Shown: positions 1 to 64,000 of the stretch, piece by piece | How the letters are laid out: each line of letters opens with the position of its first letter | Numbering within the stretch: position 1 is the first letter of the stretch | Assembly (NCBI GenBank): GCA_902765395.1 | Contig: CACWZP010000008.1 | Location: forward strand, 1-64,000 | Direction of reading: 5' to 3' | From: an uncultured Eubacteriales bacterium | GTDB taxonomy: Bacteria > Bacillota > Clostridia > Christensenellales > Aristaeellaceae | Length of the DNA: 64,000 nucleotides | Translations under genes and position numbers: made by a program | Notes under the pieces: generated by a model | What the model saw: the letters and a program-made list of their open reading frames with translations, nothing else | What the model was told of the DNA's origin: nothing | Database searches by the model: none

Positions 1-39
1 CTGACCATCGATGAGGCCTTTGAAGGGCTGGGTGTGTAA
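1..39 (+). CDS. C-terminal end of a probable antitoxin (partial)
   Basis: Twelve codons (ending in EGLGV) and a TAA are all that is left at the window edge. The stop lies 2 bases before the ATG of a ParE/RelE-type toxin, the usual antitoxin-then-toxin order, so this is inferred to be the cognate antitoxin. The 5' part is outside the window, and the fold cannot be judged. Confidence 0.5.
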   Translation: MTIDEAFEGLGV

Positions 40-41
40 GC

Positions 42-350
42 ATGGCAAATGTGATCGTTTCCCCGGCGGCGCGAAGGGATTTGATCGGCATCCGCGATTA
101 TATCAGCGATGAGCTGGCCAATCCCGATGCCGCTCCGAGCATCCTCAAGCTGCTCCGCACCAGTATCGAAAGCCTCCGGGACATGCCCGAGAGAGGCATG
201 CCACTGGACGCCGTTCTCTCCGTCCATACCGATTATCGGTTCCTGGTCTGCGAGAATTACCGGATATTCTACCTTTGCGAAGGGGATCAGGTGGAAGTGG
301 TCAGGGTGCTGCATACGTTGCAGGATTATATGAGGGCGCTGTTCCTCTGA
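42..350 (+). CDS. ParE/RelE-superfamily toxin of a type II toxin-antitoxin module
   Basis: A 102-residue basic protein with the family layout: N-terminal helix pair (SPAARRDLIGIRDYI), then a C-terminal beta sheet with YRFLVCENYRIFYL and a final VVRVLHTLQDY. In this superfamily the toxin inhibits gyrase (ParE) or cleaves ribosome-bound mRNA (RelE); the sequence does not say which. It starts 2 bases after the preceding stop, so it is translationally coupled to the upstream antitoxin. Length is normal and no damage is visible. Confidence 0.85.
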   Translation: MANVIVSPAARRDLIGIRDYISDELANPDAAPSILKLLRTSIESLRDMPERGMPLDAVLSVHTDYRFLVCENYRIFYLCEGDQVEVVRVLHTLQDYMRALFL

Positions 351-407
351 ATATACTCAGCACAGACAGGGATGCCATTGTGGTGTATGTAAAACGTGGT
401 GAGGCAC

Positions 408-457
408 AGAAAAACCGAGGCTGATCAAGATGTCTTTCAAGGCACCTTGATTGGCCT
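408..457 (-). terminator. Probable terminator of the K+ operon (minus strand)
   Basis: Downstream of the ktrB stop on the minus strand, 11-base arms with 9 pairs (about 419-429 and 447-457) are followed by a run of five T. The stem is imperfect, so this is moderate evidence. It would end the kdpD-kdpE-ktrB transcript before the convergent toxin gene. Confidence 0.45.
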
Positions 458-481
458 CTTCATTTATCATATCATTGCCGC

Positions 482-1819
482 CTAACCGATCATGATCTTT
501 TCCTCCGGGAACTTTGCAGCGGGCTTGACATGACCCTGCCTGCGGGCAACGGCGACGGCGAGTGTCAGCGGGCCGACGCGGCCCAGGAACATCATCGGCA
601 GCAGAACAGCGCGGCTGACGGAATGCAGGTTTGGCGTGCCGATGGCAGAGACGCCTACGGTACCCATGGCGCTGGAGCACTCAAAAAGAATGTCCGCCAG
701 GGAAAAGCGTCCATTCTCGAGGATCGAGAGGGAGAGCGTGCCCAGCGTCAGCATCGTCAGAAACAGCGCCACCACCGCCAGTGCCCTTCGCACGGTATCA
801 GCGGAGATCCGGCGGCGGGCGGCGTTGACCCCGTCATCGCCCTTCACGACGCTGAATATCAAAAGCGCCACCACCGCCACGGTGGTGGTTTTCATGCCGC
901 CGCCGGTGGAGGCCGGGGACGCGCCAACCATCATCAGCAGACTGCTGAACAGCTTTGAGCTGTCCGTGAAGGCCGAGAGATCGACGGAATTGAACCCCGC
1001 CGTGCGCATGGTGACGGACTGGAAAAAGGCATTGAAGACATCCAGCCTGCCGCGCTCCACGAGCGCATAGAAGGCCGTGCCCATAAGCAGCAGTGCCAGC
1101 GTGAAGGTGAGCACGATGCGGGTGTGCAGCGACAGGTTCTTCAAGCCCTGTCGGCTGCGCAGCACATCCAGTATGACGGAAAAGCCCAGACCGCCCAAGA
1201 CGATCAGCACCGCCACAGTGAGCAGCACCAGCGGGTCGGCAGCAAAGCCGGTCAGGCTGGAGAAGCCTCCGAACAGGTCAAAGCCTGCGTTGCAAAAGGC
1301 GCTGACTGCATGGAATAGTGCGAACCACGCTCCGCGCCGAAGGCCGAACATCGGCACAAAACGGATGGCCAGCAGCGCCGCCCCCACCGCTTCGATGCCC
1401 AGCGCCAGCAGCAAATAGCGTCGCGTCAGGGTGCCGAGGTTGGAAAGGGACGCGCCGTTCATGGATTCCCGGATCAACAGCCTGTTTTTTATGGAGATTC
1501 GCCGTCCCAACATCATCATGACCCGCGTGGCAAACACCATGAAGCCCAGGCCGCCGACCTGGATCAGCACGAGCAGCACGGCCTGTCCGAACAGGGAGAA
1601 GGTCGTGCCGGTGTCCACCGCAACAAGGCCCGTCACGCACACGGCGGAGGTCGCCGTGAACAGGCTGTCGAACAGGCCGATGCTGTGGCCGTACCGTGTC
1701 GAGACGGGCAGCGCCAGCAGCAGCGTCCCCAGCAGGATGATGCCCAGGAATCCGAATACCAGCCATTCCTCCGGGCGGGGCTCGCGCTTCAACCCCTCCG
1801 GCTTGTGCGGCACATTCAC
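482..1819 (-). CDS. ktrB: KtrB/TrkH-family K+ channel-like transporter subunit
   Basis: A 445-residue polytopic membrane protein, the length of Bacillus KtrB. The four pore-loop repeats expected in this superfamily are visible: ATSAVCVTGL near residue 57, then HAVSAFCNAGF, SVTMRTAGFN and SAMGTVGVS, each with its filter glycine. It should form the K+ (or K+/Na+) pathway in the cytoplasmic membrane, gated by the RCK subunit encoded divergently at 4737. Its start overlaps the kdpE stop by 4 bases, so it is the third gene of a kdpD-kdpE-ktrB operon. That a Kdp-type two-component system is co-transcribed with a Ktr channel and not a Kdp ATPase is notable. Confidence 0.95.
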   Translation of the reverse strand: MNVPHKPEGLKREPRPEEWLVFGFLGIILLGTLLLALPVSTRYGHSIGLFDSLFTATSAVCVTGLVAVDTGTTFSLFGQAVLLVLIQVGGLGFMVFATRVMMMLGRRISIKNRLLIRESMNGASLSNLGTLTRRYLLLALGIEAVGAALLAIRFVPMFGLRRGAWFALFHAVSAFCNAGFDLFGGFSSLTGFAADPLVLLTVAVLIVLGGLGFSVILDVLRSRQGLKNLSLHTRIVLTFTLALLLMGTAFYALVERGRLDVFNAFFQSVTMRTAGFNSVDLSAFTDSSKLFSSLLMMVGASPASTGGGMKTTTVAVVALLIFSVVKGDDGVNAARRRISADTVRRALAVVALFLTMLTLGTLSLSILENGRFSLADILFECSSAMGTVGVSAIGTPNLHSVSRAVLLPMMFLGRVGPLTLAVAVARRQGHVKPAAKFPEEKIMIG

Positions 1820-2538
1820 GGTGTGTCCTCCGGCTTGCCATCCTGTTTCAGCATGCGGTAGCCGATGCCGATGTGCGTCTGGATGTAGGGCTGGGTGTCG
1901 TCACCCGCTTGCAGCTTCTTGCGCAGCGTCGCCATGAACACCCTGAGCGAACCCACGTCCGAGGCGGTATAGCTGCCCCAGATCTCCTTGAGGATGTAGT
2001 TGTGGGTCAGCACCTTGCCGGTGTTCCTCGCTAGCAGGCACAACAGCCGGTATTCGATGGGCGTCAGATGGATCTCCCGATCCGCGATATACGCGCAGCC
2101 CGCGGCATAGTCGATGCGCAGACTGCCGTTTTCATAGATGGCGCTCTCGCCGCCAGCAGATGCCTCCGCGTTCACCCGGCGCAGCGCCACCCGCAGCCGG
2201 GCCAGCAGCTCATCCACGGAGAAGGGCTTGGTCAGGTAATCGTCCGCGCCCGCGTCCAGCGCCTCCACTTTGTCGGCGTCCTCGCTGCGGGCGGAGATGA
2301 CGATGATGGGCATGGCCGTCCAGCCCCGCACCTTGCGGATGATGTCCACGCCCTCCATGTCCGGCAGGCCCAGGTCCAGCAGCATCACGGCGGGCTGCTG
2401 GGTCGAGGCCTCGATCAGCGCCTCGGCTCCGTTTCGGGCCAGATGGTAGCGGTAGCCCTGGGTGTCCAGCGTTACCGCCATCAGGCTGCGCACCGCCGCA
2501 TCGTCCTCCACCACCAGTATCAGGGGTTTATTGTTCAT
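1816..2538 (-). CDS. kdpE: KdpE-like OmpR-family response regulator
   Basis: A 240-residue receiver plus winged-helix regulator. The receiver has the acidic pair (VVEDD), phospho-acceptor Asp in LLDLGLPD and Lys in DYLTKPF; the C-terminal DNA-binding domain ends with the typical GIGYRM wing. I start it at the ATG at 2538 (MNNKPLILVVEDD); an in-frame ATG 19 codons upstream lies inside kdpD and adds no domain. It overlaps the kdpD stop by 11 bases and the ktrB start by 4, so the three genes are tightly coupled. A likely target is the divergent K+ promoter region near 4615-4708 (inference). Confidence 0.93.
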   Translation of the reverse strand: MNNKPLILVVEDDAAVRSLMAVTLDTQGYRYHLARNGAEALIEASTQQPAVMLLDLGLPDMEGVDIIRKVRGWTAMPIIVISARSEDADKVEALDAGADDYLTKPFSVDELLARLRVALRRVNAEASAGGESAIYENGSLRIDYAAGCAYIADREIHLTPIEYRLLCLLARNTGKVLTHNYILKEIWGSYTASDVGSLRVFMATLRKKLQAGDDTQPYIQTHIGIGYRMLKQDGKPEDTP

Positions 2539-4465
2539 AGCCTTCGACCTCCACGATTGGAAGGGTAAACCAAAATCTCGCGCCGTGGGGCTCAATGTTT
2601 TCCACGCCGATCTCGCCCCCGTGGGCCTGCACGATGCTCTTGCACAGCGCCAGCCCCAGTCCGATGCCCCGGCGGCTGTCCGGAGAGCGCTTCACGCCGG
2701 TGTAAAACATGTCGAACACCCGGTCCTCGTCGCCGGGCAGCACGCCCTGGCCGTCGTCCTCCACCCAAATCATCGCCCTGTCATCCTCACGCCGGACACC
2801 GACGATGATCCTCGCCCCTTCCGGCGTATACTTCACCGCGTTATTCAGAAGATTCACCAGCACCTGCACGATCAGCCCCGCGTCCATCCGCGCCAGCAGC
2901 ATCTCCTCCGGCAGGTCTCTCATGATCTGCTTATGAGCGGCATCCCGGTCGATGTGCCGCAGGGCTTCCTCCACGGTGTCCGCCACCAGCTCTGTCTGCG
3001 GGTTCAGCTTCATGGTGCCGTTTTCGGTGCGGGTGATGGTCAGCAGATTCTCCACCAGGCCGTTCAGCCAGATGGCGTCGTCATAGATGGAGGTGTACAG
3101 CCGCTTGAGGCTCGCCTTGCTCAGCTGTCCCTGGTTCTCCATCAGGATGGCCGCGTTGCCGGAGATGCTGGTCAACGGCGTGCGTAGGTCGTGAGAGATG
3201 GAGCGCAGCAGGTTGGCCCGCAGCGATTCCTGGCGGGCGTTTTCCTCCATGCGCTGCTTCTCGCGGGTCATGTGGTCCTTCTCCACCGCCAGGGCGCACT
3301 CGTCCAGTATGGAGATCATCAGGTTTTTGCGGTATTCGTCGATGGGAGGACTGTTGTCCGCCCGTATGCCGATGACCGCCCAGACGCGGCCCTCGCTGCG
3401 CACGGCCATGTACAGGCATTGGGCCTCCGGAAACATGCGGGTCGTGCGGCCCGCATGCTTGGCGTTCCCGAGCACCCACCGGGCAACGCGCCGTTCACCG
3501 GCCAGGTCTATGCCCTCGAAGCCGCCATCCTGCTCGATGGCGCAGAGCGCAGGCGCGTCGAGATTCGAATCGTAGCACAGCACGCTGTGCTCCAGCAGCC
3601 GGCTCAGCTGCCGCTGCACGACCTCCAGGATCGCCCGCCTGTCCTCCGCCTTTTGCAGCAGCTGGCTGGTGGACAGCAGCACCTCCGTCTGGTAAGCCTT
3701 GTTCGCCGTCTGGATGGACTGGGCCTTGATACGACTGGTCAGCGAGCTGGACAGCAGCGCCGCCGTGAACATCACCGCAAAGGTGGCGAGGTAATCCGGG
3801 CTGGAGCGCAGCGAGTAGAAGGGCTCGGTGAAGAAGAAGTTGAACACCACCACCGAGAAAAAGGAGGACAGCAGGCTGTAGACGTAGCCCGTGGTCGTGA
3901 GCGCCACGCCCATCACACCCAGGATATAGATCAGCACCACGTTGGTGATGGCCAGGCCGATGCCTGAGAACAAAAAGCCCATGCCGGTGCAGGCGGCGAG
4001 GATCAACGCAGTCTTGGCCAAATTCCCGAAGGAGAAGCGCTCCCTGCCCAGGAAGCGAAACAGCCGTGAGGGATTCGCGTTCGCGGTCAGGCGGTTGGGA
4101 ATGATGATGATTTCAAGGTTCGGAGCCAGCTCGTTGAGCCGCGCCATCAGCGTGTCCCGCGTACGCCGCCCGGGGCTCTTGCCCAGCACGATCTTGGTGA
4201 TGCCGCTGACCCGGGCATATTCCGCGATGGCCGTGGCGGGATCGTTGCCATAGATGGTCGTCAGCATGGCGCCGTGCTTCTCCGCCAGGCTCAGGTGGTC
4301 GTGCACCGCCTGGGCTTGCGCCTCGTCGCGCAGCTCCACATCCTCCACGTAGACGGCGATCAGCTCCGCGCCCATGGCGTCCGAGAGCGCCGCCGCCCGG
4401 CGAATCACATCGGCATTGGTGGGCGACGCCGAGACGCACACGAGTATGCGCTCCTGTTCCGACAC
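2528..4465 (-). CDS. kdpD: KdpD-like membrane sensor histidine kinase lacking the N-terminal KdpD domain
   Basis: About 645 residues. Order: universal-stress-protein domain (about 5-125), four closely spaced membrane segments of the DUF4118 type (about 150-245), a GAF-like region (270-395), HisKA with phospho-accepting His in SISHDLRTP near residue 425, and an HATPase domain ending GIGLGLALCKSI. Full KdpD proteins (about 890 residues) begin with a Walker-type KdpD domain of about 200 residues; that is absent, so the protein starts directly at the Usp domain. I choose the GTG at 4465, about 7 bases after GGGAGGTGG; the in-frame GTG at 4474 is inside that ribosome binding site. It presumably senses K+ limitation, osmotic state or a nucleotide ligand through the Usp domain. 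Confidence 0.92.
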   Translation of the reverse strand: MSEQERILVCVSASPTNADVIRRAAALSDAMGAELIAVYVEDVELRDEAQAQAVHDHLSLAEKHGAMLTTIYGNDPATAIAEYARVSGITKIVLGKSPGRRTRDTLMARLNELAPNLEIIIIPNRLTANANPSRLFRFLGRERFSFGNLAKTALILAACTGMGFLFSGIGLAITNVVLIYILGVMGVALTTTGYVYSLLSSFFSVVVFNFFFTEPFYSLRSSPDYLATFAVMFTAALLSSSLTSRIKAQSIQTANKAYQTEVLLSTSQLLQKAEDRRAILEVVQRQLSRLLEHSVLCYDSNLDAPALCAIEQDGGFEGIDLAGERRVARWVLGNAKHAGRTTRMFPEAQCLYMAVRSEGRVWAVIGIRADNSPPIDEYRKNLMISILDECALAVEKDHMTREKQRMEENARQESLRANLLRSISHDLRTPLTSISGNAAILMENQGQLSKASLKRLYTSIYDDAIWLNGLVENLLTITRTENGTMKLNPQTELVADTVEEALRHIDRDAAHKQIMRDLPEEMLLARMDAGLIVQVLVNLLNNAVKYTPEGARIIVGVRREDDRAMIWVEDDGQGVLPGDEDRVFDMFYTGVKRSPDSRRGIGLGLALCKSIVQAHGGEIGVENIEPHGARFWFTLPIVEVEGYEQ

Positions 4466-4497
4466 ACGCCCCACCTCCCGTTGGTTGTTTTCCGTGT

Positions 4498-4503
4498 ATT
4501 ATA
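4498..4503 (-). promoter_or_regulatory. -10 element of the kdpD-kdpE-ktrB operon
   Basis: A perfect TATAAT on the minus strand, 33 bases upstream of the kdpD start. The hexamer 17 bases further upstream (GGGTAA) is a poor -35, which suggests an activator-dependent promoter, as is usual for Kdp-type systems (inference). Confidence 0.55.
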
Positions 4504-4614
4504 CCATGATTGTCGGCGCCTTACCCTTCGGGAGCCGCCGACCCGGAAAAACGCTGTTTTTCCTAATCATTGTACCATATATCGCATAAAAGGGAAGATA
4601 AAATATGCGCCAAC

Positions 4615-4662
4615 GCATTAAGATGGCATAAAGACAGAATGCGCTTTATGCCATCTTAATGC
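4615..4662. repeat. 19 bp perfect inverted repeat in the divergent K+ intergenic region
   Basis: Arms 4615-4633 and 4644-4662 are exact reverse complements (inner sequence ATTAAGATGGCATAAAG) around a 10-base centre. The element lies between the divergent kdpD and ktrA promoters, so it is not a terminator for either gene. It could be an operator, a cruciform, or an RNA hairpin in a leader. It does not match a regulator site I can name with confidence. Confidence 0.8.
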
Positions 4663-4699
4663 CGCAAGCGAAGCTTTAACGGCGCGTTCATGGCCGGGA

Positions 4700-4708
4700 T
4701 GGTACAAT
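4700..4708 (+). promoter_or_regulatory. Extended -10 promoter of ktrA
   Basis: TGG-TACAAT, an extended -10 element, ends 28 bases upstream of the ktrA ATG. No -35 is recognisable at the expected distance. Confidence 0.5.
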
Positions 4709-4736
4709 GTGTTCCATAAAACACGGGAGGTACAGT

Positions 4737-5384
4737 ATGAAAAACATACTGCTGATCGGCCTTGGCCGGTTCGGACGCCACATGGCCCAGAAGCTGCACG
4801 ACCTGAACCACCAGGTGCTGGCCATCGACAAGGACGAGCGCCGGGTGCAGGACGCCATGGCCTACGTCACCAACGCCGAGATCGGCGACGCCGCCGACCC
4901 GGCGCTGATCGACGCGCTGGGCGTGGAGGAATTCGACCTGTGCGTCGTCACCATGGGCCACGACCTGCAGGCGTCGCTGGAGATCACGTCACTCTTGAAA
5001 AAGCACGGCGCGCCCTTCGTGCTGGTGCGCGTGGCGCGGGACGCCCACGCCCAGTTCCTGCTGGCCTGCGGCGCGGACGAGGTGATCTATCCGGAAAAGC
5101 AATTGGCGACCTGGGCCGCCGTGCGCTACAGCGGAGATCACATCTTCGACTACATCCGCCTCTCGCCGGAGCACGCCATCTATGAAACGGAGATCCCCGA
5201 AAGCTGGATCGGCCACACCGTGGTCGACCTGGCCGTGCGCCAGAAATATCGCCTGAATATCCTCGCCATCCGCAAGAACGGCCAGGTGGTGCCCATGCCC
5301 GGCCCCGCCCACGAGTTCAGCTCAGGCGAGCGCGTCATCCTGCTGGGCGGTGAGAAGGATGTGCAGAAGTTCCTGCGTTTCTGA
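4737..5384 (+). CDS. ktrA: KtrA/TrkA-family RCK regulatory subunit of K+ uptake
   Basis: A 215-residue cytosolic protein with an RCK_N Rossmann domain (nucleotide motif IGLGRFGRHMA at residues 6-16, acidic residue in AIDKDE) and an RCK_C domain from about residue 135. Single RCK architecture and length match KtrA and not the two-domain TrkA of enterobacteria. It gates the channel encoded by the divergent ktrB. The start at 4737 has GGGAGG 7 bases upstream; an in-frame ATG at 4707 has no ribosome binding site. A 41-codon membrane peptide follows after 22 bases. Confidence 0.95.
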   Translation: MKNILLIGLGRFGRHMAQKLHDLNHQVLAIDKDERRVQDAMAYVTNAEIGDAADPALIDALGVEEFDLCVVTMGHDLQASLEITSLLKKHGAPFVLVRVARDAHAQFLLACGADEVIYPEKQLATWAAVRYSGDHIFDYIRLSPEHAIYETEIPESWIGHTVVDLAVRQKYRLNILAIRKNGQVVPMPGPAHEFSSGERVILLGGEKDVQKFLRF

Positions 5385-5406
5385 TGCACAAAAGGGGGGC
5401 TTTTGC

Positions 5407-5532
5407 ATGGCAAACATGTTGTTGGTGTTCACTTTCGTGATCGTGCTCTTTTATGGATACCGTATAATGGATAAACTGGATCAATTCCTGAACTCTGGGA
5501 GAATTGAAAATGAAGATCCAGGAATCAAATAA
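5407..5532 (+). CDS. 41-residue single-pass membrane peptide downstream of ktrA
   Basis: MANMLLVFTFVIVLFYGYRI forms one membrane helix at the very N-terminus, followed by a charged cytosolic tail of about 20 residues. AGGGGGG lies 8 bases before the ATG. The ORF is 22 bases downstream of ktrA on the same strand with no terminator between, so co-transcription is likely. The layout (tiny single-helix peptide next to a K+ transport gene) recalls KdpF, but no sequence similarity is claimed. It may be an accessory or regulatory subunit of the channel (inference). Confidence 0.6.
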   Translation: MANMLLVFTFVIVLFYGYRIMDKLDQFLNSGRIENEDPGIK

Positions 5533-5729
5533 CTGTTGATATCTCCTTTAGTATCACATGCAAATAAGCCATCACATAAATACTTCGCCGTTACTGGAAG
5601 TGACACATTGAAATCAGACAGATTTGGTGTTGAACTCCCTCCGGTTCTCTATTGAGGTATCGGGATATGCCGGCGAAGCGTTCATGCCCTCTCCCTTTTC
5701 TTTTGCAGAAAAAGTTACCATGTGTTCGA

Positions 5730-5783
5730 TTGCTCTTTTGTGTCATAGGAGGTATAATGGTTTTATAATCGAACATATGTTCC
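5730..5783 (+). promoter_or_regulatory. Promoter overlapped by a LexA/DinR-type SOS box
   Basis: TTGCTC (5730-5735), a 17-base spacer and TATAAT (5753-5758) are followed by a second TATAAT (5764-5769) and by CGAACATATGTTCC at 5770-5783. The last matches the Gram-positive SOS box CGAAC-N4-GTTCG in 13 of 14 positions, and its core GAAC-ATAT-GTTC is a perfect palindrome. A further TGTTCGATT at 5722-5730 is the reverse complement of 5767-5775. This implies DNA-damage control of the following ORF. The stretch from 5533 to 5720 is AT-richer than its surroundings and shows no gene. Confidence 0.6.
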
Positions 5784-5797
5784 CGTAGGATTGGACG

Positions 5798-6901
5798 ATG
5801 ATGAGCAACAGAAAGCACGGAAACAGCGGACAGACAGATCAGAGCTTGCAGTATTTGCCGCTCTTCTTTTGCCTGCCCAAGGCATTCTTTCGCGGTCACC
5901 AGGAATACATTGGGATCACACGGCATCCACAGGCGCTGTTCAATTTGCCTGACCAAGATTCGGTGTTGTCTTCGAGCGGCTTTACCTCTTTTATCAAAAG
6001 AACCTGCGCCGAAGCCATATGGAAGCACCTCCAAATCCCAAAGAAGCATGGGTACGCGCGGATGGACAGCCCCATGTCCGACTTCTGTGAGAACTTCGCC
6101 CTGTGGCAGCTCGTCTACAGCGCCGTGGATTACGTCCGAGCGATCCTGGAGGTAACGGAACATTCCATGCAGAAGCTGGCGAGCCTGCCGGAGGGCAGCG
6201 AGGTGCCCTGGATGTCGGAGAAAGACTTTGACGAGCTGATGGAGGGCATCACCGACAGGATCGTGCGGGAGCAGGGCTGGCAGCCGACCATCGACTTTGT
6301 GTTGAAGAATCGGACGCAGGAGGATTACAGTGAGAAAAACAGCCGGAAGAAGATCGATACTTATCGCCAGTGGCACCATACCCGGACGGAGGCCGGGGCG
6401 AAGATGATCTCCATTGAAGCGGCTCAGGAGCAGGCCGCGGCGAACGGCGGCAGCTTTGATATTGCCGACGACGAAGCGGACCCGGCGTTGAGGGAGATTC
6501 GCAGCAAGTATGACGCTGTCGACGATTATGACGACCCATTCGACAATGAGGACGAGGAGTATCATGGCTGGGGACAGAACGGCGACTATGATGAGTGGCT
6601 GGCGCGCAAGATCAGAGCACAGCGGCGAAGCATGTCTGATTACAACCACATCCTGAGCAGTGACTTCGGGCGATCCCTCTGCCATGAGGATCGGCAGCTT
6701 GTTGCGCTGCGCAACGAGGAGCTCACCCACAAGGAGCTCGGAGAGCCCACGTGCACTTTGCCGACGAAGTCGGAAAGTGTGATAGTGGGTTATTACGCTT
6801 TGAAAAAGCGCGTCTCCTCCGGGACCTTAGTAAGAAAAGCTGGAAACGATGGATCAGCGCTACATGGCGCTGGCGATCTTCACCGGCATGCGGCGCGGTG
6901 A
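5798..6901 (+). CDS. Unrecognised mobile-island ORF, probably disrupted at its 3' end
   Basis: Up to 367 codons. Nothing in it is recognised. Residues from about 89 (ATG at 6062) to 320 look like a real protein: acidic, with a long charged segment near 225-265 (DDYDDPFDNEDEEYHG). The last 17 or so codons overlap the recombinase remnant in another frame and look like run-on read-through after a deletion. The first ATG is 15 bases after the SOS box and has only a weak AGGA ribosome binding site. Base composition is lower in GC than the neighbours, consistent with transfer. Confidence 0.4.
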   Translation: MMSNRKHGNSGQTDQSLQYLPLFFCLPKAFFRGHQEYIGITRHPQALFNLPDQDSVLSSSGFTSFIKRTCAEAIWKHLQIPKKHGYARMDSPMSDFCENFALWQLVYSAVDYVRAILEVTEHSMQKLASLPEGSEVPWMSEKDFDELMEGITDRIVREQGWQPTIDFVLKNRTQEDYSEKNSRKKIDTYRQWHHTRTEAGAKMISIEAAQEQAAANGGSFDIADDEADPALREIRSKYDAVDDYDDPFDNEDEEYHGWGQNGDYDEWLARKIRAQRRSMSDYNHILSSDFGRSLCHEDRQLVALRNEELTHKELGEPTCTLPTKSESVIVGYYALKKRVSSGTLVRKAGNDGSALHGAGDLHRHAAR

Positions 6902-7367
6902 GATCATCGGGCTGCGGTGGGAAGATGTGGATCTGAGCACCAATGTGCTCCATGTTCGGCGCAATGTGACCTATCCCAAGGGCGACAACCGGCCGTGCAT
7001 CGGAACGCCAAAGACCGAAAGCGGCAATCGGGACGTGCCAATCATGTCAGCGTTGTTGGAATACCTGAAACCCGTTGGCAAACCGAACGCCTATGTGGTG
7101 GGGGATGATGTCAAGCCCATCACATTCAGCATCCACCGGCGCATGATGGAGCGAATCCGCCGCACCATCGACTTGCACGGCGCGTCCACGCACGTGTTCC
7201 GCCACAGCTTTGCGACGATGCTGAACGACGCCGGAGCGTCGGTCAAGACGATCCAGAGCATCATCGGGCAGACGGACTTCAAAACCACCGCGGATCGCTA
7301 TTGCCATGCGCGCGACATCCGAAAGCATGAGGCGGTGCAGGGGGTGGACAAGCTGCTCTGTTCCTGA
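6849..7367 (+). pseudogene. Tyrosine recombinase (phage/ICE integrase) remnant, catalytic domain only
   Basis: The 172 residues contain the first catalytic Arg (TGMRRGE), the HxxR box (HVFRHSFATML) and a plausible Tyr nucleophile (DRYCH). The N-terminal SAM-like and arm-binding domains are missing: a TAA sits in frame at 6831-6833, just before the homologous part. The conserved G-H of the last box is G-Q (IIGQTDF). Truncation plus loss of that His indicates an inactive integrase left by an element that probably used the nearby tRNA-Met genes. Confidence 0.8.
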
Positions 7368-7611
7368 TAAAGGATTTGAATCCGATTGAGGCCAACAAGC
7401 AGAGTTTTCAAGAGAACCCGCTCAATTCCTGAATAATCAGCTCTTCGATCCTGCATTTTTCAGAATTGCAGAAATTCAGTATTATTAAACCTATAGTTTA
7501 GCATTACTGGATTCAAACGCAATTTTGCTCCAAATTATGACATTCTTGTTAATCGGGATAAGAATGTTATTGGAGAGTTAAGGCGAAAATGGCGGGAATT
7601 GAACTGTTTTT
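7368..7611. other. AT-rich spacer with no visible gene
   Basis: About 240 bases between the integrase remnant and the tRNA terminator. It is clearly poorer in GC than the rest of the window. No ORF, hairpin of note, or copy of the tRNA-Met 3' end (which would mark an attachment site) was seen by eye. Confidence 0.5.
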
Positions 7612-7650
7612 ACAAAAATAATTCGTGCAACCTGCACAGATTGCACGAAT
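7612..7650 (-). terminator. Rho-independent terminator of the tRNA-Met operon
   Basis: Perfect 10 bp arms ATTCGTGCAA (7621-7630) and TTGCACGAAT (7641-7650) are followed on the minus strand by TATTTTTGTA. It lies 6 bases beyond the CCA end of the elongator tRNA. Confidence 0.85.
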
Positions 7651-7656
7651 TTCATG

Positions 7657-7733
7657 TGGTACCGGCGATCGGATTCGAACCAATGACACTCCGGGTATGA
7701 ACCGGATTCTCTAGCCAACTGAGATACGCCGGC
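7657..7733 (-). tRNA. tRNA-Met (CAT), elongator
   Basis: A 77-base cloverleaf with encoded CCA. The acceptor stem GCCGGCG pairs fully (one G-T), the D stem is TCTC/GAGA, the anticodon loop is TTCATAC and the T arm contains TTCGAAT. The loop TTCATAC and the fully paired acceptor end point to the elongator species and not to initiator or the CAT-Ile tRNA. Confidence 0.93.
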
Positions 7734-7740
7734 ATATAAG

Positions 7741-7766
7741 TCAACCACGGGAACACCCATGGTTGA
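7741..7766 (-). other. Hairpin in the tRNA spacer
   Basis: The arms TCAACCACGGG and CCCATGGTTGA (one mismatch) surround the loop AACA, between the two tRNA genes. It could be a processing signal for the tRNA precursor. Confidence 0.5.
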
Positions 7767-7769
7767 CGA

Positions 7770-7846
<77 letters not shown>

Positions 7847-7873
7847 ACAGCGCGTTTCATCAACGCAAGGGAT

Positions 7874-7902
7874 ATTATAGCGCAAAACGGCGGGATTGTC
7901 AA
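7874..7902 (-). promoter_or_regulatory. Consensus sigma-A promoter of the tRNA-Met operon
   Basis: On the minus strand TTGACA (7897-7902) and TATAAT (7874-7879) are separated by exactly 17 bases; both hexamers are perfect, as expected for stable RNA genes. Confidence 0.92.
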
Positions 7903-7933
7903 GGGCTTCGAGAAATCTTTTCATTCGAGGGAC

Positions 7934-7978
7934 TTGACATATTCCACAAGTGGAATTATAATATTCAACAAGTGGAAT
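7934..7978 (+). promoter_or_regulatory. Consensus promoter with two palindromic operators, padR autoregulation
   Basis: TTGACA (7934-7939), 17 bases, TATAAT (7957-7962). ATTCCACAAGTGGAAT at 7941-7956 fills the spacer, and ATTCAACAAGTGGAAT at 7963-7978 follows the -10 directly. The two 16-mers differ at one base and are offset by 22 bp, about two helical turns. This is the arrangement expected for cooperative binding of PadR dimers that shut off their own promoter. Confidence 0.88.
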
Positions 7979-7994
7979 ACAAGGGAGTGACGGC

Positions 7995-8573
7995 ATGCTG
8001 AAACACGGCATACTGGGCCTGATCGGCTATGAGGACACGACGGGATATGAGCTGATGCGGGTGTTCCGGGATTCGCTGCGCCACTTCTGGCCGGTTCAGA
8101 CCAGCCAGATCTATCGCGAGCTGCGCGCGCTGGAGGAGCGCGGCTGGGTGCGCGTGACGCGGGTGGAGCAGAGCGGAAGGCCGGACAAGAACGTGTTTTC
8201 CATCACCCGGGCGGGCCGGGAGGAGCTCATCGACTGGCTGCGGGCGGACAACCTGCCCAAGTACGAGCGCAGCCCGCTGCTGCTCAAGACCTTCTTTCTG
8301 GGGGAGCTCGAGCCGGAGGAGGCGCTTCAATTCTTCAAGGGCGTCGAGGCGGAGGCCTCGGTGTTCACCGAGGAGGGCGACGAGACCATGGACAGCGTGG
8401 AGGATTACGCCGCCACGCTGGACGACCCGCGCAAGGCGCTTTACTGGCGCATGACCGCGGAGTTCGGGCTGATGTACGAGGAAATGGTGCGCGCCTGGTG
8501 CGCGCGCTGCGTCGGAATGATCGAGGAAATGAAGGGAGCGGGGGAACATGAAGAAGCTGTACGAAAAGAATGA
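7995..8573 (+). CDS. PadR-family transcriptional regulator
   Basis: 192 residues. The N-terminal winged helix (about 1-85) has the family pattern ILGLIGYEDTTGYELM, WPVQTSQIYRELRALEERGWV and the wing GRPDKNVFSITRAGREEL; a helical dimerisation domain of the Vir type follows. PadR proteins bind palindromic operators as dimers and often release on binding an aromatic or lipophilic ligand. Two palindromes sit in its own promoter. It overlaps the CPBP gene by 26 bases, so that membrane protease is the probable regulated partner. Confidence 0.92.
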   Translation: MLKHGILGLIGYEDTTGYELMRVFRDSLRHFWPVQTSQIYRELRALEERGWVRVTRVEQSGRPDKNVFSITRAGREELIDWLRADNLPKYERSPLLLKTFFLGELEPEEALQFFKGVEAEASVFTEEGDETMDSVEDYAATLDDPRKALYWRMTAEFGLMYEEMVRAWCARCVGMIEEMKGAGEHEEAVRKE

Positions 8574-9258
8574 AGTGTGGTTCGCGGTGCTGTGGATCAT
8601 CGTCTACTGCGCGGCGACGATCCCGATTCGCGGGAACCTGGGGGACGAAAGCCCGCTGATGCTGGCGGCACTGGTCGTGATCGCCGTCGGGGCGACCTGG
8701 TTCGTGAAGGGAAATCAGCTGGAGGCGAAGTACGGCCTGGACCGCTGGGCGGCTCACCCGGCGCGGTTGTGGTACTTTGTGCCGATGATCGTGCTGGCCA
8801 CGGGCAACCTGTGGGGCGGCGTGCGGGTGGCCTATCCCGGACTGTCGCAGCTGTGGGCGGTGCTGTCCATGGCGCTGATCGGCTATGTGGAGGAGCTGCT
8901 GTTCCGGGGCTTCCTGTTCCGGGCGCTGCTGAAGAAGGACGGGCCGGTGCCGGCCATCGTCATCGCGGCGGTCACCTTCGGCATCGGGCACATTGTGAAC
9001 CTGCTGGCGGGCCAGGCAAACCTGGAGACGGTGATCCAGGTGGCCTTCGCCATCGGCTGGGGCTTCATCTTCACGCTGGCCTTCTACAAGGGCGGCAGCC
9101 TGTGGCCCTGCGTGCTCGTCCACGCCGCGGTGGACGTGGCCAGCAAGTTCTCGTCGGACAACCAGACCGCCGAAATGGTGTATGTGATCGCCACCATCGC
9201 CGTGGCTGCGGTATACGTGCCGTGGCTGTGGCGGCAGGAGACGCAGCTGGCGGAGTGA
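8548..9258 (+). CDS. CPBP (CAAX/Abi) family intramembrane metalloprotease
   Basis: 236 residues with about seven membrane segments. The three family motifs are present: EELLFRGFLFRAL (EExxxR glutamates near residue 112), FGIGHIVN with the metal-binding His near 147, and HAAVD near 188. Members cleave within membranes or confer bacteriocin and phage resistance; the substrate is unknown here. It overlaps padR, so the pair looks like a self-controlled membrane-stress or antimicrobial-response unit (inference). A terminator follows 20 bases after the stop. Confidence 0.9.
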   Translation: MKKLYEKNEVWFAVLWIIVYCAATIPIRGNLGDESPLMLAALVVIAVGATWFVKGNQLEAKYGLDRWAAHPARLWYFVPMIVLATGNLWGGVRVAYPGLSQLWAVLSMALIGYVEELLFRGFLFRALLKKDGPVPAIVIAAVTFGIGHIVNLLAGQANLETVIQVAFAIGWGFIFTLAFYKGGSLWPCVLVHAAVDVASKFSSDNQTAEMVYVIATIAVAAVYVPWLWRQETQLAE

Positions 9259-9271
9259 CGCGGAATAGCGC

Positions 9272-9304
9272 AAAAAAGCCTTCCCCAAAGGGGAAGGTTT
9301 TTTT
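9272..9304. terminator. Bidirectional rho-independent terminator between CPBP gene and cinA
   Basis: CCTTCCCC-AAA-GGGGAAGG flanked by A6 on the left and T7 on the right, so it serves both converging genes. The same stem recurs without a T-run at 26948-26966. Confidence 0.92.
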
Positions 9305-10539
9305 CAGTTTTTCTCCATTTCCAGCCGCAGCAGGTTGAACCCCCAGGACGCGGCCAGGGTGCGCACGTACTCCCGCTGGCCGCGGAAGTGGCACTCCCTG
9401 ACGACGGTGCCGCCCCTTCCGGCCACGGCGATGTACACCGTGCCCACGGGCGTGCCGTCCGTGCCGCCGTCCGGGCCGGCATAGCCGGTGGTGGACACGG
9501 CCCAGTCCGCGCCGCTGATCCGGCGCGCACCCTCGGCCATCTGGCGGGCGACGGGCTCGCTGACGGCGGTGTGCTCCTTGAGCGTCCCCTCATCCACGCC
9601 CAGCACCCGGGCCTTGGCGGCGTCGGCGTAGGTGACGTGGCTCTCCATCAGCACCTCGCTGGCCCCGGGCACGCCCACCAGCCGCGCCGCCAGCAGGCCG
9701 CCGGTGCAGCTCTCGGCGAACGTGACGGTCTCGCCCCGCTGCTTCAGCAGGGTGAAGGCCGCCTTTTCGATGGAATTATCGATGCCCTCGCCGTAGACGT
9801 GCTCGCCCAGGCGGCGGCGGATCTCATCCTCCAGCGGCGCGATCATGGACAGCGCCTTGCCGCTGTCGGGCGCCTGCGCCGTGATCCGGGCCTGCACCTC
9901 GCCGGGACCGCAGTACAGCGCCAGCGTGGGGTTGTCGGTGTGGAACAGGTCCTTCAGCATCGTCTCAAGCCGCGATTCCCCGATGCCGAACACCCGCAGG
10001 AACTTCGATTCGATGTGCGCGCCGCTGCGGCGGGCCAGCCAGGGGGACAGCTGCTTTTCAAACATGTCCTTCAATTCGTGGGGCGGCCCGGGCAGCACGG
10101 CCACGGCCTTGCCGTCCGCCTCCACCACGCAGCCGGGGGCCGTGCCCACGGCGTTCGGCAGGATCGTTGCCCCGACCGGGAAGTAGGCCTGCTTGCGGTT
10201 GTTGTCGGTCATGGGGTGGCCGGTGGCGGTCATGCGGGCAATGATGGCGTCCAGGCTCTCCTGGTGCAATTCCATTTCAAGGCCGAAGTACTCCGCCACC
10301 ATCTCCTTGGTCAGGTCGTCCTCGGTGGGGCCGAGGCCGCCGGTGGTGATGACGATGTCCGACCGGGACAGCGCCTCGCCCAGCGCCTCCTTCACCCGGG
10401 CGGGATTGTCGCCCACGGTGGTGTGGCGATAGATGGCGATGCCCAGCTCCGCCAGCCGCCGGGAGATGTACTGCGCGTCGGTGTTGGCGATCTGGCCCAT
10501 GAGCAATTCCGTGCCCACGGAGAGGATTTCTGCGATCAT
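9304..10539 (-). CDS. cinA: CinA, competence/damage-inducible protein with nicotinamide-nucleotide amidase domain
   Basis: 411 residues. The N-terminal MoaB/MogA-like domain carries GTELLMGQIANTD and TTGGLGPTEDDLTKE; the C-terminal PncC amidase domain (from about 255) carries ESCTGGLLAARL and TTGYAGPDGG. The amidase deaminates NMN to nicotinate mononucleotide in pyridine-nucleotide salvage, and the N-terminal domain has ADP-ribose pyrophosphatase activity in homologues. Full length. It starts 4 bases after a 57-codon ORF and ends at the shared terminator. Confidence 0.95.
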   Translation of the reverse strand: MIAEILSVGTELLMGQIANTDAQYISRRLAELGIAIYRHTTVGDNPARVKEALGEALSRSDIVITTGGLGPTEDDLTKEMVAEYFGLEMELHQESLDAIIARMTATGHPMTDNNRKQAYFPVGATILPNAVGTAPGCVVEADGKAVAVLPGPPHELKDMFEKQLSPWLARRSGAHIESKFLRVFGIGESRLETMLKDLFHTDNPTLALYCGPGEVQARITAQAPDSGKALSMIAPLEDEIRRRLGEHVYGEGIDNSIEKAAFTLLKQRGETVTFAESCTGGLLAARLVGVPGASEVLMESHVTYADAAKARVLGVDEGTLKEHTAVSEPVARQMAEGARRISGADWAVSTTGYAGPDGGTDGTPVGTVYIAVAGRGGTVVRECHFRGQREYVRTLAASWGFNLLRLEMEKN

Positions 10540-10543
10540 GGGG

Positions 10544-10717
10544 CTATCCTTTCTGTTCGGCGTCGGTCAGTTCCTCCACCACCCGCCGGATGCGGGGATG
10601 GTCGAAGAAGAAGTCCTCCATGGGGTTGCGCAGGGCGTGCTGGGCGCAGTCGGCGTCCTTGACCAGCTCGTCCACGAGCTTGCGCACGGCGTCCAGGCGG
10701 GTGTATTGACGCCCCAT
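10544..10717 (-). CDS. Small 57-residue protein coupled to cinA, unrecognised
   Basis: MGRQYTRLDAVRKLVDELVK starts a 57-residue, mostly helical, charged and soluble protein with a C-terminal HPRIRRVVEELTDAEQKG. GAGAGG precedes the ATG and the stop is 4 bases before the cinA ATG, so the two are co-translated. The codon use is typical of this genome. No family is recognised. Confidence 0.65.
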   Translation of the reverse strand: MGRQYTRLDAVRKLVDELVKDADCAQHALRNPMEDFFFDHPRIRRVVEELTDAEQKG

Positions 10718-10730
10718 AACGGCCTCTCTT

Positions 10731-10866
10731 TCAACTCATCATTCAGCTTTCAGTCTTCAGTTTATGTCCCGAGGCTCCCCGTTGATGGGCAACGCCTCCG
10801 TGGCATTGACCCGGGCCCCATTTGCTTCCGCGCGGCAGCCGGTAACTCTATCTGAACTCTGAACTC
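10731..10866. repeat. Intergenic AACTCT-tract element, copy A1
   Basis: Degenerate tracts (TTCAGCTTTCAGTCTTCAG on the left, CTGAACTCTGAACTCT on the right) flank a GC-rich centre with CGCGGCAGCC at 10831-10840. The right tract runs up to the stop codon of the exporter ATPase. One of at least five related elements in the window. Confidence 0.65.
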
Positions 10867-12132
10867 TTATCCCTGCTCCATCTCCAGCGGCTCCAGCCGC
10901 TCGTTGCCCCAAAGGCGTTCCGACCAGATGAAGCCGGAGTTGATGGCGGGGTCGTCTGTGATGACGAAGCGGGACACGTCCACGATGGTGTCGTAGTAGG
11001 TGCTGCGGCCCCGGGGCGTGCCGGAGATGAGGGACATCTTGATGACGTACTCGCCGGGGGCGATGCCCTTCAGCGGGAACTTGATCCGGCGGGTGAAGGT
11101 TTCATCGGCGGCCACCTCGAAGGGTTCGGTCTGGGTCATGGCGATGGGCGTGGCGATGCTGTTCTGCAATATCAGCCGGATGCGCAGCCGCGGCTCGGCG
11201 ATGTGGGCCACGCAGGTGAGGGTGAATTCCATGGTGGAATCCATGGTGTATTCCAGCGCCTGGGTGTTGTGGAACTGTATGGACAGCATGCGCATGGTGT
11301 CGCCGCGGTCCTTGGTGCGGGGCACCTCGTCCAGGTTGCGCTGCACGCTCCTGGCGCTGGAGCCGCCGTAGAGCTCCATGGCGCGCTCCACCGTGCCGTC
11401 ATAGGTCAGCTTGCCGGCGTCCAGGAAGATGCCGCGATTGCAAAGCTGGGTGACGGTGCGCATGTTGTGGCTGACGTACAGCACGGCGCGGCCGCTGCGG
11501 GCGATCTCGCTCATCTTCGACAGGCACTTCTGCTGGAACGCCAAATCGCCCACGGCCAGCACCTCGTCGCAGATCATCACGTCCGGGTCCAGGTGGGCGG
11601 CCACGGCGAAGGCCAGCTTGACGTACATGCCGCTGGAATAGCGCTTCACGGGGGTGTCGATGAACTGCTCGATCTCGGAAAACTCCACGATCTCCTTCAT
11701 CTTGCGGGTGGTCTCCGCCCGGTTCATGCCCAGTATGGCGCCGTTCAGGTAGATGTTGTCCCGGCCGCTCAGCTCCGGGTGGAAGCCCGTGCCGATCTCC
11801 AGCAGGCTGGCCACCCGGCCGCGGATGCGGATCTCGCCCTCCGTGGGCGCGGTGATGCGGCTGATCAGCTTCAGCATGGTGCTCTTGCCCGCGCCGTTGC
11901 GGCCCAGCAGGGCCACGGCGTCGCCCCGGTCCACGTTGAAGGACACGTCCTTCAGCGCCCAGAACTTCTGGTTGAAGGCGATGTGTTCCTTGCCGATCTT
12001 GGTGTTCGGGTCCTCCTTGCCGCGGATGCGGGCAAACCAGCTGTTCAAATCGTCGTGCAGCGTGCCGCCGCCGATCATGCCCAGCCGGTACTGCTTGGAG
12101 ACGCCGTCGATTTCGAGAACTCGTTCAGACAT
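10867..12132 (-). CDS. Wzt/TagH-like polysaccharide ABC exporter ATPase with C-terminal carbohydrate-binding domain
   Basis: 421 residues. The nucleotide-binding domain (about 1-250) has Walker A GRNGAGKST, signature YSSGMYVKLAFA, Walker B VMICDEVLAVGD and the His loop YVSHNM. Residues from about 275 form a beta-rich Wzt-C type domain, which in O-antigen exporters reads a terminal modification on the glycan. Together with the permease 16 bases upstream it should export an undecaprenyl-linked cell-surface polymer. The neighbouring pyruvyltransferase could supply the recognised modification (inference). Confidence 0.93.
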   Translation of the reverse strand: MSERVLEIDGVSKQYRLGMIGGGTLHDDLNSWFARIRGKEDPNTKIGKEHIAFNQKFWALKDVSFNVDRGDAVALLGRNGAGKSTMLKLISRITAPTEGEIRIRGRVASLLEIGTGFHPELSGRDNIYLNGAILGMNRAETTRKMKEIVEFSEIEQFIDTPVKRYSSGMYVKLAFAVAAHLDPDVMICDEVLAVGDLAFQQKCLSKMSEIARSGRAVLYVSHNMRTVTQLCNRGIFLDAGKLTYDGTVERAMELYGGSSARSVQRNLDEVPRTKDRGDTMRMLSIQFHNTQALEYTMDSTMEFTLTCVAHIAEPRLRIRLILQNSIATPIAMTQTEPFEVAADETFTRRIKFPLKGIAPGEYVIKMSLISGTPRGRSTYYDTIVDVSRFVITDDPAINSGFIWSERLWGNERLEPLEMEQG

Positions 12133-12148
12133 GGTAGCTTCCTTTCGA

Positions 12149-13021
12149 TCAAACCGTATCCATAAACGTCTTTTCCGTCCTGGAGAACAGAACCACGCCC
12201 ACCAGGAACACGAGCACCGTCACAATCACGGATTGCAGGTTGTAGCCGTAGGAATACCGGGGCACGCCCAGGTAGGCCGCGCGGAACAGCTCGATGATGG
12301 GGGTGATGGGGTTGAGCATGTAGACCCCCAGCAGCTGGGGATACTTGTCGGCGATCATGCTGGTGGAGTAGGTGACGGGGGTGCCGTACATCCACAGGTG
12401 CACGCCGAAGCTGACCAGCATGGCCAGGTCGCGGTATTTCGTGGTCAGCGCGGAGATGATGATGCCGAAGCCCAGGCCCAGTATGCCCAGCTGCACCAGC
12501 ATCAGCGGCGTCAGCAATATCAGCTGCCAGTTGGGCGCCACGCCGCTGCCGGGCTTGTTGGCGTAGATCACCACCATCACGATGAACAGCGCGTACTGCA
12601 CCGCGAAGTTGATCATCTGCGTCAGCACCGTGGAAAAGGGCATCACCAGGCGGGGAAAGTAGACCTTGCCGAACAGCCTGCTGTTCTTGGTGAAGGTCTC
12701 GGCGGTGCGGGTCAGGCACTGGGAGAAGTACTGCCACATGATGTTGCCCGCCATGTAGAACAGGAACTTGGGCACGCCGTCGGTGGGCAGCCCGGCCAGG
12801 TTGCCGAACACCACCGTGAACACCAGCGTGGTCAACAGCGGCTGGATCACCACCCAGGCCGGGCCCAGGATGGTCTGCTTGTAGAGCACCGTGAAGTTGC
12901 GCTTCACCATCAGCCATATCAGGTCGCGGTAGCGCACCAGGCCCTTGAAGTCGATGTCGAACCAGCCCTTGCGCGGCCGGATGACCGTATCCCAATCGCT
13001 TTTCTTGCGGGAATCTTGCAT
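12149..13021 (-). CDS. Wzm/TagG-like polysaccharide ABC exporter permease
   Basis: 290 residues from the ATG at 13021, which has GGAG 8 bases upstream; an in-frame ATG at 13060 has none. Six membrane segments with the ABC-2 pattern: an amphipathic N-terminal part (RYRDLIWLMVKRNFTVLYKQ), GPAWVVIQPLLTT and a C-terminal NPITPIIELFRAAYLG. It forms the membrane channel of the exporter with the ATPase encoded next. It is first in its operon and has its own promoter. Confidence 0.93.
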   Translation of the reverse strand: MQDSRKKSDWDTVIRPRKGWFDIDFKGLVRYRDLIWLMVKRNFTVLYKQTILGPAWVVIQPLLTTLVFTVVFGNLAGLPTDGVPKFLFYMAGNIMWQYFSQCLTRTAETFTKNSRLFGKVYFPRLVMPFSTVLTQMINFAVQYALFIVMVVIYANKPGSGVAPNWQLILLTPLMLVQLGILGLGFGIIISALTTKYRDLAMLVSFGVHLWMYGTPVTYSTSMIADKYPQLLGVYMLNPITPIIELFRAAYLGVPRYSYGYNLQSVIVTVLVFLVGVVLFSRTEKTFMDTV

Positions 13022-13064
13022 ATCGGATCTCCTTGTCAGGGGTATTGCGTATATCTCCATTTTT

Positions 13065-13093
13065 ATTGTAGCATAGGAATATTATGCTTTCAA
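13065..13093 (-). promoter_or_regulatory. Promoter of the exporter operon
   Basis: On the minus strand TTGAAA (13088-13093), 17 bases, TACAAT (13065-13070). Confidence 0.75.
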
Positions 13094-13141
13094 GTAGGCG
13101 GACGGGGGGAGAAAGCGCCCGCCCCGGTCGGGATTTGCCTG

Positions 13142-13170
13142 TGGACAGCTTTGCCGGAAGCTGGTATAAT
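13142..13170 (+). promoter_or_regulatory. Promoter of the pyruvyltransferase gene
   Basis: TGGACA (13142-13147), 17 bases, TATAAT (13165-13170) with an extended -10 TGG. It lies back to back with the exporter promoter, 49 bases away. Confidence 0.8.
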
Positions 13171-13201
13171 GTAGACAGCATTATGACAAAGGAGCCTGCA
13201 C

Positions 13202-14482
13202 ATGACGAGGATATACATACGCGCGGGCATGTCGCCGCTGAAGCCCGTCTCCGTGGGGGACGCCGTGCAGCACGACCTGTTCGGCCTCAACACGGGCAAT
13301 CTGGTGTTCCAGTACAGCACCTTCCGCACGCTGATGCGGGAGGGCACCGAGTTCGACGCCCGGTGGCCCAAGCAGGTGTTCGCTGAGCCCGGCGGCGTGG
13401 AACGGCTGAACGAGACCTGCGACTTTGCGGTGTTCCCGCTGGCCGATGCGTTTCGCTCGGATTACAGCCTGAAACCGCTGACAGAGATGATTCGCAGGCT
13501 CCGCATCCCCTGCGTGGTGATCGGCTGCGGGCTGAAGACCAGGTCGCCCGAGAACATCAAAAAGGGCTTCCCGTTCGACGATGATGTGCGCGCGTTCATG
13601 GACGCCGTGCTGGAAAAGTCTGCGCTGGTGGGACTGCGCGGGGAGTATACCGCGGATTACCTGCAGCGCCTGGGCTATGTTCCGGAGCGCCACTTCACGG
13701 TCATTGGCTGCCCTTCGCTGTATCTGAACGGGCCGGTGATGCCGGAGCCGAGGGTCAGGCCCATCGACGAAAGCACCCGGCTGAGCATCAACACCCGCAT
13801 GACCCAGAACCCGGCGCTGAACCGACTGATCCGCGATGCCGAGGCGCGCTTCCCGGATTACCACCTGGTGCAGCAGGTGCGGTGGGAGCTGGCCATGATC
13901 GCCTATGGCACGCCCAACATCGTCCGGGCCAAGGGCAGGGACACCACGGGTTTCTATCCCTTCTTCCCGTGGCACAGGGACGTGCGCAACGGCCGCGCCA
14001 TCGGCTTCACCGAGGCGCGCACGTGGTTCGACTACATGAAAAACGTGGATTACTGCTTCGGCAGCCGCATCCACGGGAACATCACCGCGATGATCAACGG
14101 CGTGCCCAGTTATGTGTTCACCACGGACACCCGCATGGAGGAGCTGTGCCGCTGGGCGAACATCAATTACATGCACGCGGACGACGTGACGGACGCCATG
14201 GACATCCGCGACATCCTGGAGGGGACGGACTTCACGTCGGTCTGCCGTGGATATCAGCAGCGCTTCGACCATTATGTGGACTTCCTGGATCAAAACGGCC
14301 TGCCCCACATCTACCAAAATGGCGAGAACCCCGAGCGGCCGCCCCTGGACGCGGCCCTGGAAAAGCTGCCCATGGGCGGCCTCGTCCGGCAGGGCTGCAT
14401 ACCCGCCGCCGAGGCCCGCAGGCGCTGGCTGGAGACCTGCGTTACGGAGGTCAAAAGCCGATTGGGAAGGGGGCGCGCCTGA
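13202..14482 (+). CDS. Polysaccharide pyruvyl transferase family protein
   Basis: 426 residues. The family pattern is visible: an N-terminal [15 protein letters not shown] loop, a middle section [13 protein letters not shown] and [19 protein letters not shown], and the C-terminal [20 protein letters not shown] with the conserved R-x-H. Such enzymes move pyruvate from PEP onto a sugar of a cell-wall or capsular polymer, which can anchor S-layer proteins. It is divergent from the ABC exporter, which points to a shared surface-glycan role. GGAG lies 8 bases before the ATG. Confidence 0.88.
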
Positions 14483-14490
14483 ACAAAGGC

Positions 14491-14531
14491 AAGGCGTGGA
14501 TCAACCGCCCCGGATGGTCGATCCACGCCTT
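14491..14531. other. Strong inverted repeat after the pyruvyltransferase gene
   Basis: Arms AAGGCGTGGATCAACC and GGTCGATCCACGCCTT pair with a single mismatch around a 9-base loop. No T-run follows, so it is either a rho-assisted terminator or a 3' stabiliser. Its distal arm abuts the -35 of the ybaB promoter. Confidence 0.6.
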
Positions 14532-14558
14532 GCGCCCCATGGCGTTTTATGCTATAAT
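14530..14558 (+). promoter_or_regulatory. Candidate promoter of ybaB-recR
   Basis: A perfect TATAAT (14553-14558) lies 17 bases after a weak TTGCGC (14530-14535). Confidence 0.55.
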
Positions 14559-14615
14559 TATCCTGTGAAATTGTGCGGATACGGCAAGTATCCGGGGAAA
14601 GGACGGTATACCAAT

Positions 14616-14960
<345 letters not shown>

Positions 14961-14963
14961 GAC

Positions 14964-15560
14964 ATGGCTGAAATCGAGGCGATTGCCAAGCTGGTGAACC
15001 AGCTGTCGAAGCTGCCGGGCGTGGGCCGCAAGACCGCCCAGCGGCTGGCCTATCACATCATCGGCCTGCCGGAGGAGCAGGTGCGGGAGCTGGCGGTGTC
15101 CATCTTCAACGGCAAGAAGCAGATTCACTTCTGCCCCGTCTGCGGCAACTACACCGACGCCGAAATCTGCGCCATCTGCTCGGACGACAGCCGGCGGAAG
15201 GACATCGTGTGCGTGGTGAAGGATCCCCGGGACGTGAATGCCATGGAGCGCATGCGGGAGTACAATGGGCTTTACCACGTGCTGCACGGGGTGATCTCGC
15301 CCATGGACGGCGTGGGCCCGGACGACATCCGCATCCGCGAACTGATGACCCGGCTGGCGGGCGGGGAGATCCAGGAGGTGGTGCTGGCCACCAACCCCGA
15401 CGTGGAGGGCGAGGCCACCGCGGCCTACATCTCCCGGCTGATCAAGCCCATGGGCGTGAAGGTGACCCGCATCGCCCACGGCGTGCCCATCGGCGGCGAG
15501 CTGGAGTACACCGACGAGGTGACGCTGCTGCGGGCGTTCCAGGGAAGGACGGAGCTGTGA
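14964..15560 (+). CDS. recR: Recombination mediator RecR
   Basis: 198 residues with the helix-hairpin-helix LPGVGRKTAQRLAYHI, a four-Cys zinc finger (CPVCGNYTDAEICAIC) and a Toprim domain (VVKDPRDVNAMER, VVLATNPDVEGEATA). RecR acts with RecO and RecF to load RecA at single-strand gaps. Normal length. Confidence 0.97.
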   Translation: MAEIEAIAKLVNQLSKLPGVGRKTAQRLAYHIIGLPEEQVRELAVSIFNGKKQIHFCPVCGNYTDAEICAICSDDSRRKDIVCVVKDPRDVNAMERMREYNGLYHVLHGVISPMDGVGPDDIRIRELMTRLAGGEIQEVVLATNPDVEGEATAAYISRLIKPMGVKVTRIAHGVPIGGELEYTDEVTLLRAFQGRTEL

Positions 15561-15561
15561 G

Positions 15562-15832
15562 AGAATGAGGAATCAGGAATGACGGTGCAAATCCCAGCGG
15601 GATTTGATTGGTTCATGGAACCCGGATTGCCACGTCGGTCCCCTTGGGACCTCCTCGCAATGACGTGGTTCTGGGCGAAACAACCGCTTCTGCGGGAATG
15701 ATGGATCGGCATACCGTCATTGCGAGGCTGGGGGTCGTGGCAATCCGGTCCCCCTTGAATCCAGGAAATCCGTGAGGATTTCATCCACAATTCCTCATTT
15801 CTAATTCCTAATTCCTCATTTACCTGCAACCC
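15562..15832. repeat. Composite inverted-repeat element, copy D
   Basis: Outer tracts AATGAGGAATCAGGAATGA and TTCCTAATTCCTCATT are inverted relative to each other. Inside, GGATTGCCACGTCGGTCCC at about 15623 and its inverted counterpart GTCATTGCGAGG to GTGGCAATCC at about 15717-15756 form a second nested pair. This fills the recR-galE spacer and looks like a non-coding palindromic repeat of the 'cgtggcaatcc/ttgcgagg' type common in Firmicutes. Confidence 0.7.
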
Positions 15833-15860
15833 ATTCCATTCAGAACAAAGGAGGTTCGTT

Positions 15861-16862
<1,002 letters not shown>

Positions 16863-16946
16863 GGAGCAGGAAGCAGGGAGCAGGGAACAGGGAATGCCCG
16901 GGAACGCGGCAGCCACTATCCCTACTCCCTTATCCCTGCTCCCTTT
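16863..16946. repeat. GGGAACAGG-tract element, copy B1
   Basis: AGCAGGGAGCAGGGAACAGG on the left and CCCTACTCCCTTATCCCTGC on the right form inverted tracts around GGGAACGCGGCAGCC (core CGCGGCAGCC at 16905-16914). Same architecture and core as the elements at 34807 and 38545. Confidence 0.7.
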
Positions 16947-17005
16947 GGGTTTTCATATCTTGGAAAAGAATCATTGGTTTCTAATCCTTCTCTAATCCAA
17001 ATTCC

Positions 17006-17033
17006 TTGCCATCTCATTTTCAGGCGTTATAAT
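17006..17033 (+). promoter_or_regulatory. Promoter of the DUF4342 gene
   Basis: TTGCCA (17006-17011), 16 bases, TATAAT (17028-17033), 31 bases before the ATG at 17065. Confidence 0.75.
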
Positions 17034-17064
17034 GGGCCCATCAAATCGAACGGAGGACAAAAAA

Positions 17065-17586
17065 ATGACGCACTATGAAATGGCAGAGAAGCTGGCTGAG
17101 AAGATGAACGTGAGCCTGGAGGAGGCCAAGACGGCCCTGGAGGCCTGCGATTGGGAGATGCTGGACGCGGCGCTGATGCTGGAGAAGGAGCACGGCGCGG
17201 CCAACGAGCGGGCCTATTCCACCCGCCTCGACTCCGAGGAGGAGCGCAGCCGTCGCGAGGAAGCCAAGGAGCGCCGCCGCGGCGTGGTGAACGGCCTGGG
17301 CGCTATGCTGCGCAGCGCCGTCAGCATGGGCAACCGCAACCGCTTCGAGGTGCGCAAGAACGACGAGACCGTGCTGGAGATGCCGGTGCTGGTGCTGGTG
17401 CTGCTGATGCTGTTCGCCTTCTGGGTGTGCGTGCCGCTGCTGGTGATCGGCCTGTTCGCCGGGTTCCGCTACAGCTTTTCCGGCGCGGAGCTGGGCCGCG
17501 ACAGCGTGAACAGCGCCATGGACAAGGCCGCCGAGATGGCCGAAAAGGTGAAGGAAGAGGTCACCGGGAAGCCGGATTCTGAATAA
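17065..17586 (+). CDS. DUF4342 protein with N-terminal UBA/TS-N-like domain
   Basis: 173 residues from the ATG at 17065, which has GGAGG upstream. The N-terminal 45 residues (MAEKLAEKMNVSLEEAKTALE) look like the UBA domain of elongation factor Ts, then comes a highly charged linker, a DUF4342-type beta stretch (FEVRKNDETVLEMPV) and one long hydrophobic stretch (about 112-140). It is probably anchored in the membrane. Its function is unknown; family members are often near envelope or stress regulators, and here a two-component system follows. Confidence 0.8.
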   Translation: MTHYEMAEKLAEKMNVSLEEAKTALEACDWEMLDAALMLEKEHGAANERAYSTRLDSEEERSRREEAKERRRGVVNGLGAMLRSAVSMGNRNRFEVRKNDETVLEMPVLVLVLLMLFAFWVCVPLLVIGLFAGFRYSFSGAELGRDSVNSAMDKAAEMAEKVKEEVTGKPDSE

Positions 17587-17605
17587 AGGGTTGGTTCGCA
17601 AAGAG

Positions 17606-17692
17606 AGTTTAGAGATAAGAGTTTAGAGTTCAGATAGAGTCAGCCTTGAGCATACTTCAATCTGAACTCTGAACTCTGAACTCTTAACTCTA
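17606..17692. repeat. AACTCT-tract element, copy A2
   Basis: GAGTTTAGAG...GTTTAGAGTTCAGA on the left faces TCTGAACTCTGAACTCTGAA and AACTCT on the right, around a short centre. It ends in TTTGAACGC, a junction also seen at 32502-32513. Confidence 0.7.
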
Positions 17693-17735
17693 TTTGAACG
17701 CCCGGGTGTACGAAAGAACGATGGGAGGTCTCATC

Positions 17736-18410
17736 ATGCCCAGGATCCTGATCGTCGAGGACGAGGAAAAGCTGGCCCGATTCGTGGAGCTGGAATTGAA
17801 GCACGAGGGCTATACGGTGGACAAGGCCTTCGACGGGCGGGACGGCCTGGAGAAGATGGAGACCGGCGGCTACGACCTGGTGCTGCTGGACATCATGCTG
17901 CCGGGGCTGAACGGCCTGGAGGTGCTGCGCCGCGCCCGCCGCACGGTGGACACGCCGGTGATCATGCTCACGGCCCGGGATTCGGTGATGGACAAGGTCA
18001 CCGGCCTGGACATGGGCGCGGAGGACTACATGACCAAGCCCTTCGAGATCGAGGAGCTGCTGGCCCGCATCCGCGCCGCCCTGCGCAAGACCGAGCGCCG
18101 CGCCGCCGAATCGAAGCAGCTGGCCTGCGGGGCGCTGATCATGGACGTGGACCGGCACACCGTGTCCTACGACGGCCACGCCGTGGAGCTGACCCAGCGG
18201 GAGTTCGACCTGCTGCGGGTGCTGCTGGAGAACAAGGGCATCGTATTGAGCCGCAGCACGCTGATGGAGCGGGTCTGGGGCTACGATTACATGGGCGAGA
18301 CCAACATCGTGGACGTGTACGTGCGCTACCTGCGCGGCAAGATCGACGACGCCTTCGGCGTCAAGCTGGTCCAGACCGTGCGGGGCGTGGGGTATGTGAT
18401 CAGGGAGTAA
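17736..18410 (+). CDS. OmpR/PhoB-family response regulator
   Basis: 224 residues from the ATG at 17736 (MPRILIVEDEE), preceded by GGGAGG; an upstream in-frame ATG at 17694 is not supported. Receiver with Asp in LVLLDIMLPG and Lys in DYMTKPF, then a winged helix ending TVRGVGYVIR. It forms a pair with the histidine kinase 300 bases downstream, although the two are separated by a hairpin-rich element. Confidence 0.94.
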   Translation: MPRILIVEDEEKLARFVELELKHEGYTVDKAFDGRDGLEKMETGGYDLVLLDIMLPGLNGLEVLRRARRTVDTPVIMLTARDSVMDKVTGLDMGAEDYMTKPFEIEELLARIRAALRKTERRAAESKQLACGALIMDVDRHTVSYDGHAVELTQREFDLLRVLLENKGIVLSRSTLMERVWGYDYMGETNIVDVYVRYLRGKIDDAFGVKLVQTVRGVGYVIRE

Positions 18411-18700
18411 TGTTCTGATTCGCGGAGCGAATCAGAACAATGAATTGCGCCTTCTGCGCATGATTTGACGCTGCGCGCCATGAATAGCCCTTCGGGCATG
18501 AATTGCGCTGGGTGCAGCTTCCCAATCCGCAGGATTGTGAAGTTGGCAGTCCGGCTCAAGCCGGATCAGCTTTGCCAGAGGCAAAGCTGCCTTGGCGCAT
18601 GAGGAAGGGCACAATTCAATTCATGCGCGGCGCCAGACGCGCAAATCATGACTGCGAAGCAGTCGATTCATGGCGCAAAGCGCCAATTCATTATTCAGGA
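18411..18700. repeat. Array of short hairpins with AATTCAT-like spacers, copy C1
   Basis: At least seven small perfect hairpins follow one another, for example TTCTGATT/AATCAGAA, GCGC-CTTCT-GCGC, GCCCTTCGGGC, AATCC-GCA-GGATT, CTTTGCC/GGCAAAG, GACTGC/GCAGTC and GGCGC/GCGCC. They are separated by ATGAATT, CATGATTT or AATTCAT words, and the array ends CCAATTCATTAT. The region separates the regulator and kinase genes. The 3' half is repeated at 22040-22182. Confidence 0.75.
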
Positions 18701-18711
18701 GGACCGCCGCC

Positions 18712-20016
18712 ATGAACGCCAACCGCCGATTCAATTCCATCGCCCGGCGCATCCACAGCGCCTGGCAGTGGAAGAAGCTGTGGCAGATTCTGATTTTGAA
18801 CCTGCTGGCGGTGTTGACGTGCCTGGCGGCCTATCTGTATGCCCAGGAGACCAGCGTGACGGGCGCCTTCGCGGGCTGGGACATCGCCCGTTCGCTGACC
18901 GGGGACGAGACCCTGCAGGGCATGGACGTGCTGTACAGCCTGGTGTACCATTTCACCTGGCAGGAGGTGGTGCACGACGTGCCGCTCGCCGGCTTCATGC
19001 ACCTGATCGTCCGCTTCGGCGGGCCGCTGCTGGGCGGGGAGTGCGTGCTGTGGTTCCTCGGCTTCTTCGGAAGCGCCCGGGGCGCGCGTCGGCTGCTGAA
19101 GCCCCTGGACAAGATCGCCCAGACGGCCCAGCGCCTGAGCGACGAGGCCGGTTCCCGCCGCGCCGCCGAGGCCGAGCAGGCCCGCCGGGGGCTGGACGAG
19201 GAGAAGTTCCACAGCCTGGAGCACGCCATCGAGAAGATCGACATCGGCGATAAACTCTCTACCGGCGACAAGGACCTGGCCGGGCTGGAGGACGCCATCA
19301 ACGACCTGTTGGGCCGCATGCACGCGGCCTATCGCCAGCAGGCCCAGTTCGTCTCCGACGCCTCCCACGAGCTGCGCACGCCCATCGCCGTGATCCAGGG
19401 CTATGTGAAGATGCTGGACCGCTGGGGCAAGGACGACGAGACGGTGCTGGAGGAGTCCATCGCCGCCATCAAGACCGAGACCGAGCACATGAAGACCCTG
19501 GTGGAGCAGCTGTTGTTCCTGGCCCGGGGCGACAGCGGCCGCCAGCAGATGAACCCGGAGAGCATGGACCTGTCCGCCATGGCCACGGAGCTGCTGGGCG
19601 AATACCGGATGATCGACGAGAACCACGAGTGGAAGCAGGGGCGGCTTGACAGCGCGCCCGTGAACGCCGACCCGGCGTTGATCAAGCAGGCGGCCCGGGT
19701 GCTGGTGGACAACGCCGTGCGCTATACCCCCGAGGGCGGCTCCATCCGCCTGTCCGCGGGGCAGGAGAAGGGGGAAGCGTGGCTGGAGATCCAGGACGGC
19801 GGCATCGGCATCGACGAAGCCGACGTGCCCCGCATATTCGACCGCTTTTTCCGCGCCGACCCCGCCCGCGCCCGCGCCAGCGGCGGCACCGGCCTGGGCC
19901 TGTCCATCGCCCGCTGGATCGTGGAGCGCCACGGCGGCCGCTTCGAGGTGGTCAGCCGGCCTGGGCTGGGCACGCGGATCCGGGTGTATTTGCCCCTGTT
20001 CCAACCGCAGAATTAA
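18712..20016 (+). CDS. Sensor histidine kinase with HAMP domain
   Basis: 434 residues. Membrane helix 1 at about 22-44, an extracytoplasmic loop of about 45 residues, helix 2 near 105-120, HAMP (ARRLLKPLDKIAQTAQRLS), HisKA with His in SDASHELRTPIAV, and HATPase with VDNAVRYTPEGG and GTGLGLSIARWI. Start at 18712 after CAGGAGG. It should phosphorylate the preceding regulator. The small sensor loop suggests it senses membrane or envelope state (inference). Confidence 0.94.
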   Translation: MNANRRFNSIARRIHSAWQWKKLWQILILNLLAVLTCLAAYLYAQETSVTGAFAGWDIARSLTGDETLQGMDVLYSLVYHFTWQEVVHDVPLAGFMHLIVRFGGPLLGGECVLWFLGFFGSARGARRLLKPLDKIAQTAQRLSDEAGSRRAAEAEQARRGLDEEKFHSLEHAIEKIDIGDKLSTGDKDLAGLEDAINDLLGRMHAAYRQQAQFVSDASHELRTPIAVIQGYVKMLDRWGKDDETVLEESIAAIKTETEHMKTLVEQLLFLARGDSGRQQMNPESMDLSAMATELLGEYRMIDENHEWKQGRLDSAPVNADPALIKQAARVLVDNAVRYTPEGGSIRLSAGQEKGEAWLEIQDGGIGIDEADVPRIFDRFFRADPARARASGGTGLGLSIARWIVERHGGRFEVVSRPGLGTRIRVYLPLFQPQN

Positions 20017-20027
20017 CACGCGGCCTA

Positions 20028-20056
20028 TTGACATATCGCCGTTAAAAGCGTATAAC
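20028..20056 (+). promoter_or_regulatory. Promoter of the ribU leader
   Basis: TTGACA (20028-20033), 17 bases, TATAAC (20051-20056); transcription would begin about 15 bases before the FMN aptamer. Confidence 0.85.
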
Positions 20057-20077
20057 TATATCAGATCGCAAGATCGT

Positions 20078-20196
20078 GTCTTCGGGGCAGGGTGTAATTC
20101 CCGACCGGCGGTAAAGTCCGCGAGCGGCTTCGGCAGCATGAACCGGTGCAATTCCGGTACCGACAGTACAGTCTGGATGGAAGAAGGCAGGCATGA
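20078..20196 (+). promoter_or_regulatory. FMN riboswitch (RFN element)
   Basis: The conserved RFN blocks are present: TTCGGGGCAGGGTGTAATTCC, GACCGGCGGTAAAGTCCGCGAGC, and ACCGGTGCAATTCCGGTACC followed by ACAGT-CTGGATGG-AGAAGG. FMN binding should favour the terminator at 20216 and switch off the riboflavin importer. Confidence 0.95.
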
Positions 20197-20215
20197 CGCG
20201 CCTATGAGACAAGTC

Positions 20216-20247
20216 CACGCCCCGGGACGATCCCGCGGGCGTGTTTT
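20216..20247 (+). terminator. Intrinsic terminator, FMN riboswitch expression platform
   Basis: CACGCCC-CGGGA loop TCCCG-C-GGGCGTG followed by TTTTCT, placed 24 bases before the ribU start. This is the off-state terminator of the riboswitch. Confidence 0.88.
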
Positions 20248-20270
20248 CTATCTCAAAGGAGTGAAATTCC

Positions 20271-20864
20271 ATGACCACTGCAACCGTTACCCGTACCCGC
20301 AAGCTGACCGGCATCGCCATGCTGTCGGCCGTCTCCGTCGTGCTCAGCTTCCTGTCTTTCCCGGTGCCGCTGATGCCCTCGTTCATCAAGCTGGACTTCG
20401 CGGAGCTGCCCGCGCTGATCGCCGCCTTCGCCTATGGCCCCATCAGCGGCGCGGCGGTGTGCCTGGTGAAGAACCTGGTCGCCCTGCTGAAGACCTCCAG
20501 CGGCGGCATCGGCACGCTGTGCAACTTCCTGCTGGGCGTGGCCTTCGTGGTGCCCGCGGGCATCATCTACATGAAAAAGCGCAGCCGCTCCGGCGCGCTG
20601 ATCGGCGCGCTGGTGGGCGCGGCGGTGATGTCGGTGCTCAGCGTGTTTTTCAACTACTACATCGTCTATCCCATGTACACCGCCTTCATGCCCATGGAGG
20701 CCATCATCGGCATGTACCAGGCCATCAACCCCAAGGTGCAGAACCTGTGGCAGGCGCTGATCTGGTTCAACACCCCCTTCACCTTCATCAAGGGCCTGTG
20801 CAGCGTGGTGATGACGTTCATCATCTACAAGCCCCTTTCGCCGATCCTGAAGGGCAGGAAGTAG
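20271..20864 (+). CDS. ribU: RibU, riboflavin-specific S component of an ECF transporter
   Basis: 197 residues, six membrane segments, with the family pattern FPVPLMPSFIKLDFAELPALIAAFAYGP and an internal NLVALLKTSSGG. It binds riboflavin with high affinity and is energised by ECF A/A'/T proteins, which are not in this window, so it uses a shared module. Control by an FMN riboswitch makes the substrate assignment firm. AAAGGAG lies 8 bases before the ATG. Confidence 0.96.
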   Translation: MTTATVTRTRKLTGIAMLSAVSVVLSFLSFPVPLMPSFIKLDFAELPALIAAFAYGPISGAAVCLVKNLVALLKTSSGGIGTLCNFLLGVAFVVPAGIIYMKKRSRSGALIGALVGAAVMSVLSVFFNYYIVYPMYTAFMPMEAIIGMYQAINPKVQNLWQALIWFNTPFTFIKGLCSVVMTFIIYKPLSPILKGRK

Positions 20865-21142
20865 GGGGCAAACCCGAAGATGTGAAGAACCAAGAAACAG
20901 GCTCTTCACGGAGACTTGGGGAATTGAGGAATACCCCCTCTCCGCCCTACGGGCTCCGGGGTCTGCCGACCCGTTCTCGCTGAAAACAGTCCACAGGACT
21001 GTTTTCCAGGCGCTCAAACCCTCTCTCCCTTACGGGGGCGAGGCAAGGCTTTATTCTTTTCTTGGCTCTCCCCCGTGAGGGGGAGAGCTGTCAGCCGAAG
21101 GCTGACTGAGAGGGGGCATTCCCCAAGAAAACGTGATGAACC
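20865..21142. repeat. Spacer packed with repeat elements (E1 and F1)
   Basis: E1: GAAAACAGTCC/GGACTGTTTTC (20982-21006) followed by GGCGCTCAA (21009-21017). F1: GCTCTCCCCC/GGGGGAGAGC (21065-21088) followed by GTCAGCC-GAA-GGCTGAC (21090-21106). E1 has a twin at 58688-58723; F1 resembles the GTCAGCC element in the rplW-rplB spacer. No gene is visible here. Confidence 0.7.
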
Positions 21143-21171
21143 AAAAAACACCGCCCGCAGGCGGTGTTTTT
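21143..21171. terminator. Bidirectional terminator between ribU and the secreted-protein gene
   Basis: AAAAAACACCGCC-CGCA-GGCGGTGTTTTT, with an A-run on one side and a T-run on the other. Confidence 0.9.
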
Positions 21172-21186
21172 GCGCAGTCCCTTCGC

Positions 21187-21894
21187 TTATTCGGCGGCGG
21201 GAGTGACGGCGGTGATGTGGGGATTGGCGCCCTCGTACCAGTAGAGGAAGCCCTCCAGGTCGACGACATCGCCCACGTTCAGGGCTTCGACAGCCTTGTA
21301 GACCTCGGTGTCCTGGCCGCAGAGATAGAACTCCACGCAGAACTCGTAGGTCTGGCCATCCTTGGAGACCTTGAAGTACAGGTCATCGGTCTTGCCCTCG
21401 GGATCCTTGTAGGCGAAGGCAGCGCCGCTCTCGTCGTAGGCTTCCACGGTCATGCCCTTGAAGGCGACCAGCTGGTTCTGATGGTCGATCAGCTCGTCCT
21501 TGCCCAGCAGGTCGGTCACGTCCACGGGCTCGGCCACGAAGGCTTCGCCGCCCTCGACGAACTCAAAGGTGGCGTCCACGATCTCAACCTCGCCGGACCA
21601 CTCGCTCTTGAAGCCGGTGACCTTGATCAGCGTGCCGGGCTCCAGCTTGGCGGCGTCCTCTTCGGAGCAGGCCATATTGTAGATGAAGTACGCGCCATCC
21701 TGATCGGCGGCGTACACGGTCACCTGGTTGTCCCACCAGGACTGATGCGCCTGCACGTAGCACTCCACGGTCACGGGATCGTCCACGGCGGCCGCGGCGT
21801 AATCCGCGTAGGTCATGGTCTCGGCTTCCTCGGCCAGCGCGAACGCGCACAGCACCAGGGTCAGCGCCAGAACAGCAGCCAGAATCTTCTTCAT
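21187..21894 (-). CDS. Secreted protein of unknown function, possibly OB-fold
   Basis: 235 residues. A Sec signal peptide (MKKILAAVLALTLVLCAFALA) is followed by an acidic, beta-rich domain. The pattern VTVECYVQAHQSWWDNQVTVY, LEPGTLIKVTGFKSEW and LNVGDVVDLEGFLYWYEG suggests two OB-fold-like halves of the kind seen in Firmicutes lipoproteins and nuclease-associated proteins. There is no lipobox; the cleaved protein should be released or wall-associated. Expressed alone from a good promoter. Function not assigned. Confidence 0.7.
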   Translation of the reverse strand: MKKILAAVLALTLVLCAFALAEEAETMTYADYAAAAVDDPVTVECYVQAHQSWWDNQVTVYAADQDGAYFIYNMACSEEDAAKLEPGTLIKVTGFKSEWSGEVEIVDATFEFVEGGEAFVAEPVDVTDLLGKDELIDHQNQLVAFKGMTVEAYDESGAAFAYKDPEGKTDDLYFKVSKDGQTYEFCVEFYLCGQDTEVYKAVEALNVGDVVDLEGFLYWYEGANPHITAVTPAAE

Positions 21895-21948
21895 GTTCTT
21901 TTCCTCCTTATCAATCGTAGCGATCCATATCGCCTAAGGAACAAGTAC

Positions 21949-21976
21949 ATTATACTACGATTTGATTTTTATTCAA
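21949..21976 (-). promoter_or_regulatory. Promoter of the secreted-protein gene
   Basis: On the minus strand TTGAAT (21971-21976), 16 bases, TATAAT (21949-21954), about 55 bases before the start codon. Confidence 0.8.
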
Positions 21977-22039
21977 TGAATGCGGGGGGATTTAACAGGA
22001 ATTTCGGAATTGGGGAGAAGCAGGGGCTGTCTCAGAATG

Positions 22040-22182
22040 AGACAGCCCCAATGAATTGCACCATGTGCGTGAATTGCCCTTCGGGCATGAGAAGGCGCAA
22101 TTCAAATCATGCACCGCAGGTGCAAATCATGACTGCGCAGCAGTCAATTCATGGTGCGCAGCGCCAATTCATTATGAAACAG
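22040..22182. repeat. Short-hairpin array, copy C2
   Basis: A second copy of the 18411 array: AATGAATTG, GCCCTTCGGGC, TGCACC-GCA-GGTGCA, GACTGC-GCA-GCAGTC, GGTGCGCAGCGCC, ending CCAATTCATTAT as in copy C1. Loop and stem bases have changed together in several hairpins (GACTGCGAAGCAGTC against GACTGCGCAGCAGTC). It lies downstream of the ABC importer operon. Confidence 0.75.
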
Positions 22183-22201
22183 CCCCTTGGCGACGCTGCC
22201 A

Positions 22202-23866
22202 TCATTTTTTCTTCACCTTCCCGGCGATGGCCCAGGCCGCCAGCAGCGCCCAGACCACGGCCAGCGTGATGAGCAGGGCCTTCGAGCCGGCGGGCAGGGG
22301 TCCCAGGTCGCCGCTGGAGGTCATGCCGCTGCGGCCGGAGGACTGGTTCAGCCGGTACAGGGAGGCCGTGTCGTCGTAGAGCTTGGCGATGTAGGCGTCG
22401 TCCACGGTCTGCTTGCGGCGCACGGACTTGGTTACGCTCTCGATCAGCGCGCCCGCCGCGTCGCGCAGGGATGCCGAGCCGTTGAACACCGGCGTGGTGA
22501 AGGTGTTTTCCGTGTTGTCCAGCAGCAGCTGGGCCGCCTGCAGCTTGATGGGATAATGCAGCGCGTCGCCCGCGTCGCTGTGCAGGTACTCCTGGTAGGC
22601 GGCGTCGTTCTGCGCCTTGCTGGTCACGGGCACGTAGCCCTCCGTCTCGGCGTAGGCGATCTGGGTCTCGTTGGTCAGCAGGTACTGGGTGAACAGCCAG
22701 CTGGCCAGCACCTCCTGGGGATCGGCCTTGTTGAACACGCACACGCTGGGGCCCTGGGAGATCATCTGCGGGTGCTCCGGGTCGAACTGGGGCACGGTGC
22801 GCACGGCGGTCTCAAACTGCACGATGCTGTCCGGGCTGATGTCCACCAGCGGGGCGTCCGAGCCCATCCAGGTGGCGCCGGCGGTGGAGTCCACGGCGAA
22901 GATGCACTGGCCCGCGTTCAGGAAGTTGGCCGGGTAGCTGGAGATCTTGAACGTGGAGAATGCGCCGGACTTGGCGTGGCCCGCGACCTGCTTCAGCAGA
23001 TCCTTCGTGGTGTCGTTCAGGATCAGGATCTCGCCCGCGTCGGTGGAGTAGGGCGCGTCCAGCTGCCTGAGCATCTGGATCATCATGTTGTCGGTGCTCT
23101 TGTAGATGAAGGGGATCATCACCTTCTGGCCGTTGACGGCGAAGGTGCCGTCCGCGTCCTTCTTCGTGGCGGCCTCGGCCACCTCCCACACGAAATCCCA
23201 GGTGACCACGTCGGGCAGCTCGTAGCCCAGGGCCTCCACATAGGTCTTGTTGATGTACATGGCCTCGGTGGAGCGCATGTAGGGCACGGCGTAGGTGGCC
23301 CCGGAGAAGGCGCACTCCGTGAGGAACTGGGGAATCAGCTCGTCCTTCGTGGGGCCGTCAAAGCGCACCTCGCTGCCGCCCAGGCCGTACTTTGCGTCGT
23401 CAAACAGCCCGTCCAGCGGCACCACCACGTTGTCGCCGGTCAGGTAGGTGGCGATGTGGTCCGGGTAGGTGATGCACACGTTGGGCGTGGTGTTGGTGGA
23501 AATGTTGGTGATCACGTCGTTGTAGATGCGGCCGTAGTCGGTGTACAGCTTCATGCTCACCGTGATGTTGGGATACAGGGCTTCGAAGTCGGCGATGGCC
23601 TTCTTGTAGATCTCGGTCTGGGTCTTGTTGGTGTCGTTCTTGGCCCAGAAGGTGATCTCGTAGTTCTTCGAGGTGTCAAACTCCGCCGGCACCTCAAACC
23701 CCGCCCGGCCCTTGCTGCCGTGGCAGGCGGTGAGGGAGAGGGACAGGATCAGCAGCACGAGGGCGAGGGCGCCCCACCGGCGCTTCGCGCCGCCTCCCCG
23801 CTGCGGCAGGGAGGCTTTGGGCCTTCTGAATTCTTCATTATTCATTTTTAAGCCTTCAGTATTCAT
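22202..23866 (-). CDS. ABC transporter extracellular substrate-binding protein (family 1) with lipobox and C-terminal membrane anchor
   Basis: 554 residues from the ATG at 23866. The hydrophobic segment near 31-47 ends in LTAC, a lipobox with Cys48. The mature domain has the family 1 pattern (YEITFWAKNDTNKT, GATYAVPYMRSTEAMYINK, GYVPVTSKAQ). Two oddities: 35 residues precede the signal helix, and part of these (RRPKASLPQRGGGAKRR) are encoded by a GC-rich intergenic-type hairpin repeat; and the protein ends with a second hydrophobic helix and KVKKK, so it may be anchored at both ends. Last gene of the importer operon; the substrate is a sugar or polyol by context. Confidence 0.88.
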   Translation of the reverse strand: MNTEGLKMNNEEFRRPKASLPQRGGGAKRRWGALALVLLILSLSLTACHGSKGRAGFEVPAEFDTSKNYEITFWAKNDTNKTQTEIYKKAIADFEALYPNITVSMKLYTDYGRIYNDVITNISTNTTPNVCITYPDHIATYLTGDNVVVPLDGLFDDAKYGLGGSEVRFDGPTKDELIPQFLTECAFSGATYAVPYMRSTEAMYINKTYVEALGYELPDVVTWDFVWEVAEAATKKDADGTFAVNGQKVMIPFIYKSTDNMMIQMLRQLDAPYSTDAGEILILNDTTKDLLKQVAGHAKSGAFSTFKISSYPANFLNAGQCIFAVDSTAGATWMGSDAPLVDISPDSIVQFETAVRTVPQFDPEHPQMISQGPSVCVFNKADPQEVLASWLFTQYLLTNETQIAYAETEGYVPVTSKAQNDAAYQEYLHSDAGDALHYPIKLQAAQLLLDNTENTFTTPVFNGSASLRDAAGALIESVTKSVRRKQTVDDAYIAKLYDDTASLYRLNQSSGRSGMTSSGDLGPLPAGSKALLITLAVVWALLAAWAIAGKVKKK

Positions 23867-23868
23867 TC

Positions 23869-24735
23869 TCACCCTTTTATGCCCCCTCTCGACACGCCGG
23901 CCATGACCTTGTTGCGAAACACCAGGAACAGCACGATCAGCGGCACGCTGATGACCACCACGGCGGCCATCATGGCGGGGATGTTCTCGCGGCCAAAGCC
24001 GTTTTCGCGGATCTCCTGGATGCCGTTGGACACCAGGAAGAAGGAGGGGTCGTCGGTGACCAGCCGGGGCCACACATAGCTGTTCCAGCACTCGATGACC
24101 TTCAGTATCACGATGGTGATGATGGTCGGCTTGCAGATGGGCATCATCACCCGGGTGAGGTACTTGAGGTCGGTGGTGCCGTCCACCTTGGCGGCGTTGT
24201 ACAGCTCGTCGGGGATCTGGGCGAAGTTCTCGCGCAGCAGGTAGATGTAGAACACGCTGGTCACGCTGGGCAGGATCAGGCCCGCGAAGCTGTTGCGCAG
24301 GCCCCAGTTGGTGATGGTCTGGTAGTTGGTGATGATAACCAGCTCGTTGGGAATCATCATCAGCGCCAGGAACAGCGAGAACACCAGGTTCTTGCCCTTG
24401 AACTCCAATCGGGCGAAGGCGAAGGCCGCCGGCACGATTACGATCATCATCAATCCCGTGGTGACCACGGTGAAGATGATGGAATTCAGGAAATACCGCG
24501 CCAGGGGCACCTCGGAGAATGCGCTGACGTAGTTTTCAAAGGTGGGCTGCAGCGTGAAGAACGTGGGCACGTACTCGCCGTTGTAGGCGCTGTAGCTCTT
24601 GATGGAGGTCAGCAGCATCCAGTAGTAGGGGAACAGCACCATCAGCGCCCAGAACGTGAGCAGCACATAGGTGATGGTCTTCACCGTCGTCCTGCGGGCA
24701 CGGGAGGCGCGCTCGATGCGGTCAAAAGTTGTCAT
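23869..24735 (-). CDS. Carbohydrate ABC importer permease, MalG/UgpE type
   Basis: 288 residues, six membrane segments, with the EAA loop YNAAKVDGTTDLKYLTRVMMPICKP contacting the ATPase. Start taken at 24735 (GGAG 11 bases upstream); in-frame ATGs further up lie in the hairpin spacer. It pairs with the MalF-type permease. The gene ends 2 bases before the binding-protein start. Confidence 0.93.
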   Translation of the reverse strand: MTTFDRIERASRARRTTVKTITYVLLTFWALMVLFPYYWMLLTSIKSYSAYNGEYVPTFFTLQPTFENYVSAFSEVPLARYFLNSIIFTVVTTGLMMIVIVPAAFAFARLEFKGKNLVFSLFLALMMIPNELVIITNYQTITNWGLRNSFAGLILPSVTSVFYIYLLRENFAQIPDELYNAAKVDGTTDLKYLTRVMMPICKPTIITIVILKVIECWNSYVWPRLVTDDPSFFLVSNGIQEIRENGFGRENIPAMMAAVVVISVPLIVLFLVFRNKVMAGVSRGGIKG

Positions 24736-24856
24736 ATTCCGCAACTCCTTTGTCATGAACGGATTGGGGGTTAGCAAATCGCCGGAGGCGGTTTGCGGGT
24801 CGGCGGGCAAGAGAGTGCCGCAGCGCGGCACGAGTTGCGCAGCACGCCGACAACCG
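24736..24856. other. Hairpin-rich spacer between the two permease genes
   Basis: Contains GCAAATCGCC-GGAG-GGCGGTTTGC and GTGCCGCAGCGCGGCAC. A gap of this size is unusual inside a tight ABC operon. The hairpins resemble the small hairpins of the C arrays and may tune the permease ratio or stabilise mRNA segments (inference). Confidence 0.5.
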
Positions 24857-25750
24857 TCAGTAATGGACGTTCTTTTTGCTGATGGACAGGTTGATCAGCG
24901 TGATGGTAAACACCACGGCGAACAGTATGATGGCCGCCGCCGAGGCATAGGACGGATAGCCGCCGGAATCGCCGTAGAGCATGTCGTAGACATAGCCCAC
25001 GATGGTGTTCATCTCCGCGGCGTTCAGGTTCGTGCCGAACAGGGCCACCGCGTCGCTGTAGGCCTTGAAGGCCCCGATGAAGCCGGTGATGACCAGGTAG
25101 AAGATCATCGGGGAGATCATCGGCAGGGTGATCTTCCGGAAGATGCGGAAGGGGCTGGTGCCGTCCACCTTGGCGGCGTTGTAGTAATCCTGGTTCACGC
25201 TGGCCAGCGCGCTGGTGAGGATCAGCACCTTGAAGGGCATGACCACCCAGATGGTGTAGAAGCACAGCACGAACATCTTGGCCCAGTAGGGGCCGTCGAT
25301 GAAGTCGATGGGGCCCTTGCCGAACCAGGCCAGGATCAGGTTGGCCAGGCCGTCGGTGTAGGCGGTCTTCTTGAACAGGATCATGAACACCAGACCCACC
25401 GCCAGCGTGTTGGTCACGTAGGGCAGGAAGTAGACCGTCTGGTACAGCTTCTTCAGCGGCGTGATGCTGTTCAGCCCCACGGAGATCAGGAGCGCGATGA
25501 TGGTCGACAGCGGCACCGTGATGATGACCAGTATGAACGTGTTCTTCAGCGCCTGCAGGAAATAGGGGTCGTGCAGCACGTAGGAATAGTTGTACAGGCC
25601 CACGCCGAAGAAGGTCTGGCTGGCGGAGTTGTAGCCCTCCTCGAAGGAGTACACGAACACGTCCACCAGCGGGTAGACCATGAAGAAGCCCAGGAACAGT
25701 ATGGCGGGCAGCAGGTACAGCCAGCCCTTCAGATTGTTTTCCTTGTTCAT
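24857..25750 (-). CDS. Carbohydrate ABC importer permease, MalF/UgpA type
   Basis: 297 residues, six membrane segments (first at WLYLLPAILFLGFFMVYPLV) and the EAA loop YYNAAKVDGTSPFRIFRKITLPM. It starts 1 base after the ATPase stop, so the two are coupled. Family placement is clear; the substrate is not. Confidence 0.93.
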   Translation of the reverse strand: MNKENNLKGWLYLLPAILFLGFFMVYPLVDVFVYSFEEGYNSASQTFFGVGLYNYSYVLHDPYFLQALKNTFILVIITVPLSTIIALLISVGLNSITPLKKLYQTVYFLPYVTNTLAVGLVFMILFKKTAYTDGLANLILAWFGKGPIDFIDGPYWAKMFVLCFYTIWVVMPFKVLILTSALASVNQDYYNAAKVDGTSPFRIFRKITLPMISPMIFYLVITGFIGAFKAYSDAVALFGTNLNAAEMNTIVGYVYDMLYGDSGGYPSYASAAAIILFAVVFTITLINLSISKKNVHY

Positions 25751-25751
25751 G

Positions 25752-26858
<1,107 letters not shown>

Positions 26859-26973
26859 GGTGCTCATCCTCCGGTTGTGGTGGTCGGTGCAGGTGGATAC
26901 GGGAATATTATATCATATAAATGGCGAATGGGGAATGGGGGAATCCACCTTCCCCAAAGGGGAAGGCCACGGG
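26859..26973. other. Upstream region of the importer operon and end of the UxaB-like gene
   Basis: On the minus strand a TATAAT (26907-26912) can serve as the importer -10, without a good -35. The stem CCTTCCCC-AAA-GGGGAAGG (26948-26966) equals that of the 9279 terminator but has no T-run, so here it looks like a copied repeat. Confidence 0.5.
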
Positions 26974-28362
26974 TCAGTCTGTGGCTTCAGGGAGGTATTT
27001 CGGCTCCCGCTGCATGTTGGCGATGTCCAGCGCCACGCGCTGCTCCAGGCCGTCGATGTCCCGCAGGTCATCGCCCCACAGCTCCCGGTCGGCCAGTGCG
27101 GCGTAGGCCAGGGCCTCCGGCGGCATGTCGTGGGACAGCGTGGAGAACACCTCCAGGTCGTCCGCGGCGTCGATGATCTGGTGCCGCTCGCTGCCGCGAA
27201 GCACCTCGTACTGGCCCTTCTCATTGGGCCTCGCGCCGGCGTACAGCATGATGGTGGCCGAGAGCGCGAAGGCCAGCCGGCGGGGCGGCTCGAAGTTCTC
27301 GTGCGCCCAGGCGCGGATCAGCGGCAGCGCCGAGACCCGGAACCGGCCCAGCAGCGGCGCGGCCACCCGCAGGATGGCGTTGTCGTTCAGCGGGTTCTCG
27401 AAGCGCTCGAAGGCGCGTATGACGTAAGGGGTATCCCCGGCGCGGGCGGCTTCGTCCGCGGGCAGCAGCTCCTGCATGTAGGCCTGGCCCACATAATCCC
27501 GCAGCGCCTCGTCCTTCATGCAGTCCGAGAGGGTGTTGTGCCCGCGCAGCCAGCCCGCCGCCGCCAGCAGGAAAAGCCCGGCGTCGAACAGGCGGCGCTT
27601 CTGTTCCAGGGCGGGGAAGAGATCGTCCACGAAGGCCACGCCCTCGGCGGCGTCCAGCCGCCAGCGCTGACGGAAGGCCGCCGGGGCCTGTATGGTCAGC
27701 TTCGCGCCGGGTTCCGCCAGGTGGATCATGCCGTCGGCATAGTTCATGGTCTCGCACAGCCGCGCGGCCTCCTTCGCCTCGGCCCGCAGGGCGATGCCGT
27801 CGGCCAGGGCGGGGCAAAAGGCGCACTGGTCGTGAATGAAGGTTTCCAACCCTGTCGCACGGGCGATCAGCCCGTCCCGCACGGCTTCGGCGCTGACGGC
27901 GCGCTCCCCGACGCACAGGAAGTCAAGCCCGGGCAGGCCCGCCTTGGCGCGGATTTGCAGCAGCCGCGCCGCCAGATCCAGCGCCTTGCGCAGGTCGCTT
28001 TCGCCCAGTATGGCCAGCGCAAGCGCCGGGTCAACTGCCAGCGCGTCGATATCGCTCTCGTCCCCGGCGCGCAGTATGGACTGGACGACCTCCTCCCGGT
28101 TCACGGCCTGCTCGCCCAGGTAGCCTCGGGTGAACAGGGTGAACATGCCGTCCTGCTCGGTGAGCAGCTGGGCCGGGTCCCGGCCGTCCGACGTTTCCAG
28201 GCGCAGCGCGGCGATGCCCACGCCCGCCCCGGCCCTGTCGATCATGCTGTCCACCACGCCCAGCAGGGTCTCGTCCAGGCCGAACTGCACGGCGTTCACC
28301 CGCGCGGGAAAGCGCTCGTCGATCTCATAGCGGCCCATCATGCCGCGGTTCAGTCGTTGCAT
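26974..28362 (-). CDS. Mannitol dehydrogenase/tagaturonate reductase (UxaB)-like protein with altered catalytic residues
   Basis: 462 residues from the ATG at 28362. The overall pattern follows UxaB: an N-terminal half starting VNAVQFG and DSMIDRAG, then FVDDLFPALEQKRRLF, ERFENPLNDNAIL, RVSALPLIRAWAHE and an all-helical C-terminus. The NAD-binding stretch that is FGxGxFLR in the family reads FGLDETLLG (27-35), and the catalytic K-x4-N-x2-H reads K255-D260-L263. It is therefore probably not a working NAD-dependent polyol or uronate dehydrogenase. Single gene with its own promoter; no other hexuronate genes nearby. A regulatory or sugar-binding role is possible. Confidence 0.75.
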   Translation of the reverse strand: MQRLNRGMMGRYEIDERFPARVNAVQFGLDETLLGVVDSMIDRAGAGVGIAALRLETSDGRDPAQLLTEQDGMFTLFTRGYLGEQAVNREEVVQSILRAGDESDIDALAVDPALALAILGESDLRKALDLAARLLQIRAKAGLPGLDFLCVGERAVSAEAVRDGLIARATGLETFIHDQCAFCPALADGIALRAEAKEAARLCETMNYADGMIHLAEPGAKLTIQAPAAFRQRWRLDAAEGVAFVDDLFPALEQKRRLFDAGLFLLAAAGWLRGHNTLSDCMKDEALRDYVGQAYMQELLPADEAARAGDTPYVIRAFERFENPLNDNAILRVAAPLLGRFRVSALPLIRAWAHENFEPPRRLAFALSATIMLYAGARPNEKGQYEVLRGSERHQIIDAADDLEVFSTLSHDMPPEALAYAALADRELWGDDLRDIDGLEQRVALDIANMQREPKYLPEATD

Positions 28363-28398
28363 GGCTAAATGTCCTTTCCGCATCCAATAACCGCCATC

Positions 28399-28427
28399 AG
28401 TATAGCACAACCGGCCCTTTGGCGCAA
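28399..28427 (-). promoter_or_regulatory. Promoter of the UxaB-like gene
   Basis: On the minus strand TTGCGC (28422-28427), 17 bases, TATACT (28399-28404), 37 bases before the ATG. Confidence 0.65.
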
Positions 28428-28515
28428 TTTTACGGGGCAAAAATGATATTAAAAGTTGTGTTTGCGCGCAGTTTGTGGTAATATGATGGGGACAACGGAG
28501 AAAAGAGGTCGAACT

Positions 28516-29136
28516 ATGGAGGCAATACTGAAATTTGACAGCTCGATCTTGCTGTGGATTCAGGATCACGTGCGCGGCGGCATCCTGACGCCCATCATGC
28601 AGGTCATCACCCACTTGGGCGACAAGGGCGCCATCTGGATCCTGTTGACGCTGGCGCTTTTGATCTATCCCAACCGCAAGACCCGTCGGCTGGGCGTGTT
28701 CTGCGGCTGCGCGATGGTCATCGGCCTGGTCGTCACCAACCTGATCATCAAGAACTGGGTGGCCCGCGTGCGGCCCTATGACATCGACCATCCGCTGTTC
28801 CAGCGGCTGATCCTGATCGTCGGCGCGGAGCACGATTACTCGTTCCCCTCCGGCCACACCACCAACTCCCTGGCCTGCGCCTGGGTGCTGTTCAGGAAGG
28901 CCCCGAAGAAGTGGGGCGTCCCGGCGCTGGTGCTGGCGATACTGATTTCCCTGTCCCGGCTGTATGTGGGCATCCACTATCCCACCGACGTGCTGGGCGG
29001 CGCCGTGATCGGCATCGGCAGCGCGTGCCTGGCCATCTGGCTGGTGCCGAAGGTGGAAAAGAAGTTCCCCATCCTGAAGAAGTTCTATGGGCCCAGGAAG
29101 GGGACGAAGAAGAAGACTGTGGCGAAGCAGCAGTGA
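28516..29136 (+). CDS. PAP2-family membrane phosphatase (undecaprenyl-diphosphatase-like)
   Basis: 206 residues, about five membrane segments. The three acid-phosphatase motifs are intact: KNWVARVRP, SFPSGHTTN and SRLYVGIHYPTDVLGG (nucleophilic and acid-base His, substrate Lys/Arg). A basic C-terminal tail follows (GPRKGTKKKTVAKQQ). It probably dephosphorylates undecaprenyl diphosphate or phosphatidylglycerophosphate. Start at 28516 with AAGAGGT upstream; the in-frame ATG at 28456 is unsupported. Confidence 0.93.
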   Translation: MEAILKFDSSILLWIQDHVRGGILTPIMQVITHLGDKGAIWILLTLALLIYPNRKTRRLGVFCGCAMVIGLVVTNLIIKNWVARVRPYDIDHPLFQRLILIVGAEHDYSFPSGHTTNSLACAWVLFRKAPKKWGVPALVLAILISLSRLYVGIHYPTDVLGGAVIGIGSACLAIWLVPKVEKKFPILKKFYGPRKGTKKKTVAKQQ

Positions 29137-29441
29137 GGGAAAGAGTATTGCAGGGGCGGCATCGTGCCGCCCCTGTTCTGTCTCAGCGGGACCCCGATCC
29201 TCGCTGATCCCCCATGGCCGAAAAAACCGTTCTTCGGAGCTCTGTTGGATATGATTTCCAGAAGGGGAACCGAGGGACGGCTTTTTGGCGGCCTGCGCTC
29301 GCTGTTCAGTGAAGCTTCGCGTTCGGCACCACGCGCCGAGCCGCTCGCTTCAATTCACGACTCGGCAGGCCGCCCCGTGATTGGGGAGCAGCGATGTATG
29401 TGGAATTTCTACAAGGGGTGCCCCAGTGGCTGCTCCGCAGG
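29137..29441. other. Gene-free spacer with a large foldable structure
   Basis: Perfect 10 bp arms GGCGGCCTGC (29287-29296) and GCAGGCCGCC (29365-29374) enclose 68 bases with further partial pairing. No ORF of interest. It may be a palindromic repeat or a structured RNA in the 3' region of the PAP2 transcript. Confidence 0.5.
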
Positions 29442-29471
29442 AACCTCCCCATTGAAATGGGGAGGTTTTTT
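29442..29471. terminator. Rho-independent terminator of the PAP2 gene
   Basis: AACCTCCCCATT-GAA-AATGGGGAGG-like stem followed by T6 GTC. The same terminator sequence family recurs at 38626-38658. Confidence 0.9.
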
Positions 29472-29475
29472 GTCT

Positions 29476-30975
29476 TTACAGCTTGTACAGTTCCCCATAC
29501 TTTCCCTTCAGATAGTCCACATAATAATGCGCGTCGAAGGGCGCGCCGCAGGCGCTGAGGATCAGTTCGTTGGGGGTGAGCAGCTGGCCGTAGTGGTGGA
29601 TCTTCTCGCCCAGCCAGGCGGTGATGGGTTTCAGGTCACCGCTGCGGACCACGCTCCACACGTCGATGTCCTTCTGCATCTGGGGAAGCATCTGGGCGCC
29701 GTAGGCGCTGCCCAGGGCGTAGCTGGGGAAGTAGCCGATGGCGCCGAAGGACCAGTGGCTGTCCTGCAGGCAGCCGCGCCGGTCGTCCGGCACGTCGATG
29801 CCCAGGTACTTCTTATACATCCGGTTCCACTCGCCGGGGATGTCGTCCGTCTTCAAATCCCCGCCGATCATGGCCTTTTCCAGCTCGTAGCGGATCATCA
29901 CGTGCATGGCGTAGGTCAGCTCGTCGGCCTCGGTGCGGATCAGCGAGGGCTCTGCAAGGTTCGCCGCGTGGTACAGCTTCTCCTCGTCCACGCCCGCCAT
30001 CTGCGCCGGGAACAGCGCCTTCAGCTCCGGCAGCAGCACTTCGCAGAACGCGCGGCTGCGGCCGATGATGTTCTCGTAGAAGCGGCTCTGGCTCTCGTGG
30101 ATGGACATGCTGCTGCCGCCCGCGAGGACCGTGCCCTGCAGCTCGTCGCCCACGCCCAGCTCATACAGCGCGTGGCCGCCCTCGTGCACCACGCTGTACA
30201 GGTTGGAAAGCACGCTGTCCTCGTGGTAATGGGTGGTGATGCGCACGTCGTGCTTGTTGAAGCCGTCGGTGAAGGGATGCTCCGTCTCGCCCACGGAGCA
30301 GTCGTCCCGGTTGATGCCCATGATCTGCATCACCCGGTCGGTGAACTTCTTCTGCAGGTGGATGGGATAGGGCTGGTTCAGGAAGGCCACGTCCGGGCGG
30401 GGCTTTTCGGCCACGGCCAGGATCACCGGGGTCAGCTCGCCCCTGAGCAGCTCGAAGAACGGGTCCAGCGTCTCGTGGCTGAGGCCCTTCTCGTAGCCGT
30501 CCAGCAGCACGTCATAGGCAGGCCTCTTCGCGTCCTTGCGCTCGGCGAAGCGGCGGTTGTAGGCGATGATCCTGTCCAGATAGGGCGCGTAGGCGGCAAA
30601 GTCGCTCGCCAGCTTGGCGTCGTGCCACACCTGCATGGCCTCGGCCATCAGCTGTTGATAGGCCATGAACTCGTCCGCGGGAACGAGGGTCAGGTCGTCC
30701 CGCTGCTCCTTCAGCACCTCCGCACGGCGGCGGTCCTTCAGGGAGACTTCGTCCCTGTGGGCGAGGATCGTGTCGAGGATCTCCCCGGTCTCCCCGGCAG
30801 TCACCTTCTCGTGGATGATGCCGCTCAAAAAGGCCATGGTCTCGCCCCTCATGGGGGCGGAGTTGCGCGGGGCCACCGTCTCGCCGTCGTAGTTCAGGCA
30901 GCCGATGGCGTGGCTGTAGGCGCGCAGGGTGGTTTCCAGGGCGGTGAGCTTTGAAAGGGCGTCGTTGAGTGTCAT
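29476..30975 (-). CDS. M32-family metallocarboxypeptidase (Taq-type)
   Basis: 499 residues, all-helical. The zinc motif is HEGGHALYELG (HExxH near residue 254) and the family motif HESQSRFYEN follows, with RTEADELTYAMHVMIRYE further on. M32 enzymes remove C-terminal residues from peptides in the cytosol. Normal length and all motifs intact. Its stop is next to the terminator at 29442. Confidence 0.95.
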   Translation of the reverse strand: MTLNDALSKLTALETTLRAYSHAIGCLNYDGETVAPRNSAPMRGETMAFLSGIIHEKVTAGETGEILDTILAHRDEVSLKDRRRAEVLKEQRDDLTLVPADEFMAYQQLMAEAMQVWHDAKLASDFAAYAPYLDRIIAYNRRFAERKDAKRPAYDVLLDGYEKGLSHETLDPFFELLRGELTPVILAVAEKPRPDVAFLNQPYPIHLQKKFTDRVMQIMGINRDDCSVGETEHPFTDGFNKHDVRITTHYHEDSVLSNLYSVVHEGGHALYELGVGDELQGTVLAGGSSMSIHESQSRFYENIIGRSRAFCEVLLPELKALFPAQMAGVDEEKLYHAANLAEPSLIRTEADELTYAMHVMIRYELEKAMIGGDLKTDDIPGEWNRMYKKYLGIDVPDDRRGCLQDSHWSFGAIGYFPSYALGSAYGAQMLPQMQKDIDVWSVVRSGDLKPITAWLGEKIHHYGQLLTPNELILSACGAPFDAHYYVDYLKGKYGELYKL

Positions 30976-31000
30976 ATTGCTTCCTCCGTAAATAATAAAG

Positions 31001-31140
31001 AGTTCAGGGTTCAGAGTTTAGAGTTCAGATTGATGGGTGTGAGCCGCGGCTTGATATGCGTGGGATCCCCCGTTCGGAGCGCCCCACCGTATCATGTTCC
31101 ACTCTGAACGCCCAATCCTGCACCATAAACGCTAAACTGT
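31001..31140. repeat. AACTCT-tract element, copy A3
   Basis: GAGTTCAGGGTTCAGAGTTT and GAGTTCAGATTGATGG on the left face ACTCTGAACGCCC on the right, around a GC-rich middle (GAGCCGCGGC). It occupies the spacer between two minus-strand genes. Confidence 0.6.
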
Positions 31141-31149
31141 CATCTCTGT

Positions 31150-32400
31150 CTATCCGAACTCGTACTCGTCGTCCCGCAGCATCTGCAGGCTGTAGGCCAT
31201 GACGACCACGTCCGGGTGGCATTCCTCGATCCACTCCTCCAGGGGCCTGGAGTCCTGCCGCAGATCCACGCACACCATGTGCCGGGCCATCAGGGACATG
31301 AAGGTGCCGATGGGGGCGCTGTAGCTGTCCTTGAGCAGCATCACGGTGACGTCCGGCGCGTCGGGATTGGTGAGCAGGTCGTAGTTCTCCACTTGGCCGT
31401 AGTAGGTGTAGGCGTAGGTGTTCCAGGTCTTGCCTGGCTCCGGGTCCAGGCGGTCGAAGCGGGTGACGGCTTCGCGGAAGCTGCCTTCGCCGTGTCCCTC
31501 GGTCTTGGAGCGCTTGTAATCGCGGGTGATCTCGGTTTCATACTTCGGCCAGTATTCCACGATGTCGTCCGGCTCCACCAGGGCCGTGCCCACGCGCTGG
31601 CCGTACTTGCCCATGAACAGCTTCTCGTGGGTCAGGGTGTTCAGGTTCTCGAGGTCCAGCCTTGTGGGGTCCAGGTTCGCGCCGGTCATGTCGTTGATCT
31701 CGCCGGCGATGCGCTGGGCCATGGTGATGGCGGCCAGGGTGGACCAGTGCTGGTCGGTGACCATCAGCAGATCGTCCAGGTCCCGGCCGCAGTTCGGCAG
31801 CACGTCCCGGCTGTCCAGGGTGCGCACGCCGCCTTCCCGCAGGCAGGCCAGCGCCTCGTCCGCCATCTCGGTGGAGTGATCCAGCGCGGCGTAGTCCGAG
31901 GGCATCATGGCCGGGTCGTAGAGGGTGGGATGCTCGTAGACGAACAGGAAGGGGATGTCCTTCAGCGTGGTGTTGCGCAGCTCGATGATGTCCCGGGCGT
32001 TGCCCTCCAGGGACTTGTAGTCCTGCAGGTCGTACAGGTGGCCGTCGGTGAGGGTGATCATGTTCTGGCTGCCGGTGTTGATGACCCGCTTGCCCAGGGC
32101 GTACTGGAAGGCGGAGTTGGCATAGCCCATCTCATCCTTCAGCCACATGTTTTCCGCGATGGCGGCGGTGAAGCTGTTGATCCGGGCGGCCAGCTTGTCC
32201 AGCTGGTTGGCGTGCTTGGGCAGCGTGGCGCGCAGTTTGGGCGTCATGCGCACGGACTCCAGCAGGTCGTCGTGGCTGTTGATGAGCATGGCGGCAAATG
32301 CCGTGAAGACAAAGCCCAGGAACGCCACCGTCAATATCGCGGCGGTGACGCGGGTCAGCTTTTTCGAGGGGGTTTTAACGGGTGTCTTGGGTTTTTCCAT
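31150..32400 (-). CDS. AlgX/DHHW-like SGNH-fold protein, membrane anchored
   Basis: 416 residues. An N-terminal membrane helix at about 17-40, then an extracytoplasmic domain. TDQHWS (215-220) matches the D-x-H-W motif of the AlgX/AlgJ/DHHW group, and LLKDSYSAP (Ser359) matches the nucleophile motif GDS(F/Y). Relatives O-acetylate exopolysaccharides with the help of a membrane MBOAT protein. No MBOAT gene is near, so the acceptor and acyl donor are unknown. Downstream of pepT in the same direction, separated by an A-type repeat. Confidence 0.8.
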   Translation of the reverse strand: MEKPKTPVKTPSKKLTRVTAAILTVAFLGFVFTAFAAMLINSHDDLLESVRMTPKLRATLPKHANQLDKLAARINSFTAAIAENMWLKDEMGYANSAFQYALGKRVINTGSQNMITLTDGHLYDLQDYKSLEGNARDIIELRNTTLKDIPFLFVYEHPTLYDPAMMPSDYAALDHSTEMADEALACLREGGVRTLDSRDVLPNCGRDLDDLLMVTDQHWSTLAAITMAQRIAGEINDMTGANLDPTRLDLENLNTLTHEKLFMGKYGQRVGTALVEPDDIVEYWPKYETEITRDYKRSKTEGHGEGSFREAVTRFDRLDPEPGKTWNTYAYTYYGQVENYDLLTNPDAPDVTVMLLKDSYSAPIGTFMSLMARHMVCVDLRQDSRPLEEWIEECHPDVVVMAYSLQMLRDDEYEFG

Positions 32401-32423
32401 GGCGGTTCCTTTCGAAGAGCGTT

Positions 32424-32510
32424 TGGAGTTTAGAGTTCAGACAGAGTGAGTGCAGAGCCGTTTCCGGGCATTTAAACTTCACTCTTCACTCTAAACCCTC
32501 AACTCTTTGA
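32424..32510. repeat. AACTCT-tract element, copy A4
   Basis: GAGTTTAGAGTTCAGACAGA on the left faces AACTTCACTCTTCACTCTAA and CAACTCTTTGAACGC on the right. It overlaps the stop of pepT (32499). Confidence 0.65.
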
Positions 32511-33713
32511 ACGCTGCGTAAGCAATTCTACGATCATCTCAGTCATGGTGTCCATGTCCTCCACGGCCACGCACTCGAACCGGCCGTGGCAGTTCATGCC
32601 GCCGGTGGCGATGTTGGGGCAGGGGAGGCCCATGAAGGTCAGCCGGGCGCCGTCGGTGCCGCCGCGGATGGGCTCGCTCCAGGGCTCCACGCCCACGGCG
32701 CGATAGGCCGCCTCGGCCCGCTCCACGATCTCCATGCGCTGCTCGATCAGCTCGCGCATGTTGTAATAGCTGTCCCTCAGCGCCACCTCCACCGTGCCCG
32801 CGCCGTACTTGCCGTTCAGGTAGGCGGCGATATTCTGGATCTGCTCCTTGCGGGCCTCGAAGCGAACGCGGTCGTGGTCGCGGATGATGTAGTGGAGCGA
32901 AGCCAGCTCCTCCGAGCCGGTCATGTCGGTGAGGTGGAAGAAGCCCTCCCGGTCCTCGGTGTGCTCCGGGCGCTCCTGGGGCGGCAGCATGCCGGCGAAC
33001 TCCATGGCCACCAGAGAGGCGTTGACCATGATGTTCTTGGCGCTGCCGGGATGGACGCTGCGGCCGTGGACGGTCACCACCGCGGCGGCGGCGTTGAAGT
33101 TTTCATAGTTGATGCCGCCCACGGTGCCGCCGTCCACGGTGTAGGCGAATTCGGCGCCGAAGCCCTTCACGTCGAAGCGGTCGGCCCCGCGGCCGATCTC
33201 CTCGTCCGGGGTGAAGCCAATGCAGACCTTGCCGTGCTTCAGCTCCGGATGGGCCAGCAGGACCTCGCAGGCGGTCATGATCTCGGCCACGCCGGCCTTG
33301 TCGTCCGCGCCCAGGGAGGTGTTGCCGTCGGTGACGATCAGGGACTTGCCCTTCGCCCCGGCCACCTCCGGGAACACCGCGGGGTCCAGAACCAGGCCGT
33401 TTTCAAGCGTCACGGGGCCGCCGTCGTAGTTTTTCACGATGCGGGCGTTCATCGGCGCGCTGGGCACGCAGTCCACCACGTCCATGTGGGCGATCAGCCC
33501 GATGGCGGGCAGGCCCTCGCAGTTGGCGGGAATGCTGCCGTAGACGTAGCCGTCCCCGTCCACCCGAGCGTCCCCGATGCCCAGGGCCTTCATTTCCTCC
33601 GCCAGCGCCCTCGCCAGCACCAGCTGCTTTTCCGTGCTGGGGCAGGTGGGGCTGTTTTCGTCCGAGGCGGTGTCGTATTGTATATAGTTTAAAAAGCGTT
33701 CGTAGGCGCGCAT
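32499..33713 (-). CDS. pepT: Peptidase T (tripeptide aminopeptidase)
   Basis: 404 residues from the ATG at 33713 (GGAGG upstream). M20B zinc-peptidase motifs: AHMDVVD, SLGADDKAGVAEI, FTPDEEIGRGAD, YTVDGG, and the C-terminal RGGTDGARLTFMGLPCPNIATGG. It releases N-terminal residues from tripeptides in the cytosol. Complete. Confidence 0.96.
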   Translation of the reverse strand: MRAYERFLNYIQYDTASDENSPTCPSTEKQLVLARALAEEMKALGIGDARVDGDGYVYGSIPANCEGLPAIGLIAHMDVVDCVPSAPMNARIVKNYDGGPVTLENGLVLDPAVFPEVAGAKGKSLIVTDGNTSLGADDKAGVAEIMTACEVLLAHPELKHGKVCIGFTPDEEIGRGADRFDVKGFGAEFAYTVDGGTVGGINYENFNAAAAVVTVHGRSVHPGSAKNIMVNASLVAMEFAGMLPPQERPEHTEDREGFFHLTDMTGSEELASLHYIIRDHDRVRFEARKEQIQNIAAYLNGKYGAGTVEVALRDSYYNMRELIEQRMEIVERAEAAYRAVGVEPWSEPIRGGTDGARLTFMGLPCPNIATGGMNCHGRFECVAVEDMDTMTEMIVELLTQRSKS

Positions 33714-33756
33714 AGGGGGAACCTCCGAAAATGAAAGATTGTTATGGTTGAACGCG

Positions 33757-33812
33757 CATTTCCCGCGCTGGAATGAATGGCGCGGGAAATGCGGTTTGAG
33801 AGCGCGGCAGCA
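33757..33812. repeat. Perfect 13 bp inverted repeat plus CGCGGCAGC core
   Basis: Arms GCATTTCCCGCGC (33757-33769) and GCGCGGGAAATGC (33781-33793) surround an 11-base loop; CGCGGCAGCA follows at 33803-33812 in the same orientation as in the A1, B1 and B2 elements. It lies between the ROK and pepT genes, with no T-run. Confidence 0.6.
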
Positions 33813-33826
33813 ATCAACAGCCGGTT

Positions 33827-34771
33827 TTACCGTCCCAACATCGCCGCGCCGATGATGCCGGCGTCGTTGGTGAGCCTGGCCAGCTCGATCCGGGCGTAGG
33901 GCATGGTCTTGTAGAACACCATGCCGGGCAGCTTTTCGCGCACGGCGTCCAGAAGGAACTGGCCCGCGTGGCTGACGCCGCCGCCCAGGACGATGACCTC
34001 GGGGTCGTACAGGTTGATCAGGTTGGAAAGGCCCACACACAGGTGGTGCACGTAGTTGTCAAACAGCGCGCAGCAGTCGGGGTCGCCCGCCTTGGCCAGG
34101 TCGATCACGTGCTTGGCGGTGATCTTCGCGGCGTCGCCGTCCACGGCCTTCAAAAGCGCGGTGCCGCTCTTTTCGGCGCAGAGCTTCCGCCCCTCGCGGA
34201 TCAGCGCGGTGGCGCTGGCGTAGCGCTCCCAGCAGCCGCGGTTGCCGCAGGTGCACATCTCGCCGCCGTCCACGGTGACCATGTGGCCGATCTCGCTGGC
34301 CACGCCGTGGCTGCCGGAGAACACCTTGCCGCCGATGACGATGCCGCCGCCCACGCCGGTGCCCAGCGTGACGAACACGCTGTTCTCACACCCGGCGGAC
34401 ACGCCCGCCACGGATTCGGCCAGGCCCGCCACGGTGGCGTCGTTGTCCACGAACACGGGCACGCTGGTGTACTTCGCCATTTCCTCCAGGATGGGCACGT
34501 CGTGCCAGGCCAGGTTGGTGCAGAAGGGCACCCGGCCGCTGCGGGGGTCCATCACGCCGGGCAGGCCGATGCCGATGGCCCGGATTTCATCCATGGTGTG
34601 GCCGCTCTTCACGGTCACGTCGATGGCCAGGTGCGCCATGTCGTGGATCACGGCCTCGTAGCCGCGCTCCGGCAGGGTGGGGCAGCTGTCCTTCAACAGG
34701 ATGTTGCCCTTCTCGTCCACGACGCCGGCCTTGATGCCGGTGCCGCCCAGGTCGATACCGATGTAAAGCAT
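33827..34771 (-). CDS. ROK-family sugar kinase (glucokinase-like)
   Basis: 314 residues. The ATP-binding DLGGTGIKAG (6-15), the catalytic VDNDATVAGLAE, and the zinc-binding CTCGNRGCWERYAS (HxCxCGxxGCxE group) are intact. It probably phosphorylates glucose for glycolysis. It is followed upstream by hprK, so the locus joins sugar phosphorylation with carbon control. Confidence 0.9.
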   Translation of the reverse strand: MLYIGIDLGGTGIKAGVVDEKGNILLKDSCPTLPERGYEAVIHDMAHLAIDVTVKSGHTMDEIRAIGIGLPGVMDPRSGRVPFCTNLAWHDVPILEEMAKYTSVPVFVDNDATVAGLAESVAGVSAGCENSVFVTLGTGVGGGIVIGGKVFSGSHGVASEIGHMVTVDGGEMCTCGNRGCWERYASATALIREGRKLCAEKSGTALLKAVDGDAAKITAKHVIDLAKAGDPDCCALFDNYVHHLCVGLSNLINLYDPEVIVLGGGVSHAGQFLLDAVREKLPGMVFYKTMPYARIELARLTNDAGIIGAAMLGR

Positions 34772-34806
34772 AGTGAAAACCTCCTGCTGTATAGTGGGGT
34801 TGAAAT

Positions 34807-34877
34807 TGAGGGGACAGGGAACAGGAATGGCCGGGGAACGCGGCAGCAGCTAATCCTGTTCCCTGTTGACTGTTCCC
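34807..34877. repeat. GGGAACAGG-tract element, copy B2
   Basis: GAGGGGACAGGGAACAGGAA on the left and TCCTGTTCCCTGTTGACTGT on the right flank CCGGGGAACGCGGCAGCA (core 34839-34848). Nearly identical in its centre to copy B1, 18 kb away. Confidence 0.75.
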
Positions 34878-34886
34878 TTGAACTCA

Positions 34887-35813
34887 TCACTTCTCCTCTA
34901 TCGAATGTTGGAACCGCTCCATGTGCCGCCGGGTCAGCTCGTTGGCGGCGTTGTAGCCCATCTGCTTCAGGCGCAGGTTGCGGGCGGCCACCTCCAGCAC
35001 CACGGCCAGGTTGCGACCGGGGTGGATGGGCAGCAGCAGATGGGGCACCTTCACGCCCAGGATGTCGATGTAGTTGTCCGTCAGGCCCAGGCGGTCGTAC
35101 TCCTTGTCGGCCTGCCACAGCTCCAGGTGGATCACCATGTCGATGTGCTTGGAGCGCATGATGGCGCCCGCTCCGTACATGGTGGACACATCGATGATGC
35201 CCACGCCGCGGATCTCCATGAAGTGGCGCACCAGCTCCGGCGATTCGCCGATCAGCCGGTTGTCCTCCACGCGGCGGATGTCCACCACGTCGTCCGCCAC
35301 CAGCTGGTGGCCGCGCTTGACCAGCTCCAGCGCCGCCTCGCTCTTGCCCACGCCGCTGTTGCCGGTGATCAGCAGCCCCGCGCCGAACACGTTCACCAGC
35401 ACGCCGTGGCGCGTCTCCCGGGGGGCCAGCCGGTCGCGCAGGAAGGCGATCAGCTCCAGCTCGAACTGGGTGGTCTCCTTCTTGGTGGAGTAGATGGGCA
35501 CCTTGCGGGCCATGGCCAGCACCAGCATCTCGTCGAAGCAGGGATAGCCGCGGCAGATGATGATGCAGGGCACGGGATAGTTGAAGTACTTGGCCAGCCG
35601 CTCCCGCCGGGTCAGCTCGTCCAGCTGGCTCAGGTAGGTCATCTCCACCTTGCCCAGCAGCTGCGGCCGCTCGTAGGGGAAGAAGTCCCAGTAGTTGGCG
35701 AACTGCATGCCGGGGCGGTTGGTGTTGCTCACCTCGATGTTCAGCTCCTTGCTGTCCGTGGCCAGCACCCGGGTCAGTTCCAGCGTCTTGACAAAATCGG
35801 CTTCGGAAATCAT
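34887..35813 (-). CDS. hprK: HPr kinase/phosphorylase
   Basis: 308 residues from the ATG at 35813, 6 bases after GGAGGA. P-loop GNSGVGKSE near residue 153, HPrK signature MEIRGVGIIDV, and ADDVVDI. It phosphorylates Ser46 of HPr, the central switch of carbon catabolite repression in Firmicutes. No HPr or CcpA gene is in the window. Next to the ROK kinase gene. Confidence 0.96.
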   Translation of the reverse strand: MISEADFVKTLELTRVLATDSKELNIEVSNTNRPGMQFANYWDFFPYERPQLLGKVEMTYLSQLDELTRRERLAKYFNYPVPCIIICRGYPCFDEMLVLAMARKVPIYSTKKETTQFELELIAFLRDRLAPRETRHGVLVNVFGAGLLITGNSGVGKSEAALELVKRGHQLVADDVVDIRRVEDNRLIGESPELVRHFMEIRGVGIIDVSTMYGAGAIMRSKHIDMVIHLELWQADKEYDRLGLTDNYIDILGVKVPHLLLPIHPGRNLAVVLEVAARNLRLKQMGYNAANELTRRHMERFQHSIEEK

Positions 35814-35830
35814 AGGCAATTCCTCCGGAA

Positions 35831-35930
35831 TTGAGAGTTGAGAGTTGAGAGTGGAGTTCAGGCAGAAATCCTTGCGGATTTCTTTTGATTGATGGCTGCC
35901 GCGCTGTTCAATCTGAACTCTAAACTCTGA
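35831..35930. repeat. AACTCT-tract element, copy A5
   Basis: TTGAGAGTTGAGAGTTGAGA on the left faces ATCTGAACTCTAAACTCT on the right; the centre holds GGCTGCCGCG (35894-35903), the reverse complement of the shared core. It covers the leader of hprK. Confidence 0.7.
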
Positions 35931-36762
35931 GAGCGCCAATCTCCCCGTTTGAGAGATAGCGTTCGATGATCTGCGCCACGCCGTCCTCGCTGTTGGGCGG
36001 GGCGATCAGGGGCGTGCAGGCCCGGGCCTCCTCGCAGCCGTTGGCCATGGCCCAGCCCGCGCCGGCGAATTCCAGCATGGGCACGTCGTTCTGGCCGTCG
36101 CCGAAGCACATGACCTCTTCGCGCTTCAGGCCCAGCAGCTCCGCCAGCTTCGCCATGGAGGCCCCCTTGTTCACGCCCTCGGGCATGATCTCGATATAAT
36201 GGGGTTTCGACTTCAGGAAGGACGCGCCGTGGGGATAGGCCTCTCGCAGCCGCGCCTGCAGGGAGTCGGCGTTTTCGGCGCTGGTGTCGATCACCAGCAG
36301 CTTCTGCACGTCCCCGGGGTGCGCCTCCAGCCACTTCGACATGGGCATGTGGGTGGGGATGGCGGGCACGTTGATCTGCCGGGCGTAGACGTGGGTGCGC
36401 TCCAGCAGCTCCGTGCAGTAATAGCCCTTGCCGGGGTACACCTGCACATAGCTGCCCGCGTCCTCCACGATGCGGGCCACGCCCAGGGCGACTTCATAAG
36501 GCACCCGGGTGGCGTACAGCGTCTCGTCGGTGTTGTGGTCGTAGAGCATGGCCCCGTTATACAGCAGCATCGGCGCGTTCACGCCGATCTTTTCGGCAAA
36601 GGGCAGCATGGCCTCCATCATCCGCCCGCTGGACAGGGTCACCCCGCAGCCCGCGGCCATGGCGGCGCGCAGGGCGTTCAGCGTGCGCTCGGTCAGTTGG
36701 TTCTTCTCGTTCAGCAGCGTGTCGTCCAGGTCGGTGGCGATCAGGCGTATCAAGGCGTTCAT
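35920..36762 (-). CDS. Cof-type HAD-IIB family hydrolase
   Basis: 280 residues. HAD motifs: ATDLDDTLLN (nucleophile Asp10), TLSSGRM, and FGDGQNDVPMLEFAG; a C2 cap lies between. Members dephosphorylate sugar phosphates or pyridoxal phosphate; the substrate cannot be read here. The final codons run into an A-type repeat. Confidence 0.92.
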   Translation of the reverse strand: MNALIRLIATDLDDTLLNEKNQLTERTLNALRAAMAAGCGVTLSSGRMMEAMLPFAEKIGVNAPMLLYNGAMLYDHNTDETLYATRVPYEVALGVARIVEDAGSYVQVYPGKGYYCTELLERTHVYARQINVPAIPTHMPMSKWLEAHPGDVQKLLVIDTSAENADSLQARLREAYPHGASFLKSKPHYIEIMPEGVNKGASMAKLAELLGLKREEVMCFGDGQNDVPMLEFAGAGWAMANGCEEARACTPLIAPPNSEDGVAQIIERYLSNGEIGALRV

Positions 36763-36785
36763 TCCCTTCAGAAATATCCAGTATT

Positions 36786-36814
36786 ATTTTAATACATTTT
36801 TCCCCGCTTTGCAA
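36786..36814 (-). promoter_or_regulatory. Promoter of the HAD gene
   Basis: On the minus strand TTGCAA (36809-36814), 17 bases, TAAAAT (36786-36791). Confidence 0.6.
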
Positions 36815-36822
36815 TGGGGGAT

Positions 36823-36851
36823 TTGCTTCCTGGCGCCCAAAGTGGTACAAT
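36823..36851 (+). promoter_or_regulatory. Promoter of the RluA-type gene
   Basis: TTGCTT (36823-36828), 17 bases, TACAAT (36846-36851) with an extended TGG. It is divergent from the HAD promoter. Confidence 0.6.
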
Positions 36852-36872
36852 CAAGGGCAAAGGGGTGTTACC

Positions 36873-37598
36873 ATGATCGACACAATCCGCGCGGGGCGGT
36901 TTGCCGTGGAGGTGCTCTACGAGGACAACCACCTGCTGGCGGTGGTGAAGCCGCCGAACCTGCCCGTGCAGGCGGATCGCTCCGGCGACGATGACCTGCT
37001 GAGCATATTGAAGCGCTACATTGGCAATAAATATCAGAAGCCGGGGGCGGTGTACCTGGGCCTGGTGCACCGGCTGGACCGGCCCGTGGGCGGGGCAATG
37101 GTGTTCGCCCGCACGTCCAAGGCGGCCTCCCGGCTGTCGGCGGCCTTCGCCGCCCATGCCCAGGACAAGCGCTATCTGGCGGTCGTGCAGGGAGAGCTCA
37201 GGGAGCCGCGGTCGCTCACCGATTATCTGCTCAAGGACAGCGCCACCGGCATGGTGCGGGTGGTTCCCGAGGGCACGCCCGGGGCGAAGCTGGCGCGGCT
37301 GGACACCCAGCCTCTCGCGACGCGGGACGGCCTGACGCTCATTGAGGTGACGCTGCACACCGGCCGGGCCCACCAGATCCGGGTGCAGCACGCCCACGCC
37401 GGCTATCCGCTTTGGGGGGACGCCCGCTACGGCGGCGGCAGGCCCGGCCAGCAGATCGCGCTGTGGGCGGCGTCGCTGGCGCTGGAGCATCCCACCAGAC
37501 ACGAGCGGATGCAATTCACATCCGCGCCGCCATCGGAAGGAGCGTGGCTGAAATTCGCAGACGGGATTCGGGCATACATGGAGGATTTGGAAGCGTGA
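36873..37598 (+). CDS. RluA-family pseudouridine synthase
   Basis: 241 residues. The catalytic Asp is in HRLDRPVGG, preceded by NHLLAVVKPPNLPVQ, and followed by HTGRAHQIRVQHAHAGYPLWGD. There is no S4 domain, as in the short RluA subgroup. It isomerises specific uridines of rRNA or tRNA; the target is unknown. It overlaps the next gene by 4 bases. Confidence 0.93.
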   Translation: MIDTIRAGRFAVEVLYEDNHLLAVVKPPNLPVQADRSGDDDLLSILKRYIGNKYQKPGAVYLGLVHRLDRPVGGAMVFARTSKAASRLSAAFAAHAQDKRYLAVVQGELREPRSLTDYLLKDSATGMVRVVPEGTPGAKLARLDTQPLATRDGLTLIEVTLHTGRAHQIRVQHAHAGYPLWGDARYGGGRPGQQIALWAASLALEHPTRHERMQFTSAPPSEGAWLKFADGIRAYMEDLEA

Positions 37599-37957
37599 AG
37601 AAGAGGCGGGGCGGAAATTGGACCATCGTGTTCCTGTGCTGCACGCTGGCGGTGCCCACGGTGGCGATCATGTTCGGCGTGTACGAGGGCCAGCTGACGC
37701 TGGAGCTGCTGAAGCCCGCGCTGGTGACGGGGGCGCTGCTGGGCGCGGCCCATCTGGTGCTGCGGCCCGTGCTGCGGCTGCTGTCCGCGCCGCTGGGCTG
37801 CCTGACCCTGGGCCTGTTCGGCCTGGTGATCGACGTGGGCATGATCTATGCCTGCGGCCGCATGGTCAAGGGCTTCACCGTGCCCGGGCCGCTGTACGCG
37901 GTTCTCACCGCCATGCTGATCAACGTGATCTGCGCCGTGGCGGGGGGAAGGAAATAG
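37595..37957 (+). CDS. Phage-holin-IV-like small membrane protein (DUF/pfam04020 type)
   Basis: 120 residues starting with GTG at 37595, with GGAGG 9 bases upstream. Four membrane segments: TIVFLCCTLAVPTVAIMFGV, the ALVTGALLGAAHLVL repeat, CLTLGLFGLVIDVGMIYACG and LYAVLTAMLINVICAV. The pattern HLVLRPVLRLLSAPLGCLTLG is the family hallmark. Despite the name, chromosomal members are not known lysis proteins. Coupled to the RluA gene. Confidence 0.8.
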   Translation: MKKRRGGNWTIVFLCCTLAVPTVAIMFGVYEGQLTLELLKPALVTGALLGAAHLVLRPVLRLLSAPLGCLTLGLFGLVIDVGMIYACGRMVKGFTVPGPLYAVLTAMLINVICAVAGGRK

Positions 37958-37993
37958 GGAAGCAGGATTGCAAAAAGAAAGGAAGACACACAG

Positions 37994-38545
37994 ATGAATC
38001 GAGAAGAGGCACTGGCATTGCTGAAGGAATACAACAAGGAGCCCTTTCACATCGAGCACGGGATCACCGTGGGCCATGTGATGCGCTGGTACGCCGAAAA
38101 GCTGGGCTACGGCGACGAGGCGGACTTCTGGGAGACGGTGGGCATCCTCCACGACCTGGACTTTGAACAGTGGCCCGAGGAGCACTGCCACAGGGAGCAG
38201 CAGCTGATGGCGGAGCGGGGGCTGGACGCGAGGCTGATCCGCGCCACGGCCAGCCACGGCTGGGGCGTCAGCTTCGACGACCTGCCCAGGCCCGAGCACG
38301 AGATGGAAAAGGTGCTGTTCGCCGCGGACGAGCTGACCGGGATCATCGGCGCGGCGGCGCTGATGCGGCCCTCGAAGAGCTGCGCGGACATGGAACTGAA
38401 GAGCCTGAAGAAGAAGTACAAGGACAAGCGGTTCGCCGCCGGGTGCAGCCGGGACGTGATTGCCCGGGGCGCGGAGCTGCTGGGCTGGGAGCTGGACAGG
38501 CTGCTGCAGGATACGCTGGACGCCATGAAGGCGTACGCGGAGTGA
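37994..38545 (+). CDS. HD-domain phosphohydrolase-like protein
   Basis: 183 residues. His in FHIEHGITVGHVMRW, the HD pair in GILHDLDFEQWP and a later ATASHGWG give the metal-binding set of HD hydrolases. Substrates of this short subgroup are unknown, possibly a nucleotide. It follows the holin-like gene by 36 bases with GAAAGGAAG upstream, so it belongs to the same transcript. Confidence 0.85.
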   Translation: MNREEALALLKEYNKEPFHIEHGITVGHVMRWYAEKLGYGDEADFWETVGILHDLDFEQWPEEHCHREQQLMAERGLDARLIRATASHGWGVSFDDLPRPEHEMEKVLFAADELTGIIGAAALMRPSKSCADMELKSLKKKYKDKRFAAGCSRDVIARGAELLGWELDRLLQDTLDAMKAYAE

Positions 38546-38853
38546 GGGAACAGGCAACAGGAACAGGGGCTGCCGCGTTGTTTTGCGGAGGCAGCGCAAT
38601 ATCGTCTTGAAGCTTTGTTCGCCGATAAAAACCTCCCCATTGTATGGAGAGGTTTTTTGTCGGCGTATGTCAGGCAACGGGCGATTCCCTTATACTTAAT
38701 TCCATCTAAGATATGTACAAAATGCGGAGTGGTTTTTTCGTTCTGGCAAAGCTGAGCGGAGAGAGGCGATGCAGCGCATCGTTGACCGGAGCGAAGCACA
38801 GCCAGGGCGGAAAAGACGCCCGCAGTTGTGCATGGATTAGACGGAATTTAGTA
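38545..38853. repeat. Spacer with B3 repeat and bidirectional terminator
   Basis: GAGGGAACAGGCAACAGGAA (from 38545) is followed by GGCTGCCGCG (38568-38577), the reverse complement of the shared core: a one-sided B element. AAACCTCCCCATTGTATGGAGAGGTTTTTT (38626-38658, both ends with A/T runs) is a terminator for the HD gene and the convergent RND gene. Nothing gene-like is seen from 38660 to 38853. Confidence 0.7.
38626..38658. terminator. Bidirectional terminator between the HD gene and the RND transporter
   Basis: Stem CCTCCCCAT/ATGGAGAGG (one mismatch), A4 on the left and T6 on the right. The same sequence family terminates the PAP2 gene. Confidence 0.85.
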
Positions 38854-41800
38854 TTACTTCAGCTTTACCCGCATGGGCTTGGCCGGGGGCGTGTAGCTGA
38901 AATCGGGCACGATGGCGGGAGCCTTTTCCGCAGGCGCAGACTCCGCCGCGGGCGCTTCCACGGGCGTTTCCGGTGCAGGCGCTTCCACGGGCGCTTCCGC
39001 AGAGGCAGTTTCCGCAGGCACGGCCTCCGCCGCGGGCGCTTCTTCCGCCGCCGGGATCGCCGCGGGCGCCTCCGTCCGGTCCTCGCCGTCCAGCACGGAG
39101 TCGTCGGTCATGCCGGCGGCCTCCTTGATCATCTGGATCTCCCGGGCCTTCATGGTCTTGCCGTTCACCAGGTCGTACAGCACCGGCACCACGAACAGCG
39201 TCATCAGCGTGGCGTAGGTCAATCCGCCGATGGACACCACGGCCATGGGCTGCATCATCTCCGCGCCCATGCCCCGGCCCAGCGCCATGGTGGACATGCC
39301 CAGGATGGTGGTCAGCGCCGTCATCAGGATCGGCCTGAGGCGGATGCGGCCGGTCTCGATCAGGGCCTCCCGCTTCTCCATGCCGCTGATGCGCAGCTGG
39401 TTCACGCAGTCGATGAACACGATGCCGTTGTTCACCACCACGCCGGACAGCACCAGGAAGCCCAGCATGCTGACGATGGACAGGTCCATGCCCGTCAGCA
39501 GCAGCGCCAGCAATCCGCCGGTGAAGGCCAGGGGAATGGTGAACATGACGATGATGGGGGACTTGAAGGACTGGAACTGGGCCACCATGATCAGGAAGAT
39601 CAGCAGTATGGCGATCAGCACCATCCAGACCAGGTCCTGCATGATCTTCATGACGGTCTCGTTCTCGCCGGACAGGTCCACGCTGTAGCCCGCGGGCACG
39701 GCGTAGTCCTTCAGCTTCGCCTCGAAGGCGTCGCTGACGTGGTTGGCGCTGTAGCCCTCGGCCACGCCGAAGGACACCGACACCATGCGCTTCTGGCTGG
39801 CGCGGTTGATGGTGGACAGGCTGTTGGCGTCCGTCACCTCGGCCACGTCGCCGATGCGCACCAGCTTGTTCTCCTCCTCGCCGTCCACCTCGATCTCCAG
39901 GTCTTCAACCTCCTCGGGGGTGATCTCGGCGTTGGCGGCGTCGGACAGGTACACGCTGTACTCCTTGCCGTCGAAGGTCACCTTGGTGATCTCCGTGCGC
40001 CCGGCCACCTTCTGGGCCACAAACTGGAACACCTGGGCGGTGGTCAGGCCCTGGTCGATGGCCTTCTCCTTGTCCACCTGGATGCGCAGCTCCGGCACGG
40101 CGTCCTCCAGGCCGTCGTCCACGTCGACGGTGCCCTCGGTCTGCCGGGCCAGCTCGGCCACGTCCCTGGCGATGGCCTGCAGGGTGTCGATGTCCTCGCC
40201 GGTGATCTCGGCGGAGATGCCGCTGCCGGTCATCATGGAGATGTCCATGGTGCTGGCCTGCACGGACAGATCCGCGCCGTATTTCTCGCCGATGGCGCTC
40301 ATCTGGCTGGCGATGTCGGCGTTTTTCAGGCCCAGGGTGTCGTCGATCATGATGTAGTAGCTCATGCCGCCGCCGCCGGACAGCCCGGACAGCATGCCGC
40401 CCGCGCCGCCCATCAGGCCCACGGACTGCACGCCCTCGATTTCAAGCATGTCGTCCATGATGGCCACGGCCTGCTCCTTTTGCTGGGCGTCGGTCATCTC
40501 CGGGTCAAACTGCAGATCGGCGCTCATCTGGCGGGAGTTGACCTCCGGCATGAAGGAGATGCCCATCTTCGGCACCTGCATGGCAGAGAACACCAGCAGC
40601 CCCAGCGCCGCCAGCAGCACCAGCGGCTTCACCTTCAGCGCCCCGCGCAGAAGGCCGGTGTAGCCCCGCTGGATGGCGCCGAAGACGCGGTGCCTGTGGG
40701 GCTTGGAGTGGCGCATCAGGAACGAGCACATGGCGGGCACCACCGTCATGGCAACGAACAGGCTGGCCAGCAGCGAGAACGCGATGGTCAGGCCCATGTC
40801 GGAGAACAGGTCGCGGGCCATGCCCTGCACGAACACGATGGGCAGGAACACGCAGATGGTGGTGAGCGTGGAGGCGAACAGCGCGCCGGAGACGGATTTC
40901 ACGCCCTCCACGCAGGCGCGCAGCAGGGGTACGCCCTCCTCGTCGTGGAGGCGGTAGATGTTCTCGATGGCCACGATGGAGTTGTCCACCAGCATGCCGA
41001 TGCCCAGGCTCAAGCCGCTCAGCGACAGCACGTTCAGCGTGATGCCGGTGAAGTACATGCACACGAAGGCGATGACCACGCTGATGGGGATGGAGAAGGC
41101 CACGGTGATGGTGGGCCGCAGGTCCATCAGGAACAGCAGCAGGATCAGTATCGCCAGGCCGCCGCCGGACAGCAGGTTGTTCAGCACGGAGTCGACGATG
41201 ATCTTGATGTATTCGCCCTGGTTCATCAGGTCGACGATGTGCAGGTTCTCGTCCTCCGCCATCAGCGCCTTCGCCCGGTCGAGGATGGTTTCCGCCACGT
41301 CGGCGGTGGAGTAGGTGGACTGCTTGTCGATGGACAGCAGGATGCCGTCGGCGCCGTTCAGCTTGGTGAACACCTCGTCCCGGTTGTCGGCCATCTCCAC
41401 CCGGGCCACGTCCAGCAGGCGCACCTCGTCGATGGAATCCAGCCCCAGGTCGAACAGCTTCATCCGCCTGAGGCTGTCCAGGGAGTTGAACTTGTCGCCC
41501 ACGCGCACCAGCACCTGCTCGTTTTCCGCGTCGTAGACGTAGCCCGCGGGCATGGAGAAGTTCTGGGCGCCGATGAGCCCGGCCACCATCTGCACGGTGA
41601 TCACGCCGTCCAATCCGGCGCTCTCCAGGGCCTCATCCCGCTTTTCGTTGAACTCCTTGCGGGCCTTGGCCAGCTCCGCCTCGCCGCTTTCGATCATGGC
41701 GGCGGCCTGGGCAAAGCCGCTGTCGGCCTGCTTGCGGGCGGCCTGCAGCTGGGCCTTGGCGTCGGCGAGGTTGGTGTCCTCGTCGATGCCCTCGATATAG

Positions 41801-43965
41801 CCGCCGGGGATGATGCCCTTCTTGAGCTTCTCCAGCGTGCCGTCGATCTGGGCGATGCCCGCGTCCAGCTGCGCCAGGCCTTCCTTGGCCTGGGTGTACT
41901 GGGCGTTCAGGGCCTCGGGATCCTGTGCCAGGGCCAGCGCCTTGTATTCGTCGCTGCCCTCCAGCGCGTCGATCTGCCCCTGCAGCAGCGCGATCTGCTG
42001 GCGCAGGGTGTCGGGGTCGAGGACGCTGTCCGCGACCGGGCTCATGCCGCCCAGCTCGGTCTGCAGCGCGGAGATGCGCCCGTTGAGGGATTCGACCTGG
42101 CGCTGGGCCTCGGCGCGCCGACTCTCCACGTCGGCATTGTCGCTCTCGGCGATGGCCAGGGCGGCGCGCTTGGCCTCCAGGCTGGCGGTGTCGGTGGCCA
42201 GGGCCTGCTGCAGGCCGGACACCGTGCCGGACTGGGCGCTGATCTCGGAATCCAGCTGGTTGAGGCTGGCCTGCGCGGCGCTCAGCTGGTTGCGCAGGGC
42301 CTCGATGCCGCCGTCCTCGGCCAGCGCCCGGAAGGGGCTGTAGCCGGTGAGGGTTTCGGGGTCGGGGGTGACGGTGGCCTCGACGGACGGCTCTTCGGAA
42401 GCGTCCACAGTGTCTACCGCGCCGGCGGGCTGGGTGCCGTCGGTCTGGCCGGGGCTCTCGGTTTCGGCTGGGGCCTCGGTTTCGGCTGGGGCCTCGGTTT
42501 CAGCGGGGGCCTCGGTTTCAGCGGGGGCCTCGGTTTCAGCGGGGGCCTCGGTTTCGGCGGGGGCCTCGGTTTCGGCGGGGGCCTCGGTTTCGGCAGGAGC
42601 CTCGGTTTCAGCAGGAGCCTCGGTTTCGGCGGGGGCCTCGGTTTCAGCAGGAGCCTCGGTTTCGGCTGGGGCCTCGGTTTCGGCGGGGGCCTCGGTTTGC
42701 TGGGGCGCCTCGGTCTTGTTGTCCGCGGCGTCGATCTTCTGCTGGAGCTCCGCGATCTCATCCTGCAGGGACTGGCGCTGACCCTCCAGCTCGGACAGGC
42801 GCGCCTTGGCGCTGTCCAGGTCGGCCTGGTCGGAGGCCACGGCGCTCTCCAGCGACGCCACATCGCTCTTCAGCGCGTCCGCGTCCAGCAGATTGAGGTC
42901 GGCCAGATACTGCAGCTGGGCGTCGCGCTGGGCGTTCAGCTCGTCGATCTGGCTCTGGAGGTCGGCCCGGGTGGCGTCGATGCCGCTGGCGGCGAGGCCG
43001 TTGTCGTCGGCGCTGTCCAGCTGCTGCTGGAGCGCCTCCAGCTGCTGCTTGAGGGCGGTCAGCTGCTCCTGGCCCTGCTTCAGCGCGGCGCGATCCTCGT
43101 CGGTCATGTTCACCAGCGGCTCCATGGCCTGGATGGCCTTGTTCAGCTCTTCCCGCTGGGCGATGAGCTCGGCGCGCTGGGCCTCCAGCTGCTGGATGGC
43201 GGGTTCGATCTTGTCAGAGCCGCTGTCGATGGCGTCCAGGGCTTCGTCGATCTTCTGGTAGGCCTGTCGGCGCGCGCGGGCCAGCTGGCGCTTGCCGTCG
43301 GACAGCTGGGCCTGGGCGTCGTTCAGCTGGCGCTCCACGTCGGCCAGCTCCGCGTCCACGTCCTCGAGGATGGCGCTGTTGAGCACGTCGATGCGGCTCT
43401 GCTCGATGACCACGTCCACCCGCTGCTCGATCAGGCCGGAGGCGCTGGCCGAGGCCACGCCGTTCAGGCTCTCGAAGGCGGGGATCAGCTCGTCCTCCAC
43501 GTAGTCCGACAGGGCAAGGATGTCCATGTCGTCCCGGGAGACGGAGAGTATGGCCACGGGCAGCATGTCCGGGTTCAGCTTCATGGCCACCGGCGCGCCG
43601 ATCTCGTCGCCCCAGTTGCCACGCAGCTGCTCCAGCCGGGAATTCAGCTCGATCAGGGCGGTGTCCATGTTGGCGCCGTCGTTGAACTGCATGATGACCA
43701 CGGACACGTTGTCCCGGGAGGAGGAGGTGATCTTCTTCACGTCCGTCAGCGTGGCCACGGCGGCCTCCATGGGCCGGGTGACCTCGGCCTCCACCTGCTC
43801 CGGGGTTGCGCCCACATAGGTGGTGTACACCACCACATAGGGCAGGTTCATGCTGGGCAGCAGGTCGGTGGTCATGTGCTGGAAGGAGATGACCCCCAGC
43901 ACGATCACCAGTATGATGCCCACGATGACCGTATATGGCTTTTTAACGCTGTATTTTGAAAGCAT
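38854..43965 (-). CDS. Giant RND (HAE1/AcrB-type) transporter with a coiled-coil insertion and PAETEA repeats
   Basis: 1703 residues against about 1050 for AcrB-type pumps. The membrane core is typical: helix 1 at 11-30, the porter domain, a block of helices after ILILLLFLMDLRPTITVAFSIPISV with the proton-relay stretch GIGMLVDNSIVAIEN, and a second block ending RLRPILMTALTTILGMSTMALG. Between about 195 and 780, where AcrB begins its docking (DN) subdomain, there is a 585-residue insertion: long heptad-like Gln/Leu/Ala-rich helices, then about 14 PAETEA hexapeptides (419-503), then a second helical arm returning to the conserved AQNFSMPAG. A Pro/Ala/Glu-rich cytosolic tail of about 70 residues ends the protein. 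No adaptor or outer-membrane partner gene is adjacent. Confidence 0.93.
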   Translation of the reverse strand: MLSKYSVKKPYTVIVGIILVIVLGVISFQHMTTDLLPSMNLPYVVVYTTYVGATPEQVEAEVTRPMEAAVATLTDVKKITSSSRDNVSVVIMQFNDGANMDTALIELNSRLEQLRGNWGDEIGAPVAMKLNPDMLPVAILSVSRDDMDILALSDYVEDELIPAFESLNGVASASASGLIEQRVDVVIEQSRIDVLNSAILEDVDAELADVERQLNDAQAQLSDGKRQLARARRQAYQKIDEALDAIDSGSDKIEPAIQQLEAQRAELIAQREELNKAIQAMEPLVNMTDEDRAALKQGQEQLTALKQQLEALQQQLDSADDNGLAASGIDATRADLQSQIDELNAQRDAQLQYLADLNLLDADALKSDVASLESAVASDQADLDSAKARLSELEGQRQSLQDEIAELQQKIDAADNKTEAPQQTEAPAETEAPAETEAPAETEAPAETEAPAETEAPAETEAPAETEAPAETEAPAETEAPAETEAPAETEAPAETEAPAETESPGQTDGTQPAGAVDTVDASEEPSVEATVTPDPETLTGYSPFRALAEDGGIEALRNQLSAAQASLNQLDSEISAQSGTVSGLQQALATDTASLEAKRAALAIAESDNADVESRRAEAQRQVESLNGRISALQTELGGMSPVADSVLDPDTLRQQIALLQGQIDALEGSDEYKALALAQDPEALNAQYTQAKEGLAQLDAGIAQIDGTLEKLKKGIIPGGYIEGIDEDTNLADAKAQLQAARKQADSGFAQAAAMIESGEAELAKARKEFNEKRDEALESAGLDGVITVQMVAGLIGAQNFSMPAGYVYDAENEQVLVRVGDKFNSLDSLRRMKLFDLGLDSIDEVRLLDVARVEMADNRDEVFTKLNGADGILLSIDKQSTYSTADVAETILDRAKALMAEDENLHIVDLMNQGEYIKIIVDSVLNNLLSGGGLAILILLLFLMDLRPTITVAFSIPISVVIAFVCMYFTGITLNVLSLSGLSLGIGMLVDNSIVAIENIYRLHDEEGVPLLRACVEGVKSVSGALFASTLTTICVFLPIVFVQGMARDLFSDMGLTIAFSLLASLFVAMTVVPAMCSFLMRHSKPHRHRVFGAIQRGYTGLLRGALKVKPLVLLAALGLLVFSAMQVPKMGISFMPEVNSRQMSADLQFDPEMTDAQQKEQAVAIMDDMLEIEGVQSVGLMGGAGGMLSGLSGGGGMSYYIMIDDTLGLKNADIASQMSAIGEKYGADLSVQASTMDISMMTGSGISAEITGEDIDTLQAIARDVAELARQTEGTVDVDDGLEDAVPELRIQVDKEKAIDQGLTTAQVFQFVAQKVAGRTEITKVTFDGKEYSVYLSDAANAEITPEEVEDLEIEVDGEEENKLVRIGDVAEVTDANSLSTINRASQKRMVSVSFGVAEGYSANHVSDAFEAKLKDYAVPAGYSVDLSGENETVMKIMQDLVWMVLIAILLIFLIMVAQFQSFKSPIIVMFTIPLAFTGGLLALLLTGMDLSIVSMLGFLVLSGVVVNNGIVFIDCVNQLRISGMEKREALIETGRIRLRPILMTALTTILGMSTMALGRGMGAEMMQPMAVVSIGGLTYATLMTLFVVPVLYDLVNGKTMKAREIQMIKEAAGMTDDSVLDGEDRTEAPAAIPAAEEAPAAEAVPAETASAEAPVEAPAPETPVEAPAAESAPAEKAPAIVPDFSYTPPAKPMRVKLK
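42457..42711 (-). repeat. 18 bp tandem repeat, about 14 units, coding PAETEA
   Basis: The unit CTCGGTTTCGGCGGGGGC (plus strand) recurs with exact 18-base period from 42457 to about 42708. Units differ mainly at synonymous third positions (GGCGGG, AGCGGG, AGCAGG, GGCTGG), so the peptide is conserved while the DNA has drifted. The edges are TESPGQ and TEAPQQ. Copy number is likely to vary between strains. Confidence 0.95.
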
Positions 43966-44148
43966 GCCGCGCCTCCCGAGGCTGTGAAAGCTATATTGCG
44001 CCTATTTAATACGATTCTATATCAAATATATGAACCAAATATTAACAAATCGCCGCAATCATTATAGCGGCACCGGGCCTGTTTGTCTACAGGGTTTGTG
44101 AGGTTTAACATAAAAAGGCGCCGCCGGGCGGGGACGGGGCGTTTTACG
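43966..44148. other. Upstream region of the RND gene
   Basis: AT-rich leader (43990-44050) likely to hold the RND promoter, but no clear pair of hexamers was found. A GC-rich stretch (AAAAAGGCGCCGCC to GGGGCGTTTT, 44111-44145) folds only weakly. Confidence 0.3.
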
Positions 44149-44177
44149 TTGACATAACGAACGGAATCGTATATCAT
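44149..44177 (+). promoter_or_regulatory. Promoter of the unknown 304-residue protein
   Basis: TTGACA (44149-44154), 17 bases, TATCAT (44172-44177), 26 bases before the ATG. Confidence 0.8.
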
Positions 44178-44202
44178 GGGGATTGTATAAGGAGGGATGA
44201 CC

Positions 44203-45117
44203 ATGGACCAGTCTCTGCATGAGATCATCGCGGCCGCCGTGGCGGACGGCAGGCTCCCCGACGGCTTTTCCGTCCCGAAGCAGGACGCGGGGGAGACGGC
44301 AATGCGTTTTGTGGACGGCGGCATGGACGGCATACGCATCTACCACATGGCGCCGGGGGGCGGCCCCTCTGACGAGCAGCGGGCCCTGATCGCCGCGGCG
44401 ATGGAGCACGTCTCCGCGGGCCGGTTCAGCGAAGCCATCGCCGCCCTGGGTGATACGGGGCTGGAACCGCTGGAGATCTATGAGCCCCTCTACGAGTACC
44501 TGAATGATCACGCCATGGAAATGGACGGCGGGAACCTGTTCCGCTTCGCCTTCACGCTGGCCACCCGGGCGCCGGATTACCGGCTGGTGAAGATCGGGCT
44601 GGCGCTGATGGGCGGCTTTGATCCCGAGGAGCAGTTCAAGGCGCCGGTGCGCACGCTGGCGCTGAGCGACGAGCTCACCTACTTCGCCATGCTGGCGATG
44701 CGGCCCTGGGAGGACAGCAACGGCGAGATGTTCCGGTTGGCCCGGCATGTATTCGGCTGGGGCCGCGTCCACCTGGTGGAGGCGCTGGAGCCCGAGACGG
44801 AGGAGATTCGCCGCTGGCTGCTGCGCGAGGGCGTGCACAACGGCGTCATGCCCCAGTATTCCGCCTGGGCCTGCTGGGTCAAGGGCGACGCGCCCGCCGC
44901 GCTGAAGGGCCCGCTGACCCGGGAGGACTTCGCCGGCATCCGCGACATCGTCGACGCCCTGCTGAACGAGGGCCCCGTGGCGGGCATCTCCGCCGTGGAG
45001 GACGCCGCCGCCCACCTGCGCGCCTTCCTGGACAGGGCAGGGGAATTCGAGCCGGACGAGGACGACCAGCGGGTCGTCGAGGAAGTGAGGGCATACCTGG
45101 ATCAGGCGGGCCAATGA
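44203..45117 (+). CDS. Unrecognised soluble 304-residue protein
   Basis: Starts at 44203, 7 bases after GGAGG; the ATG at 44197 is too close to it. The protein is acidic, mostly helical and has no signal peptide or membrane helix. Repeated helix pairs with AMEHVSAGRFSEAIAALGDTG and EIYEPLYEYLNDHAMEMDGG recall TPR-like or HEAT-like solenoids, but no family is recognised. It has its own consensus promoter and a strong terminator, so it is a monocistronic gene just before the ribosomal operon. Confidence 0.6.
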   Translation: MDQSLHEIIAAAVADGRLPDGFSVPKQDAGETAMRFVDGGMDGIRIYHMAPGGGPSDEQRALIAAAMEHVSAGRFSEAIAALGDTGLEPLEIYEPLYEYLNDHAMEMDGGNLFRFAFTLATRAPDYRLVKIGLALMGGFDPEEQFKAPVRTLALSDELTYFAMLAMRPWEDSNGEMFRLARHVFGWGRVHLVEALEPETEEIRRWLLREGVHNGVMPQYSAWACWVKGDAPAALKGPLTREDFAGIRDIVDALLNEGPVAGISAVEDAAAHLRAFLDRAGEFEPDEDDQRVVEEVRAYLDQAGQ

Positions 45118-45145
45118 GCGAAGGAATACCTATTATATAAAGAAG

Positions 45146-45169
45146 CGTCGCCAACCGCGGCGCTTTTTA
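45146..45169 (+). terminator. Terminator of the unknown 304-residue protein gene
   Basis: GCGTCGC-CAACC-GCGGCGC (one G-T pair) followed by T5. Confidence 0.88.
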
Positions 45170-45269
45170 CATCGCAGGGATAATTCCGCCTGAGAGCATC
45201 CAACTGCGGCACAGGCGGGCCAATCTTGCTCATTTATCTAAAAAATAACATTGAAATCACAGAATTAAT

Positions 45270-45298
45270 TTGATTCTCCCCGGCACATAGGGTATAAT
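45270..45298 (+). promoter_or_regulatory. Promoter of the S10 ribosomal operon
   Basis: TTGATT (45270-45275), 17 bases, TATAAT (45293-45298), preceded by an AT-rich stretch that could be an UP element. The usual rpsL-rpsG-fusA-tuf block is not upstream, so this promoter starts the superoperon. Confidence 0.85.
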
Positions 45299-45582
45299 GA
45301 TAAAGCTGTGTGCCGGGGTACCCATGTGCAATTTTGCCGGAATTGCGGGGTACGGAGCCGGATACAGCGGGAGACAAATGGGATGAACCGGAAGGTTGCG
45401 GTATAAACGCGGCTTGCGTTTAACCCGGCGCAGGACGCGCAGCCGGTAATTTCCGGGGACTATGTCCGACAATCGGACGACGGAGCTCATGCCCGTCGTG
45501 AGGCGATCGAAGGCCGATCGCCGAGAAAAAACAATAGAACACGCCCGGCAGCGTGTGCATGAGTTCAACAGGAGGAAAGAAC
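45299..45582 (+). other. Long structured leader of the S10 operon
   Basis: About 275 untranslated bases with several hairpins, such as GTCCGA-CAA-TCGGAC (45464-45478) and GGCGATCG-AAGG-CGATCGCC (45502-45522). A leader of this size is likely to serve autogenous control by a ribosomal protein. No known leader motif was recognised. The earlier part, 45170-45269, shows no gene. Confidence 0.5.
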
Positions 45583-45891
45583 ATGGCAAACCAGAAGATC
45601 CGCATCAAGCTCAAGGCCTATGAGCATTCCATCATCGACCAGAGCGCAGCGCGCATCGTCGAGACGGCCAAGCGCACCGGTTCCCGCGTGTCGGGCCCGA
45701 TCCCGCTGCCCACCGAGAAGGAGATCGTCACGATCCTGCGTTCCCCCCACAAGCACAAGGATTCCCGCGAGCAGTTTGAGATGAGGACGCACAAGCGCCT
45801 GATCGACATCCTGCGGCCCACTCCCCAGACGGTGGACGCTCTGACCAAGCTGGATCTGCCGGCGGGCGTTGAAATCGAGATCAAGCTGTAA
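45583..45891 (+). CDS. rpsJ: 30S ribosomal protein S10
   Basis: 102 residues from the ATG at 45583 ([15 protein letters not shown]) with AGGAGG upstream. The conserved loop [21 protein letters not shown] is present. S10 also acts in NusB-dependent antitermination. First gene of the superoperon; 162 bases with a GGACG/CGTCC-closed hairpin separate it from rplC. Confidence 0.98.
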
Positions 45892-46053
45892 GGAACCAGG
45901 ACAGACGGACGCGCTCTTCCCCGGCATCCTGCGTAGCGGGGGAATGATCGTCCGGATGAAGTCTGAAGGCTTTGCGGCTTATCAATAGGGAGCCTGAGAA
46001 ACTCCCGAGCAAACTGTGAAACGGTTTGTACAACAATCAGAAGAGGTGTAACA

Positions 46054-46695
46054 ATGAAAAAGGCAATTCTCGGCAAGAAGATCGGCATGACCCAGATTTT
46101 CGTATCTGACGGTCGCCTGGTGCCGGTCACCGTCGTGGAAGCGGGCCCCTGCACTGTGACGCAGGTGAAGACCGCCCAGACCGACGGCTATGAGGCAGTA
46201 CAGGTCGGTTTCGACGAGCTCAGCGAACAGCGGGCCAAGAAACTGCTCAACAAGCCCGAGCAAGGTCACTTCGCCAAGGCTGGCGTGAAGCCCGCCCGGC
46301 ACCTGCGCGAGTTCCGCTTTGAGGACATCAGCGGCTACAGCGTGGGCGATACCATCAAGTGCGACGTCTTCGCCGAAGGCGACAAGATCGACGTCGTCGG
46401 CACCAGCAAGGGCCACGGCTACACCGGCGCCATCCAGCGCTGGAACCAGCACACCGGCCCCATGGGCCACGGCTCCAAGTACCACCGCGGCGTGGGCTCC
46501 CTGAGCGCCAACTCTGATCCGTCCCGCGTGTTCAAGAACAAGCACATGGCCGGTCAGTACGGCGGCGAGCGCGTCACCGTGCAGAACCTCGAGGTCGTCA
46601 AGGTGGACGCCGAGCGCAACCTGCTCATGATCAAGGGCGCGATCCCCGGTGCCAACGGCAGCCTGGTGATTGTGCGCGACGCGGTCAAGGGTTAA
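46054..46695 (+). CDS. rplC: 50S ribosomal protein L3
   Basis: 213 residues, start [16 protein letters not shown]; the conserved [11 protein letters not shown] and [14 protein letters not shown] loop near the peptidyl transferase centre is intact. Assembly-initiating protein of the 50S subunit. Confidence 0.98.
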
Positions 46696-46710
46696 TAGGA
46701 GGACGCAAAC

Positions 46711-47343
46711 ATGGCAAACGTGAAAGTATTCAACATGCAGGGCGCCGCAGTCGGTGAGATCGCTCTCAACGACGAGGTTTTCGGCGTCGAGCCCCATATC
46801 AGCGCCATGCACGCTGTGGTGCGCGCCTACATGAACGCGCAGCGCCAGGGCACCCAGTCCGCCCTCACCCGCACCGAGGTGCGCGGCGGCGGTCGTAAGA
46901 TCTATCGCCAGAAGGGCACCGGCAACGCGCGCCATCACGGCCGCAGGGCGCCCCAGTTCACCCACGGCGGCGTCGTGTTCGCCCCCAAGCCCCGCGACTA
47001 TCGCATCAGCGTGCCCCGCAAGGTTCGCCGGCTCGCGATGAAGAGCGCGCTGAGCAGCAAGGTGGCCGAACAGGAGATCGTGGTGGTGGACAACATCACC
47101 CTGACCGAGGCCGAGGCCAAGACCAAGAACGTCGTCAAGATGCTCAAGGCCCTGGGCGCGGACAAGAAGGCCCTGATCGTGACCAAGGACGTGGAGCCCA
47201 TGGTGGTTCGCGCCGCGAACAACATCCAGGGCGTCAAGACCACCTTCGTGGGCAGCCTGAACGTGGTCGACATCCTGAACTGCGACAAGTTCATCATTTC
47301 CCAGGACGCTGTGAAGCTGGTTGAGGAGGTGTACGCCGAATGA
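46711..47343 (+). CDS. rplD: 50S ribosomal protein L4
   Basis: 210 residues with the extended loop RTEVRGGGRKIYRQKGTGNAR that lines the exit tunnel. L4 is the autogenous repressor of the S10 operon in some bacteria. Its stop overlaps the rplW start by 4 bases. Confidence 0.98.
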   Translation: MANVKVFNMQGAAVGEIALNDEVFGVEPHISAMHAVVRAYMNAQRQGTQSALTRTEVRGGGRKIYRQKGTGNARHHGRRAPQFTHGGVVFAPKPRDYRISVPRKVRRLAMKSALSSKVAEQEIVVVDNITLTEAEAKTKNVVKMLKALGADKKALIVTKDVEPMVVRAANNIQGVKTTFVGSLNVVDILNCDKFIISQDAVKLVEEVYAE

Positions 47344-47645
47344 AGACCCCCTATGATATCATCATCAAGCCGGTCCTGACCGAGAAGTCCTACGCGGACA
47401 TGGCCGACAAGAAGTTCACCTTCCAGGTGGCCGTCGGCGCCAACAAGACGGAGATCAAGCAGGCTCTGGAGAGCATCTTCGAGGGCGTGAAGGTCGAATC
47501 CGTCAACACCATGCGCACGATCGGCAAGATCAAGCGCCAGGGCCGCTATCAGGGCCGCACCCCTGAGATCAAGAAGGCCATCGTCACCCTGAAGAAGGAT
47601 TCCAAGCCGATTCCGTTCTTCGAGGGCATGGCTGAAGAGGAATAA
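47340..47645 (+). CDS. rplW: 50S ribosomal protein L23
   Basis: 101 residues, PYDIIIKPVLTEKSYADM at the N-terminus. L23 sits at the tunnel exit and docks trigger factor and SRP. Coupled to rplD. Confidence 0.98.
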   Translation: MKTPYDIIIKPVLTEKSYADMADKKFTFQVAVGANKTEIKQALESIFEGVKVESVNTMRTIGKIKRQGRYQGRTPEIKKAIVTLKKDSKPIPFFEGMAEEE

Positions 47646-47803
47646 GGGGTAAGACGACCTCTTCCGTCAGCCGCTTCGCGGCTGCCACCTTCCTCTGAAG
47701 GGGAAGGCATTGGAGGAAGAAAACCCTTTGAAGCCTGAAAGGGCTTCCACAATGGTAAGGCCCGCCGAAAAAGGGTCAAAGAAAGAAAGGGAGAAATAAG
47801 ACA
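47646..47803. repeat. Repeat-like hairpins in the rplW-rplB spacer (F2)
   Basis: 158 bases in a place that normally has 10-30. It carries CAGCCGC-TTC-GCGGCTG, CCTTCCTCTGAAGGGGAAGG and GAAGCC-TGAAA-GGGCTTC. The first resembles the GTCAGCC-GAA-GGCTGAC part of the F1 element at 21090. No terminator T-run, so transcription can pass. Confidence 0.6.
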
Positions 47804-48640
47804 ATGGCAATTCGAGTGTACAAGCCGACTTCGCCCGCGCGGCGCTTCATGTCGGTTCTGACCTTTGAAGAGGTCACCAAGAAGACGCCCGAGCGCTCTC
47901 TGGTCACCGACCTGCGCCATCGCGCCGGCCGCAACAACCAGGGCAAGATCACCGTTCGCCACCAGGGCGGCGGCGCTCGTCGCAAGTACCGCATCATCGA
48001 CTTCAAGCGCCAGAAGGACGGCATCCCCGCCACCGTGAAGGCGATTGAGTACGATCCCAACCGCACCTGCTTCATCGCCCTGCTGGTCTACGCCGACGGC
48101 GAGAAGCGCTACATCCTGGCGCCCCTGGGCCTGAAGGTGGGCGACACCGTGATGAGCGGCCCCACTGCCGACATCAAGCCCGGCAACAGCCTGCCGATCG
48201 CCAACATCCCGCTGGGCACCCTGGTGCACAACATCGAGATCAAGGTCGGCCGCGGCGGCCAGATGGTCCGCTCCGCCGGCACCGCCGCCCAGGTCATGGC
48301 GAAGGAGGGCGATTTCGCCCAGATCCGCCTGCCCTCCGGCGAGGTTCGTAAGGTGAGCATGAACGCCCGCGCGACCGTTGGCCAGGTTGGCAACACCGAC
48401 CACTCCAACGTCCGCATCGGCAAGGCCGGCCGCAAGCGCCACATGGGCGTCCGTCCCACCGTCCGCGGCGTGGTCATGAACCCGGTGGACCATCCCCACG
48501 GCGGCGGCGAAGGCCGTTCTCCGGTGGGCATGCCCGCCCCGATGTCTCCGTGGGGCAAGAAGACGCAGGGCGTCAAGACCCGCAAGCATCGCAAGTATTC
48601 GGACAAGCTGATCATCAGCCGTCCCAAGAAGAACAAGTAA
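47804..48640 (+). CDS. rplB: 50S ribosomal protein L2
   Basis: 278 residues. The catalytic-centre loop [21 protein letters not shown] with the essential His is intact. GGGAG lies 9 bases before the ATG. Confidence 0.98.
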
Positions 48641-48662
48641 GGCCTGAAAGGAGGCAAACCAA

Positions 48663-48941
48663 ATGAGCAGATCTGTTAAAAAGGGTCCTTTCATTCAGTC
48701 CGCGCTGCTCAAGCGCGTGCAGGAAATGAACGCCAGCGGCGACAAGAAGGTTCTGAAGACCTGGTCCCGCTCCTCCACGATCTTCCCGGATTTCATCGGG
48801 CACACGGTTGCCGTCCATGACGGCCGCAAGCATGTTCCGGTATATGTCACCGAGGATATGGTCGGACACAAGTTCGGCGAGTTCGCCCCCACCCGTACCT
48901 TCAGGGGCCACGCCGGTGAAAAAGCGTCGTCTCGCAAGTAA
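48663..48941 (+). CDS. rpsS: 30S ribosomal protein S19
   Basis: 92 residues, start [16 protein letters not shown], with [17 protein letters not shown] and [10 protein letters not shown]. Works with S13 at the head of the 30S subunit. Confidence 0.98.
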
Positions 48942-48959
48942 CGGAAGGAGATAAAAGTT

Positions 48960-49340
48960 ATGGCAACTCGTGTTAAAGAGAAGGCCGCGGCGCGTCAGGC
49001 CAATGCCGACAAGCGCCCGCGCGCGACTGCCAAGTACGTCCGCGTTGCTCCCCGCAAGGTGAAGATCGTTGTGGATCTGATCCGCGGCAAGCAGGTTGAC
49101 GACGCTCTGGCAATCCTCATGTATACGCCCAAGAGCGCTTCCCCGGTGGTTGAAAAGCTGCTGAACAGCGCCATCGCCAACGCCGAGTACAAGGAGCTGG
49201 ATCGCTCCAGCCTGTATGTGGCGGAAGCCTACGCCAACCAGGGCCCGACCCTGAAGCGTTACTGGGCGCGTTCCCACGGTCGTGCCGATATGATCAAGAA
49301 GCACACCAGCCACATTACGATCGTGCTCGACCAGAAGTGA
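48960..49340 (+). CDS. rplV: 50S ribosomal protein L22
   Basis: 126 residues. Core [21 protein letters not shown] and the tunnel hairpin [20 protein letters not shown]. The N-terminal 20 residues are a lysine/arginine-rich extension. Confidence 0.98.
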
Positions 49341-49353
49341 GGGAGGATATAAA

Positions 49354-50136
49354 ATGGGACAGAAAGTTAATCCCCACGGCGCCCGCGTTGGTGTCATCCT
49401 GGACTGGAGCACCAAATGGTACGCTGGGAAGAAAGATTTTTCCAACAACCTGATCGAAGACTACAACCTTCGCAAGCTGTTGAAGGACAAGCTGAACACC
49501 GCCGGCATTTCCCGTATTGACATCCAGCGCGCCGGCACCAAGCTGCATGTGTCCGTGTACACCGCCAAGCCCGGCATCGTGATCGGCAAGGGCGGCGCCG
49601 GTGTCGAGGCTCTGAAGAAGGAGCTGGAGGACTACACCGGCCGCCAGGTGGCCCTGGACATCATGGAGATCAAGAACCCCGACTGCGACGCTCAGCTCGT
49701 GGCCGAGAACATCGCCCAGCAGCTGGAGAAGCGCATCTCCTTCCGCCGCGCGATGAAGCAGTCCATCGCCCGTTCCATGAAGGCCGGCGCGAAGGGCATC
49801 AAGACCACCGTTTCCGGCCGTCTGGGCGGCGCCGATATCGCCCGCTCCGAAGGCTATCACGAGGGCTCCATCCCGCTGCAGACCCTGCGCGCCAACATCG
49901 ACTATGGCTTCTGCGAGGCCAGGACGACCTACGGCCGCATCGGCGTCAAGGTGTGGATCTACAAGGGCCAGGTCCTGCCGCAGAATGGCAAGAAGGTTCT
50001 CGCCGGTTATACCGACATCAAGAGCCCCTTCGCCGGCCGCGGTGACCGCAGAAGGAACGACAGGAACGATCGCGGCCCGCGCGGTGAGCGCCGGGAGCGC
50101 GGCGAGCGCACTGAGCGTAAGGAAGGAGGCAATTAA
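49354..50136 (+). CDS. rpsC: 30S ribosomal protein S3 with a basic-acidic C-terminal tail
   Basis: 260 residues against about 215-230 in most Firmicutes. The KH domain ([18 protein letters not shown]) and the C-terminal domain ([15 protein letters not shown]) are intact. The last 40 or so residues are extra and rich in Arg, Gly, Glu and Asp ([19 protein letters not shown]), like an RGG tail. S3 lies at the mRNA entry tunnel and has helicase activity there. Confidence 0.97.
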
Positions 50137-50139
50137 GCT

Positions 50140-50592
50140 ATGCTGATGCCGAAGAGAGTCAAGCACCGCAAGCAGCAGCGCGGTCGCATGAAGGGCAAGG
50201 CCCAGCGCGGCAATTTCCTCGCCTACGGCGACTACGGTCTCGTGGCGACCCAGCCCGGCTGGGTGACCTCCAACCAGATTGAGGCTGCCCGTCAGGCCAT
50301 GACCCGTCGCACCAAGCGCGGCGGCCAGGTCTGGATCAAGATTTTCCCCGACAAGCCCATTACTGCCAAGCCGGCCGAGACCCGAATGGGTTCCGGTAAG
50401 GGCGCTCCGGAGTACTGGGTGAGCGTCATCAAGCCCGGCCGCGTGCTGTTCGAGATGGGCGGCATCCCCGAGGAGCTGGCTCGCGAGGCCCTGCGCCTGG
50501 CGGCCCACAAGCTTCCGATCACCACCAAGTTCATCAAGCGCGAGGCGGTTAAGGAAGAGGCCAATACTGAGATGGGTGGTGAAGAGCAGTGA
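50140..50592 (+). CDS. rplP: 50S ribosomal protein L16
   Basis: 150 residues, start [15 protein letters not shown], with [24 protein letters not shown]. Overlaps rpmC by 4 bases. GGAGG lies 10 bases before the ATG. Confidence 0.98.
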
Positions 50593-50801
50593 AGACCAAG
50601 GACGAACTGAAGGCCCTGCAGGCCAAGACCATGGCCGAGCTCGACATCGATCTGAAGGACAAGAAGAGCGAGCTGTTCAACCTGCGCTTCCAGCTGGCGA
50701 CCGGCCAGCTGCAGAACACCGCGGCCATCCGCGACTGCAAGAAGAGCATCGCGCGGGTCAAGACCGTCATCCGTCAGCGTCAGCTGGCAGAGAAGGCGTA
50801 A
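50589..50801 (+). CDS. rpmC: 50S ribosomal protein L29
   Basis: 70 residues, GTG start at 50589 overlapping the rplP stop. Two-helix protein with [20 protein letters not shown]. Sits at the tunnel exit beside L23. Confidence 0.97.
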
Positions 50802-50822
50802 CGCGAAAGGAGGCAACTGAAA

Positions 50823-51083
50823 ATGGCTGAAGTAAGAGGCATGCGCAAGACTCGTATCGGCGTGGTTGTTTCCGACAAGATGGATAAGACCATCGTCGTC
50901 GCGATTCGCACCCGCGTCAAGCATCCGCTGTACGGCAAGATCATGAACCGTACCAGCAAGATCAAGGCCCACGACGAAGAGAACCAGTGCGGCATCGGCG
51001 ACACCGTGAAGATCATGGAGACCCGCCCGCTGTCCAAGGAGAAGCACTGGCGTCTGGTCGAGATCATCGAAAAGGCGAAGTAA
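50823..51083 (+). CDS. rpsQ: 30S ribosomal protein S17
   Basis: 86 residues; [26 protein letters not shown] and [17 protein letters not shown] are family signatures. Primary 16S rRNA binder. Confidence 0.98.
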
Positions 51084-51116
51084 GCCGCTTGAAAGTAAGC
51101 AAGGAGGAAGAAAAAT

Positions 51117-51485
51117 ATGATTCAGCCTCAAACTCGTTTGAAGGTAGCCGATAACAGCGGCGCTAAGGAAATCATGTGCTTCCGCGTGCTGGGCGGCTCT
51201 TTCCGCCGCACCGGCAGCGTGGGCGACGTGATCGTCGCTTCCGTGAAGTCCGCCACTCCCGGCGGCACCGTGAAGAAGGGCGAGGTCGTGAAGGCCGTTA
51301 TCGTCCGCACCCGCAAGCAGTATCGTCGTCCGGACGGCACCTACATCCGCTTCGACGACAATGCCGCCGTCATCATCAACGAACAGAAGCAGCCCAGGGG
51401 CACCCGCATCTTTGGGCCCGTGGCTCGCGAGCTCCGCGAAAAGGATTATATGAAGATCGTTTCGCTGGCGCCCGAAGTGCTTTAA
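51117..51485 (+). CDS. rplN: 50S ribosomal protein L14
   Basis: 122 residues, [20 protein letters not shown], ending with [20 protein letters not shown]. Conserved bridge protein to the 30S subunit. Confidence 0.98.
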
Positions 51486-51498
51486 TGGAGGTGCAACC

Positions 51499-51849
51499 AT
51501 GGCAGTTAAGCTCAAGGTAAAGGTCGGCGATACCGTCAAGGTTATCGCGGGCACCGACAAGAACAAGAAGGACAACACTGGCAAGGTTCAGAAGGTCTTT
51601 CCGGAGACGGGCCGCATCATCGTCGAAGGCATGAACATGGTGAAGAAGCACCAGAAGCCCCGTGGACAGGGCATGCCCGGCGGCATTATCGAGAAGGAAG
51701 CGCCCATCAGCGCCTCCAACGTGATGGTGATTTGCCCCAAGTGCGGCAAGCCCACCCGCATCGGCCATGTGTTTATCGAAGGCGAGGGCAAGCAGTCCCG
51801 CCGCAAGCGCCGCGTGTGCAAGCAGTGCAAAGCGGTGTTTGACAACTGA
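51499..51849 (+). CDS. rplX: 50S ribosomal protein L24
   Basis: 116 residues. KOW domain [23 protein letters not shown], then NMVKKHQKP and four Cys ([11 protein letters not shown]..., CKQCKAVF) that could bind zinc. Confidence 0.98.
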
Positions 51850-51866
51850 TAAGGAGGATTGGCACA

Positions 51867-52406
51867 ATGGCCAGATTAAAGGATAAGTACCGCGCGGAAG
51901 TGGCTCCGGCGCTGCAGCAGCGCTTCGAGTACAAGAACGTGATGGAAATTCCGCGCCTGGAGAAGATCGTTATCAACATGGGCCTGGGCGACTGCAAGGA
52001 CAACGCGAAGGCGCTGGACCTGGCTGTCGAGGAGCTGACGACCATCGCCGGCCAGAAGCCCCTGGTGACCAAGGCCAAGAAGTCCATCGCGAACTTCAAG
52101 CTGCGTGCCGGCATGAACGTTGGCGCCAAGGTTACCCTGCGCGGCGACCGCATGTATGAGTTTGCCGACAAGCTGGTCAGCATCGTGCTGCCCCGCGTGC
52201 GCGACTTCCGCGGCGTTTCCGCCAAGGCCTTCGACGGCCGCGGCAACTACAGCCTGGGCGTGCGTGAACAGCTGATTTTCCCCGAGATCGAGTACGACAA
52301 GGTCGAAAAGATCCGCGGCATGGAGATGATCTTCGTCACCACCGCCAAGACCGACGAGGAAGCCAAGGAACTGCTCCGCCTTCTGGGCATGCCGTTCCAG
52401 GCCTGA
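51867..52406 (+). CDS. rplE: 50S ribosomal protein L5
   Basis: 179 residues with [16 protein letters not shown] and the P-site loop [20 protein letters not shown]. Binds 5S rRNA with L18. Confidence 0.98.
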
Positions 52407-52425
52407 TTGAAGGAGGAAATTCAAC

Positions 52426-52611
52426 GTGGCTAAGACAAGCATGAAGGTCAAGCAGGCGCGGCCCGCGAAGTTCTCGACCCGCGCTTATACCCGCTGCCGC
52501 ATCTGCGGCCGTCCCCATTCCGTGCTTCGCAAGTACGGTGTGTGCCGCATCTGCTTCCGTGAACTGGCCTACGCGGGCCAGATCCCGGGCGTTCGCAAGG
52601 CCAGCTGGTAA
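52426..52611 (+). CDS. rpsN: 30S ribosomal protein S14, zinc-binding type
   Basis: 61 residues with CRICGRPH and CRICFREL, the four zinc-ligating Cys of the short type Z S14. The start codon is GTG at 52426 after GGAGG. This form is typical of Firmicutes and of zinc-replete growth. Confidence 0.97.
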
Positions 52612-52637
52612 TCCGGCAGTAATTAGGAGGTAACAAA

Positions 52638-53039
52638 ATGGCTGTTATTAATGATCCCATCGCGGATATGCTCACCAGAATCCGCAATGGCCTGATTGCC
52701 AGACACGACAGCGTGACGATGCCCGCTTCCAACATGAAGAAGGCGATCGCGAAGATCCTGCTGGACGAAGGCTACATCAAGTCTGTTGACTATATCGACG
52801 ACGGCGTCCAGGGCCAGATCAAGGTCACCCTGAAGTATGTTCAGGGCAAGGAGTCCGTCATCAAGGGTCTGAAGCGCATTTCCAAGCCTGGACTGCGCGT
52901 CTACGCCAGGAACGACGAGATCCCGAAGGTCCTGGGCGGCCTGGGTATCGCCATCGTTTCCACGTCCAAGGGCGTGATGACCGACAAGGAAGCCCGCAAC
53001 GCGGGTGTCGGCGGCGAAGTTCTGGCCTATATCTGGTAA
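52638..53039 (+). CDS. rpsH: 30S ribosomal protein S8
   Basis: 133 residues, start [17 protein letters not shown], and [26 protein letters not shown] at the end. Often the autogenous regulator of the spc operon. Confidence 0.98.
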
Positions 53040-53060
53040 GTAAAGTGGAGGTGCACTAGA

Positions 53061-53609
53061 ATGAGTCGAATCGGTAGACTTCCGATTCAGGTTCCCGCCG
53101 GCGTGACCGTGACCATCGCGGACGACAACACCGTGACCGTCAAGGGCCCCAAGGGTGAACTGAGTCAGAAGGTAAACAAGGATATCAAGGTCGAACAGGT
53201 CGGCGCCGAAGTGCTCGTGTCCCGTCCGTCCGACAGCAAGCCCCACCGCTCGATGCATGGTTTGTACCGGTCCCTGATCAACAACATGGTCGTTGGCGTC
53301 ACCCAGGGATTCGAGAAGAAGCTGCACATCGAAGGCGTCGGCTGGAGGATCGCTGAGTGGAACAAGAACCAGCTGACCATTTCCGTTGGCTATTCTCATC
53401 CCGTGATCGTTGACGCTCCCGCGGGCATCGAGTTCGACGTTGACAAGAGCAACGTGAACTTCTCCGTGAAGGGCATCGACAAGCAGCAGGTCGGCGCTAT
53501 CGCCGCTGACATCCGCGCCATCCGCAAGCCGGAGCCGTATCACGGCAAGGGCATCCGCTATGAGGGCGAGTATGTCCGCCACAAGGAAGGCAAAGCCGGT
53601 AAGAAGTAA
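53061..53609 (+). CDS. rplF: 50S ribosomal protein L6
   Basis: 182 residues, SRIGRLPIQVPAGVTVTI, and a C-terminal RKPEPYHGKGIRYEGEYV. Two similar domains near the sarcin-ricin loop. Confidence 0.98.
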   Translation: MSRIGRLPIQVPAGVTVTIADDNTVTVKGPKGELSQKVNKDIKVEQVGAEVLVSRPSDSKPHRSMHGLYRSLINNMVVGVTQGFEKKLHIEGVGWRIAEWNKNQLTISVGYSHPVIVDAPAGIEFDVDKSNVNFSVKGIDKQQVGAIAADIRAIRKPEPYHGKGIRYEGEYVRHKEGKAGKK

Positions 53610-53627
53610 TGAGGGAGGGTACCGCAA

Positions 53628-53996
53628 ATGTTTAATAAGCGTGATCGCAACGAGGTTCGCAAGATCCGTCATGAGCGCGTACGCAAAAAGATCAGCGGGA
53701 CGCCCGAACGTCCGCGGCTTTGCGTATTCCGCAGCAACAAGCACATCTACGCTCAGGTCATTGACGACGTAGCCGGCAACACGCTGGCCGCCGCCAGCAC
53801 CGTGGAGAAGGAAATCGCCGCGCAGCTGGCTGAGTGCGACAAGAAGGGCGAAGCCAAGATCGTCGGCAAGATCGTGGCCGAGCGCGCCATCAAGGCCGGC
53901 ATCAAGGAAGTCGTCTTTGATCGCGGTGGCTACATCTACACCGGCCGCGTGGCCGAGCTCGCAGCCGGCGCCCGCGAGGGCGGCCTGGACTTCTAA
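53628..53996 (+). CDS. rplR: 50S ribosomal protein L18
   Basis: 122 residues with a basic N-terminus ([19 protein letters not shown]), [19 protein letters not shown] and [16 protein letters not shown]. Binds 5S rRNA. Confidence 0.98.
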
Positions 53997-54012
53997 TAGG
54001 AGGGTGTAAGCA

Positions 54013-54516
54013 ATGCAGCGTAGAGAAGAAGACAACAGATATCTGGAAAAGCTGGTTGCCGTCAACCGCGTTTCCAAGACCGTCAAGGGCGGCCGCAACA
54101 TGCGGTTCTCCGCTCTGATGGTGGTCGGCGATACCGAGAACCCCGGCACCGTCGGCTGCGGCATGGGCAAGGCGGTTGAAATCCCCGAGGCCATCCGCAA
54201 GGGCCTTGAGGACGCCAAGAAGTCCATGATCACCGTCCCGCTGAACGGCACGACCATTCCCCACGAGGTGGTGGGCGTGTTCGGCACCGGCAAGGTGAAG
54301 ATGCTCCCCGCTCCGGAAGGTACCGGCGTTATCGCCGGCGGCCCCGTGCGCGCCGTCCTGGAAGCCGCTGGCATCAAGGACATCGTGACCAAGAGCATCG
54401 GCTCCAACAACAAGATCAACATGGTTCGCGCCACCCTGGCGGGGCTGAAGCAGCTTCGCAGTGCCGAACAGGTTGCGGCTATGCGCGGCAAGTCCGTCGA
54501 AGAGCTGCTCGGTTAA
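54013..54516 (+). CDS. rpsE: 30S ribosomal protein S5
   Basis: 167 residues; [20 protein letters not shown] and [17 protein letters not shown] are family signatures. Decoding-fidelity protein. Confidence 0.98.
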
Positions 54517-54530
54517 GGGGGTACAACGAT

Positions 54531-54713
54531 ATGAAGCTTAAGATTACGCAGACCAAGTCCACCATCGCTTGCCTGAAGGACCAGATCGCCACCATCAAGG
54601 CGCTGGGCCTGCACCGCATCGGCCACACGGTCGTGAAGGAAGACACGCCCGCCATCCGCGGCATGATCTTCAAGGTGAAGCACATGGTCAAGGTCGAAGA
54701 AGTTGCAGAATAA
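54531..54713 (+). CDS. rpmD: 50S ribosomal protein L30
   Basis: 60 residues, [29 protein letters not shown]. Complete small beta-alpha protein of the spc operon. Confidence 0.97.
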
Positions 54714-54728
54714 GGAGGTCAGAACACC

Positions 54729-55169
54729 ATGAAACTTCATGATCTCAAACCCGCCGTGGGCGCTACCACGGCCCCGAAGCGCCTTGGGCGCGGCACGGGT
54801 TCCGGTCTGGGCAAGACCTCCGGTAAAGGTCACAAGGGCGCCAAGGCCCGCTCCGGCGGCGGCAAGCGGCCCGGCTTCGAGGGCGGCCAGATGCCCCTGA
54901 CCATGCGCCTGCCGAAGCGTGGCTTCACCAACAAGTGGCGCGTGGAATACGCGACCGTGAACGTCGAGCGCCTCAACATCTTTGAGGACGGCGAGGTCGT
55001 GACCCCCGTCGAGCTGATCGAGAGCGGCATCCTGAAGAACGTTCAGGACGGCGTGAAGATCCTCGGCAACGGCGAAATCACCAAAAAGCTGACCGTGAAG
55101 GCGACCAAGTTCACCGCCACGGCCAAGGAAAAGATCGAGGCAGCAGGCGGGAAAGTCGAGGTGTTCTGA
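54729..55169 (+). CDS. rplO: 50S ribosomal protein L15
   Basis: 146 residues. Gly/Lys-rich N-terminal tail ([20 protein letters not shown]) and a globular C-terminus. One base separates its stop from secY. Confidence 0.98.
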
Positions 55170-55170
55170 T

Positions 55171-56430
55171 ATGCTTGAGACATTGAAGAACGCCTGGAAG
55201 ATCCAGGACCTGCGCAAGAAGATCCTGTACACCCTGGGCATGCTGCTGATCTATCGGCTGCTGTGCTACGTGCCGACTCCCGGCGTCAACACCAGCCTGA
55301 TCGCCAGCGCCCTGGAGCGCTACAGCCTGCTGGGCTTCATCAACTCGATGACCGGCTCGGATCTTTCCAACTACACCATCATGGCCATGGGCATCACCCC
55401 GTACATCAACGCGAGCATCATCATGCAGCTGCTGTGCGTGGCGATCCCGAAGCTGGAGGAGCTGCAGAAGGAAGGCGAGGAAGGCCGCAAGAAGATCGCG
55501 CAGATCACCCGTTATGTCACGGTGGGCCTGGGCTTCGTGCAGGCCATCGCGCTGACCATCGGCCTCCATGCCAACGCCACCAACGGCTTCCTGGGCCTGC
55601 TGACCATCGGCTTCTGCCTGGCGGCCGGCACCGCGATCGCCATGTGGATGGGCGAGCGCATCACGGAGAACGGCATCGGCAACGGCATTTCCCTGCTGAT
55701 CTTCGCCGGCATCATCTCCAACCTGGCCCGCAGCGTGGGCACCAACGTGGTGAACATCTTCAGCCATCCTGAAGCGGTTCACATTCCCGCTGTCATCGCC
55801 TCCCTGATCGTGTTCATCATCCTCGTGGTGGGCATCGTGCTGGTGGACCTGGCCGAGCGCCGCATCCGCATCCAGTATGCCAAGCGCATGGTGGGCCGCA
55901 GGATGTACGGCGGCCAGAGTACCCACATCCCGCTGAAGCTGAACGCCTCCGGCGTGCTGCCGCTGATCTTCGCCAACGCGATCATGCAGTTCCCGGCCAC
56001 CATCCTGGCGTTCTTCCCGAACTCCGGCGCGAACCAGTGGTGGACGAGCCACGTCAGCTCCACCCACGCGCTGTACCAGATCATCTTCGCGCTGATGATC
56101 TTCGGCTTCACCTTCTTCTACTCTGAGATTTCCTTCAATCCCGTTGAGATTGCCAAGAACATCCAGAGCAACGGCGGCATGATCCCCGGCATTCGCCAGG
56201 GCAAGCCCACCAGCGACTACATCAAGAAGATCACCCGCCGGATCACCATGTTCGGCGCGATCTATCTGGCGGTCCTGGCCGTGATCCCGATGATCATCTA
56301 CTCGATCGCCGGCGTCAGCCTGCCCTTCGCGGCGAGCTCCCTGCTGATCGCGGTTTCCGTCGCCATGGAGACCATGCGCGAGCTGGAGAGCCAGATGCTG
56401 ATGCGCCACTACAAGGGATTTCTGAACTGA
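55171..56430 (+). CDS. secY: Preprotein translocase subunit SecY
   Basis: 419 residues with ten membrane segments. LMIYRLLCYVPTPGVN, TPYINASIIMQLL (plug and second helix region) and IPGIRQGKPTSDYI are conserved. Central channel of the Sec translocon, with SecE and SecG elsewhere. Confidence 0.98.
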   Translation: MLETLKNAWKIQDLRKKILYTLGMLLIYRLLCYVPTPGVNTSLIASALERYSLLGFINSMTGSDLSNYTIMAMGITPYINASIIMQLLCVAIPKLEELQKEGEEGRKKIAQITRYVTVGLGFVQAIALTIGLHANATNGFLGLLTIGFCLAAGTAIAMWMGERITENGIGNGISLLIFAGIISNLARSVGTNVVNIFSHPEAVHIPAVIASLIVFIILVVGIVLVDLAERRIRIQYAKRMVGRRMYGGQSTHIPLKLNASGVLPLIFANAIMQFPATILAFFPNSGANQWWTSHVSSTHALYQIIFALMIFGFTFFYSEISFNPVEIAKNIQSNGGMIPGIRQGKPTSDYIKKITRRITMFGAIYLAVLAVIPMIIYSIAGVSLPFAASSLLIAVSVAMETMRELESQMLMRHYKGFLN

Positions 56431-56447
56431 TCCCTGGAGGAAACCAT

Positions 56448-57068
56448 ATGAAGCTGATCTTTTTGGGCCCTCCCGGAGCCGGCAAGGGCACACAGGCGGC
56501 AGGAGTGAGCGCGCACCTGGGCGTGCCGCACATCTCCACGGGCGACATGTTCCGCTCCGCCATTCAGAACCAAACCCCCACGGGTATCGAAGCCAAGAAG
56601 TATCTGGACGCGGGCGAGCTGGTTCCCGACAGCGTGACCATCGCGATGGTGAAAGAGCGCCTGAGCATGGACGACGCCAGGAACGGCTACCTGCTGGATG
56701 GTTTTCCCCGCACGGTGGACCAGGCCATTGCGCTGGACGAGATCAGCGCGCCTGACGCCGTGGTGGATATCGACGTTCCCGATGAGCGGCTCATGAGCCG
56801 CCTCACCGGGCGTCGGATCTGTGGAAAGTGCCACGGCACATTCCACGTCTCCAAGCTCACCGATGAGCACACCTGCCCCATCTGCGGCGGCGAGCTCTAT
56901 CAGCGCAGCGACGACCACCCCGACACGATCTCGACCCGCCTGAAGGCCTATCACGCCTCCACCGAGCCGCTGATCGGGTACTACAAGGGCCTGGGCAAGC
57001 TGCGTCAGGTGAACGGAGACAGTCAACTGGAGGATGTGTTCAAGGCCATCCTCGCAACGCTGGAGTGA
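56448..57068 (+). CDS. adk: Adenylate kinase with zinc lid
   Basis: 206 residues. P-loop GPPGAGKGTQA, LDGFPRTVDQA, and a lid with four Cys (CGKC...CPIC) that binds zinc, the Gram-positive form. Interconverts AMP + ATP and 2 ADP. Confidence 0.97.
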   Translation: MKLIFLGPPGAGKGTQAAGVSAHLGVPHISTGDMFRSAIQNQTPTGIEAKKYLDAGELVPDSVTIAMVKERLSMDDARNGYLLDGFPRTVDQAIALDEISAPDAVVDIDVPDERLMSRLTGRRICGKCHGTFHVSKLTDEHTCPICGGELYQRSDDHPDTISTRLKAYHASTEPLIGYYKGLGKLRQVNGDSQLEDVFKAILATLE

Positions 57069-57071
57069 CAC

Positions 57072-57845
57072 ATGATCACAATCAAGAATGAATCACAGAT
57101 AGAGAAGATGCGCAAGGCCGGGGCGCTTCTGCACGAGGTGCTCGGGCTGGTGCGCGAAGCCATCGAGCCCGGCGTGACCACCCACTATCTGGACCAGCTG
57201 ACCGAAAGGCTGATCCGGGAGCGCGGCGCGATCCCGTCCTCGAAGGGATACCAGGGCTTTCCGTATTCGATCTGTGCTTCTGTGGATGATCAGGTGGTCC
57301 ACGGCTTCCCCAACAAGGAAAAGCTGCGCCGGGGGCAGCTGCTGAGCGTCGATTGCACCTGCATACTCGACGGCTGGCAGTCCGACAGCGCGTTTTCCGT
57401 GGTGGTGGGCGGCGGCAATGAAAAGAACCAACAGCTGGTGGATGTCACCGAAAGGTGCTTCTGGCTGGGGGCGCAGCAGGCGGTGGCCGGCAACCATTTG
57501 GGCGACATCGGCTACGCCGTGCAGACCTTCGCGGAATCCCACGGCTACGGCGTCATTCGCGACCTTTGCGGCCACGGCATCGGCACCGAGATGCACGAGG
57601 ATCCCAACGTGCCCAACTTCGGCCGGCCCCACAGGGGCGTGGTGCTGCAGCCGGGCATGACCATCACCATCGAGCCGATGATCTCCATGGGCACCTGGAA
57701 GGTGTGGCAGGAGGACGACGGCTGGACCATCATCACCCGGGACGGCAGCCCCTGCTCCCATTACGAGCACACGCTGCTGATCACCGACGGGGAACCGGAG
57801 ATCCTGTCCTACCCCGGCATGAAGGTGTCGGAGGTACTGAAATGA
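57072..57845 (+). CDS. map: Type I methionine aminopeptidase
   Basis: 257 residues. Metal ligands: two Asp in LSVDCTCILDG and DSAFS, His in CGHGIG, Glu in TIEPMIS and a late Glu in HYEHTLLI. Removes the initiator Met. It starts 3 bases after adk and overlaps the KOW gene by 4 bases. Confidence 0.96.
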   Translation: MITIKNESQIEKMRKAGALLHEVLGLVREAIEPGVTTHYLDQLTERLIRERGAIPSSKGYQGFPYSICASVDDQVVHGFPNKEKLRRGQLLSVDCTCILDGWQSDSAFSVVVGGGNEKNQQLVDVTERCFWLGAQQAVAGNHLGDIGYAVQTFAESHGYGVIRDLCGHGIGTEMHEDPNVPNFGRPHRGVVLQPGMTITIEPMISMGTWKVWQEDDGWTIITRDGSPCSHYEHTLLITDGEPEILSYPGMKVSEVLK

Positions 57846-58114
57846 ATAAGTTGCCGGTGGAGCTTGGCAGCATCGTCATTTCAAAGGCAGGCCGCGACCA
57901 GGGCCGCGCGTTCGTGGTCGTAGGGGAAGTGGACGACGACTTCGTGATGGTCGCCAACGGCGGCCTGAGGAAGATGGATCGCCAAAAGAAAAAGCGCCGC
58001 AAGCACCTGAAGCCCACGGGCAGAGTGGTGGCGGCGGTGGCCGAGCGACTGGCCTCGGGCCAGGCGATTGAAGATCATGAATTGCGCGACTGGTTGAGCG
58101 AGGAGGAGGAATAG
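57842..58114 (+). CDS. KOW-domain RNA-binding protein
   Basis: 90 residues. An N-terminal KOW motif ([21 protein letters not shown]), then a basic stretch ([14 protein letters not shown]) and an acidic end. It sits between map and infA, as in many Firmicutes. A ribosome-associated or rRNA-binding role is inferred. Confidence 0.88.
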
Positions 58115-58115
58115 C

Positions 58116-58536
<421 letters not shown>

Positions 58537-58543
58537 TGATGCC

Positions 58544-58581
58544 AAACAGGCGGGGGAGCGAAGCTCCTCCGCCTGTTGTTT
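58544..58581 (+). terminator. Strong terminator ending the S10-spc superoperon
   Basis: AACAGGCGGGGGAGC-GAA-GCTCCTCCGCCTGTT (one G-T pair) followed by GTTT. It separates rpmJ from rpsM, which in most Firmicutes are in one transcript. Confidence 0.88.
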
Positions 58582-58771
58582 GAAACAGTGCACGATCAGC
58601 GAAAAGAACCTCATCCGTCTTTCGGCAAAATTGCAAGTAGTTTCACCGAAATCCACCTACCGCGGGCCTTACCGGCCCCATCTTGCAGAAAAATGTCCAC
58701 TGGACATTTTTCCGGGCGCTCAATGCCTCATCAGGGGAAGCCTTCGCTGGAAATCGTATGAGGATGGCGCG
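58582..58771. repeat. Spacer with E2 repeat
   Basis: GAAAAATGTCCA-C-TGGACATTTTTC (58688-58712) followed by GGCGCTCAA (58715-58723), with the same 2-base gap as copy E1 at 20982-21017. It lies next to the 3' end of the minus-strand membrane gene. Confidence 0.7.
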
Positions 58772-59245
58772 CTATGCGCGGCTGCGGTCATAGTCGGCGT
58801 CGCCAAAGGCCAGGATGCCCAGGAAGATGGGGGAAAGCAGGATCAGGCCCACGGCAAAGCCACCGCTCTTGCCGAAGCGCTTGGCCAGCTTGACCATGGC
58901 GATGATGCCGAGGACGGCGATGGCAAGATAGACGATGATGATTAGGAAGCCGCCTATTCCGGCCAGGGCGTTGGAATTGGCGCCTAAGCCGGCGCCGCTG
59001 ATGACTGCCACGGCGATAACGGCGAGAAAGGTGTAGATGAAGTACTTGGTTTCCCAACAGATTCCGTAGTACACATAGGCGTTGTAGATTGGGATCAGGC
59101 TCTTCCAGCCGGCCTCTCCGGCTTTCTCAAAGATGCGCCACATGCAGACGATGGCGAAGACTGCGAACGCGAGCATGACGACGACGTAGCCGGTGGTCAT
59201 ACCAGCCATCAGACCATAGGCAGAGCTGCTGTAGTTGTATCTCAT
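58772..59245 (-). CDS. DUF5684-like four-helix membrane protein
   Basis: 157 residues from the ATG at 59245 (GGAGG upstream). Membrane helices near 16-36, 74-92, 98-124 and 131-150; the EKAGEAGWKSLIPIYNAYVYY motif after the first helix is the family hallmark. Function unknown; often seen beside signal peptidase or secretion genes. It is transcribed against the ribosomal genes and interrupts the spc-alpha superoperon. Confidence 0.85.
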   Translation of the reverse strand: MRYNYSSSAYGLMAGMTTGYVVVMLAFAVFAIVCMWRIFEKAGEAGWKSLIPIYNAYVYYGICWETKYFIYTFLAVIAVAVISGAGLGANSNALAGIGGFLIIIVYLAIAVLGIIAMVKLAKRFGKSGGFAVGLILLSPIFLGILAFGDADYDRSRA

Positions 59246-59503
59246 GGGACACCCTCCTCCATTAAGACTGCGATAATTATACATTAATTTCCTGAAGGTG
59301 TCAATACCGGCATTTCGGCTCAAAGACAAACCTGAAAGCCACAAATATGAGCGCGAAAGATCAAACGCACCGGATACATCCACATCAGGGCATGAGCCTG
59401 CAGGAAATGATGCAATTCAGGGGCCTGCATCAAAATATAACGTGCAAATGCGTGAAATTTAACATACTGTGCTCAAATCATGTAAGAAGTGAAAGGGAAA
59501 ACG

Positions 59504-59512
59504 TGGTATAAT
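59504..59512 (+). promoter_or_regulatory. Extended -10 promoter of the alpha operon
   Basis: TGG-TATAAT at 59504-59512, no -35 visible. About 35 bases of AT-rich DNA precede it. Needed because a terminator and an opposing gene separate rpsM from rpmJ. Confidence 0.75.
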
Positions 59513-59742
59513 CATTTAGTCTGTGAGAATTTCGGAGCGGCTGACGCGCCTTACCCGCGCGTTTTCCGGGATTCTTTCACATATTCAGTCCGGGCGTTAC
59601 GCCAGACGCCGGGACGCAGGCGGGGGCCGCTTGGCTTCCGGTGCCGCCGCGAGGCGGGACTGATGCTGCCCAAACTATGTACGGGCAATATCGCCGGTTT
59701 TCAACACAAAGCATAGAAGCATGTTGGAGGTGCAAACAACAC
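59513..59742 (+). other. Leader of the alpha operon
   Basis: About 220 GC-rich bases that fold in several hairpins, for example CGGGCGTTACGCCAGACGCC and TGCCGCCGCGAGGCGGGA. Possible autogenous control site for S4. The region 59246-59503 upstream holds the 5' side of the membrane gene and no other ORF. Confidence 0.5.
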
Positions 59743-60114
59743 ATGGCACGAATTGCTGGTGTCGACCTTCCCAGGGAGAAGCGAATCGAGATCGCCCTGA
59801 CGTACATCTACGGCATTGGCCGTAACATCGCGGACGATATCATCGAGGCCACGGGCGTGAACCCGGACACCCGGGTGAAGGACCTGACCGAAGAGGATAT
59901 CGGTAAGCTGCGCGACTACATCGACCACAACGTCAAGGTTGAGGGCGACCTGCGCCGCGAAGTTTCCATGAACATCAAGCGCCTGATGGAGATCGGCTGC
60001 TATCGCGGCCTGCGCCATCGTCGCGGTCTGCCCGTTCGCGGTCAGAATACCAAGCAGAATGCCCGTACCCGCAAGGGCCCGAAGAAGCAGGCTGCCGGTA
60101 AGAAGAAGAAGTAA
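59743..60114 (+). CDS. rpsM: 30S ribosomal protein S13
   Basis: 123 residues from the ATG at 59743 ([17 protein letters not shown]), GGAGGTG upstream. [21 protein letters not shown] is conserved. Contacts P-site tRNA. Confidence 0.98.
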
Positions 60115-60153
60115 GAATCTCATCGCTTAATAACTTAGGGAGGAATAAACGCT

Positions 60154-60552
60154 ATGGCAAAGCCGAAGCTGAAAAGGGTTACCCGCAAGCGCCGCGAGAA
60201 GAAGCTCGTGGAGCGCGGCGCGGCCCATATTCGCTCTTCTTTCAACAATACCATCGTGACGATCACGGACACCGCCGGCAACGCGCTGAGCTGGGCCTCC
60301 GCTGGCGGACTGGGTTTCCGCGGCAGCAAGAAGTCCACGCCCTTCGCCGCGCAGAGTGCCGCTGAGACCGCCGCGAAGGCCGCCATGGAGTATGGCCTGA
60401 AGACCGTCGAGGTCTATGTCAAGGGCCCCGGCTCCGGGCGTGAAGCCGCTATCCGTTCGCTGCAGGCCGCCGGTCTGGAAGTGAACATGATCAAGGACGT
60501 GACGCCCATCCCCCACAACGGATGCCGCCCGCCCAAGCGCAGAAGAGTATAA
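60154..60552 (+). CDS. rpsK: 30S ribosomal protein S11
   Basis: 132 residues; [20 protein letters not shown] and the end [16 protein letters not shown] are signatures. Platform protein. Confidence 0.98.
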
Positions 60553-60571
60553 TTGAGAGGAGAAACCGGAC

Positions 60572-61168
60572 ATGGCTAAGAATACACAGCCCGTTCTGAA
60601 AAGATGCAAGGCGCTGGGTCTGTCTCCTGCGGTGCTTGGTTACTCCAAGGAGACCAATCGCAATCCCAAGCCCCAGATGCGTCGCAAGCAGTCTGAATAT
60701 GGCAAGCAGTTGATGGAAAAGCAGAAGGTCAAGTTCATCTATGGCGTTCTGGAAAAGCAGTTCTATCATTACTATGAGATGGCCGAGCGCAAGCGCGGCA
60801 TCACCGGCGAGATCATGCTCCAGTACCTGGAGCGCCGCCTGGACAACGTGGTGTTCCGCATGGGCTTCGCCGCCACCCGCCGCGAGGCGCGCCAGCTGGT
60901 GAACCACGGCCACTTCACCGTGAACGGCAAGCGCTGCAACATCCCCTCCGCCATGGTCAAGCCCGGCGACGTCATCGCCGTGTGCCAGAAGAGCCAGGCT
61001 TCCGTGAAGTTCAAGGGCCTGCTGGAGGAGTACGGCAAGAAGACCGTGCCCCAGTGGATCGAGAAGGCCGCGGATTCCTTCGAGGGCAAGATCACCGCGA
61101 TGCCGAGCCGCGAAGACATTGACTATGAGGTTTCCGAGAACCTGATCGTCGAGCTGTACTCCCGCTAA
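60572..61168 (+). CDS. rpsD: 30S ribosomal protein S4
   Basis: 198 residues with a C-terminal S4 RNA-binding domain (RLDNVVFRMGFAATRREARQLVNHGHF). No zinc Cys cluster at the N-terminus. Its position between rpsK and rpoA is the Clostridia order. Confidence 0.98.
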   Translation: MAKNTQPVLKRCKALGLSPAVLGYSKETNRNPKPQMRRKQSEYGKQLMEKQKVKFIYGVLEKQFYHYYEMAERKRGITGEIMLQYLERRLDNVVFRMGFAATRREARQLVNHGHFTVNGKRCNIPSAMVKPGDVIAVCQKSQASVKFKGLLEEYGKKTVPQWIEKAADSFEGKITAMPSREDIDYEVSENLIVELYSR

Positions 61169-61180
61169 TTGCTTGGGCAT

Positions 61181-61327
61181 GTTTCTGAAGTCGGTGAAGC
61201 CATTGACGGCATCTCTTCCGCAGTTTCCGTGTTATCGCCCCTCGACTTACCTCCAGTAAGCCTTCGGGACGATGCCTTGAAACAGCGAAAGATCTGCTCG
61301 CCACTCGATTCACCTCGTTTCAGAAAC
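61181..61327. repeat. 147 bp inverted-repeat element between rpsD and rpoA
   Basis: GTTTCTGAA (61181-61189) and TTCAGAAAC (61319-61327) are terminal inverted repeats, extended imperfectly by GTCGGTGAA and TTCACCTCG. Inside, GGCATC pairs with GATGCC and CTTAC-CTCCA-GTAAG is a hairpin, so the whole element folds as a long imperfect palindrome. It looks like a non-autonomous MITE-like insert, or a conserved RNA. The rest of the 270-base spacer is an open leader of rpoA. Confidence 0.75.
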
Positions 61328-61438
61328 CTACCCTCTTGACAGAAGGCAATGCCCTGGTGCGCGACCGATTCGCAGCAGCCAAGGGCCAGCACCGCTTCGA
61401 CCGGCAAGGCGAAGCGACAGGAGAGGAGGAAACGCTGA

Positions 61439-62410
61439 GTGATCGATCAAATCGAAAAACCCAAAATTGAGCGTGTAGAAGTCGGCGAGAACAACCGTTA
61501 CGGAAAGTTTGTCGTGAATCCCCTGGAGCGCGGCTTCGGCCAGACCCTGGGCAATTCTCTGCGCCGCGTGCTGCTGAACTCGCTGCCCGGCGTGGCCGCC
61601 ACGAGCGTCCGCATCGAGGGCGTTCAGCATGAGTTTTCGACCGTTCCCGGCATGAAGGAAGATGTTGCGGAACTGATCCTTAACATCAAGCTTCTCTCTG
61701 CGAAACTCTTCACGGACAACCCCAAGGTTGTCTCCATCGATGCGCATGGTCCCTGCGAGATCACCGCGGGCGACATCAAGGCGGACGACGAAGTGGAAAT
61801 CGTCAACCCCGAACTGCACATCGCTACGCTTTCCGAGGGCGCGCACCTGCAGTGCCAGATCACCCTCGAGAAGGGAAGAGGCTATGTTTCCGCAGAGCGG
61901 AACAAGCAGCTCGCAATGGAACGCAACAAGGTGGCCGGCATGCCCATCGGCGTGATTCCGGTGGATTCCATCTTTACGCCCATCCGCAAGGTGAGCTATT
62001 CCGTTGAAGACACCCGCGTGGGCCAGGTTACCGACTACGATAAGCTGACCATCGAAGTGTGGACCAACGGCTCGATCCTGCCCAAGGAGGCGCTGGCCTC
62101 CGCGGCGCAGATCCTTACGAACAACATGCGCCTGTTCATCGACCTGACGGTGAACGTCGTCCGCGTCGATTACAACGAACCGGAGATCGACGACAAGAGC
62201 AAGGTCCTGGAGATGACCATCGAAGAGCTGGATCTCTCCGTCCGTGCGTTCAACTGCCTGAAGCGCGCCGGCATCAACACGGTTGCCGAGCTGGTGCAGC
62301 GCAATCAGGAGGACATGATGAAGGTGCGCAACCTCGGCAAAAAGTCGCTTGAAGAGGTGGAACAGAAGCTGATCGCTCTGGGCCTGAGCCTCAAGACGAG
62401 CGAAGAATAA
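61439..62410 (+). CDS. rpoA: DNA-directed RNA polymerase alpha subunit
   Basis: 323 residues, GTG start at 61439, 8 bases after GGAGAGGAGG. N-terminal dimerisation domain ([22 protein letters not shown]) and the C-terminal DNA/activator-binding domain ([39 protein letters not shown]). Confidence 0.98.
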
Positions 62411-62450
62411 CCGGGACTGAATGATTTAAGCATCAAGGGAGGAACCAGAA

Positions 62451-62960
62451 ATGGCCAATCGCAAGCTGGGTCGGCCGACCGACCAGAGGATGGCGATGCT
62501 TCGCAACCAGGTGACCAATCTGATCTGGTACGGCAGGATCGAAACCACTCTGGCGCGCGGCAAGGAAGTTCAGTCTCTGGCTGAGCACCTCGTGACCATC
62601 GCCATGCGTCAGTGTGATAACACCATCGAAGTGACCAAGAAGCACATGAACGACAAGAAGCAGGTTGAGGAGCTGACCGTGCAGAACGACAGCCCCGAGC
62701 GCCTGGCTGCCCGTCGTCAGGTCATGCGCTATCTGTACGACATCCCCGCCGTCCAGAACGAGGGCGAGGACAAGGAAGATTTCAAGAAGCGCCAGAAGGA
62801 CGTCAAGCACCAGGTCGTCGAGAAGCTGTTCCGCGAGATCGCGCCGAAGTACAAGAAGCGCGCCGAGGAAAAGGGCCAGGGCGGCGGGTACACCCGCATC
62901 GTCAAGAAGGGCCCCCGTCGCGGCGATGCCGCCGAGATGTGCATCCTGGAGTTCATCTGA
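62451..62960 (+). CDS. rplQ: 50S ribosomal protein L17, long form
   Basis: 169 residues against about 120 in E. coli and B. subtilis. Start [20 protein letters not shown], end MCILEFI. A charged insertion (about 62-135: [32 protein letters not shown]) accounts for the extra length; such long L17 proteins are known in Clostridia. Last gene of the alpha operon. Confidence 0.96.
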
Positions 62961-62970
62961 CGGAATCACA

Positions 62971-63013
62971 ACAACCCACCTTTGCCATGGGCATGGGTGG
63001 GTTGTTTCGTTTT
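62971..63013 (+). terminator. Terminator of the alpha operon
   Basis: CAACCCACC...GGGTGGGTTG arms around TTTGCCATGGGCAT, followed by TTTCGTTTT. Confidence 0.85.
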
Positions 63014-63047
63014 GGCGGGGTGGGGCAATGCGGTTATATGAACAGAA

Positions 63048-63144
63048 AGAGATCCTTCGACTGCGCTGGCGCTGCGCACAGGATGACACGAATCCTTATT
63101 GATGTCATTCTGAGCGAAGGCGAAGCCGAAGTCGAAGAATCCTT
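63048..63144. repeat. Inverted pair of the 'GTCATTCTGAGCGAAG' repeat
   Basis: GATCCTTCGACTGCGC to AGGATGACACG (63050-63090) is inverted relative to GTCATTCTGAGCGAAGGCGA to GTCGAAGAATCCTT (63104-63144). This is a widespread bacterial intergenic repeat type. The area holds no gene. Confidence 0.7.
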
Positions 63145-63189
63145 CTTAACGATAAGGCTTTGGGGTAAGAGGGGCTGCCGATCCAACGC

Positions 63190-63573
63190 CTATGGCAGCG
63201 CCACGCCCCACAGGCGGTTCAGCGATACCAGGAGCACCGGCTTGCCGCAGATCGTCCCGGGCAGGGCGGTCGCCCGCTGGGTGACCACGATCACCGCGTC
63301 CAGGTCGTCCGACTCCAGATAGCGCCGAAGCTGCTCGGTCAGCTGGGACGTGGCCGGGCGGCCCTTCTTCACCTCGATGCCCACGCGGCCTACGCGAAAG
63401 TCGATGCGGCGGCGGGGACCCAATTTGTATTCGTGGGCGTACTCCAGCCCCGCCCCGGCCAGCGCTTCGGCCACGGCGGCGTGGATGTCGTATTCCTCCG
63501 GCTGGGCCGGCACGCGCACGGCGGCGAGGGCAGATATGACGCGGGCAATGGATTGTTCGAGGGCTTCAGTCAT
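63190..63573 (-). CDS. Small PD-(D/E)xK nuclease-like protein
   Basis: 127 residues. An N-terminal helix region, then YKLGPRRRIDFRVGRVGIEVKKGRP, where D of RIDF and the E-x-K of IEVKK match the PD-(D/E)xK active-site spacing, then a helix and VIVVTQR. Related stand-alone domains occur in defence and repair systems, but also as orphan genes. The stop lies next to a repeat; the start is 10 bases from the GNAT stop, so the two may be one transcript. Confidence 0.65.
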   Translation of the reverse strand: MTEALEQSIARVISALAAVRVPAQPEEYDIHAAVAEALAGAGLEYAHEYKLGPRRRIDFRVGRVGIEVKKGRPATSQLTEQLRRYLESDDLDAVIVVTQRATALPGTICGKPVLLVSLNRLWGVALP

Positions 63574-63585
63574 GGGCGGCTCCTG

Positions 63586-64000
63586 TCAGTCGAATGCGTA
63601 CATCAGGTTCAGGCAGTCCGGCGCGTCCGGGTCGACGTAGCCGGTGTCGGCAAAGCCTGCCTTTTCATAGAGGCGCAGCGCGGGCCGGTCGTCCCGCTTG
63701 ACGCACACCTCCACGCAGCCATACTTTCTTTCGGCCCGCAGGCGCGCGAGGATCAGCCGTAGCGCTTCGCCGCCGAAGCCACGCCGCTGGAAGCGGGCGT
63801 CGATCATGAACTGCTGCAAATCGTAGCAAGCGGGCGCCTCGTCCATGTCCTTCACCAGCGCCAGGCCAACCACCGCGCCATCGGCCTCGACGGCCCAAAC
63901 GCGGGCATTCTCCCGGCGATAGAGATAGCCCCGGGCGAGGATGCCATCGGCGGTGTCCAGGAAGCCCCGCTGCTCCGGGGCGACAGAGAGCGCCCGGGCG
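63586..64000 (-). CDS. GNAT-family N-acetyltransferase (5' end outside the window)
   Basis: The open frame continues to the window edge, giving at least 137 residues, starting ...ALSVAPEQRGFLDTADGILARGYLYRRENAR. The acetyl-CoA motif A is FMIDARFQRRGFGGEALRLIL, and motif B is RPALRLYEKAGFADTG. The substrate is unknown. Its start codon is not in the window. Confidence 0.88.
   Translation of the reverse strand, partial: ARALSVAPEQRGFLDTADGILARGYLYRRENARVWAVEADGAVVGLALVKDMDEAPACYDLQQFMIDARFQRRGFGGEALRLILARLRAERKYGCVEVCVKRDDRPALRLYEKAGFADTGYVDPDAPDCLNLMYAFD

Follow-up and report, generated by a model that had tools for sequence, protein, structure and literature searches.

The stretch of DNA analysed here (the window, 64,000 nucleotides) contains at positions 38854-43965, on the minus strand, a single uninterrupted reading frame of 1703 amino acids, an RND permease gene with a 592-residue insert (Table 1). 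The protein matches Pfam family ACR_tran with 671 bits (cut-off 28) in two stretches, covering both halves of the permease, which bears out the AcrB/HAE1-type core put forward in the original prediction; by this profile match the window permease is an AcrB-type (HAE1) RND permease. A match to MMPL (22.6 bits, cut-off 20.5) covers part of the second half only, and the best NCBIfam RND subfamily, NF033617, scores 530.7 bits, below its curated cut-off of 1250. The equivalents of D407, R971 and T978 are retained, while those of D408 and K940 are Asn; we take these five to be the proton-relay residues, and their mapping onto the window permease is likewise our assumption. Asn is found at the D408 and K940 positions in 16 and 18, respectively, of 30 insert-free relatives. 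A genome-wide profile search revealed no further full ACR_tran permease in the host genome. The Pro/Ala/Glu-rich tail noted at the C-terminus is indeed present (residues 1610-1703), but is missing or unlike in several aligned relatives.

The reading frame is open throughout the insert and relatives carry an insert at the same site, which rules out a reading-frame artefact. A 1748-residue open frame on the opposite strand (38713-43959, plus) spans the entire pump gene; it was set aside as a gene, and is probably a shadow of RND coding DNA. The presumed neighbouring frames, which have no Pfam matches, are oriented divergently on the upstream side and convergently on the downstream side, an arrangement which suggests that the permease gene is probably transcribed alone. 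The convergent neighbour (37994-38545, plus) resembles an HD-type protein when inspected by eye.

Table 1. Features of the permease gene in the window (positions are those of the window; residue numbers are those of the window permease).
Feature	Position	Strand	Basis
Promoter-like site, 96 bases upstream of the permease	44061..44089	-	11/12 consensus matches; consensus match only
N-terminal part, residues 1-195: TM1, first porter part, start of docking subdomain DN	43381..43965	-	ACR_tran / insert-free HMM alignment
Arm 1, residues 189-416, predicted heptad-repeat helices	42718..43401	-	AlphaFold2 helices; heptad z 9.2
Tip linker, residues 417-553, predicted disordered	42307..42717	-	AlphaFold2 low pLDDT
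18-bp tandem array, 14.8 copies, encoding PAETEA repeats (12 exact, residues 427-498)	42447..42714	-	
Arm 2, residues 554-782, predicted returning helices	41620..42306	-	AlphaFold2; heptad z 4.2
Arm 2 break, loop P(G/A)G...G...(D/E)	41767..41823	-	Alignment; non-helical in AlphaFold2 model
Tip halves of both arms, dN/dS near 1	41881-43110 (window)		One-pair comparison
Residues 789-1601: remainder of docking subdomain, porter domains, TM2-12	39163..41601	-	Profile alignments
C-terminal tail, Pro/Ala/Glu-rich, residues 1610-1703	38857..39138	-	Translation, composition

The insert site was computed with a reference HMM that was derived from 30 relatives without insert, all from the same phylum. 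Position 194 of this HMM aligns with residue 194 of the window permease and position 197 with residue 789, so that 592 extra residues lie in between. This bears out the insertion that had been placed between residues of about 195 and 780. The docking region had been described as replaced; since its second half, C-terminal to the insert, aligns normally with the insert-free relatives, the N-terminal docking subdomain is only interrupted. The insertion point had also been equated with the start of this subdomain, but it lies slightly inside, near AcrB residue 195-200 in co-linear numbering, given the limits that we presume for the AcrB docking subdomain.

The insert consists of two helical arms connected by a linker. 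A hydrophobic period of 3.5 residues is evident in arm 1 (z 9.2) and arm 2 (z 4.2), in each case reached by none of 500 shuffles; it was found neither in the linker (reached by 482 of 500 shuffles) nor in a control stretch of the core (144 of 500). Residues 133-927 were modelled with AlphaFold2 as a single chain, with 76 named relatives in the alignment (mean pLDDT 77, pTM 0.35). As had been anticipated, this monomer model shows a helical hairpin rooted in the docking subdomain. Its predicted arms are nearly equal in length (228 and 229 residues) and both are interrupted by breaks; with a helix rise of 0.15 nm per residue they would extend over approximately 34 nm if straight. Two breaks occur at similar distances from the base in arms 1 and 2 (∼98/100 and ∼136/137 residues), a spacing that an antiparallel hairpin would produce, and unpaired breaks are predicted at ∼170 residues in arm 1 and at ∼58 and ∼111 residues in arm 2. 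The P(G/A)G...G...(D/E) loop of arm 2 recurs, though not identically, in 12 of the 13 host-family proteins aligned, the remaining one (L092) having a gap, and the base of arm 1 (residues 196-285) is conserved across the host family. Nearly all of fragment residues 287-417, in the linker, have pLDDT values below 50. The proposed coiled coil of 585 residues therefore applies to its two heptad-like arms, but not to the ∼137 middle residues (417-553) that are predicted to be disordered. The PAETEA hexapeptides, estimated at about 14, are present in 12 exact copies (13 if counted as APAETE).

A Foldseek search with the modelled fragment returns RND pumps first (E 4.5e-5), over ∼130-155 columns and with low TM-scores, and Rad50 also matches. 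A short relative, L161 (1178 residues), was folded as a whole with AlphaFold2 (mean pLDDT 78, pTM 0.66), and is predicted to contain a single hairpin, formed by residues 189-266 and 272-342 with a five-residue turn. Its core matches AcrD/AcrB with an E-value of 3.6e-65 and a target TM-score of ∼0.80. Derivation of the insert from a known domain family was considered and rejected, as the Pfam and NCBIfam searches gave only weak coiled-coil look-alikes (SMC, Rad50, PspA, Phage_scaffold); the NCBIfam look-alike pneumo_PspA, for example, scores 21 bits against a cut-off of 850.

Strong ACR_tran permeases (E below 1e-147) were detected in 17 of 100 genomes searched of the host family, and ACR_tran matches at 1e-15 in 44 of 151 genomes of the order. 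Besides the host, the genomes retrieved comprised 12 of 16 strongly matching ones in the family and 28 of 43 matching ones at the level of the order. In the family, 13 proteins were read across the site, and each of them carries the insert (390-703 residues). Among the 41 enlarged proteins of family and order, the window permease included, a single insert at this site is found in 28 (27-703 residues); the remaining 13 (L118-L129 and L131, of the same order) show other insertion patterns, and their insert regions give mixed heptad results, mostly without signal. These 13 have inserts in the docking subdomain together with inserts either in the second docking subdomain, the latter without heptad signal, or at profile position ∼485-500. 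A search of named Bacillota records with an insert-bearing query gave 581 matches, of which the 80 best were taken; 4 of these do not cover the site and the other 76 all contain the insert (64-647 residues, median 291). At least L132 and L134 appear to duplicate the records L097 and L095. Judged by record title, the carriers include Lachnospiraceae, Oscillospiraceae, Erysipelotrichaceae and Clostridium sulfidigenes, as well as the gut genera represented by Blautia, Roseburia, Agathobacter and Faecalicatena contorta.

The heptad signal exceeds that of all 200 shuffles in 95 of 103 inserts of at least 60 residues, and fails to do so in 8. Pro/Gly-rich linkers are common in the host family (11 of 13 proteins) and rare elsewhere (one of 15 other order members and 4 of 76 named proteins); this scarcity beyond the host family marks the linker as an addition to the basic design. 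The tip repeat itself varies among relatives (PAETEA, PENTEQ, GTGEGG and others). In 46 genomes of the phylum most RND genes align with the profile in one full-length stretch. The alignments of seven RND genes of these genomes break around profile position 178-252, in some cases at 246-251, which represents another site. In line with the original prediction, which tied the insert to cells lacking an outer membrane, it is seen in none of the 27 full-length RND genes that 10 Omp85-positive genomes contain, each of these genes aligning as one stretch of 1015-1089 residues; the remaining entries of this set are a gene broken in two and a fragment interrupted by stops.

It had also been predicted that no adaptor gene adjoins the pump. 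An adaptor HMM detects none in the window, while the same HMM does find adaptor-like controls elsewhere in the host genome (five hits at two loci). Adaptors are thus not lacking genome-wide, as HlyD-type genes exist, but the two loci examined are, by their neighbours, ABC-associated: one contains ABC_tran and MacB genes and the other is ABC-importer-like. Across loci, an adjacent adaptor accompanies 30 of the 30 insert-free pumps first sampled, which were the best-scoring ones and not a random draw and whose score is partly circular since 28 of them were used to build the HMM, versus none of 120 loci of the enlarged kind (L092-L211; 116 pumps read across the site and 4 cut). Two weak adaptor hits in the latter set lie ∼8 kb (L133) and ∼3 kb (L187) from the pump. 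For the 116 placed pumps, at least 1 kb of upstream flank is available in 111 and less in 5, and at least 1 kb on both sides in 99. With TIGR01730, an adjacent adaptor is found in 9 of 9 insert-free genomes tested; among the matches listed for 27 genomes with insert-bearing pumps, none lies within 15 kb of such a pump.

TolC-like OEP genes occur in 28 of 30 insert-free genomes versus none of 28 enlarged-pump genomes, the host included, and Omp85 genes in 10 of 30 versus none of 28. These 28 genomes represent the single-insert kind only, and one of them (G142) has just 27 extra residues plus a second, insert-free pump. In the host genome, which is ∼96% complete, neither a TolC-like/OEP match (E 1e-5) nor Omp85 was detected. 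The host appears to be single-membraned, as had been supposed. The insert and an adjacent adaptor seem to exclude each other in the pumps sampled, and pumps with a stalk seem, from their gene contexts, to work without an adaptor. The stalked pump is real, occurs in many Clostridia, is predicted to be structured and is tied to the absence of an adjacent adaptor and of a TolC-like gene. As a separate observation, in 14 of 20 Omp85-negative genomes with insert-free pumps an OEP match lies within 4 kb of the best pump (L062-L091, e.g. L086:179-1417:-); three such OEP proteins have two Pfam OEP stretches each, the best of which shown covers only ∼83-187 of the profile, as if reduced.

Twenty further genomes, chosen for unusual scores and not at random, add intermediate combinations. 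Ten loci are insert-free and have no adaptor, some of them with at least 20 extra residues near position 784; three are insert-free with an adaptor; three have short inserts (21-39 residues) and four long ones, all seven without adaptor. In one of the four long-insert loci (L255) the insert is more likely located at profile position 246-251. In L241 and L259 an insert-free, adaptor-less permease is split over two frames. Since some pumps lack both insert and adaptor, a hairpin is no prerequisite for dispensing with an adaptor, and these ten loci weaken the view that the insert by itself accounts for the adaptor's absence. In a FastTree phylogeny of 171 pumps, the 138 that lack an adjacent adaptor all group together in a single split (support 0.983), as do 109 pumps with an insert at this site, including the window permease (support 1.0), whereas the joining of the short-insert pumps L112 and L252-L254 with the long-insert group has a support of 0.04. 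The confinement of the adaptor-less pumps to one split suggests that adaptor loss probably preceded the gain of the hairpin, an order that depends on the root, which was placed by hand on an Omp85-positive group. The evidence for mutual exclusion between insert and adaptor comes largely from a single event on this tree.

Selective constraint along the insert is uneven. In a comparison of the window permease with its nearest relative, a single pair with uncertain alignment of the tips, dN/dS values are 0.22 and 0.31 for the core, 0.54 and 0.50 for the hairpin bases and 0.99 and 0.97 for the tip halves; the linker and the C-terminal tail give 0.71 (dS 0.9) and 0.20 (dS 1.0), respectively. The bases are also the most conserved part of the insert over 12 relatives, with median identities of 0.47 and 0.59. 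The bases are thus kept while the tips drift, which speaks against a conserved duct wall along the whole length. The proposal of a built-in adaptor or spacer is supported in so far as the hairpin is rooted in the docking subdomain, but the nearly free evolution of the tips fits a spacer better than a full-length conduit. This drift is the main reason why our confidence in the hairpin as an exit stalk is moderate.

In AcrB-type pumps, substrates leave through the docking crown, which faces away from the membrane. A hairpin rooted at this crown, in lineages that have neither an adjoining adaptor nor a TolC-like gene, is best read as an extension of the exit. We therefore favour, with a probability of about 0.5, a self-sufficient HAE1-type exporter of a single-membrane, Clostridium-like bacterium in which a hairpin on the docking crown of each protomer serves as exit stalk, and in which the hairpin arose after adaptor loss. 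Each protomer would raise an antiparallel coiled-coil hairpin, both arms of which would continue from the docking subdomain, at the very membrane-distal crown that contacts AcrA and TolC in Gram-negative pumps. If the protein is a trimer, as presumed, its three hairpins would together place six helices on top of the exit funnel, directed outwards, and would carry the exit from the membrane into the wall, so that they may help to move substrate past it; the low-complexity linker would form a flexible tip. A more far-reaching version, in which the crown has in single-membrane Clostridia turned into an exit duct, a six-helix tube or stalk with an estimated length of 20 to over 30 nm that takes substrates through the wall without adaptor or TolC as an independent counterpart of the mycobacterial MmpL tube, is less probable.

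Several other explanations have to be weighed against an exit stalk. The docking surface, freed by adaptor loss, may simply have gained and lengthened insertions under relaxed constraint, leaving the hairpin with at most a mild spacer role. The graded insert lengths, from the 21-39 residues of L112 and L252-L254 (four pumps whose joining with the long-insert group has a support of only 0.04) to ∼700 residues, would fit such an appendage, as would the dN/dS of ∼1.0 in the tip halves, the other insertion patterns in 13 of 41 enlarged proteins, mostly without heptad signal, the probably different site in L255 and the extended docking-domain loops of Bacillus YerP and BC5435 that are described in PMC5417439. 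However, constraint is evident at the bases, where dN/dS is ∼0.5 and identity is highest, the heptad pattern is kept in 95 of 103 inserts, and none of the 76 named proteins covering the site, drawn from the best 80 matches to an insert-bearing query, lacks the insert; we consider this explanation rather doubtful. Alternatively, the coiled coil might serve mainly to keep the trimer assembled, taking over from the adaptor ring. This is unlikely, as AcrB-type pumps trimerise without such a coiled coil and arms of more than 200 residues seem longer than needed, although conservation within the insert does peak at the bases and the coiled coil of MmpL10 is reported to drive its oligomerisation and trimer formation (PMC12183618).

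The tips, which evolve almost freely and differ in their repeats between relatives, could also belong to a surface-exposed stalk that contacts the wall or the outside and is shaped by phages, neighbours or host and not by transport; the concentration of the Pro/Gly-rich linker in the host family, as compared with the order and the named proteins, would agree with this. Yet the Pfam scan gives no known wall-binding family, the NCBIfam look-alikes are far below their cut-offs, and the position on the exit crown is better explained by transport, which makes a surface role improbable. Ordinary tripartite use, with an adaptor encoded elsewhere that docks in trans, is conceivable given the HlyD-type genes of the host genome, two of which had their neighbours examined. 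It is nevertheless very improbable: both loci point to ABC systems, 28 of 28 enlarged-pump genomes are without an OEP match, and the surface on which an adaptor would dock is interrupted.

The closest functional analogues of the window permease may be the mycobacterial RND exporters MmpL5 and MmpL10, to which it is similar in having a non-Gram-negative envelope, a long antiparallel coiled-coil insertion (predicted in the present case) and no TolC. According to PMC12501195, the coiled coil of MmpL5 is a 196-residue insertion modelled as a ∼13-nm six-helix tube, its deletion abolishes efflux and a disulphide is reported at the tip. Two or more cysteines are present in only 2 of 104 of the inserts studied here, and such a tip disulphide is therefore not a general feature. 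Moreover, MmpL5 carries its insertion in periplasmic domain 2 and has an MmpS partner, whereas the insertion of the HAE1-type window permease is located in the docking subdomain of the first half, and inserts of its kind reach ∼700 residues, in the host family often with a disordered tip. The MmpL proteins belong to the HAE2/MMPL family, unlike the window permease with its 671 bits for ACR_tran versus 22.6 bits for MMPL, and the two coiled coils are presumably of independent origin. With AcrB/MdtB-type HAE1 pumps the window permease shares the ACR_tran match outside the insert, and the L161 model has an AcrB-like fold; it differs in the 592-residue insert, the absence of an adjacent adaptor and the lack of an OEP match in its genome.

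Among Gram-positive pumps, YerP/SwrC of Bacillus subtilis and BC5435 of Bacillus cereus have an extended loop around the TolC docking domain (PMC5417439); being described as a loop, it differs from the predicted hairpin of the window permease. Operons with RND, adaptor and TolC-like genes are known in single-membrane Firmicutes (PMC8809574), a comparable setting at the level of the phylum; the comparable RND pumps in our sample have no insert and an adjoining adaptor, unlike the window permease. A review (PMC8277102) names YerP and describes HAE-1 pumps as Gram-negative. In the open-access literature searched, no HAE1-type pump was found to be described with a long coiled-coil insert. In 2017, the way in which RND pumps of Gram-positive bacteria operate was described as largely unknown (PMC5417439). 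A helical hairpin at the adaptor docking site makes this question testable, as export past the wall versus assembly. As the carriers include gut genera, the pump may bear on the export of toxic compounds by common gut bacteria, and if the tube proved true, a built-in duct through the wall would have arisen at least twice among RND pumps.

The gene neighbourhoods of the relatives were surveyed at the 76 named loci with a simple frame caller, which picked the wrong frame in some of them. It yielded 55 same-strand genes less than 250 bases downstream, 3 of which do not adjoin the pump. TetR_N matches 26 of these 55 genes and 3 of 32 close upstream genes, and such neighbours would fit a regulated exporter of xenobiotics or amphiphiles. 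HD and HD_4 each match 5 of the 55 downstream neighbours.
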